Below, one piece after another: positions 1-64,000 of a stretch of 64,000 nt of DNA (position 1 is its first letter; each line of letters begins with the position of its first letter). Under the pieces are notes generated by a model. The model made no database searches and had not been told where the DNA came from. It was given only the letters and a program-made list of their open reading frames with translations. The position numbers and the translations under genes were made by a program. The stretch is from Wuchereria bancrofti. Lineage: Eukaryota > Nematoda > Chromadorea > Rhabditida > Onchocercidae. The stretch is from contig SSBO01000010.1 of NCBI GenBank assembly GCA_005281725.1, positions 248,001-312,000 on the forward strand, read 5' to 3'.

Positions 1-100
1 AAAAAAGTTTAAGTTTATGTTGTCGGTTAAACTTCATTTTTTTTTTTTCACTGTGTTAGTAATAAATTATAATTTAGCCATGCTTCTAGATTGCTTGCAG

Positions 101-2125
101 TACCGAAGCGAATGAAATCTGAAGTCGATCATTCAAGCTCTCGTTGGGTTTTTCAAGGTTTATCCTAAAGTATATTATGTGTGTTTTTTTTTTTTTTTAA
201 ATACTTTGCATGTTTTTTCATATTTGTCTCAATGAAAAAATTTGTTTTGTAATTATAGGAGGTCGTTATATTGAACTCTTTCCAAGTTCATCGAGTGCAG
301 CTTCATTATTAGGACGAGAAGACCAGCAGAGTAATGTTCACTTCGATTATGATGTTGGAGCATTTTCATCTAAAAGAAGGAGATTGCAGGTCAATTTTAA
401 TATATTATCATATTAGCGTGCATTTTCAGAAGTGGAATTATGCTTGTTGAAATACTGAAATTCTTTACATCTTCAAAATTTTCACATCATATTCTAAGAA
501 ATTTGAATTTCATCATGCAGTTGTAGGTTCAGTATGGTAACGCTTATTATTCGAATTTTGTTTATGATGGAAATCCAATGATTTCGGTTAGTTGTGTCAC
601 GTCTTACGTGTTTTTAGGCTTTCATATTTATCGTAAATTATTTATATTTTGATATTTTCAGAGAATTCCTGCTGATCGTTCATATGGATATCAAGCAGTG
701 GAACTTTATGAACCGAAAGGTTTTCAATTTCGATTTCTGTTAAATTTATCATTGGAATGATATGTTTTTATATTAGCATAGCAATTAATCGAATTTTAAT
801 AACACCCTGAGAATCATTTTGGAACTTTTTACAGTCTTCAACTGAAACAGACCTCTAGAAAATATGGCATTAAAATTATTGTTGAAGTTCTCTCTCATAT
901 GAATGTGAAGCATAATTGCTCAATTCGTGACATTAATTGTGAAATCTTTTAATTTTCTTATATGTGATTCTTAGGATAATCTCTTTGTAAATTTAAAAAT
1001 GAAAAAGTCAGAACTAATTCTGTTTTCTTTCTCTCAAATTACGAAAAAAAAGTGAAATTCTCCAAAGAAAAAAAAGTAAAATCTTTTTTTGTAATTTGAT
1101 TAGTTTAAACAATTATTCTTCCAAGATTGTTCGCGCAATAATTTTTCAATGTGTTCCTCGAAAAACTACTATTCCGTCTCTATCTTAACGTTAGTGCTGC
1201 TTCTTAATGATTTGTTTTGTGCTTTTGTCAGGTCTGAGACTTTTATCAACTTTTTTTTTCTTATTAGATATGAAATTCACATTAGCATAATTTCAGATAA
1301 TCTAATCATTTCAAATGCCAACGAATTGGAAGGATTAGACGTAGATGATGAAAGTATTGATGTTTCTTCAAATGGACAGGATGCATCTCCCTCCGAAATT
1401 GTTTGTTTTATCATCATTTTTTTCTGTATTTTTTCTTGATTTTTTTTTCCAAAACAATTTTGCAGTTATAGCTATCTCTTTTTATGCAAATGATTGTCGA
1501 TGGAAACTGTGAAAATAATTGAAATTTGTATGTTTTAGCTTTCGAACCAGTCAATATTTCTTGCCCGAGATGATTCAAAAAGGATAGCAGAAACTGGGAA
1601 TGATAAAATGCAGAAAATTCAACAAAATCCTTTGCAAGTATGTTGTAACAAACTTTGAGCATATCCTAAATATTGAAAAAATATTAGAGCTGTTTTAAAT
1701 TGATTTATTGCAGTGTATGGTATTCACGAAAGTAGTAGGAATGATCTTGACATCTTACTCTTTTTTTTTTTTTGTTAGTTTATCGATTGTAATTTTCTTA
1801 CTTACTCTTAGGTACTGTAGCTTTCTTTTACACCTGTTATGATAAAAATAGATTTGGCTAATTAGTTTTATCTCTTGAACAAATATGAAGTTTGTAAGAG
1901 TTAGAAGTAAAGCATCATTAAGTTCCTTTTTTTGTAAATTTTACATTTAATGCCATCTTCAACAAGAAAAATTATATTGATACAATACCCCTTCCGTTAT
2001 CCCCTCTAGAAAGAAAAAAAAAACTAACGATGCTTGCGAAATTTAAATTATTTCAGGTTGAAGTTCTATCAATGAGAAGTACAAAACGTATATCTGCACC
2101 TCCACAGCGTTTAAGCCCTACATAG
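101..2125 (+). CDS. 3' part of an unknown multi-exon gene (5' end outside window)
   Basis: Seven exons join in phase: 101-157, 259-389, 527-586, 662-719, 1297-1400, 1539-1637 and 2057-2125 (TAG stop). All use GT/AG sites, with acceptors such as TTATAG, TTGTAG and TTTCAG. The visible protein end is about 192 residues. It includes RWVFQGGRYIELFPSSSS, a basic KRRRLQ stretch, a tyrosine-rich part (QYGNAYYSNFVYDGNP), an acidic, serine-rich part (LEGLDVDDESIDVSS) and a basic tail ending RISAPPQRLSPT. The composition resembles the low-complexity C-terminal region of a nuclear or RNA-binding protein, but I recognise no domain and give no function. The 577-base intron (720-1296) is the longest; the others are 75-419 bases. 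The first listed exon is the least certain, because nothing upstream of it can be checked. Confidence 0.6.
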
Positions 2126-4009
2126 ATTTCTTTTTTCTCATTAAATCCAAAATTTCATGACATTGTTATTATTTTTATGAAGTAATGTACTTGGAACATA
2201 ATAATCAACTTTGATCTAATCTTTTTTTTTTCTTTTTATGCCTTGATCATATAGTGATCATAAACATAGAGAAGCAAGAAAAGTTCTAAAAATCTGGTTA
2301 AATAGTTTAGTGTATCAGGTAAAAAATTTTCCGATACCTGAAGAATAACTCAATTATTTTAATTTTTGATTTAGTTTCATGATGTATTCTCACTGACATT
2401 GATTGAGAGTAATGTAATTAGAATAGAGAAACTGACATCATTTTGGTAATAACATTCAAATTATCTTTTAATTTTTCTTTTTTTAAATCGCTTTATTTAC
2501 GAATAACTTCATTTCTTTTTGTCAGTGATATTTTTTTTTCTTTTTTGTAATTTGATAAAATTGATAATCAATGGTTTAATTTACCAAATAAAAGCGATTT
2601 AATTTTATACCACCAGTATAAGTTTAAAATTGTTTTGAGGTGTCAAATTGTATTTTAGGACTTTTTGTTTATTCTTTTTTTTCCTTCCAAATCAAGGGGC
2701 TGTTTTTGTAAACCTCATTATATCGTGGTCTGAATGAAAAGTAATAATAATGTGATTTTGCATAACAGTTTTAATTTGTCTTACTGCATTTATTTTCCAG
2801 TGATATCATGTGAATTATGCTAGTTTTGAATCAAATATAATTGTTACTTATGAAATCGTGAGAAATAGTGAGAAATTGTATACTTAACTTTTCTGTTATT
2901 TCAAAATCTTTTCTGTTATTTTAAAATTACTCTTATACCTAACTTCTTCCACCAATTATTCCAACATACTTTTAAACTGCTTAAACAACATATCTTATTT
3001 AAGCAATTTATACTTTCCGCTATTCCTTGTACTTTAAATTATCATAATTTTACTCATGAACATTTGATAGCCAGCTGTAATTATATTCACTTTATCTTAC
3101 TTTATGTTTAACTACTTTTGATTCGTTATTTTTACGATCGGAACAATAAATACATTTGTCTGATGATTGAGCAATAACAAAGCATAAAAGAAGGACGAAT
3201 AGAACCGACAACGAGAATTTTGATGAAATCATTTGACGTGCACGGACATACGTTTAAAGGATTATCTGTATCATTTGAATGCACCAAAATATTTCATCCA
3301 GATTCGTAAATATTTGCTCGCAGTATTCCACTATTATAAATAATAATTTAGAATAATAATCTATTGACAAGATGAAGAAGCAATGATTATTAAAGTGACA
3401 TATCAGGGACTTTTTTTTTTTTTGTTTTATAGATTTTAAAAAGTCTTTTGATTTTTTAAATTTTTTTTTGTTTGTTTGTTTTTCTAAAACTTTGAAATGT
3501 ATGTCTCATCGGAATAATTTCAGTTTAGGAATTGAGAATTTTCAATTTCTGAATGGTAAATTTTGTAATTTTGCAAGGAAGCATGAAAGAATGATCCGAA
3601 TATTACACGATATCATCGTAATATGATTCCATAAAGCTGTTTAAGCTAATTAAGTGGTACGTTTATCAAATGATTTGTCAAAGGAATATTCCGACTTAAA
3701 AAGATATTACTGTATCACAAAATGTTAATTAATAGTGTTTACTTATGCTAGTAGCATCATTTCAATAATAGATGAACGAAAAAAAAGAAATGAATTAAAT
3801 TATTTAACTCAGTTCATCTCTTTTTAATTGTTTTATCGAATTATATAGTTGAAACTCTCATAAATATCCGTTTCTTATTTTAATTATTTGGTCCATTAAT
3901 TCATTATTTTTTTTTAGATGCATAATATGTAAATCACTTATTATTATTCAATGTGACATCTTCTAATGTCATAAATGACCATCTCACTTCGTTTGTCATT
4001 TTTGTTTTA
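2126..4009. other. intergenic, nothing recognised
   Basis: AT-rich spacer after the TAG at 2125 with T-runs and A-runs only. I see no exon with coding composition on either strand and no RNA gene. Confidence 0.5.
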
Positions 4010-4430
4010 CAGTATGCCGATAGAGTAGATTCTGGAGATAATTTATTTCATCTATTCATTACAGTATTCGAAAGAAGTAGATTCTGGAGGTAGCTTATTT
4101 CACTTATTCATTACAGTATGCAGAAGTAGCTTCTGAAAGTAGCTATTTCATTTATTCACTACAGTATTCGAAAGAAGTAGATTCTGGAGATAATTTATTT
4201 CACCCATTCATTACAGTATTCGAAAGAAGTAGATTCTGGCAGTAGCTTATTCCATTTATTCATTACAGTATGCAGAAGTAGTTTCTGGAAGTAGCTTATT
4301 TCACCCATTCACTACAGTATTCGAAAGAAGTAGATTCTGGAGGTAGTTTGTTTCACTTACTCATTACAGTATGCCAAGAAATTAGATTCTGAAGGTAGCT
4401 TATTTCAGTTATTCATTACAATATGCCAAA
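4010..4430 (+). repeat. 52-bp tandem repeat, about eight diverged copies
   Basis: Units run TACAGTATTCGAAAGAAG, then TAGATTCTGGAGGTAGC, then TTATTTCACTTATTCAT, about 52 bp per unit. Two unit classes occur: one with TATTCGAAAGAAGTAGATTC and a shorter one with TATGCAGAAGTAGCTTC. Each unit boundary carries TTATTCATTACAG, which resembles a weak 3' splice acceptor. The copies differ by several substitutions and small indels, so the array is old rather than a recent slippage product. Reading frames are not kept between copies, so I do not call it coding. Confidence 0.85.
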
Positions 4431-7400
4431 GAAATATATTTTGACAAGAATTATTCTTGCAAATTATAAAATAATCAGTGCAAAAATTTTACAGGTTGTT
4501 TCATCCTTAAGCAGTAAGTTTTCTTATTAGTTCTATACGATATAGAATGGATTAATTGATTTTCACTTTTTTTCCTAACATTTATGATCGATTATTACTT
4601 TTAATTTTTACTTATATGAGGTCATACACTCATTTTCTCTTTTATTGATCCTATTTTCTTTTTTTATTTAAAAAATTGTTACCAAAAAAAAAAAAGCAAA
4701 AAAATACCATTGAAAGCATTATTTTTTAACTAAATTAATCAAAATGAAAATATTTCGCACGTTTACTAGTAAATTGCTATGATGAAAAGATTAAACAACT
4801 TTAAATTACAATTTTAAATATAATTTGATGGTTAAAGAAATAGACAAATTGAAATTGTGAAGAATTGCTTTTTGTCAAGTAAAATTGACAACAATTTATG
4901 ATCGATTATTTATGGTCAACTAAAAATGTTTTTTTCTTTTTTTATCCCTAAAGATATTTTCTCGTATATTTTAAACACTTTTTTTTTTTTTATTTCGATT
5001 AAAATCATTATTTTTCTTCTCACTTCCTCTCTTCTTCTCCCTCTCTCTCTCTCTCTCTCTTTTTCTTTCCTTTCCCTTTTTTCAAAGAATTAAATAAGAA
5101 GGGAGCAAAAAAGAAGAAAAAAAAAAAAAAATACAATAATGTCTAGAATGATGGAGACAGCTGTGACGGATTTGCATTACGAAACATTGCCTTAGCTACC
5201 CTTTTTCTAATACTCTCTCTCTTTTATGCTTCATCGATAACAAATAAGTACTATCAGTTTAGATCCAATATGTAAATTTTAATTCCAGGTTTGCCTCATT
5301 TCTTTCTTCCTTTCTTTTTTTTCTTTTCTTAATTATCTTTACAGTCTCATATTCATTCAATATGATAAATATTTAAAGCAAAGATAATTATAGAATTGAA
5401 TTTTGAATGTTTTTTTTTTAATGAAAATATTAATTAATTTAAAACAATAGAAAATAAAAGCAAAAAAAAAGGAGCATGATAAGTAATGTGAGAGGAAAAA
5501 AAATAAATTAAAAAAATAGATTAACTTAAATTTTTTAACAAAAACAAACAATAACAAGCGGGCTAAATTGGTTAAAAATAGATGAAAGTAAATTTGAGCT
5601 CAAAAATACACTTAATTTAATTAAAAGTTTTGTTAAATAAACTGGAAAAAAATTTTGAATAATTTTAAGTGAATGATTTTCAATAAAATTTATGCAATTT
5701 TCATTTCATATTGATCATGATGAGATCAGAAATTAGCTATTGCTAATGTATGGCAGCTGTATTTCTTGGCTAATTATATACTATCATAAGAATATCACAA
5801 AATTACCGTTTATTCGTGGTCATAGATATTGTAATTGCTAATTAGGCATATACTTCGTTTAATGAACCTTGAAATTTCATCCCTAAAACTTTGGTAAAAG
5901 TGTTATTTTCAAGCAAATCTAAAAGTAACTTTAATTAAATTCTGCTGCAATTTAAAAAACAATTTACAGATTTAATTTACAAATAAAAAAATAATTTACA
6001 AATTAATTTACAATTTTTTTTTAAATAATATATGATTAAAATTGTATATAAAATATTTGTTTGAAGCTTAGTAAATAATTAATAATTGAATAGATTAACA
6101 AAAATTTACATTATTTTAATTTTTAAAATGACAGATAATAATTATTGTAAGTTGTAAACAACGATAATAGATAAATATCATAAAAACATTAAAGAGAAAA
6201 AAAAAAGGTACAAAAAAGATTACATACTAATGTGTTAATCTAATTTAAGGAAAGCTTGAAAAGTATACACTTATTGTGATATAAGTGGATCATTTTTAAT
6301 TATATTCAAACAATAATCCTTTTCAACCTTTAACCTTTCCCTCTTACTTCTTATTTCTTACAATGATCATTTGCATAAGTAATAATAAAAGGTGAAGTAG
6401 TATGAGTATGAGGAAGAAGTTTGATGAGTAGTAAAGTACTCAAATATTATTAATCCATTTTTGTATCACAAAGTTTTTTTGTTTTTTTCCTCTCCCGTTT
6501 TTCTCTCTCTCTCTTTTCTCTCTCTCCCTCTCTCCTTTGCTCTCTGTATAAGCGCTTATCTGGAAAGGAAACAGTAGAGAATAAATGAATTGTTCTCACC
6601 TAAGTTCATCATCATTTTGACCTCAACATATATGAACAAATGACAATTGTCAACTTTAACTATTAATCTTTGACCCTTGGATGATGGTTTACTTTTGAAT
6701 TAAAAAAAAAAAATGTTGAAATTAATTAATATTCATTTAACACAAAATTATACCTTACTTAACCAAAATGTAATCCTTTTCTGTTTAACTTTTGTCGTTT
6801 TTTTTCTTTTTTTTTGCTAATAGCAAATATAATAACTTCAAAAAGTTCTAAATTTCAATTTGTTGAGGAAAATTTGAAATATTGACAAACTTTTTTCAAT
6901 TATCAATTATCAATATATAAAAATACCAAACAATTTTCTTTTTCTTTGTCTTTCTTTTGTTTCCTTTTCTTTTTTTAAAATTCATAATTCCAATTTTTAT
7001 TATGCAATGATTTTTGAAATTAATTTTCAACTAATTAATTAACATATTTCCTTACTAATATGTTAAACCTTCTTCCTCCAACCGCTTATAAAATCAAATT
7101 TTAAATTTTAAAGATAAAAAAAATTTTATTCTTTCCCTTCTTTTTGACCAAAATCATATTTTTACTTTATCGTTTCATTTACCTTCTTATGATTACTTTC
7201 GCTAAGGTAGCAAATTACAAATTTTAAATTGAAGTATGCATTATCATTAAGATAGTATTATCCATTAGACTAATGAATTTTTCCTTTCTCTCTTTTTAAT
7301 GCTAAGAATTTAAGCCATTCTCATTTAAATAAAATTGGCTGCTAACAATTTAATTCATTATCACTGCAAATATATGCAAAATATTAAAAGCATAAATTTG

Positions 7401-9684
7401 ACAAAATTAATAAATCTAAAAATGACAAAAGGAAAAACAATGAAAAAAAAGTGAATAATAATCTTTTTTTTATTGTTAAATGTTCAAAAAAAAAAAGAAA
7501 AAAGAAAAAAAGAGAAATTTTACTTAAGAACGAACAAATTTATATGAATTTTTCGCTATAATTTATTATAATTACTTTTTTTTTCTCTTTCAATCATATT
7601 GAAATGATTTTTTTTTTCCTTTTTTTTGCTCTAAGATTAAAAAGAGAATATTTAAGCTGAAAAAAATTTATTACAAATTTTCCTTTTCTTACTTTTTTAT
7701 AGAAAAAGTTACACATTTATGCATTTTGCTTTTCTTTAATACTTAAAATTTCAGCGCAATTGATTAAAAAAAAATTTTTTTTCCGAAAAAGGAAAAGCGA
7801 AAAAAGAGAAAAGTAAAAAAGTAAAAAGTGAGAGAATTTAAAAAATATTAAAAATAATTTAAAATATTAATAAATGTATTCCCATTTTGTAATTTATTAC
7901 TTCATAATTATCATTTTAATAAAAGCATTTAACTTCAAACATTATCAAAATGATAAAAGATGAATGACTTTAACAAGAAGTATTGTTATCTTTAATTAGT
8001 CATAAATATATCAAATAATTAATATCAATAGGAAAATTTGATTTTAGAAATTCTCATTAGTAAAAATGAATTTAGTTTTCTTCCTGTTTTTTTTTTTTTT
8101 AATTTAAAAAATGACATTTTTGTACGACATTTTTTGCTAAACAGAACTTTCATTATGGTTTTATTCCTATCTAAAATATCCGTACAATTCAAATTTTATT
8201 ATTTATTTTCAATTAGTTTCATCATTGAATGATTTTTTTTTTCTTTACTGAAAAGACAAGACGAACAGATCAATTAACATATTTGCTATTAAATTTTAAT
8301 CAAAAATAACAACTAAAATATCATTCTGCTTATATTATTGCTGATTAATTAAAATTTGTTCTTTTTTTCTTTTATTTCTTTTTTTTTTTTTTTGTTTTAG
8401 CAATATGAAAAATAAAAGATGATTGTTTGTTACTTTTCTATTTTATAAAATTTTCTTTTTCCAACAAAAAACAATAAAATAAAGTAAAATTTGATATGAA
8501 TGATAAAAATAGCATAAATAATTTTCCCATGAAAATACTAATCGTTCGGTTCGTTGAATGTTTACATCATTTCACTCATTCATTCCCGAAATTCTGTAAC
8601 ATTTATCAGTCACTACTATTTTGTCACCAAATGAATGACAAATGGATGAGATGACGCAATTTCTTGTCATCGAATGTTAATTACAACTCTTCAATTTATA
8701 AAAATTATATTTACACTCTACTAAAAGTTTTTGCAAAAGTTTGAATGAATTATCAGAAATTTAAATGAATTATCAAATGATTAACAGAAATTTATTACAT
8801 AAATCATTGCAAAAAATTTGTGAAACTATCATTTCATAAAAAATAATATTAAAATGTTAAAAAATGACTTCAATCTAATATTATAAAATTGCTTTAAAAA
8901 AAAACAAAAAAATTTGTTAGTTTAATTAAATTTGCAAATTAAAAATTAATCATTTTACTGGTAAATTTTATTGGTAAAATTATTATTTTTGATTTATTTA
9001 TGAATATTCTGATTTATTTTTAATTTTAAATTATTATTATCGGGCTAATTACTATTTAGCAATAAATTTAATTTTACTTATCATCAAATATTATTATTCA
9101 TTCTATTGACAATTCAATTTCCTATATTTATTTGTCCTTTTTTTTGCTTGTTTTGTTTGATTTTGTTCTTCCTTTTTTGTTGGCCAAAATTATTTCATAT
9201 TTTCAAGCATATAATTTAACAAAGTATATTAATCTTTAATGCATATATTAGAAATTTTCAATTAAAAAAAAATTACAAAATATTTTGTCTAATTATTTGA
9301 CTAATTAAGGCTTAATTTATTTATTTGCACTAATATTTTCCTCAAATTACAATCATCTTTAAAAAAAAAATTAATCCCTGAACTAATAATTTTAACCCCT
9401 TAATAATTTTGATAATAACTACATTTTTTGAAGAAAAAATGCAAAAATGCATAATTTAACAAAGGGAAAGAGAAGAAAGAGAGAGAGACAGAGAGAAAGA
9501 GAGAATGGGATGAAAAGAAGATGAAATTGTTAAATTTTAAGATAATCAATTTCAAATAATTTTATCATGGTTCAAATAAAAAGTAATAATTATAAATGAA
9601 TGTTTTTTTGTCATACTAACCATTTCGTTACAGTTCATTAGATGCATATTCTACCGGCACCTAAAGAACTTTTCATCATTCACC
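4431..9684. other. gene desert, part 1 (simple-sequence rich)
   Basis: About 5 kb of very AT-rich DNA with many homopolymer runs, CT-rich tracts at about 5027-5065 and 6500-6540 and a GA-rich tract near 9470-9505. I found no open frame with protein-like composition flanked by splice sites, and no tRNA or rRNA signature. Confidence 0.5.
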
Positions 9685-9710
9685 GCGGAAGATTGCGGAT
9701 AATCTTCCGC
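9685..9710. promoter_or_regulatory. perfect 10-bp inverted repeat in a GC-rich block
   Basis: Arms GCGGAAGATT (9685-9694) and AATCTTCCGC (9701-9710) are exact reverse complements around the 6-base loop GCGGAT. The block from about 9650 to 9725 is clearly richer in G and C than its AT-rich surroundings. It could be a binding site for a dimeric factor or a short cruciform. It is too short to be a microRNA precursor. Function is inferred only. Confidence 0.6.
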
Positions 9711-10709
9711 ACAGGTCGTAATTAACGTATTAGTTAACATTTCCTATATTCCGTATCCATTCTAATTTCCTCCTTTTAAATCATTCTCTCTCTCTCTCCT
9801 TTTTTCTCCCTTTTAAACATTTTATCCTAAATTGTACCTTTCTTACCTTTCCATCACCTTTCAATCTTATAATCATTGATCAGAATAAGAAGTCTAATCT
9901 AAAGTTACTCTTAATATATTCTTCAAGAAAGAAAAAAAATGGAAAAATTAATAATTAATATTAATATATTATAAAGTTATTTTGAAAATAAAAATAAAAA
10001 TATTAAAAAATGATCATTTTTTTTGGAATTTATTAAATTATATTAATGGATAACAAATTTTTAATAAACTAATAATATAGCTACAGTATAATTTGAATAA
10101 TTAGTAAATGTGACAATTAATTGATACAATTAATATTATCTGCAAAAATTACCTTACAGGAATTTTTGACCTAATAAAGTATAAAATGTCATCTATTAAC
10201 AAATTAATAATTAAGGCTAATAATGCAAAAAAAAATGATGGTAAATCAGTTAAACAAACAAAAAATTGCATCATGCTAAGAGTTGAAACTTGTCCAGATG
10301 GTCACTACATTAATCTCTGATTAATGCAAAAGAAAAAAAAAGGAAAACAAAAAAAGAAAAAAAAACTTTTTAATTTATTAATTTACAAAATTACTCACTT
10401 TCGCTTATATTCATCAACAAATTATTAAAATTTTTGCCAAAATTTTTTTTTCTGTTTATTTCTTTTAGATATTTAAAAAGCTTTTAATTAATTTTCGTTA
10501 ATACATTTTTTCTTTCGTCTTTTTTTTAAATTAATAATCAATTTGATAAAATTTGCTTGTATTTTCATTTTGTTTATATAAAATAATTTGTGTAATTATA
10601 TCATTTTTCTAATTAATGACTGGTAAATAATTGATTTGTTTACAAATCAATTATTGTTTACGGGAAAGTTTATGTGCAATAAAATGTGCTTAACAAAGTA
10701 CTTCACACC

Positions 10710-10975
10710 GTACTAGGCCTTTTATATTTCTAACCAATAGCAAAGTAACAGTAGTAGTAGTAGTAGTAGTAAAGCAATAGAAAAAGGAATGAAAATGCTT
10801 GAGGGCCTATTAAATGAAAAAGAAAAGATTGACTTAATGGCCTATAAGCTGGTCTGGCCATATGCATTTTCACACGGTAGTCATCCTCAAATTTCTCTTA
10901 TTTCGGCCAATAATGTATGTAAAAGATGATGAGCTAATTTAAGGCCATCAATCGAGTAGGCTTATTTTGTTGACT
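10710..10975. promoter_or_regulatory. block with repeated GGCC motifs, candidate cis-element
   Basis: Within about 260 bases there are TAGGCCTTTTATA, GAGGGCCTATTAAAT, AATGGCCTATAAGC, CTGGCCATATG, TCGGCCAATAATG and AAGGCCATCAATC. Such motifs are nearly absent from the AT-rich sequence on both sides. The block also holds a (GTA)n run at about 10750-10771. I infer a candidate regulatory element; there is no coding frame. Confidence 0.35.
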
Positions 10976-12693
10976 AAATATTATTATTATTATTATTACT
11001 GCCATGAGGAATTATGATTAATTAATTAATTACTTACTTATTATCACTATCACCATCCATTGTTTGTAATTCGTTTTCATTTTAATAAGTTAGTTACTTT
11101 GAATTTTTACATCGAATTATTTGATGCTGTAATTTTTTCTTTTTTTTACTTATAGATTTATTTGGATTAAATTTACAACTAATTAATTATGCAATACTAT
11201 GCAAATACATTTATTAGTTAGTGAAATAGACTGGTAATTGGATGAAATTTTTAATCAAATTTAGCTCATAAATTGTAATGATAAAAAGTAATTTGTACAT
11301 TTATTTGTTTACGATGCAAAAATTTTTTCTGAAAAACTATAAAAATATTTGTTTTTCATTAATGTAAAAAAAGGCTTTTTATAAATTTTGAAAAAATTTC
11401 TTATTTTTTTAACTATATTTTTTTTTAAAAAATTCCGGAAAAAATTTATGCAAATGAAGGAAATAAAAAGAAAAATGAGCATAAAATTATTTTTAGGTTG
11501 AAGAAAAAAAGTTTTTGGAATAAGTAAAATTAAGATAAAAGAAAAATGGAAAATTTTAAAGTGGAAATGATTAAAAATGAATAAATAAAGAGAAAAAAAA
11601 GAGAGAGAGGGATGGAGAGGAAGAAAGAGAAAATTTTAAATAGGTAAGAAAAAGACAGAAAGAAGAGAGAGAGAAAATCGCATATATCAAATGCATTTTC
11701 AACAAAGTTATGATAATACGATAGAATGTTGAACCAAACAAATACTGTTGAATTGGTTAAAAGTTAGTAATAAATTTTTCATCTTAAAAATGTAATTAAA
11801 CTGAAAAAAAATTTTATTAGTACGAAAATTTTTTGAAATTAATGGAATTTAATTAGCTTCGATTTAAAATTTAAATTAAACTAAAAAAAATCTCATTAAT
11901 GAGTTGAAAAAAGAATGTTGATCCGGCATAAATTTATTTCATTCAACCAATCATCGAAATTCATTTATACAATTTTCATATCAGTAATCTTAAACTAGAA
12001 GCTAAGGAAAAAAAGGAAATTTGAGACGGTTTTAATATCAATAAAATTAATCAAAATTAAAATAATCTAAATTTGACATTTAGCAATTCTAAAATTGCAT
12101 AAAGAATTAAGTTAAACTGAATTTGAATTTGAAATAACATTCTGAAAATATCGGCCACACACAAAACCGATAAGTCTTTCTTTCTCAGTGGGAAAACAAA
12201 CAAAGGGCAAACATATTTAATTTGCATACAAATAAAATTTCGATTTGATAATGAATTACCGCACATTCATTTTGCTTTCCTCTTTTTTTTCATTCCCTTA
12301 TTTTTCTTTTTGAGCTTTTGAAAAGCTTTTGACAAAAAAAAAAAAAATTAAATACTAAAAGAATTGCTTTTTTAAAAATTAGAAATGATATTTGAGTAAC
12401 AAAAAATTAATTTTATTCAACTCCCTCACATCTATCTCTCAACTATCGCTTATTTTTTTCCCTTTCGCTTCATTTTTCTCTCATTTCAATTTCAAGATTA
12501 AATAATCAAAAATGAAAAATGATAAATACAGTAGTCAATAAGAATATTTGTTAACTTTTAATACACAATCAATAATTATTTTTTAATTAGTAATTAATTA
12601 AAAGTAATTAAAATTTCACCATATTTATTTTTATTGACAAATTTTTATCTTTCTTTTTTTTTTTGCCTCTTTCTAATGCTTTCAATAGTTCCA

Positions 12694-12732
12694 GATCAAT
12701 GCAAACTGTAGTGTTGATCGAATGCATTGATC
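12694..12732. promoter_or_regulatory. perfect 10-bp inverted repeat, 19-base loop
   Basis: GATCAATGCA at 12694-12703 is matched exactly by TGCATTGATC at 12723-12732. It lies in a short non-repetitive stretch between poly-T and CT-rich tracts. Could be a paired protein-binding site; the stem is too short for a microRNA hairpin. Confidence 0.5.
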
Positions 12733-12860
12733 CGTAAAAATATGTATATTTCTCGAAGTTCAACAAATCAAATCAATTTGTCAATCTTTTCATTCTTTCT
12801 CTTTCTCTTCTTTCATCTATCACATTTCAACACTATTACTTTTCAATTCAATATCGCACT

Positions 12861-12958
12861 ACAGTAGTAGTAGCAGTAGTAGTAATAGTTAGCAAAAAGT
12901 AATAGTAGTAGTAAAAGTAATAGTAATAGTAAAAGTAGTAGTAGTAGTAAATTCAGGT
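12861..12958 (+). repeat. imperfect AGT/GTA trinucleotide array
   Basis: Interrupted (AGT)n/(AAT)n runs, similar to the (GTA)n run near 10750 and the AAT-rich stretch near 13404-13540. Simple-sequence DNA with no coding sense. Confidence 0.8.
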
Positions 12959-14804
12959 AGACAAACTATCCGATCGGGTATTAGCCTACAAATCGTAACA
13001 ATCATCAAAATCAAATATTTCAATACTCTTTTGTGTACCAATTTTTGTTGTACTTATTTCTATCTTTTTAAAACCAACAAAAAAAGGAAAAAAAACCGAA
13101 AATGTTTTCAGACATTTTGTAAACTCTTTTTTACGTTTAAAAAAAAAGAAAAGAAAAATTGAAGTATTTTCATTTTTCAACATTACATTAAATTATTAAA
13201 TAAAACTAATTTAATGCATTATATTAATTATATTACATACATAATAAAATAATGTAATAAAATTTTGCTTTTTTCTTTTTTTTTTTTGATAAATTCTAAA
13301 TTATTCTTATAAATAAATTGTATCATACTGCTATCTTTCCATCAATTTATTCCATTTTTCTCTATTCAAGTTATCATGATTATCATTCATCTTGTTGTGC
13401 ACACAATAATAATAATAGTAATAGTAATAATTAAATAAATAAGTAGCTAATACACGAACAATAATAGTTAATAGTAATAATTATAAAAATACTACCAATA
13501 AAAATAATAATAATAATTAGTAATAATATAAAAAAGTAATAATAAACATTTCATTTTAAATCTTATTTTTTCCTAATTTCAAAAAAAAAAGATCGTTTTC
13601 TGTTTTTCAGCAATTACATGAATAAATATATTTGTTTGTGTTTGATATTTTTTATGAATATATTGAAGCGTTTTCTTTTTTCTTTTTCGAAATTTTTCAA
13701 AGAAAAATCGTGTTAAATTTTACCGTACTAAAATTTCTCTCTACTTTATAGCTATAAAACTTTTCTTTTTTCCCAAACAAAATTTTTTTTTTTAGATGTT
13801 AGAATGACCATATGTATAAAATGTAAGGGAAAATATTAGACTTTTTAGTTCTTAAATTTTAAAAATTTATTTTAACTTTCTCAAATTAATCAATAAAATA
13901 GAGTTCGCTTCGAAGCATATCTAATGCTCATCATTCTATAAATAAAAGTAAATAACTTCGGCCCAGATTTCACCATTTAAAAATTCAAATGAAGTCGATG
14001 TATTGTCTGAGTGTCTGTGGTGTATGTGGTATGTGTATGTTGTTATGTTGAACTGATTTATTCTGAAGTACTATATTGAATGCTGATTAAAGAGTATTTC
14101 TGAAATCTCGTAAAATTCAACCAAAATAAGGCACCACTATTGAATTAAAAAATTTTCATATTAATGATAAAAATGAAATTAAAAAAATGAAAAAAAATAA
14201 TGAAATATTCTTTCGGAATTAAAAGAAAAAAAAATTTCGGAATTTACAGTTCATCTTCTTTCATTCCTTTCTTTTTTCTTCCTCTCATCTTTAATCTATA
14301 AATTATTTTCCTATCAATTTCAATTAATTAATCATTGTTACATTTGACTTCATTTCATTTTTATCATTATTACCATTTTTTTTTTCTTTTACATAACAAT
14401 AGGATGAAATTTAATGATAAATTGTCATCTGATTTTAAGATAATAATTGAATTTGAAATAAAAATAAATTAATGATTTAGTTTTAAATGAGAAATGATAT
14501 AAATAATATTTTATTTATCACCTCTTTCATTCTTCTTTCTATTTATCACCTACCTTCAATATCATTTATTTCTCTCTCTCTCCCCCTTCCCTTGAGTTTT
14601 TCCCATCTTTTTTCCATTTCTAACTTTTCACATTTTATTCCTCTACTCTTCTCGCTTCATACTTTTATAATTTCATTCAGTTTTTACTGACAATTCACAT
14701 CATCAAAATCTATGAATGCTTTGAAAGAAGGATTGAATGATGATGATGATGATAATAATGGTGACAATGGTGGTGACAGTGATGATAGTAGGAATGTCAT
14801 CTAC

Positions 14805-14935
14805 ATACATACATATTAGGTGGTAAATGTCACAGTGTGTGGACACACATAAATGAACCATTGCAGAAAAGGTTAGTTAGTAATCGATTACGGTAGCAAA
14901 CTGAAGGAAGAATACACATTCAACAACAAAATTCA
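14805..14935. promoter_or_regulatory. candidate regulatory block with homeodomain-type palindrome
   Basis: Non-repetitive sequence containing GTGTGTGGACACACA (inverted-repeat core GTGTG...CACAC) and TAATCGATTA, a palindrome of two TAAT-type homeodomain half-sites, at about 14882-14891. It follows a GAT repeat and precedes the CACATA satellite. Regulatory role is inferred from motif content only. Confidence 0.35.
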
Positions 14936-15028
14936 TTGTTATCATTCCCATCCCTCATTTATATTTCACTACAATGAAAACCTGCTTCTGTACTGCTTGC
15001 TTTCTATTGCTACTATTTCATATTTTAT

Positions 15029-15474
15029 ATACACACACATACACCGCATACATCACATACACATGTAGACACATATATATACACCACATACGCATATACA
15101 CATACATCACATACACAACATACATCACATACACACATACATCACATACACACATACACATACATCACATACACCACATACACACATACATCACATACAC
15201 ACATACACATACATCACATACACACATACACATACATCACATACACATGTAGACACACACATACACCACATACGCATATACACATACATCACATACACAA
15301 CATACATCACATACACAACATACATCACATACACACATACACACATGCACACATACACATACATCATATACACCACATACACACATACATCACATACACA
15401 CATACACATAGATCACATACACCGTATACATCGCATACACATGTACATACATTACATACACCACATATGCATAT
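15029..15474 (+). repeat. (CACATA)n-like satellite
   Basis: Degenerate array of ACACATACATCACATACACA-type units. Long open frames on both strands here are side products of the repeat, giving Thr/His/Tyr/Ile or Tyr/Val/Cys/Met repeats, and are not genes. The same array recurs after the N at 16241. Confidence 0.9.
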
Positions 15475-16240
15475 ACACAGACACACATACATATGTCGTA
15501 CTCACATACACATATACACACTCACATACACGTATACGCATATATGCAGACTACACACTCACATATGCATGTATACACATATACATACACCACATGCATA
15601 CATACACATACAGACATGCACACAAATACATAGATGGATATATGGAGTGATTTATTTAGTCACATGAAAGTTATACATAAACATTTCTGTTTACCATTCT
15701 ATCAGTATCATATCACGATAAAAAATGATTGTGTTACTATTAATTACTTATTGTATGACTTATTACTTTTACTTTACTACAACTTATTGTTTATACTTTA
15801 CTGTTTAATTATTGTTGCAATTACTTACTGTATGGCAACTAATTAAACGTTTATTATGTTGCTAACAACATGAAAATATTTCATCTTTTTTTTTTGTGAA
15901 TTTCAATTTATCATCTAATAACGATATTACAGTTAATAAGACAACAATAAGGAAATATTCTATTAACGATATTTATATTTAATATTACAATGAAATTATA
16001 TAGATTATCATTACTGTATAATTTTATTACTACAATAAAGAAATAATCTATCACTGATATATTTTTATTAATGCAATAAAGCAATTAGAGTTATTTATTA
16101 TTACATTACTGTTATTATATTACTTTATTGTTGCTAATACTACTAAACTAAGGAAATAATCTTTGCTATTACAATAAAACAATATTAACCTTGCTATTAA
16201 CATTACTATGGCAAAAAAAAAGGTTTAAAATGTTTTAATA
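15475..16240 (+). repeat. copy 1 of a 906-bp-offset direct duplication
   Basis: This stretch matches 16381-17146 base for base as far as I compared, apart from one difference in the repeat part (CATACACGTATACG here, CATACGCGTATACG there). Copy 1 ends at a lone N at 16241. No gene lies in it; a 70-codon open frame is present identically in both copies but looks like random AT-rich sequence. Confidence 0.9.
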
Positions 16241-16380
16241 NACACATACATCACATACACACATACACATACATCACATACACCACATACACACATACAT
16301 CACATACACATACATCACATACACACATACACATACATCACATACACATGTAGACACACACATACACCACATACGCATAT

Positions 16381-17146
16381 ACACAGACACACATACATAT
16401 GTCGTACTCACATACACATATACACACTCACATACGCGTATACGCATATATGCAGACTACACACTCACATATGCATGTATACACATATACATACACCACA
16501 TGCATACATACACATACAGACATGCACACAAATACATAGATGGATATATGGAGTGATTTATTTAGTCACATGAAAGTTATACATAAACATTTCTGTTTAC
16601 CATTCTATCAGTATCATATCACGATAAAAAATGATTGTGTTACTATTAATTACTTATTGTATGACTTATTACTTTTACTTTACTACAACTTATTGTTTAT
16701 ACTTTACTGTTTAATTATTGTTGCAATTACTTACTGTATGGCAACTAATTAAACGTTTATTATGTTGCTAACAACATGAAAATATTTCATCTTTTTTTTT
16801 TGTGAATTTCAATTTATCATCTAATAACGATATTACAGTTAATAAGACAACAATAAGGAAATATTCTATTAACGATATTTATATTTAATATTACAATGAA
16901 ATTATATAGATTATCATTACTGTATAATTTTATTACTACAATAAAGAAATAATCTATCACTGATATATTTTTATTAATGCAATAAAGCAATTAGAGTTAT
17001 TTATTATTACATTACTGTTATTATATTACTTTATTGTTGCTAATACTACTAAACTAAGGAAATAATCTTTGCTATTACAATAAAACAATATTAACCTTGC
17101 TATTAACATTACTATGGCAAAAAAAAAGGTTTAAAATGTTTTAATA
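16381..17146 (+). repeat. copy 2 of the direct duplication
   Basis: Near-identical second copy, preceded by more CACATA satellite (16242-16380). It runs on into unique sequence after 17146, while copy 1 is cut by the N. This pattern suggests two overlapping contig ends that were not merged. Confidence 0.9.
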
Positions 17147-18234
17147 GAATGAGATTATGATTATTGATACTATTATTCAATTACATGGTAATAAAATTCA
17201 ATTAACTGAAGCAATTTTAAGATTTAAAAATCATTTTGAATATTTATTTTTAGAAATCCTTCGTTTATATTTGCAAAATGATAATGCATATTGCAAATAG
17301 TTCCTCAAAATTTTATTTATTCAATGTTAGTTTTTTTTTCCTTTCCCTTTCATAATCTTATCATTTCATGATGCTATCATTAATCACAAATTTGCTATCA
17401 TTAATCGAACTTTTTTTTTTTTTTACAAAATTGCTACCATTAATCAAGCAATCGTAATCTTTTCACATATACGACTAAAATTTTAAATTAATTTTTAAAA
17501 CAAGAATATACATTTGTGTATAATTGCCGCTAATCACTATTATTTGTTAAATATCATAATTAGTGTATAGCATTATCACTTTTTTATAAACTTTTTTTAA
17601 ACTATCTTTTTATGAATTTTTATAAAATTTTTTTTACCACTATAAACCTACTATTACTGTTCTAAATATCTTTTTTTATAAACTTTTTTTTACAAACTTA
17701 TTACTATCAATATTCTAAACTTTTTTTATAAATTTATCATAACTATTCTAAATTAAACAAAGTAACAATTCGATAATTTAAATAATATTTAAATATTTGA
17801 CAAAAATTAAAAAAAATTTAAATTAATTAAAATAGAATGTACAACAATTAATATTACCAATAGTTGTTAAAATATCTCAAAAGAGAGAGAGAGAGAGAGA
17901 GGAAAAAAAGACAAACAGACGACGAAACAAGTAAAAATTAAAAAGTGAAATAATCGAAAATATTTGATACTTAATAAATAAGTAGTAATTGTGTATATAA
18001 ATATATTTGTATGCCATACTTATTTGATATATATTCACTTTTCCTTAAGTTTACTTTACATGCACTATGTATCGATGATAGTTAGTTATACTTCCTTTTG
18101 CAAAATCAATATGTGCCATCTAAAGCTCATATGCAAATAAAAAGTGTATAAATAAAATTATGGTAAAGTAGTCGTATTCATTGGGAAAAATTTTTCCTAT
18201 AACATTTAAATTTATGATAATTTTTTGAAGCTAT
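17147..18234. other. gene desert, part 2
   Basis: AT-rich with poly-T runs and a (GA)n tract at about 17884-17902. Nothing coding recognised. Confidence 0.5.
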
Positions 18235-18505
18235 CGATTAATTGATTGACTGATTGATTGACATTTATTAATTAACTAATGAATAATACTTTAATTTGTT
18301 TAATTTTTGAATAATTCCAAATGAAAAATTGTTATAATAAAAGGAAAAAAAAACTATATAATCAGACAAGAGATTAATTGATTGATTGATCATTTTGAAC
18401 ATTCATTAATTAACTAATGAATAATACTTTAATTTGTTTAATTTTTGAATAATTCCAGATGAAAAATTGTCATAATAAAAGGAAAAAAAAAAAAACTATA
18501 TAATC
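18235..18505 (+). repeat. two-copy direct tandem duplication, about 137 bp
   Basis: ATTAATTAACTAATGAATAA and the following 90 or so bases (ACTTTAATTTGTTTAATTTT, AATAATTCCA, ending ACTATATAATCAGA) occur at about 18268 and again at about 18405 with only a few differences. Non-coding, relatively recent local duplication. Confidence 0.85.
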
Positions 18506-18834
18506 AGATAAGAGAGAGAGAGAAAGAAGAAAAAAGGAAAACAAAATATGATTGTTTAGTAGAAAAAGGAAAAATTAATGATAAATAAAATGAATTTATA
18601 CATGATTGAAATATATGAATTGAAGAAATGAATTAAAAGATTGAAAATAGAATAAATTTATGTATGATCGAAATAAATGAATTACAATAATGAATTGGAA
18701 AAATTATAAAACTATCCAAATGTCACATACATAGATAGATACCTTTAGAGGAATTGAATGGAAAAAGCTGGGTGGGACATGTGACATTTTACAAGTGATA
18801 CTACTTTTTTTTGTTGGTAAAATAATTCACGTTA

Positions 18835-18910
18835 AGTCTCTTAACGATGATACGGATCAGCCGGCTGGGCTCCAACAACGATCTTGATTAGCCGTTGTTA
18901 AGCTGCTTTT
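18835..18910. promoter_or_regulatory. GC-richer block with inverted repeat
   Basis: Contains AGCCGGCT and the inverted repeat AACAACG (18874-18880) with CGTTGTT (18893-18899) around ATCTTGATTAGC. It stands out from the AT-rich sequence around it. Candidate regulatory element by composition and symmetry only. Confidence 0.4.
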
Positions 18911-21900
18911 AAGTATAATTTTCTTTTTCATCTTCTGTTCTCTTTGTTAAGTCTTTTTTATCATCTTTTTATATTTACCAAATTTCATCTCATCTCTCCA
19001 CCACTTCTCATACTTTGGCTTAATTTGAAGTAAAATCAATAAATGAATAAATAATTGATTTTAATTGATAGCACAGTATGTATATTTAATAAACTTATCA
19101 CTCAATTATTAAATTTCGGTTTAATGTGCTCATCTCAAATTGTTATGTATGATGTAAATAGCAAATTAAATTATATTAGATGCAAATAACAATGTAATGT
19201 ATATATTTTGATCATATCACCGGAAGTAGTATCATTTATCAATTTATCAGTGATCATCACACTTCTGTTATTATCTTATATATTTATATTATTGTAATCC
19301 TTTTTCTTTGTGGTTTTTTTTTTTTCATTTTTTGCTTTTGAAAATGATTAAATAAATTGAACATAAATGAAACATAATTGAATGCACATAAAAAGCAAAG
19401 AAACTGTTATCATTTGAAAAAAAATATATATACTCACGTATATTTGATAATTTTTTTTTTTTTTAAAATAACTTTTTTTTAGCTTGGGTGATTTGCAATT
19501 ATTTAAAAGAATTTTTTCTCGTCATATTTTTTGTGGTTTTATTTGATTTCTAAATTTTGATTTATTTCTGCTAGATTAAATATGAATTATTAATTATTTT
19601 ATGAAAAGAGCAAAACAAATACGTGACTTCTAAATGATAATTTTGCTCATTATTAGTTTCAATTATCAAAATAATATGAATATATGGATTAATTAAAGCT
19701 GTAATAAATTTGGCTTAATTAAGACAAATAAAGTTGACTTAGTAAACTATTATTAGTTGAAACAATTTTTAAGTTAATAATTTCATAATTCACATTTATG
19801 TTTTTATTTCCAGTATTTTACTTGCAATTTGTATACGTAAACTGCCCCAATTGTTGATTTATGTTCAAAACGATTTATTTAAATTTAAATTAATAAATTA
19901 ATAAATTGGCAAATTTTCCTACATTTAAAATGTCGCACTGATTAATAATAACTTATGTAAACTATTTTGGATAAGTTAATTTAGTTCATTTCAGCACGAA
20001 AAACTGAAATTGAATGAATTTATTAAAAATAAGTGCTCATTGTAAAATTATTATTCATTGATAATTTTAACTAAAGCATCAACCGTTAGGTTACAAAATT
20101 AATTACATCAATAATTTGAATGACATTTTCAAGTTTTTCATTGTAAACTTTGGTTTATTTTAAAATTTGCAATACTTGCGTAAATTATTTTTATGTCAAT
20201 TAAATGCAATTCACCAATTATTGTTTTGATTTCTTATAAAAGTGAATTGTTTCAAAATCGAAGTTGAAATTGAATTGCTTAATTCTTTGATTAAACGAAA
20301 AAATGAAATTTTTTATCCAAAATATTATTTATTTCCTTTTTGATTAATATTATTTACTTTTTCATAACAGTTTTTTTTCTTGACAAATTATAAAATAATA
20401 ACAAAATGAAAATAATTAATGAAATTATAAACAATATCATATTTTTATTCATTTTCATTCATAAAAGTTAAAATTTTCAAATAAAATATTTAATATGAGA
20501 CATTAATAATAAAATATAAAATTTGATGAATAATCTAAAATTTAAATTTGACAAATGATCGAAAATTAGTTAAAGTTTAATGATTTTTCGCTAATGTAGG
20601 AATTAATTTATTTAATTTTATTCTGTTCATCTGTAATAAAAAAAAACATGAAAGAGAGAAGGGGAGAGAGAGAGAAGAAAAGAAAGGAAAACAAAAATAT
20701 ATAGTAAAAAAGACAGAGCAAGAAGGAGAGAGAGAGAGGGAGAGGGAGAAAGAGATGGAGAGAGAATATCAGATTAGAATAAATTATTATTTGCAAAAAT
20801 ATTATTTCCGGGAAAAAACCGGATGAATGAATAAATTATCATAGTTATCATTTTTACCAAATACATATATATATATTTATTAATGAACAGAAAATGTGTA
20901 TGTTTGTGTGTATGCTCAGAAATATATGTTTACCGCTTATCAATTTTATTAATATTAAATCCACTTCATCATTCTCTTTTCTTTTTCTCTTTTCCCCTGC
21001 TTTCATCTTTTTCATAACTTTACATTTCCCTGCGGCTTTTTTTTTTCTCCCATTCATTAACTATTGTTGTCACACTTCACAATATTTGTCATCTTTTTAG
21101 ATTTATGATATATACATAGATGAAGTATTAATCAGAAGAATGAAAATAAATCTGTCCACTTGTGTACTACCAAAATATATTCTCGCTATACTTTTTTTTG
21201 ATGTTTACCGATGTTATGGTGCTAAAGTTCATCTAGTAATCATAACAATAGGTACATACAAACACAAAAATAATTTAATGCTCATCACTTTTTTGTTTGT
21301 TTGTTTGTAAATCCCTTCTTAAATTTGTTTATTTCCGCCAAAAAAGAAGGAAGAAAAAGAAAGAAAAGGATTTATTGAAAATATTTAATTTTTAAAATAA
21401 ACTTATTGAAAATATTTATTTTTGAAAATAATTATAAAAGATTATTTGAGATATTGTCGAAAAAAAAATGAAATTAGAGTAGTAATTTAAATGATTGATG
21501 ATAAAAAGAAGAAATTTTTTGTAATATGATAGAAGTGTGTGAGTAATTTCACATCGAGATTAAGCAATAGAAAATAAAAAAGGAAAGGAAAAGGAGACAA
21601 AGAGGAAAAAAGAAACAGAAGTCGAAAGAGCAAAAATCATAAAAATTTCCTTTTTTTTTCATTAAAATATTTCCAAAAAAGAAAGGAGAGAAAGGAATGA
21701 AATATGAAAAATTCATTATTAGAATGAATTTTAATTTTTTAGAAATTTCAGCAAATTCATTTATTAGCATACTTTGTTTCGAAATATTTTCTTTTTTTTT
21801 CTTCTTCAATTCATTAAAATTCTTGTATAAATTGTTGATAGTATGATATATTCATTTTATCAAATTTGTTTACAACAGATAAACATACACACACATACAT

Positions 21901-21940
21901 ACATACATGTATACACATTTGTACATACTAAAGAATATTA
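18911..21940. other. gene desert, part 3
   Basis: AT-rich sequence with a GA-rich tract at about 20650-20765 and poly-purine/poly-pyrimidine stretches near 20970-21040 and 21570-21680. No gene recognised. Confidence 0.5.
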
Positions 21941-21944
21941 TTAT

Positions 21945-22200
21945 GGTACAGAATTCTGAATTCTGCCTAGGGTTGACACTTCATGCATTAATCTACACGC
22001 CATTGGTTGTCACATCGCTGAAGGTGGGAGGAGGATAACGAGGAGGTGGTGTACAAGGTGAATTGCACCGACACACACACATACATACACACACACATAC
22101 GCACATCGTTTGCAATAGTGTTTGGAGGAAAAGTTATATGTATGTATGTATGTGAATGTATGTGCGTGGGTGTATGTGTCGGTTGTATATTTGTGAATGT
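21945..22200. promoter_or_regulatory. mixed-composition block plus CA/TG microsatellites
   Basis: Begins with CAGAATTCTGAATTCTG (overlapping EcoRI-like palindromes), then a non-repetitive, GC-richer part to about 22065, followed by (CA)n near 22070-22105 and a (TATG)n/TGTG-rich part near 22140-22200. Candidate cis-regulatory block; no coding sense. Confidence 0.3.
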
Positions 22201-22719
22201 ATATGATGACTATTCACATTTGAGAATTGAAAATTCATTATTCTATATAGCAATTGGTGATTGAAAATGAATGAATGAATGAATGATATTTGCAAAACAG
22301 TCATCACATCAATCTATCTGTCAACTGGCTGATGTTTCCCTCACTGATTACTTCCATCAAATTGTCCCATCCTTTTTTTTTTTTTTTTTCATCTCATCTT
22401 TTCCTCTTATAATATCTATTTGCTGACATACCGTAATCATATAAACCTCATCGGTTCTTTTCTTTTTTTTTTTCAAATTCATTTTTAAATGATTGTTTTG
22501 CTTGCTTGCTTTTCTTCGTTTTTTCTTATATTTTAAGATATAAAAAATATTATTGTTTTGTTTGTAAATAAATTTAATTGTTAAATGATATTGAAAAGTT
22601 ATATAGAATAAATACTTGAAATATTACTTTAAGAAGGTAGTAGAATGAAAAGATTAGAGGGAAGAAGGAGGAGGAGATGGAAGAAGTGAAAGAGGACATT
22701 AAAGAATTGTTTGATAAAA

Positions 22720-22925
22720 TAGCAGCTGAGCCCGGTTAAATTGTCAGCTTAGAAGTGTCAGCGAGTTAGTTAGGCGGTTTAAATCGTATAGATCATCCTG
22801 ATTACTACAAACAGAGTGGTATTAACTTTCAAGTATGAGCGGATTGTTTCGGGAAAGAGAAAAGCCAGAAAAAGGTTAACCTGTTGTAACCTTACATTGT
22901 CATCAATTTGGCAAACACATACGAA
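22720..22925. promoter_or_regulatory. non-repetitive block upstream of the Otx gene
   Basis: About 200 bases of balanced composition within AT-rich DNA, with CAGCTGAGCC, GGCGGTTTAAATCG, GATCATCCTGATTAC, GCGGATTG and the palindrome GGTTAACC. Open frames cross it on both strands, but none has splice context. It lies about 2.4 kb upstream of the Otx start and is a candidate enhancer. Confidence 0.35.
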
Positions 22926-23833
22926 TTGTTTTAATCCAATTATGAAATTTGTAAATTTTTGTATATTTATTAGAAATAAACTCTTTAAATTTAACACTTT
23001 TACAGGTATTATTGACATTTGTTCCTTTTCATTCATTTTAATGCGTCATGTATATATGTAATTTCTTCACTACCTTTTAACCTATCCTATCTTACTTTAC
23101 CCTACCCTATCCTGTTCTACCTTATATAATTCTTCCTTCTACTTCCTTTTTTTTTAATGAACAAAGATTACTTTTGTTGATTCTTTTTCTGTCAATACCA
23201 AAATGGTATTCCTTTCATATAAGCTCATTTAAGCGTCTTTTAAACTTCTTATATGCTACCCATTCACATATCTCTGACAATAATAATAATAAAGTGAGAG
23301 AGAAAATCTTCTTTGAATGAGTTAAAGTTAGATTTTCGGCTCATTCAAATATTTTAATGACAGATAATACTTAGATTAGTAATGGGAAAAGTTCATCCGA
23401 ATAGGTGCTTCCAATTTTTGCATTTATAATGGAAATATAAAACAAAATAAAAAGTTATTTAAATTTTTCTATTTATTTGTTTTCTTTTTTTTCTAATTAA
23501 CATTTATTACTTAGATTTCTTTCTTTCTTCAATAAATTTATTTGAAAATTTATTTCATCTTACTGATTAAAAATCATTTCTGAATTTGTTTGTAATATTA
23601 AATAGAATTGCATCGATTAGAGAATGCTGTTGTACGTTATCTAATTAATATATCACATCTTATTTTAGTGATGAATAAATAATTAAATATATATATTGAA
23701 GGGAAAAGATTACTGTAAAATTATATGACTTTTACGACTTTTCCTTTTTCTTTTTTTTCCTTTTCGTCTTCAATGATGCTATGAGGCAAATTATCAATTA
23801 TTGCTTTTTATTCGTTAAAAACGCATTTAAAGT

Positions 23834-23890
23834 TGCATTTAGGGTTACGATATGCATTTAAGGTTACGGTATGCATTTAAGGTTACGATA
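23834..23890 (+). repeat. 19-bp tandem repeat, three copies
   Basis: TGCATTTAGGGTTACGATA, TGCATTTAAGGTTACGGTA and TGCATTTAAGGTTACGATA follow one another directly. Short array in the upstream region of the Otx gene. Confidence 0.85.
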
Positions 23891-25277
23891 TCTTTAACAT
23901 TAAATTTATCCGCTCTAATGAAAGTATAATAAAGGAAATAAATTGTCCTAGCAAGCGCAGATGTTTTTAATCATTATCGCAATAAGAAAAAAGTAAAACA
24001 GAGGTTATAAGGTTATGCATCATCAACATTTTTAACATTATTCAATTATCTGATCAAATTGAATACAATTAAACTGTTTGATAAAATATGTTATGTGAAA
24101 TATTTAATAAATTTGGATAACTATTCAAGGTTTGTTTTTTGAAAAGAGCTTATAATGCCAAATTTTATACTTGTTATTTTAACTAACTAAATGGATTTTT
24201 TTTTGTTTGTTTGTTTTTGAAAAAAATTTCGAACATAAACTATTTAACAATTACAGCAATGATAATATACCATAAATAATGTTATTAGTAGTCAAATTTA
24301 AAAACATACAGTAATTCTTTTCTATAAGTTATTAAAATCAATTCGATCAAACTTTCACACAGTAATATTCTTTTATATTTACAATTTCAAGAAAATGCTG
24401 AATGACGCTATTCTTAACAGTTATCATTTCATATATCTAATCTTCACTAATTTGTTAATCAGTAAACTTTTTTAAACTATCATTTGGAATACTTGTCATC
24501 AAATTAATATAGAATTAACTAGACATTAATCTTAAAAGTTGTCAGTAAATACATAGTACAATAATCATAGGAAATAAATGTTCATAATATTTGCTTCTGT
24601 TGTAGTTCCTTTGTGTTAACAGTACTTCAAACTCTTTTTATTATTATTTTATCTGATACAATTTTTTTTTTTTTTTTGTTTTTTAATGAGGAACAGTTTT
24701 ACTTAAAAAAGAAAACGAGAAGAGAAAATTTATCGTACAATGGTTTGAACTTTTTAACATCTTCAAAATATTCAAAATAAACTTATTTTTCTCTTAGCAA
24801 TAAATAATAAAATGATGAATTAAAAAAAAAAGTCTTNGATTCTTTCAAAACAATATCTGTACACAATATTTGTACATTTAGAATAACTAAATAATATTTT
24901 TTGTATTTTTTTGCTTTAATAACAGAGTGAAGTTAAGTTTAAAAAGTTTTCAAATAAAACTTACAACTATGTTTTTCTTAAGGACAATTACTATTTCGTT
25001 TTTGGAAAGAAACGGTCATTAATGTAATGGAATATTCTTCAAAAATATGAAATTATTAATTAGTGATTTGTGTAAAAGTGAACTTAGATGTATAAAATAG
25101 GCGCAAATGTCATGTTTTGTGTAAACTTAAATTTCAGATTCCTGTTTCTTTTAATAAAACTTTGTTCGTTGTTGACAATAAGGCAGCATTTGAATTTTCT
25201 CAGTTTTATGCAATTTTAGAGCGTTTTCATTAAAATTGAATTTCAGAATTTATCATTAATAAATACTTCTGAGATCT
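23891..25277. other. proximal upstream region of the Otx gene
   Basis: AT-rich, with one ambiguous base (N) at 24837. No TATA box or other core element can be named with confidence, because TA-rich stretches are everywhere. Confidence 0.4.
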
Positions 25278-25284
25278 TTTTTAG
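25278..25284 (+). promoter_or_regulatory. probable spliced-leader acceptor for the Otx gene
   Basis: TTTTTAG lies nine bases before the ATG at 25294. In nematodes, a strong acceptor with no matching upstream donor just before the start codon usually marks spliced-leader addition. An ordinary 3' splice site joined to an upstream 5'UTR exon is the alternative. Confidence 0.5.
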
Positions 25285-25293
25285 ATCTAGCAA

Positions 25294-27614
25294 ATGTCGT
25301 ATATTCCCACGGTGAGCGTAACAAGCGCTGCCGCAGCGGCAAATATGAGTTCTGCGGCAAATATGGCTGCTGCGGCATACTTCAAAAATGGTGCTTATGC
25401 AACTGCACCACATATGTCAAGTGCTGCACTTGGTTTTACCGCAACACCAGCGCACAATTTTTTACCGGGCGGAATGGGCTATATTGGAAATTCATTAGCA
25501 GATTGCCAAACGGCTGGAATAACAGCCTGGAATGCCAGCCAAGCAGCGAGGTTAATTTTACTTTTATTTCTTTCCTTCTAGAAAATTTATTGCTAATTGT
25601 ACAAAATCTAATTTCAGCACTTTCATCTATTTACTTAATTTATTTTATAATTAAATTGTTGCCGATTTCAATTGACATATTACAAGATACCATTATTTCA
25701 TCCTGAAAACCTACTAATATTGCAGTTTATCAATATTGTAGCAACTTATAAACAAATTTTCATAGCTACGATAAACAAATACCGTACGGCAATTGTTGTT
25801 GCTGTTGCTGAACATAGACTACTGTACATAATTAATACTAAAATTAGGAAAACTAGTTTTATCATAATTATTTCCTTAATAGTAAATTAAATCTTTATGA
25901 TTAGTGGAAGCGGAAGTATATCATTGAGAATGATATGAATTTAAATTTTACACATTATTTTGAAATATCATTCATATTGAAGTATTTCCCATTAATCTCA
26001 ATTTATTAATAACGGACATCCTTCTTGATTTATAATTTTCTGCCGAAATTTGACACTGGAATCAATCTCATCCTTAGAAATCTCCATTTTCATTAAGGAA
26101 TTAAAATCAATCTTCTAAAATTCCATCCCTATAAGTCATCTCTTTTCCTGAAAGTATTCTTTCTCATTTAAAGCGTAGCAAAAGTGAAAACAAATTAATA
26201 ATTGTGAAAAAGTGATAATTATCAACCTAAAATTAACAATTAAAAGATTTCAACTTTAATTATTCATATTGAGTTTCTATATAATTTCATTGGTATTTTT
26301 TACTGTGATTAAGAACTGATTATTCGGAAAAGTCTTGTAATAATAATAATACCGGTTGCAATCGATAATTGAGAGTAATTGACGATTTTCCTACATTGCC
26401 TTTTACTTCAGTTCAAACTTCAGAAAACAACGCCGTGAACGAACAACATTTTCACGAATACAATTGGAAGTTCTGGAGAATTACTTTTCCAAAACTCGTT
26501 ATCCAGACATATTTATTCGTGAGGAAATTTCATTGAAAATTCAACTACCAGAATCACGTGTTCAAGTATGTTCAAACTTAATTTTAAAACTTGAATTACT
26601 ATTTTTTTTTCTTTCTACGTTTAGTTTTATTCAACTGTTAAGTTTTATTTATCAACTGCTTCTTTTACATATTTTTCGAATAATTATTATTTTATTTAAT
26701 CATATGGATTATTAATTTTATATATGACTAATTAATTATATAGTTTTGGACAAATTTCATCCAAAAAAAAAAAAAAAAGAGAGAAATATCAGGTATGGTT
26801 TAAAAATCGACGTGCTAAAGCTCGACAACAAAAGAAAGCAACAAAACATGAAGTTGCATTACATGTTGTTCCGGCATGCAGCAATGATGGTAGCTCATCT
26901 AGTAAAACTAATTCAGCTGACATCCGGAATACGAATACTTGCAGTACTGAGGTTAGATAGATATTTTGAAATATTTTTAACAATCAATTAATAATCAAGA
27001 ATAAAACTTAAAAAAAAAGTAATTTTTATTTTTGAAAAAAAAAAAGAAAAACCAAAAAATTTAGATAAAAACAGAAAGAAGTGAAACAAGTGTATCAGAA
27101 CAAAGGACACCACCAATTGAAATTGATTCATCAAAATTAACCGTTTTACCACCACCATATTTTGGTACCATATCACCATCAACAGCATATACATCTCAAG
27201 CAGCATTTCCACAAGGATATGGTAAGTTTTTTTTTTTTTCAAATTTATTTATTTTCCTAAATTTTGATAAAATTAAATAATTGATGGACATGAAATGTGC
27301 AATTAATTTTTATAGTAGTAAAAAAAAAGAAAAAAGATTAATTTGTTAGCTTATTTTTAGCTTAAAATAAAATTTTTTTTTTTGCTAGCTTAAAATAAAA
27401 AACTATTTTTTTTTTTTCTATATCTTTCTCTTTTTTTTTCTGGCCAATTTTAATTATTAAAAAAAAAAAACTCGATTACACGTCAGTGTCAGTAGTTGTA
27501 GGCTATGGAGGATATCAAGCGACAGTTCCAACACCAATGGAATATTTCCAGTATCCGACAAGTGCTGCAACATATGCTGCAGCTGCTGATCCATGGAAAT
27601 TCATGAACCAGTGA
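25294..27614 (+). CDS. Otx-type paired-like homeodomain transcription factor
   Basis: Five exons join in phase: 25294-25550, 26424-26565, 26793-26951, 27065-27221 and 27502-27614, giving 275 residues. Residues 1-85 are Ala/Ser/Met-rich. The homeodomain starts at about residue 86 with [18 protein letters not shown], continues with [11 protein letters not shown] and [16 protein letters not shown], and has lysine at homeodomain position 50, which in the Otx/Bicoid class selects TAATCC sites. The run RTTF...[11 protein letters not shown]...[15 protein letters not shown] is specific to the Otx family. The C-terminus is Pro/Ser/Tyr/Ala-rich and ends DPWKFMNQ, like the WKF ending of Otx proteins. 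The second intron interrupts the homeodomain after RVQ. Nematodes such as C. elegans have several Otx members (ttx-1, ceh-36, ceh-37) acting in sensory neuron identity; which one this matches cannot be decided here. It probably acts in the nucleus of anterior neurons. Confidence 0.93.
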
Positions 27615-29606
27615 TTGTTTATCAATGATATGAAATAAGAAATTAATTATGATAATTTATTAATTATAATTATTCATTTGTATTCATTTCCATCCATAAT
27701 ATTACTGATATGCAAAAAAAAAATCATAAAATAACGGTTCTTGCAAAAAAAAAAAAATTTTTTTCATATGGTACTTTTCTTTACTCTTTCATACGGTAAT
27801 TTGTAATTTGATAAGAATGCATATGTCATACGGTATGATATGGTAGGTGAGAAATTTATCAGATAAGATAAAATCATTGCAATTAATGATTGGCATTGAA
27901 ACTATTCGATAAGTCTTTGATAGGTCATTGGAATTGTATTGTAATAATTCGTCAAATTAATCTATCGTAGGCATGCATTAATAATTCATACAATTATAAT
28001 TGAGTATAAATTAATTAAATTAGATTTTATTAGCATCTGTGATTTGATAGATTAATTGGTAGATAATGCAATTGTTTCATTTTATATTTATTTTATATTT
28101 TTTGCTCTTTTTTTCTTGTAAATTTTGAAAATAATGTAACTATTGACTTTAAAAAAAAATAATAATAAAAATAAAATCCTTATTGAACTATAAATTATTT
28201 GAATTGTTACTTTCTTTTTCCTATCGTATATTTAAGTTAAGACTAGCGTCTTTTTTTTTTCATTTTAATTTTTTAAACTTCAATTAACTAATTTAATCCA
28301 AAATCTTTCCTCACACTTATTTTTAACTTTTTTTGTGTTCCTCATAAAATCCTGCCATTTTAATTTTTTCGAAAATTTTGAAATAATTTTATTTATAAAT
28401 AAAATTTAAGAAGAAAGTTCTGATCAGGAATGGATGATAGCTATGTGACAATGAATAAGATATATCTAATACTTTGAAATTGGACAATTTTAAAATACTT
28501 TTAGAAATTTAATAATTTGTTTATAATGAATGAAAATAAGTCGAAATAAAGTGAATTATTTGCAAAAATATCTTGAAAATGTATGAACATTTAATTCTTT
28601 TTTTGCAAGAAAAAAGAAAAAACAATCATATATTTGTTAATCATTTAATTGAAAATATGAAAAATCTGAAAAAAAAATTCATTTATTTAAGCAAAATTAA
28701 TAAATAATTTTTCCAATTGATTTTTCCAATTTCTCAAAAGTAATTTATAAAATTAAACAAGTTCACTTATCGTAATTTCAAAAAATATTATAATTATTAT
28801 TTCGTTTTTGATTTGCAATTTTGAGAACTTTTCTCTCATTCGTTTAACTTTTTTTTTAAATATCACTTAAAATATATTTTCCTTTTCTTTTTCCATGCAA
28901 ATATTATCTCAATTTGATTGCATTATAAATATTAATTAATTAATTTTTCGATTTGTCATAGATACATTGTCATTTAATTGAGCCGTGTGATAAATTTTAA
29001 TTGTTATTGTTATTATAACTTTTGAATAGAATTTATGTTTTTTTTTTTATAAAGCAAGAAATTTGCATTTTATTAGTTTTTATAATAACATTCTCATTAC
29101 TAAATGATTCAAAGAAAACTGGAAACTTAACAAAAAGTATCATTTCCAAAAAAAAAAAAAAACTAATCAATATTTAATTTTGAACCTTTTAAAACTTTTT
29201 AACCTTTTAAAACCTTTTAAAACACCTTTTAAAACAACCATCGCATAACAAACGATATCATAATCATCTAAGATTAATTTACTATCGTCATTTAAAAAAA
29301 AAAAAAGAAAAAGAAAAACATTCATTTTCTTTTATTTGATGAAAAAAATTTTAAAAGACAGAACTTTTTTAATTAATTATAAAATTATTGTTATTTTATT
29401 CTACTTTTTTTTCTTTCTTTCATTCTTTCTTCTACAACAAAAAACAAAACATTCAAAAGGATTTTCAAAAAAAAAAAAAGATGCAAAATATTCAAATTTT
29501 TTTTTTTTTAATTTTTCCATTTACAATAAATTGAAAATGAAAATGATAAATGTTTGTATTGTTTTCATTTATACATTTGTAATTTGGACGGTTGCAAAAG
29601 AAATTG
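27615..29606. other. intergenic spacer
   Basis: Two kilobases of AT-rich sequence between the Otx stop and the next gene. AATAAA-like hexamers near 28150-28175 could serve as the Otx polyadenylation signal. An open frame at 29336-29698 is a low-complexity Phe/Lys product and is not called. Confidence 0.5.
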
Positions 29607-31630
29607 ATGGCATTTGTAACATTTGTCATTGCTATGGCAGCAATTGGCGCTTTTTATCTTTACTCGACGAAAGTATCTTTCTGAATTGTTTGCACTAATT
29701 AATTAATTAATTAGTTAATTAATTACACATTTACTTCATCTTTTATTGTCTTAATTTTTTTTTTAAATTTTTATTTCTTTTATAATTTTGCCTTCTGATC
29801 CTGTTTCCTCTTTTTTTTTTATAGCCAGCATGCAGAGAAGCTGTCAACAATTGGTCTGTTTCAGCATGTGATGCATTGCAAGGAAAAGTTACACCATCTT
29901 CCGGGCAAATTGTAAAACGAAAGGTTTACCTTTTTAATTAATTTTGTCTTAGCCAGTAATTTAATTGCATTAAAATTTAGCTAATCATTTAAAATATTTG
30001 AATTCGTTTAAAATGATTTTAAAAAATTAGAAATTAAATAGCGTCTTATAATTAATAATAATGAATAAATTAGTTTGATGAATAACTTTTTAATTTAAGT
30101 GAATAGAATGTAAAATGTCAAAATTTTTTTTTTTAAAAATAATTTAATATTAGAATTGATTAACTATCATCAGTGAATTGTAGGTGCAAGTGGTTAGCAC
30201 CACTGCGCCAATTGCTTCAGCATCTTTATCACGATATCAATCAGAACAAAAAATTAGTTTCAAATTATATTTTTTTAAATTTTTATTTAATAAGCAAAAA
30301 TTTTTTTTTTTTAAATTACCAAGTCACGCAAACATTACCAATTGTTTTGTCACATTGAACACTTAAATTATTGCATGATGCAAAAAAATGTCATTTAATT
30401 TCTCGAGATATTCTTGAAATATAGTTAACATTTTGGATTCTTTTTCTTTTTGAACTTTTAAATTTTCGAAATTGGAGTTTCATTCTAGTAGAAATTCGAA
30501 CAAAGCAATAATTTGAAGGGAGGAATAAATTTTGTAAAATATTTTATGAAGATTAATTGAAATTATAAGTTAAAAAACTAATGGAAATATCATTTTCAGA
30601 TTGCTATTGATAGTATGATGCAACCTTTTCTTCGTCCAACTGCAGTTAGTTTTTAAGCTGTAAAAAAAAAAGCAAAATCTCAAGAAAATGCTTAATTTTT
30701 CTTGTTTGATTTGTTATTTTAATTTAAATTTACAAATTAAATAATTAAACTAATTTTTAAATTTAATCTATACATCTAAATTTGTGATATAAGGAAAAAA
30801 AAAGAAGATAATATGGATAAATTTAGGAAGTGCCAGCTGAAGCACTACCATCCGGACCTGTTGGAAGTTCTGGTTCTACCGGAAGTCAATTAACAGGAAC
30901 ATCGGATGATGATAAAGCAATAACGATACCGGAAGGTGAGACACATACTGGTGCAACTGTTATTCGTTCATCGACATTAAATCAGGAAGAAGGTAGACCA
31001 CAACCTGCATTACGTACTGCAACCGTTCCAACTGATGGTACACCGGAAAAAAGACTTGTCACGTAAGTCATACCACGTGTTTTCTCTTTCTTTTTTTTAA
31101 TCATTTTAATTTGATTTCGAACGAATCAATCGATAATTCAATCGATCGATAATCCACTTTTTCATTAAATTAAATCACTATAGAGGTGAAAAGAAGAAGA
31201 AAAAAAAGAAATCAAAGAGTAAAAAGAGCAAAAAGAAGAAAAGTTCTAAAGGAAACAAGAAAGAAGGTAATAAGAAATATTTTATATTAATTTTATCAAA
31301 AAGATTTTTTTAAAGTGTTACAATTTTTTTTTCTTCAAGAAAACATAAAAACAAAAAAAAAGCTAAATTTAGGGAAAAATAAAGGGAAGAATATGAGATA
31401 ATAAAGAAAAGAAAAAAAAAAAAAACAGAAGTATGATATTTTCTCTCTTAAAATTGTCATTAATTTTAAGCAAAATGATAGATTCATTTTTAAAATATAT
31501 TTGAATCAAATACTATAATTTCTTTTTTCCATTGTTATAAAAAAAAAAAATTTCATTCTTTATTTTATATTTTGATATTTTTAAATTTTTAGTCAAGAAA
31601 TCGGAAGAAATGCTACCAGAAGATCCATAA
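29607..31630 (+). CDS. small signal-anchored protein with lysine-rich tail, unknown function
   Basis: Exons: 29607-29672, 29825-29923, 30184-30256 (end uncertain), 30600-30644, 30827-31062, 31184-31266 and 31593-31630 (TAA), about 212 residues. The protein starts MAFVTFVIAMAAIGAFYLYS, one hydrophobic helix that could be a signal peptide or membrane anchor. A two-cysteine segment follows (PACREAVNNWSVSACDAL), then Ser/Thr/Ala-rich linkers, a Gly/Ser/Pro-rich part and a strongly basic run of about 25 residues (KKKKKKSKSKKSKKKK), ending LPEDP. Exons 1-2 and 4-7 join in phase. Exon 3 ends in phase 1 at the only visible GT, while exon 4 is open only in phase 0, so a microexon, unusual donor or sequence error is likely there. 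The start was chosen because it opens directly with the hydrophobic helix. An AATAAA at about 31871 may be the polyadenylation signal. I do not recognise the family. Confidence 0.6.
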
Positions 31631-32284
31631 TACAATAAGCTGCTCTGTAATCTGTACATCGATTTTTTATTTTTATTTTTTTTCAAAACGACAACATATG
31701 ACACAAATGAAATCAATCATTCATTCACATGCAAATTATACTAAACTTAAACATATTTATAATTTACTGGAAATGCTTAAACATGATAATTGATATAAAT
31801 ATTTGTATCCAAATCAATTATTATGTATTGATTCATGTATGAATAATTAATAATCATTTTGAAATGCGAAAAATAAAAAGATGAAAGAGAATAAAATATG
31901 TTTAACAAATAAACTGTGCAAATTTTTCTCTTATATTTCAATTATAATATTAATAATTATATTCCCTAATAAAATTTGCAAATATTTTTTATAATAGCAA
32001 AATTTCAAGATTAATAATTTTTTTTTACTCTCTTTTTTCTTTTGCAAAATAACTTTTTATTTAGAAAACTGATTGTGGATAGATATAAATGAAGAAAAAA
32101 AGCTAAAGTACTATAAGAATTTATATTTATTTTATTTTGCTACTTTGATTAACATTTTTCATTTTTAATCTTAAAAAAAAGGAAGCAATTAGTTGTAAGT
32201 GAATTGTTAAAATTTTTTTATTTCGAAAATAATAACATATAAAATAAATATGAGGCAATTAGGAAAATATTGAAAATAATAATT
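31631..32284. other. spacer between convergent genes
   Basis: AT-rich 3' flank shared by the plus-strand gene ending at 31630 and the minus-strand gene ending at 32285. Nothing else recognised. Confidence 0.5.
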
Positions 32285-35200
32285 TCAAAGTTGATATGTA
32301 TGAGATAAATTTTGCTGAAAAAGTACTGTAGAAATACGATCAGAATCATCAAATAAAACACTTTTGATATTCATTTTAATTAAACGTTTTAATATTTGTG
32401 ATAATTCATTTATTGTTATTTCATTTCGTCCCTCATAAGAGCAATATTTTATCATATCACTCATACAGATTGAATGATTCTCCACAAATAATTGAAGAGC
32501 CTTTAAAAAAAAAAAAAAAAAAAAAAATCATTTGAATAATTAGTAATCAATAAATTTTAATCTGTTTCAGTTATTATTTCAAATATATCTCTTTTAAAAC
32601 TTTTTAATTTTAACAATTTTTTATAATTAAATTCTAAAAATCATATCACTACATGAATATTTATTTTACTGAAATGAATTACTTATTATTATTATTTTCT
32701 TTTTTTGTACATTTGCAGCAAACATATTATTAAATTATTTAATTTGGTAGAAATATCTCGATTTATAATATTTTTCAATAAGTTATATTTTACTAAATTC
32801 TCTCAAACAATTACTATTTCAATTCAATATTGAAATGATCAAATTTTAATATCGTTTTTTCTCCCTCCCTCTCTCTCAAAAAAAAAGAAAGAATCATTAT
32901 TTATTTTATAAGTTACAAAAGTAAAAAATTATATATATAAATTGGAAATGATAAAAATATAAAAAAAATTATAAATTATAAATTGAATATAAAAACAAAT
33001 ATAAATTGAAAAACCTTTGTAGCTAAATGAATTGAAATACTTCGACTACCAATAGCAATGCGTAGTTTTTTGCATGCATTTATTGGATTCTTGTAAATTG
33101 TTTGCATATTATCAGTTATCCATTCAAATGCATCCTTCAAATTTTATTGAAATAAAAATAAAAAAAAAAAGAAATTTCAATTTAAAGAGAAAAAATGTAA
33201 TTTTTGATAACAACATTAATTTAAGCATTTAAATAGCTTTGCTTGTAATTAATGAAAATAGAAGAAATCGATAATAACCGATTCATTTAGTGTAAGCATT
33301 TTTGATTTTGCAAAATATTTCTTAATTCTATCTAAGCGTTCACGTGTAAGCGTTATGCATTGTATTCTTGCAAAAATTTTCTCCATAATTTCATTAATTT
33401 CATTCATTGTTGTTTTTCTGAAAAAATATTTTATAATATCAAATAATTAATTAATTTTCTTGTAAGGATTTTATCAAGTAAAGAAATATGAAATGAATAA
33501 GAGAAGAAAAAAATTTTCCTATTGCATCTCATTTCATTTCTTTAATATTCTTTTTACAAAACATAAATCTTATGATAAGCTTTTTGATAATGAGCTTTTT
33601 TATTTTTCAAAAAAGAAAAATCAAAGATCAAAGATTAATAAAGAAGTTTGAATTTTCAGACTTCTCCATATACTTATGTTAAATTTGCATACTCAATCTA
33701 TCCAGTCCTAAAAATTGCTAGATAAGTGTTTCAAAATATCTATAGAATATATATTTTAGAATAATTTAGAACATATATTTTAGAAATTTAATATATATAT
33801 ATATATATATCAGTTAGAAATTAAAAATGAAAAAAAGACCCAGAAATAACTGTAGAAATTATTGAAGGACTAATTTCTGGTGTCACAGCGGACGGATTTT
33901 CCTGAAATACTATTTTATAATTAATAATGATATTGATTTTATAAATAATAATGATACTGAATGATATTACAATAATATTAGTAGTAATAGCAACAATAAT
34001 AACAATGATAAATAACAATAAATAAAACAATAATAACAATAATAATAATTAATAATAATAACAACAGTAATGATAATAATAATCATGACAATAATAATAA
34101 TGATGATAATGATAATGACAATAACGATAATAATAATAATAAAATAGAATTAAAATGTTTAGTTTCATATTTCCCATCTTTATCAAACGTAACTGAAGAA
34201 AACCTAACCTCGACATCAGTAGTAGTATCAGCATCTGAAACTTCACACGACACTTCGTTATCTTGAGATATACCTGCAAGAGAATTTCTTAACCTTCAAT
34301 ATTTGATACATTTAGTTCCTTGGGAAAAATCATAATTATTATTCATTGCTGATAATGGTTGTACAATTAATTGATAAAGAATGAATGATAAAATTCTTTT
34401 AATTTTTCTTAATTTCAACTTGTTATTTATCTAATTTTCGATTCAAACAAATAAGAAATGGATAATGTTTTTTAAACTAATAAAGTAAAGTATGAAATTT
34501 ATTTATTTATTACCACAAATATTTGTCGCTATGATTCGAATATATCGTTTTTTTTTGTTTGTGTATTTTTATTACATTTGTTAATTAACAACAACAATTA
34601 CTTATATTATCAATTATTTAATTTTGACGAAAAATATTGAACTAATTTGTAATTTTGTATTAGATATGATCAGTTATGGGAGAATTTTTTTAATTAAGAA
34701 TAAGAGGTAATTGATTAGAATTGAATAAATTGAATTAATGAAAGCTTAATGTAAAGGATGAACTGTAATCAGGAAATCAATAATACTGATAAGGGTCATT
34801 TCAGGTCAATGTAAGCTACTATTAGAGTATTTAATTTCAATAAACAATCAGTGCTAATTGAATGCCAATTTTAAACAAACTTTATCATTAACTTATAAAA
34901 ATCCAGCATTTATTCGAGAAATAAAATTTGCTAAGAGAAAATTTTTTAAAATTAAAAATATTTGACATTCTATTTGTTTAACTTTAATTATCGCTTTCAG
35001 AATTTGATTTGTCTATTAATGTTTAATATATAATTTAGAAGTATTGTTTACAAGTACAAATATTTGATTCAAAAAAAAAAAAAGAAGAAAAAAAAATGGA
35101 AAAGAAAAGGCATAGTTGAAATTATCGGTGATAACAGTGAAGTTGAAGGTAAACAAACCTTTTGATAGCTGATCACCTTTTAGTAGATTTGTACCATTTT

Positions 35201-36782
35201 GAAGATCGCTTTTTTGATGATGCTAGAAATTAATCAACTCAAACAGATAATTATAAATTTATGATAATTAAAAAAGAAAAAAAATTATCTAAAATTTATG
35301 ATAATTAAAAAAAAAGAAATAAGATTTTATTTTGTTGCATCATCTTATTAGCAAATAGTAACTTATCATGTTACTATTTATACTTGCAATCTGCAATACA
35401 TGCATTACTTTTTGCATGTTTGTACTTAAATATCAGAATATCTCAAATAATAAAAATTTTGGTTTATTTTTTTGCAAAACTGCAAAATATAAATTCTAAT
35501 TAGCTTTATTCTTCCTAAAATATTAACAATCATTTAGCATTTATAACTTTGCTAGCATGCATTGCATGAAATAATGATAATCATAGAATTATATCATTAT
35601 TTTAAATCTTAGAATTATATCATTATTTTAAATCTTAGAATTATATCATTATTTTAAATCTTAGAATTATATCATTATTTCATTGTTAATAATTGCAATC
35701 ACTATTTTAGTGATTACAATTATTAACCTTTTTTATACGCCCAATTACCATTTCTGCAAAAAAAAAGAAATTAATTATTTAAAAAAGTATTACTAACCTT
35801 TGTTATACGTTGCTCAATTACCACTTCTGCAAAAAAAAAAAAAAAAAAAAAAAATTAATCATTTAGAAAAGCATTAATTAATTCGTGGAAATTTTGAAAA
35901 ATTTTTACAATTTATTAAATTATTCCTAAACAGTAAATATTTTATGAGTAACAATTAATATATTTTATCCAATGAACTGAATGTAAACAATTTAATATAA
36001 TAAATCAAATTAACGGAATTATCTAATTTGCTAGCATCAAAATCGGTGTAACATAATTTTTCGGATGCATTGTAAATTAAAGTCTTAGAACAACAAAGAT
36101 TGCATATTTACTTGGTGTTTTACGCAAAATTGACGCTGATTTATCATCATTTTCAACTTTTGAACATTGCAACTAAAATGAAAAGCATTTATTTTAAAAA
36201 ATTGAAAATTTTTTGACATACGAAATTTAAAATGTCAAATAAATTTTGAAGTTTTTGAATAGTTAGTTTCAAATCATTATTAATATTTTAAATTTTATAG
36301 CAATTCAACTATTTCCTACTTATTTCACCAATGTTATTCTGTTCACATAGGCAAGTTCATTTGTAATAAAAACAATCAAATTGATTTCATTTTCTATGAA
36401 ATTCTATCAAATTAATTTACGTAAGAAATATACGGTGGAACAGAACAAGATAAAAGCAGAAACCGCTGAATTAGTATAAAATAAAAATAGTTAAAGTATC
36501 AAAAGAATTAAACAATCAGATCGTTTTGAAATGATTTTGAAGTTTAATTTATAACTGCAAAGATTAAATTAACAACTGAAATAGGGTTAAGAACAATTAA
36601 TTTACTTAAAATAACCTACATAGAGTGAATCTTTATGTAAAAATGAATGATTACCGCTGTGATACACTTCAATTTCAAAATCCAAAAAAATTATCTTTTA
36701 AATACGAAAATATGACTTACTGCTTGTTCCATCTTCTCACTTCGTGAATTTTGTGATCGTTGTGTAGTAGTAGCATCTGAAA
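32285..36782 (-). CDS. unknown multi-exon gene with alternative microexons
   Basis: Exons in transcription order: 36782-36721, 36172-36112, then either 35826-35798 or 35753-35728, 35222-35159, 34273-34209, 33901-33840, 33417-33279, 33134-33015 and 32500-32285 (stop). All junctions agree in phase. From the ATG at 36732 (MEQA) the product is 255 residues with the first microexon. The first exon is open upstream of that ATG, so an earlier exon beyond the minisatellite is possible. The N-terminal half is short polar segments; SDATTTQ and SDADTTTD in two exons suggest ancient internal duplication. The C-terminal 160 residues look alpha-helical (ITLTRERLDRIKKYF, AFEWITDNMQTIYKNP, LKRLIKMNIKSVLFDDSDRI). 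I recognise no family and give no function. Confidence 0.65.
35585..35680 (+). repeat. 26-bp tandem repeat, about 3.7 copies
   Basis: AGAATTATATCATTATTTTA plus AATCTT repeated in near-perfect form within an intron of the minus-strand unknown gene. Confidence 0.9.
35728..35753 (-). other. alternative microexon B (26 nt)
   Basis: Flanked by TTTTTTTGCAG-type acceptor and GTTAAT donor. Joined after exon 36172-36112 (phase 1) it encodes KMVIGRIKK and leaves phase 0. Joined after microexon A it reads AAA TGG TAA, an immediate stop. It is a diverged copy of microexon A. Confidence 0.65.
35798..35826 (-). other. alternative microexon A (29 nt)
   Basis: Acceptor CTGCAG-like after a long T-run (on the minus strand), donor GTTAGT. 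Completes a phase-1 codon to encode KVVIEQRITK and leaves phase 0. With its flanking intron it is duplicated at 35728-35753. Confidence 0.65.
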
Positions 36783-36867
36783 CTAACAAATTCGAAAACA
36801 TTAAAATTAAAAATTTGGAAAACATTAATATTAAGTTAAGAAAAAGCGACTTTTAAAAAATCCGAAA

Positions 36868-38350
36868 TATTAAAAAAGTATATCCAACACGTCAACCTCA
36901 CGTATAGCATTATTGAATTTTGGTATTAAAAAAGTATATCCAACACGTCAACCTCACGTAATAGCATTATTGAATTTTGGTATTAAAAAAGTATATCCAA
37001 CACGTTAACCTCACGTATAGCATTATTGAATTTTAGTATTAAAAAAGTATATCCAACACGTCAACCTCACGTAATAGCATTATTGAATTTTGGTATTAAA
37101 AAAGTATATCCAACACGTTAACCTCACGTATAGCATTATTGAATTTTAGTATTAAAAAAGTATATCCAACACGTCAACCTCACGTAATAGCATTATTGAA
37201 TTTTGGTATTAAAAAAGTATATCCAACACGTCAACCTCACGTATAGCATTATTGAATTTTAGTATTAAAAAAGTATATCCAACACGTCAACCTCACGTAA
37301 TAGCATTATTGAATTTTGATATTAAAAAAAGTATATCCAACACGTCAACCTCACGTATAGCATTATTGAATTTTGGTATTAAAAAAGTATATCCAACACG
37401 TCAACCTCACGTATAGCATTATTGAATTTTGATATTAAAAAAAGTATGTGCAACACGTCAACCTCACGTATAGCATTATTGAATTTTGGTATTAAAAAAG
37501 TATATCCAACACGTCAACCTCACGTAATAGCATTATTGAATTTTGATATTAAAAAAAGTATATGCAACACGTCAACCTCACGTAATAGCATTATTGAATT
37601 TTAGTATTAAAAAAGTATATCCAACACGTCAACCTCACGTAATAGCATTATTGAATTTTGGTATTAAAAAAAGTATATCCAACACGTCAACCTCACGTAA
37701 TAGCATTATTGAATTTTGGTATTAAAAAAGTATATCCAACACGTCAACCTCACGTAATAGCATTATTGAATTTTGATATTAAAAAAAGTATATGCAACGC
37801 GTCAACCTCACGTAATAGCATTATTGAATTTTGGTATTAAAAAAGTATATCCAACACGTNNNNNNNNNNNNNNNNNNNNNNNNNNNNNNNNNNNNNNNNN
37901 NNNNNNNNNNNNNNNNNNNNNNNNNNNNNNNNNNNNNNNNNNNNNNNNNNNNNNNNNNNNNNNNNNNNNNNNNNNNNNNNNNNNNNNNNNNNNNNNNNNN
38001 NNNNNNNNNNNNNNNNNNNNNNNNNNNNNNNNNNNNNNNNNNNNNNNNNNNNNNNNNNNNNNNNNNNNNNNNNNNNNNNNNNNNNNNNNNNNNNNNNNNN
38101 NNNNNNNNNNNNNNNNNNNNNNNNNNNNNNNNNNNNNNNNNNNNNNNNNNNNNNNNNNNNNNNNNNNNNNNNNNNNNNNNNNNNNNNNNNNNNNNNNNNN
38201 NNNNNNNNNNNNNNNNNNNNNNNNNNNNNNNNNNNNNNNNNNNNNNNNNNNNNNNNNNNNNNNNAACCTCACGTATAGCATTATTGAATTTTAGTATTAA
38301 AAAAGTATATCCAACACGTCAACCTCACGTAATAGCATTATTGAATTTTA
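36868..38350 (+). repeat. 56-58-bp minisatellite interrupted by a sequence gap
   Basis: Units contain AAAAAAGTATATCCAACACG, TCAACCTCACGTAATAGC and ATTATTGAATTTTGGTATT. About 17 copies precede and about one and a half follow the gap. Sub-variants (CGTATAGC versus CGTAATAGC, TATATCC versus TATATGC, GGTATT versus AGTATT) alternate in places, pointing to higher-order units. As 57 is a multiple of three, some frames stay open over several units, but in none is the frame kept along the array. It lies between two minus-strand genes, possibly in the 5' part of the gene ending at 32285. Confidence 0.95.
37860..38264. other. 405-base run of N (assembly gap)
   Basis: Undetermined bases inside the minisatellite; true copy number is unknown. 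Confidence 0.99.
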
Positions 38351-39166
38351 GTTATAATATCTATTTCGACATTCATTTTTGAGAGTTAAAAGATTTCACA
38401 TTCTGTATGCAAGCAAAGGACTGAAATCACCGTTCGAAATTGCATTCAGCGAATCATTTTTGCTTTTTATTGATTGATTAGCTCTTTTATTCATCCTTTC
38501 TGATTCTAAAATATCTTTCAGCTTCATCATTTAATGATAAAAATTTACGACGAATTCTCATTTACACATATTTGTTGAGGAAATTTAATAGATTTGAATT
38601 AGTGCTAAATGAAAATTTTATGGCATTCCAAGATTTTCATAACTTTTGAAAAAAGTTGAATTCAATTTTGAAATTAGACTATAAGCAACTTTTTCCTTTC
38701 TTCTATTTGTTTATAACAACCGAACGACCTGCTTTAGTCTTTGACAACAAATGTAATGTTTCGAACGATAATAGCAAAGCTCATTTATATATATTCAACA
38801 TCAATGGCGTCTGTTACCGCTTCTTACAAATTTCGAAATTTCATTTGAATTTTAGGATTCAGAGGAGTTAAGCATTGCTAGCAAAATAAAAATAATACAT
38901 GAAACTGTAAAATTGTGCTTACTATTGTTTGCATGTTCCAGTAATTAAAAAAATGTTTTCAGTTTCATAATGTGCAAGTTGTAATGTAAATTTTATGAGT
39001 ACATTTTGCTACACTTCATTCAAGCATTAAATTTGATAACCCGATGCAAAAACAACTTCTTAAATTGATTCATATTATTTGCTAAATTCAACAATATACA
39101 AAAAAAAAATAATCGAACAATAATCAAATAATAATTGCATAGTAATCAATTACAAGCAAACAACTG
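38351..39166. other. intergenic, nothing recognised
   Basis: Spacer between the minisatellite and the stop of the RNase H-like gene. A 71-codon plus-strand frame at 38656-38871 has no splice context and no recognisable motif. Confidence 0.45.
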
Positions 39167-42087
39167 TTACAATGAGCATTTAACACCCGTAGCATTTGAA
39201 GTTTTGCTATCATACATTTTCTTTTGAGATCTTCTGGATGGTATCGGTAAGCAAACACCATTTTCAGCTAGTGCTTCTGCTTGACTCAAAGCAACTCGAT
39301 CATTTGCTGGTTGAAATTTTACCTGAAATTTTGGTCATTTGAAAAATACTGATGTTTTCAAATAAAGCAATTGATGTTGTCAGTGAAAAGATTCGCTTTA
39401 TCTTTCAATTCTTATCAAATTTGTATATTTTAAACTGATGAAAGTCATACTTTGATGTCTTTACATAAATCCATGATCCTTAGATATTGATCATGATACC
39501 TCACATAGGATCCATTAGCTTTTAACCACTGACGTGAATGATGAACCAAAAAAGAGACGCAATCAGTGCGAAGGACAATGTTGCGGTAATTTTGGTTTAC
39601 AGCCTAAAAATTCCTTCTTAAGACTACAGCATTATCTAGTAATTAATAGGAAAATCATAAATATCTTCAAATGATTTATGCTTGCTTCATATAAAAAAGA
39701 AAATAATCATAGATTTGAACCTTATGATTGATTACCTGTTGCAGCGCATCAATTATAGCTTGTAATTGACATCGAACTAAAGTTATAGGGTAGAAATTAT
39801 AACGTCTTCCGATACCTAATCCCTGCTCATGTGGCCAATAAACACCACAACCTGCCTTGACATACTTCTTCTCATTTCCTTCGACATGTAAAACGCCACA
39901 AGTATAAACAATAGGAACATCGTCACTCGATAGGTTTTTGGAAGCACTAGAAATAAACAGTTTAGCAAAATGGATCAGTTCATCAAACAAATCTAAACTG
40001 TTTCAAAGACCAAAAACCATACATATCTATTTTTGATGCTGATTAATCAGACTTTCAAATAATTTTCATGCTTACCAATTTTTTGAATCTGCTGATGATG
40101 TTTCTGGTATAAACATATCTGAAATTATGTAGATGACAATTTTTCATGCAGCAACATGACTTCTACCAGAAACAACTAGAATTATCTGATCATTCGTGTC
40201 ATAGAGGACTGCAATTTTGCAACCAGAAATCTATTGTTATTAAAATAATAGCATTTTAGAATAGATTCATAAAGAACAGAAATCAAATGAGCGAAAATTT
40301 CATTCAACTTACATATCCTACATTTCACTGCTATTAATTTCTACTTACTGTATAAAATATTTATCATTTACCTATGCTTCTCTTCTGCACTTTTTCCAAA
40401 GTTGCTCTTGATGAAACTACTGGAGAGAGCTTCTTCTCCGGAATGATTTCAGATTTCCGCTTGCTCACCTTTCTACTCATTAGATTTTCAAAAAATTTCT
40501 TAGCTGTTTCCTCAGTGGAAGAACTGTACTCAATAGTTGCCTAAAAAGCGTGCGTAATTACTTCCAAGACTTTAAATAAAAATGCATGAAGGAATAACTG
40601 GAATTCTTTGGAAATGATAATTAGTGCATAAAATATGCTTGCTTTAGCATGAAATGAACAAATATGACAAAAAATACATTAGAGATTAAAGTACGAAAAA
40701 ATACAACGCTAAATTGATGTATTCATACATCGATCATATGCAATAATCGATATAAATCTTCAGCTTCGGCTAAACACAAACTAAACGTCATCGATTTTTG
40801 TTGTAGAAATTCATCTAAGCTCCACCATAATGATGTTTTACCAAAATGCTTCCAAACAAATTTCGAATTTGTAACAATACGAACGCGTGGTAAATTCATT
40901 TTGAAAACTGCCTGCAATGCTACAATGCTAAAAATCAAACATTAACATTGAGCAATATTGTGATTTTCAACCTTCTAATTTTTCTAAAAGTAATCGTATC
41001 AAATCAGCATAATTTTATTGAAATAGAAAATTGACATATAAAGAAGAATAGCATACTTGCTTCAATGCCAAGCAAACAGCTTCAATTTCAGCTTTCTTTG
41101 TCGATCTTACTGGATGCTCCTATAAGAAAATAAGTAACATAGTTTCGATTTTTTGTTAAAGCGACATTTAGTAGCAATTACAGAAAGTCTTAGCAGCTCT
41201 TGTTCATGAAAAAGTCTACCAGAACAATTAAAATTAAAAAAAAGAACACCTTGATTCGATTACATTCGCTATTATCATCCCAATAAACTGCTATAATTGG
41301 ATTGTTCAAATTATCAGGGATATGTACAAAAGCTTTTACAATTGGAACACTGAAATATATGACAGAAGTAAACAAGAATTTTAATAATTCTAAAGTGGTA
41401 TAATTCTTCATCAAACTGAAACAAAATACTTTATTACTACTGCTCTAAATTCATCATTTGATCAAATTAAACTAGTGATTTAAGTTCCGTTGTATAATAA
41501 ACTCAAAATTCTTGAACTATGCTATTGGATTTGTTTTTATGAAGTTCATAAATTTATAAAAATACAGTTCTAGTCTAGCATTCTACACTACACAATACGG
41601 ATTTATAGTTTCAATTTTCTTCTTTCTTCAAGGGACGTTTAATTTTAGTCGAAACAATATCAACAATTAGAATGCACTCCACCTTATGAACAGGTGAATA
41701 AGAACAGCTGTAGAATATGACCGACGACAATTTAATCAACAAGTGCACAAAATTTAATAGCTTAATAGATCAACTTCTAACAACACAATTTTTCATGTAT
41801 GACAAATAATTCAACTAAGTTAGCAAACATCTTATATAACAAAAAAAAAATGAAATGATAAAAAATTAGTACTTATTCCAATTATTTGATGCTTCCGATG
41901 AATATAGCAATCTGCTATTATTTTTTGAGGATGTATTTCGACGTACACGTACGTCAGTGTACAGTGCTGATTGGCGATTAATAAATGCAAATGTAAATGT
42001 TCGTTTGCTAATAACAGGATGAGTAGATATAATAAACTGTAGCGGTTTCAGCCGGTCTATAACACGAGAAAACAATATGGCTCTCAT
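39167..42087 (-). CDS. double RNase H-like protein, catalytically degenerate, probable mitochondrial
   Basis: Nine exons join in phase: 42087-41873, 41349-41250, 41119-41057, 40911-40729, 40540-40372, 40118-40076, 39946-39736, 39603-39451 and 39322-39167, giving 430 residues. The N-terminus (MRAILFSRVIDRLKPLQFII) is basic, hydroxylated and nearly free of acidic residues, like a mitochondrial presequence. Domain 1 (about 72-190) has an RNase H layout: IVKAFVHI, KKAEIEAVCLAL and VRIVTNSKFV. Domain 2 (about 267-400) has IVYTCGVLHV, AGCGVYW, VRCQLQAIIDAL, NIVLRTDCVSF and SQAEALAENG. Active RNase H1 uses D, E, D, D. Domain 1 keeps only the E (E116), with F79 and N141 at the first and second Asp positions; domain 2 keeps only D342, with C274, Q318 and E395 elsewhere. 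Both domains therefore look inactive and may bind nucleic acid or a partner. It is divergent from ARID4, 860 bp away. Confidence 0.82.
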
Positions 42088-42947
42088 TCACAATGATATC
42101 TTCCTTATCATAACTGAAAAAAAATTCCTCAATTAAATTAAATTTTACATTTGCAATTAAACAGATTTTTATATCGTAATGTTATGGTGGAATGACAACC
42201 GGGAACTACGTAAATGGAATACTTTTTTCAAGCTTATCAATTAAATTAAAAAAAAAAAATCACTTCGACGAGATCGTGTTTACACTGCTGTTGCATGCAA
42301 CGGCCTTGAAATGGTAAGTCAAAACTCTGTGGCAAATTCAGGTTTATATGAGCGTCTGTGAGCAGACTTAGTAAGTTGGTTATTTGCTTCTTATTTTCAT
42401 TGTTGTTATGATGGTTTTCAATGCATCTTACTTTACTTCTTATTACATTGCATTACTATTTATTTTCCAATTAATTTAATTTCATATTTAATTGTTCATT
42501 TTTATGCTTATTTACGTTATTACATGATAAATTGATCAATTTACATACTTTGTTATTTTTTTAATCGTTTTAATTAACGAAACGTTGAATTATTGGATAT
42601 TTGTTCTTCTATTTATCCTTGATATTTAGCTATTCAGATGCATATTTTATCCAAGCTATACTTTAATGATATTATAGCTATTTTTCTCAAGCTATATTTT
42701 AATTGATTACACTACGTAATCCTCTGTCTCTCTCTCTCTTCTTCATCTCCCCTTTACTTTCTCATTATCATCTACACTCTTTCAAGTTGTCCTATTTTCA
42801 GTGCTGTTAGTCGATACTTCCAATACATTCATGCTATTTCAGGTCCTAAACTTCATATACACCTAAAATTTTTTGGGTTGGTTAGTTACTGACTTCAAGG
42901 TTTTCGTGTTATTCTGATTCCAGATTGGATTCCAGTATAAAAAAATA
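42088..42947. promoter_or_regulatory. shared upstream region of the RNase H-like and ARID4 genes
   Basis: An 860-bp interval separates two divergent start codons, so it probably holds a bidirectional promoter. For ARID4, acceptor-like ATTCCAG sequences end at 42922 and 42934, shortly before the ATG, and fit spliced-leader addition. No core promoter motif can be assigned. Confidence 0.5.
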
Positions 42948-45900
42948 ATGCAGGTGATTTGCTTGCTTCTTACTTTTTTGAAATTATTTGAATGTTATTC
43001 TGCACAAAAGTTTTTGGCAAACAATTTTTTCTTTTAGATTTGCTTAAATCCATATTTGAGTCAGGAGATGTAGATTCGTGCATAATTTGTGAGAGGTAGT
43101 TATATTGGAAATTTCATAAATAAATAGATAGCGTTGTCCTTGATAATAAAATTCCTGTTTTTAGTCGGATGATCCTCCGTTTTTAAGTGTTGGCACTGAA
43201 GTTAGTGCGAAATTTAAAGGAGCATTTTGTGAAGCTAAAGTAAAGCGTATGACGAAGTCTGTGAAATGTAAAGTAAGTTAATTTCACTAAATGCTTTATA
43301 TGATTTTAATGTTAGAATTAATGCTTCTCTACATTTCTATGCACATTTTCCCAGTCTTTACATTTTTTTTGTTTGTAGACCGAAGATCTAAACACTTTAA
43401 ATCTAGAAAGATATATAAATAGAGAAGTGTGTGATCCAGTCCTTGACCTTTCTGTAGTATATCTTTAATGAAAACTGAGACTTTACATAGTAGCAAGGAT
43501 TTTATTTGATGGTGATCATCTAGCTTTCTTATTACTTTCACAACAAGAGTTTAAGCTTCTTTTTTTTATAATTTGTAGATATTGCTGAAAACACCACCTT
43601 ATGGTACCATATTCGCTGACCATACGGAAATAAAGGGCTCTTTGGAAGTTAATCAACAGGTCGAAATTGTACGGGGAAGAGCCACTTATAAAGGCGTTAT
43701 ACAGAATATTAAAGATAATAGTATATACGTCGTTGGTGAGTTTGTCTATTGTAAACCCTTTTCAAATTCCTGTAGTTTAATGAGTCATAAAATTTAAACT
43801 GCAATCCATTTTTATGGAAAATTAAAATGATTGCCACCCTGAATGAGCATAGAATTTTGAATTTAATTGGAAAGACACCACTATTGTCTACCAACGATAC
43901 AATTTTTAGTGTTTAATGATGGCGATGAAAGACAATTACGACGTACACAAGTATGCATCAAAGGTGCGAGACATTTTAATGAAGATGTCAATTTGGATGC
44001 TATGCCACTCTACAAACCAGAATCATTCAGTAGTCCAGTAGTTCTTGACGATCGAAGAGGAAAACAAAAAAGGTTTTTCTCTATCAATTTTAAATATAAT
44101 GCAAAGCAGTTTATCGGTGGCATCATCCTAATCAGTCATAATATTAATATCATATCTTGACTCACAAAAAATTTTCCGCTTAAATGTAACAGGAAATTTT
44201 TAACAGCTTATATCCATTCTACATCATAATAGTGATGCAAATTTCTCATCAGTCATAAAAATATTAAGGACAGAAAAAAGAGGGAAGATTAATGTCCATC
44301 TAATATCGACTTTTTTTTTTTCATTATGCGTAAGTTGGAACCTTTAGCAAATTTGCTGCACCTGAAGATTCCTTTCAAAGCATAAGTAAGCGGGTATCAC
44401 ATGGCTTTTTGTAGTCATTAGTGCGGCATAATTCGTGAATTAATCTTCATTTGATTATGCTAAAGAGGCAGATATAAATTAAGTAGAAAAACTGGGAAGA
44501 CTGTCAACTATAAATCATATTGATGTTGAATTCAGTCAAGGACATACACTGACTGTCATCTTATCTTTTAGTTATCCCTCGATTTCTGTCCTAAAATGTT
44601 CATTGGATTTCTTATCGTCTTTCTATAACGATAACAGTTGCTGTAGCTTTTCTTCCCCGCTAACATATGTCACACATTGTCTGTAGTAAGAATGCTTTTC
44701 TCTCTACATCTCTTCCTATTTCAACATTTTCTCAAAATTCTCTCCTGTATATTGACTACATTTTCTCAGTATTTCGGCTTTTCTTACTCCTTCCGTCTTA
44801 CCTTTAATCAGAGAGTATAGCAAAGTGGAAAATTTAATTTTGCCTTGTCCAACCGGTAGTTAAAGAATATCAACAGCAAAATGAAGTAATAATGCTGGGA
44901 GAAAGCGGGTCTCGCTAGAAAATATCAACTACTCATTCGTTCATTTTCTTCTTTCTCTATTCTCTCTCTCGTCCTTTCTCTTTGCTATAGGACAATTGAA
45001 GGACATCCAGTCATCCATTTCCCCCTCCCCTTTCTCTTCCTTATCATTGTTTCGTTCGATCAATATAGTTTAAATTTTCTTTACTTTTTATAAAAGCTAA
45101 TTTTGCTCTTTTTGTCTTTTATTTTACTTTTGTGAGATTGCATTCTTTCCTTATCTCTTCACATCATGCAAAATGCATATTTGTTTTGCTAAACATTGTC
45201 ACATGCTTCACATCACTGTCAATAGTGCAATCTGTTAGAACAAGCCTCTGTTATGTCATTTCTCTTTTGTTCTCATTCATTTATCTGAAGTACGAATGTA
45301 TAGTTACTCACTTAAAAGATAGAGAAGTGGAAAACAAAAGGATAACGAAGCATTTGTGGGAAATGATTTATGGATGATCATCAATCTGATCATAAAATTT
45401 CGGAAAGTTGTCAGATTTCAAGTGTTCATTAATCAGGCTTAAGTAGTTTTGCTCTTCCATACATCTTTTTTCTGCTTCTGAGATGTTTAAAACTGTGTTT
45501 TAAACTGTGATGTATTAAGGTCAGAGTGCGTTTCTGAAGGTCACATATTACTTCCTATATTCTTCAGCGGTTCAAGTTAACAGCTTGTATCATTATACCT
45601 TCGAGGTTGACCCCTTAATTATTGGATTGTTGGAAATGCTTTTTCTAGTGTTCACTGCATACACTTCATCTACAATAACATCATCAATTTTATAGTGTGC
45701 ACAATGACAAGCTTTTTGTTTTTATTTCCTTTTCTGACAAACAAACCAAAAAAAACACACCAGTGTTAATGCTTAGTTTTAGAGGATTAATAGTATGTTG
45801 ACAGTTTTTTGCACCATTACAACTGACTTGCATTTCATCTAGTCAGTATGCACTTCGCGCATCCAGCATGCCACTGCACCTAGAGTATTATGTAACTAAA

Positions 45901-48900
45901 TTTTATGCATAGGAGAAATTTGGAACAATCAAAACAGCAACAACAGCAATCAGTATCGTGTGTTGAAGATAAAGAAGATGGTGGTGAGCATGGTGATGAT
46001 GCAACATCCAGTGAAGATAGTTCAACACTTGAAAGTACTACTAGCACTACCCTATCTGACACCAGTAACAGCATCAGTGAAGCTCTAAATGTTCCTGCAC
46101 AACCAGGTCGTACACTTCGTACACGTCGACTAACGTCTAAATCAGTTCCAAGACGTTTACGTAATACGCGTAGAGAATTTACATTCTACAAACAGAGTGA
46201 TAGTGATCGTGATTTGAAAAATGCCGGTGAAGATGACGATAACAATAATAATGATGATGGCAATAGTTCGAGCAATTCGAGGGTGCGTCGCTTTGCGCGT
46301 TTACCGAAACCATCAGTTTCACGCATGATTGCTGATAAGATTCTCACCAAATCTATTGCACGAACACGTAAAAAGCGTTATGCAGCAGCAGTTGCCGCGG
46401 ATGCGTTGAAACGTATCAAAGAATCAAGTAGCTCCTCTGGTAAGCGTAGGTTAGGTGAAGACGATGATGAGAACTATGATAAAGATGATGAGAACAGTAA
46501 TGTTGATGATGATGATGATGATGGTGATGATAATAATAATGATGATGATGGTGATGATGATGATGATGATGATGATGGTGATGATAACGAGATTGACGAT
46601 ACAGATAAGGAAAAAGGAAGAACACATGCACGAAAAAAGCATTGCAGTAGTGATGATAATGATGATGATAAATCCCATACAAGTGATAAAAAGATGGATG
46701 TGATGAGTGGAAGTAGCACAAGCCGGAAGAGTGAACGAAAACGACAAGGACTTCGAGATAAGGAAGTGGAACCAATGGCGAAGAAAAGGCCTAAAGATAT
46801 TGATAATACGAAGAAAGTGAGGTTTTTTCCTTATGGTGCAATATTTTCAATTTTTTTTTTTTTTGTTTCAAATATTTGAGAGCCGAAATTGAAAAAGTTC
46901 AATTTAGCTTCCTGTGATTTTCTTTCAAATTGTTGACGATTGCAGTGATATAAAAACTTTTATTTCCAGCTATATAAGGTTGGAAGTGTTGTGGCAGTAT
47001 ATGAGGATGCTACACATAGAGGTAAATGGACACCAGCAGTTGTTGTTGCTGAAGTATCGTTCAAGGCTTCAACAAAGGGAACTGTAAATATTGGCAAAAG
47101 TGATATTTTGCTGCGAAGCTTCAAGGATTCAAAATAGTATGTTTCAAGTATTGAACTTTTAGGGTTTCAGTGATGTTCCATAGAAGAATATTAGAAATTA
47201 TTTTGCGAAATGTTGCTGTAAATTTATTTTAATAAATAGCTAGAATGACTGAACGTTTGATCCAAAAAGGGAGATATGATAATTGGCATAGTTTTTCATT
47301 GCTTGGCTGAAATAGCATATACTTTTGCATATGATCTCAAGTGACGTATTGTACTAAATGATTGGATGATCCCGATTTTGGTTTTATTTGTATAGAATTT
47401 TGTTTCTTAAGAAAAATAGTAAGTGATTTATTTTCTAAATTTAACCCTGTTTGTTTTTTAGCTTTGCTTGTCCGGTGACTAGACTGTCTTCACCAGGTGC
47501 ATCAGTTCTCAAGTTTCCTGATTCGTCGCCTAAAGCTGCTATGGATCGAGCTATCGCTTTCGTTGAAAAAGGTAAATAAATTTACGACATGTGGCAAATT
47601 TCTTGTTCGGTACTTGTGTTTACATAATTTGCGAAATTAATGTGGGTTGTTTCTTCAGAAATTTTCCCGGCAGGTTGGGAAAGATCACAAATTTATGATG
47701 ACGAAATACGATCCAAGAAACGCGACCATAGATCTTCCTCGGCTGATCAAAAAAAACGTTTGGAAGCTTCTGGAAAAGCGAAACGAGAAACTGAGAAGAA
47801 AACGTACGTTAAATTTTTCCTTTGGATGTATGTAATGGTTGATATTTCAATATCTTTATTTCGATCATTACTTTTATGTTAAAGTACTATGTTTTTTTAT
47901 AGTTCCGCTGAGAGTAGCTCTTCAGAGAGCGAAAGCAGTAGTGATGAAGAATACGGTGAAGAAAGAGATCAATTTACTGCCCAGCTGTATAAGTTCCATG
48001 AAGAAAGAGGTTTTTTTTCTGCATCTTAAAGAGTAGTATAAAAATTTTAAATGTATTGTGCCTTACCAAGAATTGGGACTGAATTGGTATGTAGACAACT
48101 CTAAGGGTCATTTTTTTTTGGGGGGGGAGAGAGGTAAAAAAATTAAGTACTCGCGAAGAGCAGTAAATATTACATTTGAATCATTTTTGGTCAGTTGAAG
48201 TTTTAGCACATTTAACTGCAATCGTCTTTGCAGGAACTCCAATTAACCGAGCACCTATACTTGGTGGAAAAGACATAGATATGTTTCGTTTATATAATGT
48301 TGTTCAACGATATGGAGGTAAAAAACGTGTCACTGAAAACAATCAGTGGAAGTTGATTCTGCGGAAAATGCATTTAGAAGGTTGCCCGGGAGCAACTTCA
48401 GTTACTGTCAAAAATGCCTATTCGAGGTGAATAACTTTTTCTTATATGAAATTAATCAGTCTCTACTCATTACGACTTGAGATTTTTTTTTTTTTTTTTC
48501 AGATACTTGGATCATTTTAACTCATTTTACCGCAATTTGGGTATTTCGAGTTGGTTGTCTACTCCTACACAGTCAACTTCTAGTCGTAGTGAACGTCCAA
48601 ATCGTTTGTTAGATCGTCATAATATACAGGTTTGGATTTATTACTACTGATAAGTTTTCTGTAACTTATGCAATGTTTCTAGCAGGTAAGTATAATTTTG
48701 TAGTTGCAAAGAAGAAGATGGACATTAATGGCAACGAAGAAGAAGGAAAAGGGACAAAAAGAAAGCTCAACTAAAGGAAAAGTAACAAAGCGCGAGAAGG
48801 ATGAGGGCATTCCACGTACGAGAAAAGAAAAAGTAAAAAAGGATGAGCGAAATATAATGAAATCTGATATTAGCGAAGATGACGATAAAATGAAAGGGTA

Positions 48901-51900
48901 TGTCATTTTGTAACCCTTATTTACTGAACCTGTTTTCTTTTTTTTTTTCTTTCATGTTTTGAAATACAGTTAATTTGACTTTCATTGCATTATCTGTTAA
49001 TTCTGAGTGTAAGAATGTAGTTGGGGTGGACAGTACTGTTACTCGACGGACGTGTTTTTGTAGGCTTAAAATGGTATTGTTTGTTGATCTGTGGTAGCTC
49101 TCTAGCTCGTAAATCAAAACGGTAAAAGAGAAACAGACAGTTTGATTATTGGTTTTTTTTTTTAAAGAATTTAAGAGAAGTAATAGTTTGGTGCACTGAT
49201 CAACTTTTTACTTTTTTAGTGCACTCTCCACGTCGTCGCAAAGTTCAACACCGTTACTTTGCTTATCACCTGGTAATAAAACAAAGTCCAAGACGAAAGA
49301 TGAGGAAGAACAGGAAAGAGGAAGTGTGAGCGATAGTGGAACAATCGAAAGTACTAAAGAGAAAGGAAATTCTAAGATTGAAAGGGAATCAAAAGTTAAA
49401 TGCCGAGGTCCAAAAAAAAAGGATAATGAGAAGGATGCAAATAAGTTCGTGCTAGTTTCTTAAAATGAAGTTAAACATATGCACCTAGATGTGTGTGTTG
49501 CTTACTCACTAATAAAGCTTGACCATTACCAGTTACATAGTTATACAGAACGTTATAATTTGATTCATTCAGTTGAATTAATTATTCTGTTGTAGAGATG
49601 AGCAACAGCCTGTTTCGAAAGTTTCCGATATTGATAAAAGAACTAAAATATCAAAGGTATTTATTTTGTAGTTCATTGTTTTGCTCTGATCATTTAGTGA
49701 ATGCTTTTTTTTTTCCTCTCTTCATATTTGCCCTTATTATCTATCTCTCATTTGTCTCATTTTTACCAATTTTAGATTGGCAAATCGGAGAAGAAGATAT
49801 CTTCTGAGTGTTATATCAAGCGGAAATCTCCAAGTGTTGTCTCAACTGTTTCAAATGCCGAGCAGGGAGTCAGCGAAAGTGATGATGAAGGTTTGCTTTT
49901 CGAGGATGTTCTATAACTTAAAATTTTTTGAACTGTGCAGCGTAATATTAATGTCATGATAAGAAATCATCATTGAGAAGAAATTACAGTTCAAATCTTG
50001 AAGAAATGTTGATTTTTTTTCTCAGGAAGGTATTTTTTCTATGAATGATATTTAGTATTTAAGTTTAACAATGCTCTTAAATATTCTCCATTTTTAGCAC
50101 ACATTCGGCAAATGCGCATAAAAGAAGCTCGAAAGTTGGTCGCTGGAGGAAGTCGTCTTCCTGTTGAGCAAAAAGAATTATCGATAAGCAAACGTGAGGG
50201 GAATGTCACAGGAAAAGATTCAGATATTTCTCAAGCATTCAGGAAAGAAAAAGCCAAAGAAGGTGTACCATGGCTTAATTGTTCTGCTGCTACCGTGTAT
50301 GTTTTACTATTTTATGCCTTGATCCTCTTTTCTAATGGTCATTCTAAAAGAAAGGTCATTGTTTAGCTGTTAGTTGAAAGAAATTAATAGATATGTTCGT
50401 ATCAGTTGTGATGAGCAATGTAGCAATATTTAAAAATTTCATGTATAATTCACTCGTTTATTTGTAATGATAAAAATGACTCTTTATAGCTTGACGAATT
50501 TCTATATGGGACAAAATGTGAAAGCTTATCATCATGGTCAGTGGTATGATGCAAGAGTGATTACAGTGGGTAAAATTTCTCACGGTGATGTCCTCTCTTC
50601 GATGATGGACTTCGAAGCGAGGTTTGTTTCCCATTTCACATTTCGAGAATAATCGATTATTCATCGACTATTCACGAAAACTGAAAATAATATTCTTGAA
50701 ACAAAACTGAAAAACCATTTCTGATTACTTGATAAAATATATGATTATTATAAAATATATGATTATTATGAAGTATATCGGTCATTCTCTGACTCAACTT
50801 GTCCATTGCTTTTTATAGCACAGTCGAATGATAATTTTAAGGTGCAAAGCCATCAACGAATCAATGGAATGCGATGAGAAAGAGCGAAAAGAAGCGTTGA
50901 CAAGAGCATCGGCACGCTTAAATGATCGTTTAGAAGGTATTCTCCGAGAAATGACATGTTGTGTACATTACCTTGGATGGAATTCTCGTTATGATGAATG
51001 GGTCGAGTTAATCAAAATTAAAGTACACGAAAAAGTTAGTGTTTTATTTCTTGTATGTCAGTCTCAAATTAAAATGCAAAGTATGAAATATGTAGTTTGA
51101 TTTTTAGTTACTAGTTAAAAAAAAAACAGTTGCAGTGAGAAATGAATGAAAGTAATTTTTGCACTTAAATCAAAACTAATTTTTAGGACCAAAAACTATC
51201 GGAAGAACAGTTTTTAGCGATTTCTTCGGATAAATTAAGTGCTCCAACTCTTGAAGCAGCCGTAGCATGGCGTTCATCTGTTGATCCAGTCAAACTTTTG
51301 GCAACTGAAGTGTGTAGTAGTGGAATGAGGTTAGTAAAGCAAATGGTCACTCGGTCTGAAATAGACTTGATAAGATAGTTTAGTATTGTTGATTTGAAAT
51401 CGAGATTGAAAATGTGGTACGATACGTAAAGAATATGTAGCTTTTCTAAGTTAATTGAAATTTAGAGTGAGAAAAAGGAAGGTCAGTTCAGTTCGGGTAA
51501 GAATTCGGAGAAGGAAGAAGTAAGTAGAATTGATTATTATGGAATTTTTATATATTATAATAACGTTGAGCTGAGAAAAATATTGAGAAAAGCTATTTTT
51601 TAAATCGGGTTTAAGGTGGAGAAACTTTCCTCATGTTTAAGGAAATTTTAATTTCTGATTATTAGTATGATTTTTTTTTTTTTGAAATTTATTAGGTTTT
51701 GTAATCTTTAAAAAATCTTTTTTTGAAGATTTGTTCATTTCATTAAATTTCATTGTCATAAATGTAATGTCGTTTTTAGACCTCGGCGGCTATCACACAC
51801 CCATGAACATAATACTACACATATTGAGGCTCGTTCGCGTTCTACTACGTTCTCTGAAAAAAGAGTGAAAAAAGTGCTGGTAAGTTTTTGATAACTATTT

Positions 51901-54900
51901 TTATTTTTAGAATATAACTATTTTTATTTTTTTTAACTATTTTTATTTTTTTTGCTATTTTTAGAAATCAGATTTTATTTTGGTATGTTTTTGAGATTTG
52001 GAAGCGTTTTATAAATTGATAGTTTTTTTTTACTTCAAATTTTGTTTTTAAATTTATGAAAATTAGCAGAAAGTTCCGTTGACAATGGCTGACTCAACGG
52101 TACTGAAAGCATCGGATGACTCAGCGAAGCAAAGTGCTGTCCATCTTGCGAGCACCAATCTTCTGACTGAATCTGATGCGGAAATTGTTGTATGCTTTTT
52201 TTCATAAATAGTCTAATTTAAAAACTAGTGGTCTGAAAGCTTTAGTGTAGTGTGATAGTGAGGAAAAAGAGATGGAAGAAGGGAGAGTGAGAAGAGAGCA
52301 GCGGAAAAGTGGTGAAGAGATGCGTGAAAAAGGAAAGAGGAGAATGAAAAATTGCACCCAAAAAAAAAAAAAAAAAGCTTGTGTTTGTATACTTTAAAAA
52401 TCTGTACCGTATGTTTTTCATGCTAATTGATTTAGCTGAATCGTTTACCGGAAGAAGCTTCAGTTTCGGAAACATCACCACATCCTTCTTTTGCCAGTGA
52501 GCTTGTATCGAGTACAGTATTTCTTAGCGGTGTTACTGCAGAGGTTAGCATTTTAACATGATTAGTTTTTTTTTTTTTAGTATATATGTATATTTTATAA
52601 ATTCTCAATGGTCTAAAAAGCAAGAAACTAAACTATACATTATTGAAGAAAAATGAAAATTTATCAATTATAGGAAAAATTATCTGAAGCTAATTCAAAT
52701 TTGAAACGACATAGACTAATGTCGGATAACCGTTCAGTGGTTGTAGATCTTTCAGAGAATTCAACAAATACACCATTTATCGTCTGTGCATCTCCTGAAA
52801 GTGGTATACATAAAGTTGTTTTTGTCTATATTTTATTTCCATAACAATATATTCATAACGACTATTTTTAGGATTCATTTATGAATAAATCAATTGAATT
52901 ATTACTGAAAATAATAATCATATACTGCTATGCACTACTTATTTTATTTTGTAGCTGCTATCATTACAAAAGAAGAAGTTGTAGCTGATCATGCTTCGGT
53001 AGTACTGGATGAAGTATCTGGAACTAAACAGATTGATGTTGGAAAAACGGCAAATTATGAAAACGACCAACAATCATCCAATAAAAGAGCTGGTATGTTT
53101 GTTTATGCAAGTGGAAAAGATGTTACCATAGATCGGATTTTGTTTTGAAATATGCCGTATAATGTACTTTATATGTTTACCATTATTTTTTAGATGGAAA
53201 TGATAACAGGTTGACAGTTTTAGAAGTAACAGAAGTTGCAGAAGAAAAAGAACAACATCCGGTTAGTTTTTGAATGTCTCTTTTTCCTGAAAACAATTAA
53301 AATGATTTATTCTCATGCCCATATTTTTGATGCTTCTTCTATATGATAGTAACAATAGAATTTTGAGTTTATTGGGCATCGAATTCGATGAAAAAGTAGT
53401 CCTAATTACATTTCCCTTGAAACAGTGTAACATGGCTTCCACTAATCAGCCATGCCTAATAGTCCTACTTGAAGGCTATTGTTAACAGAAGATTTTGAAT
53501 TAGATAATATTTATGTTATCTCGATTTTTGTTTTTTTTTTTGAAAATATTGGTATTTTCCCTTGCAGGATGAAAGTGAAAGGCAAACGAAATTGATGGAT
53601 TTGACAAAAAGTGATGAAATAGATTTAAAAAAGGATAGTGACAACAAGCTAATGGAAACTAGTGTAGTGCAGCAAATTTGTAAGTTTATATTCGTTCTTT
53701 TCGATACAGTTATGATAGAAAGCTCTTATTTTTTATAATTCGGAATGCTTTCAGGTTTTAATTAAATTAATTATGCTCGTATTTGAATGTTAATTGATCT
53801 ATTTCTCCTTTTTTTCAGTACCTACTGATGATCTGATTCAAAAAATAACTTCTTCATCTAAAGAAATCTCGTTCGAATTAGAAGCTGCAGTTGAAGATGT
53901 AGCTTTAAAGGAATGTGATGATGACGGTAAGCTATCATGATAAACGGTTGAAAGATAGGCATCAACTTTTGTAGTGGTTAATTTTAAAACTTGATTCTGA
54001 TATCCTGAAGAATTTTAGAAATTGCTTGGTCATATAAATTAACAAGTTCATTTATTCTTATTCTTTTCCTTTTTCTTATTCTTTTCATGCTTAAAAGAAT
54101 ATGCATATTTCGAACTTGTGTTCTTTTTGAATTCATAGTTTTCGAAATGGCATTTCATTTCACCACTTCATCTTGTGAATATTGCTTTTTTTCATTACGT
54201 GTTCTGAAGTTTATTTTAATAATTTGGGAATTCTGCTAAAGAAATCAAACAAATCATGAGTGAAAGGAGTCAGTTGGCAGGAAAGTCTAGTGTTCTCTTG
54301 TAAATGGTGTAGTTTGAAAAATAATGCACAGAAAAAATTTTTAGCTTGGCATCCACCAATGTCTTTGGGACTTAAACAGCGTGGTCGTGGAGTGAAAAAG
54401 AAGAAAGTTGGTAGAAATGCGTCGAATACATTGATTGAACGTAAAGGTATAGGAAAAGGAGGGTACAAACAAATAAATACTGAAGAGCGAAGTAAAGAAA
54501 GTGAGGAATGTTCATCGAGCGATGATGAAAGTATGTTTTTTTGTGTGCTTGCTTGTTTGACGTTATAAAATTGGTAAAAGATTAATTTTTCGCAAATTTT
54601 GAGGATGAATAAAGATTTTTGCTTTGGAAGAAGTACTGAGAATGTATCCTCAGTGTAGATTTGAAATAGTCTTTCAAATTCATATAGACAATGTTATTTT
54701 GTATTTTGTACTCAGCGTTGATTGTATTTATATGGTTTATTTTGTAGGTCTGCCAAATGTAAGGGATAGCTGGCATGCTTTGAAAGTACGTATGCAACAA
54801 AAAGTGGAATTAGAAGGAGCTATGGCATATGCTGAAAAGGAACTAAATTTAGAACCAATCGGTATGTCTAAATTTTTTTGTTAATGGAACTTTTTTATAT

Positions 54901-55602
54901 TTGCGTTAGTTTCCACATTTATTAATGTATTATTGTATAGTTATTGCTGAAGTCACTGCTACAAGGATTAAATGTAATTTTTAACCGATCATCCTGAAAA
55001 TTAACCCATATGAGCTCCAAAAACATGGAATATAGGATCTGAAATTCAAAAGTGTAGAATTTTATTTCAGACGAAAATTTAACTGGGGAAGCGCTAATAA
55101 ATAGTTATCAGGAACGCTTGCAAGAGCTCAGAGATATATATCATAATGTACGTGCTGACCAGGCGCGTCTAGATCGTCGTTGGCGGAAAACACTTGAAAA
55201 AAGAAGTAATGCATTGTTTTTGTTTTTAACAGAATGGCAAATTTCCTAAATAGTGGGATTTTTTTGGTTCCTTTCTATTCCAAATTACAGAAAGGCATTT
55301 CAAAAAATACTGATCCGGAATTCATGCAATTATAGTTATATGTTCTATTAAAACACTATTTAACAAATCTTAAAGTTGCTCTAACTGAGAAATACCGCGA
55401 AAAGCACAATCGGAGAACCCATTCCTACACTATGAGATATGGAAAAGTTTTTTTTTTGTCACAGCTACACTTTTTACTTAATCTTTCAATATGTTGTTTC
55501 TATCATATACTTTCTTTTTTTTTTTAAGAACAACGCGACAAGGAACACAAGAAAAAAGATGAACCATTCGTACAGTCACCTTTAGGTGATAATATTATGT
55601 AA
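42948..55602 (+). CDS. arid4: ARID4 (RBBP1-like) chromatin protein
   Basis: Thirty-two exons join in phase, 1631 residues: 42948-42953, 43165-43272, 43579-43735, 43910-44072, 45913-46816, 46970-47136, 47462-47571, 47659-47803, 47903-48009, 48234-48426, 48503-48629, 48704-48897, 49220-49444, 49596-49656, 49776-49890, 50098-50296, 50490-50621, 50842-51034, 51187-51329, 51466-51519, 51780-51879, 52070-52189, 52436-52543, 52674-52803, 52955-53092, 53194-53261, 53568-53679, 53819-53926, 54345-54530, 54748-54861, 55071-55205, 55529-55602. Order is as in ARID4A/B: N-terminal Tudor (FLSVGTEVSAKFKGAFCEAK; FNDGDERQLRRTQVC), RBB1NT-like region (about 447-560), ARID (about 606-725; FHEERGTPINRAPILGGKD), chromo-barrel (about 995-1100; VHYLGWNSRYDEWV), basic coiled C-terminus. 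Vertebrate ARID4 recruits Rb and Sin3-HDAC in the nucleus. Longer than human forms (about 1260-1310) mainly because of an acidic insert. No LxCxE Rb motif found. The two-codon first exon is an inference. Confidence 0.93.
43165..44072 (+). other. ARID4 N-terminal Tudor region (three exons)
   Basis: Residues 3 to about 144. VGTEVSAKFKGAFCEAKVK, then GSLEVNQQVEIVRG and VFNDGDERQLRRTQVCIKG, match the start of vertebrate ARID4 in order and spacing. This identifies the family and places the start near 43165. Confidence 0.88.
45913..46816 (+). other. ARID4 acidic low-complexity insert (single 904-nt exon)
   Basis: Residues about 145-446, far larger than any other exon and preceded by a 1.84-kb intron (44073-45912), the longest of the gene. 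It starts with a poly-Gln run (SKQQQQQS), has a basic middle (TLRTRRLTSKSVPRRLRNTR; TRKKRYAAAVAADALKRIK), and then a (GAT)n-encoded Asp/Asn tract at about 46490-46600. The GAT array produces long shadow frames on the opposite strand (His/Tyr, Ile and Ser repeats). Confidence 0.85.
47903..48629 (+). other. ARID DNA-binding domain of ARID4
   Basis: Three exons encode QFTAQLYKFHEERG, then GTPINRAPILGGKDIDMFRL and YNVVQRYGGKKRVTENNQWK, then LILRKMHLEG and AYSRYLDHFNSFYRNL. The order and key residues (GTPI, PILGGKD, LYNVV, GG, W, YLDHF) are those of the ARID fold, a helix-turn-helix DNA-binding domain. Confidence 0.93.
50490..51034 (+). other. chromo-barrel domain of ARID4
   Basis: Two exons encode YMGQNVKAYHHGQWYDARVI at the start and REMTCCVHYLGWNSRYDEWV at the end, the typical strand arrangement of an MSL3/MRG-type chromo-barrel. 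A charged insert of about 45 residues separates the first strands from the rest. A donor at 50297 (GTATGT) rather than 50295 is needed to keep the frame from the previous exon. Confidence 0.82.
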
Positions 55603-55709
55603 TGATCCTTACTGTAATATATATATATATTGCTTTTGCATTTCGTACATGTAATTACTGTATAGTTGTTTCTCACATTGCGTATTTTGAATACTCTTTA
55701 TGCCAAGTT

Positions 55710-57425
55710 TTATGATACCTGTAGTATGAAATTAACTAATTGTTGATTCATGTCAGCAAAAAGCCAATAAAAACGATGAATGAATTCAAGTATCACAACA
55801 TCTTCGGCTTTTTTGTCTCTAAGGAAACTTTTCGAAAGAGAAAGACGATTGATTTCTGTTGCTTTAGTTTTTTCGTTTCTCATAAGATCAATACAAACGG
55901 CTGCTTTTGCTTCGGATAACTGAAAAAAGAAGGTATACGATGATTACGCTTCAAGAAATAAATTGGTATGTGTTAAGACAAATGGATTCGGAAAAACTAC
56001 TTTTGTAAAAGTTAAGAGATTATGGTTAAGGACGAAGAAGCATACTTTCTCTTTATTACAAAGATTTTGAAGTTCAGCTTTCATTTGCTGCAAATCATAA
56101 GAATCGAAACATTTAGCCTTGGATGGTAGTGAATTTTCCAAGATGTAAATGGCACGACACAATGATCCAATTCGAAGATTTACGCAAGAAACCTAAAATT
56201 AATGCCATTTCTACACTAATCTCCGATCACTCTAAACAGTCGCCGTCTTGTTATATAATTTTACGAAATTAATTAGAAAAGAGTACAGGTGAATTTTTTG
56301 AAATTGAAATCCAAAATTCTGGTAAATCGACACTGGCACATAATAAAATTGCATTCCGTAAATAATCACTGGTATTTGTTCCAGTTGCTAAATACACCTG
56401 AAATATCATTGGTAAAGTATGTCTTTTTCTGTCTCTGATAGTATTGCAAATTTCATGGTTTTCCAAATATTAATTTCGATAATGAAAAGAAAAAAATAAA
56501 ATAATGAAAGCACAACAAAAAGAAACAAACTTCCAGACTTTCTGTCCAATACTGTAACTGTTCGTCGTATGTTGACACTAATGCATGCAGTTTTTGCAGC
56601 AAGAAAAGTAATTGAGGGGCATTTATTGGAGCAATCTAGAATGATTCTACTACTTACTATACAAACAAGCACCAAACAATAAAAAGCTATCAGATTCATC
56701 AGGCGAATATGAAAAACTTACTTTTAAGCCACAACGAATAATAGAATCGATTAAAGCAAAAATAGAGTTGCTATTACCATTTTTTGGTTCATTTTCCAAC
56801 AAATAAAAGTATAACTGAAAAGATGGAATTTCTGAATTTTGTCTCTTCACTTAATGTAATAAGTTCAAAGAGCATCAAATGAATAATAATCGTTTGGATA
56901 AAAATCGTAAATAGTTTCATCATTCTATATTGCTCAAGAAATTAGTCATAAAAATTCTTCAATAAACATGGAAAAAAAAGTGCAATTTGTTTCTGTAATT
57001 TGATATTTGATAAAAATAATATTACATTCATTGAGGTGATGTAATCACCCTGAAGATAAGCGAAGGCAGCTTGATTCTGCACAATTTCACGTGTTCTATT
57101 ATCATTGTTATTCTTAAGGAACTGAAATTAAGAAAGCTAAATATATACGAAAAAAAAGATTAAATGAAGAAAAAAAAACAAAAGTTATATGATAAAAAAA
57201 TTTGAAACTAACTAAATTATCATCAAGGAACCATCTAGGTGATCGGTCTAAAGGCACATATACATATGGATCGATATGATTCATATGAGAACGGTCATTA
57301 ACATCACAATCATCCGAATCAACAATAAATTCAGCAAACAATTCGGAAAGCATTGCTTCTTTTTTTTTCAACAGATTCGAATGTTTCTCACAAATAATTA
57401 ATTCTGATTCTGAAAAATTAAACAT
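55710..57425 (-). CDS. TPR-like protein, possibly related to C8orf76
   Basis: Seven exons, all in phase 0: 57425-57213, 57121-57026, 56814-56722, 56635-56531, 56397-56287, 56192-56046 and 55919-55710, giving 324 residues. It is largely helical: AAFAYLQGDYITSMNLYFYL, then IAPINAPQLLFLLQKLHAL, YLRNAILLCASVDLPEFWIS and SLCRAIYILENSLP, with spacing like TPR helices. The stretch RSPRWFLDDNLVSFL before the first repeat-like helix recalls the human protein C8orf76, also of unclear role; this match is from memory of the general pattern and weak. An acceptor-like TTTTTCAG lies just inside the proposed first exon (about 57410), so the true start may be the Met of MLSELFAEFIVD. It follows the cysteine-rich gene by 119 bases on the same strand. 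Confidence 0.7.
55766..55771 (+). terminator. possible ARID4 polyadenylation signal
   Basis: AATAAA lies 164 bases after the ARID4 stop. It falls inside the last coding exon of the convergent minus-strand gene, implying overlapping transcripts. Confidence 0.5.
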
Positions 57426-57544
57426 GAAATTATTGCAAATTTAAGGAAGATGAAAATATTTTGAATGTGATAGTAATCGAAACATTCTAATTAAGAAGTA
57501 AGCTGGAATAAAATTATTATTAAAATATTAACATTAATAACCGT

Positions 57545-58202
57545 TTAATCCGACGTTTTTCCAGAAGGTTTCATCTTATCCTTCATGTAGGTTTGCATGC
57601 AATTTCTAAATTTCTGCAACTGTAAAACAAAAAAAAAATTAGTTAATCTCAAGTCGAAATTCTCTTTTTTCTTTTCAATGGAAGTTAAAGTGTAACAAAT
57701 AAATATGAGTGATATTGATGTAAAGTGAGAAATTGATATCAATGTGCAAATGATATTTGATAATTACTAGTCAAATGAAGTTGACTAAATGATGCTAACT
57801 TATGCTAATGAATTAATTACCTTTAATAAATAGTATTCATTATTAAACTTTAATAATTAATTACTATTAACCGACAATAACTGTCACTAATTAAGTACTA
57901 CCGTTATGATAGAATAATTACCGACGTTAAGCAATGCTAACGTCAAGTAAAGTTGAGAAGGGAACGTTTGGAAAAAAAGTGTAATATTTAAAATAAAATG
58001 TTAGATTAAGCGAAAAGGATAAAACTCTGAATTGATAATAATGATAAAAGATAAAATAGGATGTTACCTCTTCTTTACACTCTCGCCAATCTTTTGTATG
58101 ACTGATACAATCAGCACATGTTAAATGCTCTTCCCAACATCCGGTTTTCCGAATTGCACGTTCAAAATAATCGTATTCCTCTCCCGGTTGTTCTTTTTCC
58201 AT
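57545..58202 (-). CDS. small cysteine-rich protein, DUF3128/PANTS-like
   Basis: Two exons, 58202-58068 and 57619-57545, give 69 residues. It contains KTGCWEEHLTCADC, then HTKDWRECKEELQKFRNCMQ. The five cysteines are spaced C-x6-C-x2-C-x9-C-x9-C, and the DWR.C..E...F..CM pattern is like the DUF3128 family (human C22orf39/PANTS) and, more loosely, CX9C proteins of the mitochondrial intermembrane space. The start was chosen at the ATG seven bases after the acceptor-like TTTGTATAAG, a good place for spliced-leader addition. No signal peptide or membrane segment. Divergent from the PHF10-like gene, with a minisatellite in between. The cellular role cannot be settled from the sequence. Confidence 0.72.
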
Positions 58203-58350
58203 CCAAATCTTATACAAAAAAAAAAAAAAAAAAAAGGAACCAAAAGCCCCAAAAGCTACCAAACGTTTGTTAGTCGGAAATCAATTTGCACAGTGGGTAT
58301 GCTTAAAAGAAAAGGTATGATTGAAACTGTTGAAAACCGGTGACTTGCTA

Positions 58351-58580
58351 GTACCTCCGGTGTGATTCCCTGCATATGACGTCCGGCATGATTCCATGTG
58401 CGTGACGTCCGGTATCTGTACATCTGACGTCCAGTATGATTCTGTATATGTGACGTCCGGTATGATTCTGTGCATATGACGTCCCGTATGATTCTATGCA
58501 TGTGGCGTCCGGTATGATTCTGTACATGTGACGTCCGGTATGATTCTGTACATGTGACGTCCGGTGTGATTCTAGATGTG
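58351..58580 (+). repeat. about 26-bp minisatellite with TGACGTCC core, in a divergent promoter
   Basis: About nine units of TGACGTCCGGTATGATTCTG plus TACATG-type sequence. TGACGTCC is intact in seven units and appears as TGGCGTCC in one. TGACGTC is the core of the CREB/ATF-type site. The array is much GC-richer than its surroundings and lies between the divergent starts at 58202 and 58777. Confidence 0.9.
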
Positions 58581-58764
58581 TGGTTTTGTTGCAGTAAATT
58601 TCATTCCGATCATATATGTTTCAAATACTAATAATTTTAACTGAGGGCAAATTAAATTTCATTGAGAAGTTAGAAATTTATTTGTAAATTGTAAATCATT
58701 TTTTTTTTTTCAGTTACAGCGTCAACATTTTGCAGTATTTTTACTTCATTTAATGTTTCATAAA

Positions 58765-58774
58765 TTGATTTTAG
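58765..58774 (+). promoter_or_regulatory. probable spliced-leader acceptor for the PHF10-like gene
   Basis: TTGATTTTAG ends two bases before the ATG at 58777. A second acceptor-like TTTTTCAG ends at about 58713, which would place an upstream in-frame ATG (58753) in the transcript; the nearer one is preferred. Confidence 0.5.
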
Positions 58775-58776
58775 TG

Positions 58777-61759
58777 ATGGATATTGTGTTAGGTGGAGAT
58801 GAATCGTCTAGTTCAAAGCTAAGCGAAGCACCAACATCAATACTTACCTCAACGACAGTTGTTGATGAAATCAGTAATGAGTCAACAAAATTATCTTTGC
58901 CAATTCCGGATTCGGAATCAATTCCTGCTGAAGGAACACCAAAAACTGGTAATTCTAGCCATTTGTTTTGATTAGCTTTATGCATTCACTAATGAATTTG
59001 ATTGATTTTAATCAAGCATCGATGTTTCAAGAACTTTCCAGTGAATATTTGTGATAGTTACTTTTTAACGATTTCTTTCTAGCTGAGCCAGTTATGGATA
59101 TTCAACATATTTTTGCAAAGATTTTTAATAAAGTACTCGGATTTTTTTGCTATATTGCAAAATGGTAGTAATCATTAACTTATGCCATGTATCTTCACTC
59201 AGCTTACTGTAAATTCTTTCCCTTCATATTTCGATACGACAAATATATTGTAGGTGGCAAAGAAGGTCGCATGGTTAAGAGTTCGTCAACTCGTGTCATT
59301 ACAGCGGATACAACACATATGCATATTGAACCGAGCCATATTATCGAATACGAATGGCCACCGAAATCAGGAGAACGTTATTTCATCCAGGTAAGTCCTA
59401 ATCCGATTTTACGTCATTTTAAATGACATTGCTGTTTGCAGCATAAATTTACCGTTATGCTATTTATTAATATTTTTTTGGTTTTGTCATTTTATATTAC
59501 ACTGTTAATTCCATAAGGATTTGTTGCCAATTTAGGTTTTTTCAAAAATTTTGTGTCATATTGCAATTTCTTACCGAAATTAATCGTAGTTCTTTTCGTA
59601 TAGTTTTGTACTTTCTGTGTCACTTTACGTGATGTTTTTTTAATATTTCTTTTTGTATTTTCCTGTCATTGCAATAGTTTGGCTGTTTTCATTAAAATAA
59701 CATGTTTAGTCTATGCTGAAATCAATACTATCGCTTGGTATACCACTCTTTTTTTTTCAACTTCAGTCCATGCTTTTTTTCTTTGCACTGTGGTAAACTC
59801 ATGACTAAAGTTATAGTAGAGATCGGAAATAATGTATATTTGTTTTGTTTCTATTTTGATACTTAAACTTTCGTAGTAATGACTATAAGTCATTTCGCGC
59901 TTCGGATTAATTGAACCTATCACTGCTATGTTGCATGGAATCTCTGTGGGAATATCACACATTATAGCTATGTTTCACTTCATTGCAGTTCATTGTCTCA
60001 TAATATTTCATTCAGGAACAAATTGCGGAGCTGCTGGACGTAAAATCATTTAAAAGAAAGTATCCTGAATTAAGCCGCCACACCATTGAAATCAACGAGA
60101 GAGAATATTTGTTGGCTAATTATAAACTCGCTACAGCTATAAATGAACATCGTAAGTTTTAAATCTAGTATTTTTCTTATTAGCAATTTGCATGTATATT
60201 ATTTATGTCGTATCGTTTTTTTTTTGTAATATACTTTTATTTTTGCTGTTTTATGGTATTTTTTCTTATCTTTACTGACTAAGGGAAAATGTTAGATGAT
60301 CTCCTTCTAAATTCAATATAGCAGTTGTTATTAGAATTATGAGCGGTTATTCAGTGAAAAAATTTTGGCTTTACCAACTCTTTCTTAATTATTGTAGGAA
60401 CTTTTGTAAGTACTGTCCAAATCTAGGTGATATGCATGGTGAATACATATTATATTTCCAGAAATGCATGGTCTGACAGCCTTAAGAGCAATCGAGATTC
60501 ATGAATTAATGGCTTCAGATTATCCAGCCATATATTCGGTAAGTCATGTACCAGATTTTTCTATATAACCAATGTTTAATAATATGTTTCAGCAAGCATT
60601 TTTTCTGTCGATTGTTGTAAATTTTCTTACTTCGATTGTTATAAATCTTCTTACTTCTTTAGGAATACCAGAGAGCGGCAGCTGATAAAGTGAAATTGCA
60701 AATGGCAGAAGAACAGAAGCGGCTAGATGCTGTATGTTTGATTGTTATTTTAGTTAGATATTTAGAGAAGAAGGGGTTTTTTTATTTCGAGTAAGATTTA
60801 TGCATTTAATATTCTAGATAAAACTGGATACAAAGAAGATGGATGAGCTGAGGAAGAGTGCCATAAGGAGCGCTTTTGAATTTAACTCTGAAATGAATGC
60901 AATTAAACGAACCGAACGGCGCTATTTCTGGGATTTGCAAACTTCGGTATGTTATATAATTTTAGGAGTGGGAAGTTCAGTTGTCACATGTGTACAAAAA
61001 TAAGCAGTACTTCTATTTTTAGATCATTCAGTCTTCAAAAAATCGATGGAAACGGATGCCTCCAGAATATACACGGCCAGGACCCTATCCTGCTGCACTT
61101 ATTCATGGCCAATATCAGCATTTCTATAAAAAGTATATATATTTCTTTGATTTTTACATGAGTTCATAATTTCCGAATATCATTTTATTGTTTCAGTAAT
61201 GCCTTTGAGTTTCAACAAACTGAATTTTGTTCATGTTATATTGCAAATTTAAGATTTACACCAAAGGAATTACGTCGATTGCCGTTATCTACGGTACTGG
61301 ATTATGATTATCTTCTGCCTCCTAAACGACCTGTTTCACCATTGCCTGTGATTGTTCATGAGGAGGAAGTAACAACGACAACAAATGCTGACAGTAATGA
61401 TGCTGGTCAGCATGATAATCATCTCGAAATACCACCTCCAGTTTTATTACCTTCTAATTATAATGATGATATCAAAACGGCGTTAAATAAAGTGGATTCT
61501 CAGGTCAGTGTGTTTTATTATATGAGATACTGATGCATTTCTACTGTTCATTTCTAAATTTTTATATAGAATTATAGCAAATGATAAGATGATATCTTTG
61601 ATCATTCCTTATCTATATATCTGCGATTTCATTTGCTTCTTCGAAAAAAAGAAAAGAAATGAATTAACATATTCTCTTCTTTCTGCTTTCACATTTCCTC
61701 ATTATTAACAGAGATTTCCCATCCAGTCATCTGATATTAACGTGTCATCAATTTGTTGA
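58777..61759 (+). CDS. phf10: PHF10/SAYP-like SWI/SNF (PBAF) subunit without PHD fingers
   Basis: Nine exons join in phase: 58777-58948, 59254-59390, 60016-60151, 60462-60538, 60663-60731, 60818-60946, 61023-61132, 61197-61503 and 61712-61759, giving 394 residues. The SAY region is clear: IEYEWPPKSGERYFIQEQIA, then ELLDVKSFKRKYPELSRHTI, GLTALRAIEIHELM, FEFNSEMNAIKRTERR, WDLQTSIIQ and PAALIHGQYQHFYK, in the same order as in PHF10. Vertebrate PHF10 (BAF45A) is a nuclear subunit of the PBAF remodeller. Here the protein ends about 65 residues after the SAY region with a short tail (RFPIQSSDINVSSIC) and has no PHD zinc fingers, like the short PHF10 isoforms. An exon-like stretch at 59083-59132 would break the frame and is left out. 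Confidence 0.93.
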
Positions 61760-64000
61760 TATCTTCAGATGTACTGGTCGGAGGAATCCACTCGTTTTGT
61801 CATCGACAACTGAAGTAATCGAAAATCTTTGCTTTAAGAACTAAAATTTTAAGTTTTCATAAAGTAGAATTTTGTTTTTTTTTTATTTATTTGAAGCTTT
61901 CACGCTAACCGAGTACGTATGAAATGATCATTTGGACCTTTTGCATCACAGACGATGCATGAAGAATTAGGATCGGAGTTGCTGCTGGCGACATACAAGA
62001 TGTTGACCATTACAAATGATTTTTTTTTTAGAACGCTATTGAAAAAACAAAAACAAAAACAAAAAGTTGTAATATATCGTTCGGATTAACTTTCGTTTTG
62101 CTTGTGTGTTGTTGCTTTTGCAGGGTTTTTCTTCTGTATAATGTAAAATTATGTGCCTTGATTATTGTAGGCTGAACTTCAGGAATGTATATGGGTAGTA
62201 ATTCAGTTAGGTTTAACCGGGTGTTTCATGAAAATTCATTCTTTGATTAATGTTTGATTAGATTTTTATTGTTTTCATTTACAAGTAGTTTTATTCCTTT
62301 ATTTCCCAATGCTTAAGCCCTTTGTTTCTTTTTGACTTTCATGGTTCGAAATTTAGGAAATACATTTCCTGAGTGCAGGAAAAGACTTTTCAACATCTTT
62401 GGAAAAAATTACAAGTTTGTTCTAAGACTTTATCATTTTTATAATTTTTTATTTGACCGCGTGATTGGTATCAATTCTTTATTTCTTATAGCATCTTCTC
62501 TCTCTTTTTTCAAAAAAGCAGATTAGTTTAAAATCTTCATGAGATTAGATAATGACAAGTCGAATCAGCCGAAGATCGAAAATACTTAAAAGCAGTTCAA
62601 ACTTTAAACGAAAAGTAAGATAAGGACTCTCAAAGAACCTCTTGATATTTCAATAATATCGATGCTAGTGCAATGAAAATTAACTACCTTTACTTATTTA
62701 ATCTCTCTATTTTGTGCTCATTTATTTGTTTTAGCATTTTTACGCGTCTTTCTTCATCGAGTATTGCTAAATATCTTGTTTGTTATATATTTGAAGCTTT
62801 CTTAGCTTTTTTTACGAGTATGCGGCAAATATATGGCTTTTTAGTAATGTTATTACTTAACAAAATTTTTATCTAATACTTCATGAATGAGATTATATTG
62901 AAAGAAAAGATATAATTTAAGCTTAAATGCTTAAAATAACGATTGTTCTGATCTCCAAACTGACCGATTCATTCCTGGTAGGTGCATTGTTGTTTCAGTA
63001 TTTTGGAAAATTTTTGCCATTGTAATGTATGGTTTCTTTTTTTCGAATTGCTATTATTGTAGTTGCATTTTGGTTTTCAGAGAATCGTGGATATATGGCA
63101 TAGTAATATGAATAGTAAATAATACGTTTATGATGATTTGAGGGTACCTTATTGTTGTAGTTTAAATGTAGTAAATTCTTATCACTCTAGAAATATAGTT
63201 TACCTTTTTTTTAGACATATATGAAGTGTACAAATTTTCGAAAGAGCAAAAATAAAACAAGAAACAAAGTTTGAAATTTTGAATTTGAAACATAATGAGT
63301 GGATAGTCAAGAAGTGTTTTTATCATTTATTTATATTCAATTTATCCACTTATTAATTCATTTATTTATTCAAAGAGGACGAAAAGCTGCGCAATTGATC
63401 TTTGATTATATTAGTTAGACTAGCTTCTCGTCATGCTTCTCCTGTTTCATCAATTTTTTCGTTTTTGTCATTTTTCTCTGAAAAGATCATTGATTTCATC
63501 AAGTCATAGAATTTAATTTCTTCTAAGAAGAAAGACAAGAAGGAGGAGACAAAAAAAATATTCCTATTATTGAGTAAGTGGTGGGAATAAATTCATTTTA
63601 ATGTGAGAGAAAAGAGGTTTATGATGGAAAATATCAGAAGAACAAGATTTTTTCGCTCAAGGCAACGATTTCAAAAAATTTCATTTGTCGTTTTTCCTCT
63701 TCACCAATTTTTCCTGTCTTATATTATTGTCGGAATTGGTAATCTCTTTTAATATTTTCTCTAAATTGATACAATTAATCATTTCATCGCAGAAACTTTT
63801 TATTTTATTCTAAAATTCAATTGAAAATAAAGGAAAAGCGAAGAGGATGTATTCAAGAAAACATAATTTGTCAATGACTAACAATATTGTGGGTTTAATT
63901 TAAGATATTAATATGAGAAAGTGATAGAAGCTGATAGAAATATCTGATAAAATCGCAAAAAAAAAAAAAAAAAAAAGAAAAAACAATTCCATCACTCTAT
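61760..64000. other. intergenic, nothing recognised
   Basis: Downstream flank of the PHF10-like gene. Open frames at 62332-62526 and 62673-62876 have AT-driven Phe/Leu/Ser composition and no splice or motif support. AATAAA near 63250 is a possible late polyadenylation signal. The last bases are an A-run. Confidence 0.45.

What the first reader, a model, noticed from the sequence alone, without database searches (positions are those of the whole stretch)
39167..42087. Tandem degenerate RNase H domains behind a mitochondrial-type presequence
Two RNase H-like modules lie in one 430-residue protein. Each retains a different single catalytic acid (E116 in domain 1, D342 in domain 2), while the other positions are F, N, C, Q and E. 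The exon chain is fully in phase, so the gene looks intact and kept, not a pseudogene. Loss of catalysis in both domains with the fold kept suggests a nucleic-acid-binding or scaffold role, perhaps at mitochondrial R-loops or replication primers. The module order and presequence are unlike ordinary RNase H1, which has one active domain.
Basis: partly seen in the sequence, partly recalled or inferred. Interest (0 to 1): 0.75.

Follow-up and report, generated by a model that had tools for sequence, protein, structure and literature searches.

The report
Filarial double dead RNase H protein
Filarial worms carry an intact, conserved gene for a probably mitochondrial protein made of two RNase H folds that have both lost their cutting residues, so an old RNA-cutting enzyme appears to have been turned into a binding or scaffold protein whose partner is still unknown.

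Summary

The same genome holds two RNase H genes with all four acids: a canonical one (C3) and a single-domain one with a presequence-like N-terminus (C2). Intron positions, profile scores and a tree lean towards D1 being of C2 type and D2 of C3 type, a fusion; tandem duplication is not rejected (p-AU 0.225).

Mitochondrial location rests on N-terminal composition alone. Hybrid binding is possible, but contact residues are only partly kept, so a scaffold role is nearly as likely. New variant of a known kind.

The parts
41873..42087 (-). exon 1: start codon, presequence-like N-terminus and spacer (residues 1-72, last codon split)
   Evidence: donor gtacta; 7 K+R and 1 D+E in the first 40 residues
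41250..41349 (-). exon 2: D1 beta1-beta3 (residues 72-105); first catalytic Asp replaced by F79
41057..41119 (-). exon 3: D1 helix A (106-126), E116 kept; the intron before it is not shared by D2, C2 or C3
40729..40911 (-). exon 4: D1 beta4 to helix D (127-187); third Asp replaced by N141
40372..40540 (-). exon 5: D1 beta5 and helix E, start of linker (188-243)
40076..40118 (-). exon 6: linker (244-258, split codons at both ends)
39736..39946 (-). exon 7: D2 beta1 to helix A (258-328); C274 and Q318 in place of the first Asp and the Glu
39451..39603 (-). exon 8: D2 beta4 to helix D (329-379); D342 kept, protrusion segment mostly deleted
39167..39322 (-). exon 9: D2 beta5, helix E (E395 in place of the last Asp), tail and stop (380-430)

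Best explanation
The gene encodes a catalytically dead, two-module RNase H1-derived protein of filarial worms and Thelazia, probably imported into mitochondria. Shown: open, spliceable gene; conserved substitutions; both folds predicted. Favoured by evidence: D1 descends from the presequence-bearing single-domain RNase H paralog (C2 type) and D2 from canonical RNase H1 (C3 type), joined by fusion. Inferred: the protein works as a pseudoenzyme that occupies RNA/DNA hybrids or another nucleic-acid or protein site in the mitochondrial nucleoid without cutting, and so shields or organises sites that the active C2 enzyme would otherwise process.
Against: Contact residues are only partly kept. The densest 20-residue run of invariant columns is no denser than chance in either module (p 0.22 and 0.44), so no binding face stands out. 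D1+D2 as one clade is not rejected (p-AU 0.225), nor D2+C2 (0.199) or D1+C3 (0.24); D1-C2 is unstarred and joins long branches. D1 against the single C3 sequence scores only 22.3. The hydrophobic moment of the N-terminus is unremarkable (595 of 1316 internal windows equal or exceed it; the windows overlap and come from related proteins), and the O. flexuosa N-terminus has no net charge. The D1 model was made with canonical RNases H in its alignment, which may favour that fold; with orthologs alone D1 reached only pLDDT 46-63. No expression, localisation or binding data.
Confidence: 0.45

Rival explanations
1. Pure protein scaffold: both modules are structural, for example in the nematode mitochondrial ribosome, the transcription machinery (TEFM-like clamp) or as a partner of the active C2 enzyme, without nucleic-acid contact of the RNase H1 kind.
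For: The N240 site is lost in both modules, the catalytic His is absent from both and the protrusion segment is mostly missing from D2. TEFM, a mitochondrial elongation factor, is a pseudonuclease with an RNase H-like domain that clamps DNA (PMC9950373, two passages).
Against: N141 and Q318 are near-isosteric changes of a kind that can leave a binding surface in place. T181 is kept as S/T, W225 in D1 (9 of 9 rows), W221 in D2 (10 of 10 rows) and F213 in both.
Confidence: 0.3
2. Internal tandem duplication of one RNase H gene, both copies decaying, rather than a fusion of two paralogs.
For: A D1+D2 clade is not rejected (lnL 2.61 lower, p-AU 0.225). D1 and D2 share both phase-0 introns inside the domain.
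Against: Those two introns are equally present in C2 and C3, so they do not discriminate. D1 and D2 find no BLASTP match to each other. Their profile score, 23.7, is the second lowest of the 8 pairs compared; only D1 against the single C3 sequence is lower, at 22.3. The upstream phase-2 intron differs between D1 and D2 and agrees with C2 in the one case and is nearer to C3 in the other.
Confidence: 0.3
3. Residual or altered enzyme: D2 keeps D342 and E395 and could bind one metal ion.
For: Both acids are kept in 10 of 10 rows.
Against: The first Asp is C or R and the Glu is Q in 10 of 10 rows; the catalytic His column holds R or Q.
Confidence: 0.04
4. Decaying pseudogene or gene-model error.
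For: The D. immitis model P0010 and the Thelazia model P0011 are incomplete, and L. sigmodontis and S. digitata models run on into further exons.
Against: Both modules in one model in eight other species, an identical W. bancrofti fragment, and stronger conservation in the modules than in the linker.
Confidence: 0.02

Closest known systems
Eukaryotic RNase H1 (canonical; C3 locus of this genome, human RNASEH1)
   Same: Fold of both modules, shared domain-internal intron positions (with C3), best structural match.
   Different: One catalytic module with DEDD and a hybrid-binding domain; here two modules, no DEDD, no hybrid-binding domain found.
Single-domain presequence-bearing nematode RNase H (C2 locus; relatives in Ascaris, Toxocara, Anisakis, Thelazia and filariae)
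   Same: Positively charged N-terminal exon ending in phase 2 one codon before the domain, as in D1.
   Different: C2 keeps all four acids and the catalytic His and has one module.
TEFM, mitochondrial transcription elongation factor
   Same: Mitochondrial protein with an RNase H-like pseudonuclease core (PMC9950373, two passages).
   Different: No sequence kinship shown; the helix-hairpin-helix part of TEFM (recalled) was not found here by Pfam.
Dual RNase H domain of retroviruses and Athila/Tat elements (PMC9040795, start of abstract in search listing)
   Same: Two RNase H modules in one protein, one of them dead (the last point recalled).
   Different: There the modules follow a polymerase and one stays active (recalled); here there is no polymerase, both are dead, and the gene carries introns of the host RNase H genes.

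Membership tests
RNase H1 enzyme | RNase H fold | tested here: met
RNase H1 enzyme | sequence kinship (Pfam PF00075) | tested here: met
   Whole protein 33.1 bits, cut-off 25.8; each module alone falls below it at 19.9 and 18.1
RNase H1 enzyme | four catalytic acids DEDD | tested here: not met
   One canonical acid in each module, in 9 of 9 (D1) and 10 of 10 (D2) rows
RNase H1 enzyme | N-terminal hybrid-binding domain PF01693 | tested here: not met
   Not listed by the Pfam scan up to E 10, whose filters drop most weak matches
RNase H1 enzyme | cleavage of RNA in RNA/DNA hybrid | not testable with these tools
   needs an assay
TEFM | RNase H-like pseudonuclease domain of TEFM type | tested here: inconclusive
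   not among the 50 rows printed by each fold search, which does not exclude it
TEFM | helix-hairpin-helix domain (recalled) | tested here: inconclusive
   no such Pfam family listed up to E 10
Mitochondrial matrix protein | import presequence | tested here: inconclusive
   charge composition fits in 7 of 8 rows, amphipathicity no better than internal windows; no trained predictor on hand
Retroelement dual RNase H | polymerase domain upstream in the same protein | tested here: not met
   only RNase_H and RVT_3 (an RNase H family) listed by Pfam up to E 10; the model starts with exon 1 just before D1

The most novel reading that the evidence does not exclude
In a common ancestor of Thelazia and the filariae a mitochondrial-type and a canonical RNase H1 gene were joined, and both modules lost catalysis while their folds were kept. 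The result is a lineage-specific mitochondrial nucleoid factor that holds RNA/DNA hybrids or organises replication in the face of the worm's own active mitochondrial RNase H.
Probability: 0.25. Interest if true: 0.7.

Novelty: new variant of a known kind. Interest (0 to 1): 0.5.

Why it matters
Catalytically inactive RNase H is made in laboratories as a hybrid sensor (for example PMC12134985, title and abstract start in the listing); a natural, conserved, doubly dead version would be a rare case of the enzyme turned into a binder or scaffold. If mitochondrial, it bears on how nematode mtDNA primers and R-loops are handled. No like protein was found outside Thelazia and the filariae in the two searches made.

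Tried and rejected
Retroelement origin rejected: the modules carry the same two phase-0 introns as the host's two other RNase H genes. A second copy of the gene in this genome: none seen; the 8 matches of P0001 at E up to 1 all lie at this locus (7 candidates scored). Viral contigs: 84 stretches matched a pattern, none encodes a relative by tblastn. The profile search with A1 returned the same 11 proteins among 6471 candidates; its word-based candidate choice may miss distant orthologs, so absence outside these worms is not proved. Clustering of invariant columns into a binding face: not significant. Promoter and terminator scan of the 3' flank: bacterial consensus, uninformative. TEFM did not appear in the rows printed. 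R179 as a lost contact: dropped as an argument, because the active C2 and C3 enzymes lack R there too. Literature: the titles and abstract starts listed showed no paper on a tandem or naturally inactive nematode RNase H; none of the 20 papers listed (of 39 found) held LOAG_10639 or WUBG_11325. PMC11717427 (passages) treats C. elegans RNH-1.3 as an RNase H protein predicted to contact RDE-3; whether it is related to this gene was not tested. Two of the 11 hits were left out of the alignment: P0009 (fragment of the same protein) and P0010 (second D. immitis model, D2 broken). P0015 and P0021 of the 14 hits were left out of the alignment for the D1 model; the tree used seven of the ten C2-type hits plus the worm's own C2.

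Full report
Gene. The window lies in an 86.5 Mb genome in 108 contigs. A W. bancrofti database fragment is 100% identical to residues 1-237 and the Brugia pahangi ortholog is 89% identical, so the species is most likely Wuchereria bancrofti or a very close relative (inference). On the minus strand nine exons with GT donors and AG acceptors give 1293 coding bases and 430 residues without an internal stop. The 8 matches of the B. pahangi ortholog in this genome all lie at this locus.

Orthologs. The single-protein search found 11 proteins. Eight hold both modules: B. pahangi, Loa loa, Cercopithifilaria johnstoni, Acanthocheilonema viteae, Onchocerca flexuosa, Dirofilaria immitis, Litomosoides sigmodontis and Setaria digitata (the last lacks the N-terminus). 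The others are a Thelazia callipaeda model that starts inside D1, the W. bancrofti fragment and a second, damaged D. immitis model. Ten rows were aligned (the window protein and 9 of the 11 hits). A profile search with that alignment returned the same 11 among 6471 candidates. Nothing was found outside these worms, but the word-based search can miss distant relatives.

Catalytic sites (E. coli numbering recalled). D1: D10 is F in 7 and S in 2 of 9 rows, E48 is E in 9 of 9, D70 is N in 10 of 10; the D134 column is K in 8 and E in 1 of 9 rows in one alignment and R for the W. bancrofti row in another. D2: D10 is C in 8 and R in 2 of 10, E48 is Q in 10 of 10, D70 is D in 10 of 10, D134 is E in 10 of 10. 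The catalytic His column is a gap in D1 and R or Q in D2. D2 lacks most of the protrusion segment. The same changes in every species seen make a sequencing error unlikely.

The other RNase H genes. A genome search with PF00075 gave 4 matches at two loci, neither of them this gene. C3 (C3:884392-885430) keeps DEDD and lies next to 6 hybrid-binding motif matches, 5 of them over the PF01693 cut-off. C2 (about C2:405373-406896), spliced by me in four exons, gives 256 residues with 5 K+R and 2 D+E in its first 40 and all four acids. Its search gave 14 proteins: ten without a hybrid-binding domain, nine of them named and from filariae, Thelazia, Toxocara, Ascaris and Anisakis, and four with it (three from fish, one unnamed). 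So the worm has genes for two apparently active enzymes beside the dead double protein.

Origin. Two domain-internal introns, one near the end of helix A and one before beta5, are phase 0 and lie at the same alignment columns in D1, D2, C2 and C3, which points to descent from host RNase H1-type genes. D1 has one more intron (after residue 105) that the others lack. Upstream of the domain a phase-2 intron splits a codon 1 before [VA]-P-[IL]-V in D1 and in C2, but 10 before it in D2 and 15 before it in C3 (the C3 linker exon is my own model). Profile scores: D1-C2 51.0, D1-H1/C3 46.3, D1-C3 alone 22.3; D2-C3 101.3, D2-H1/C3 96.1, D2-C2 69.6; D1-D2 23.7. BLASTP agrees. The tree of 32 rows joins D2 with C3 (95/82) and D1 with C2 (84/51), with a long-branch warning; D1+D2 (p-AU 0.225), D2+C2 (0.199) and D1+C3 (0.24) are not rejected. 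A fusion of two paralogs is favoured but not proved.

Location. The first 40 residues hold 7 K+R and 1 D+E, and K-R-[TA]-[FI] is kept in the 8 rows with this part; the O. flexuosa model has 3 K+R and 3 D+E. Of 1316 internal 40-mers from the window protein and retrieved proteins, 15 are as charged with as few acids and 9 of those also match the hydrophobic moment; the moment alone does not discriminate (595 of 1316). The windows overlap and come from related proteins, so these are not independent trials. Mitochondrial import is likely but untested.

How it may work. Loss of both active sites with kept folds makes it a pseudoenzyme. For hybrid binding: D1's N141 is at the site of human D210N, whose complexes with hybrid are solved (listing), and a Drosophila RNase H1 with D252N and without its hybrid-binding domains still bound hybrid (PMC7657459, passages). 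T181 is kept as S or T, F213 in both modules, W225 in D1 and W221 in D2 (contact roles recalled). Against: the N240 site is lost in both modules, the protrusion is mostly gone in D2, and invariant columns form no significant cluster. I put nucleic-acid or hybrid binding in mitochondria first, a protein scaffold close behind, and residual catalysis far last.

Verdict. It is a new variant of a known fold family. The defining catalytic set of the RNase H1 enzyme was tested and is not met, so it should not be filed as an RNase H1 enzyme; it may still bind like one. On re-checking I moved three facts: C3's upstream intron is 15, not 14, codons away; R179 is no longer counted as a lost contact; D2's pLDDT range is 53-88.

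Noticed in passing
36868-37859: 57-bp minisatellite, 17.4 copies at 94% match, 3' of the gene, running up to a stretch that reads N (37860-38264).
   Followed up: partly
33401-32297 minus strand, perhaps from 36786: ORF pieces at 33401-33015 and 32500-32297 clearly match the C-terminal extension of the L. sigmodontis (P0007) and S. digitata (P0008) models; pieces at 36786, 36163 and 34268 match only weakly. Either a separate downstream gene merged in those models or alternative 3' exons.
   Followed up: partly
L015-L020 (C3:886466-889571): The canonical RNase H1 locus lies beside 6 hybrid-binding motif matches, 5 over the PF01693 cut-off, which suggests an RNase H1 with several such domains.
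   Followed up: no
L006:1686-1897: The C2 RNase H has an insertion of about 20 residues between the catalytic His and the last catalytic Asp, shared by its nematode relatives in the alignment.
   Followed up: no
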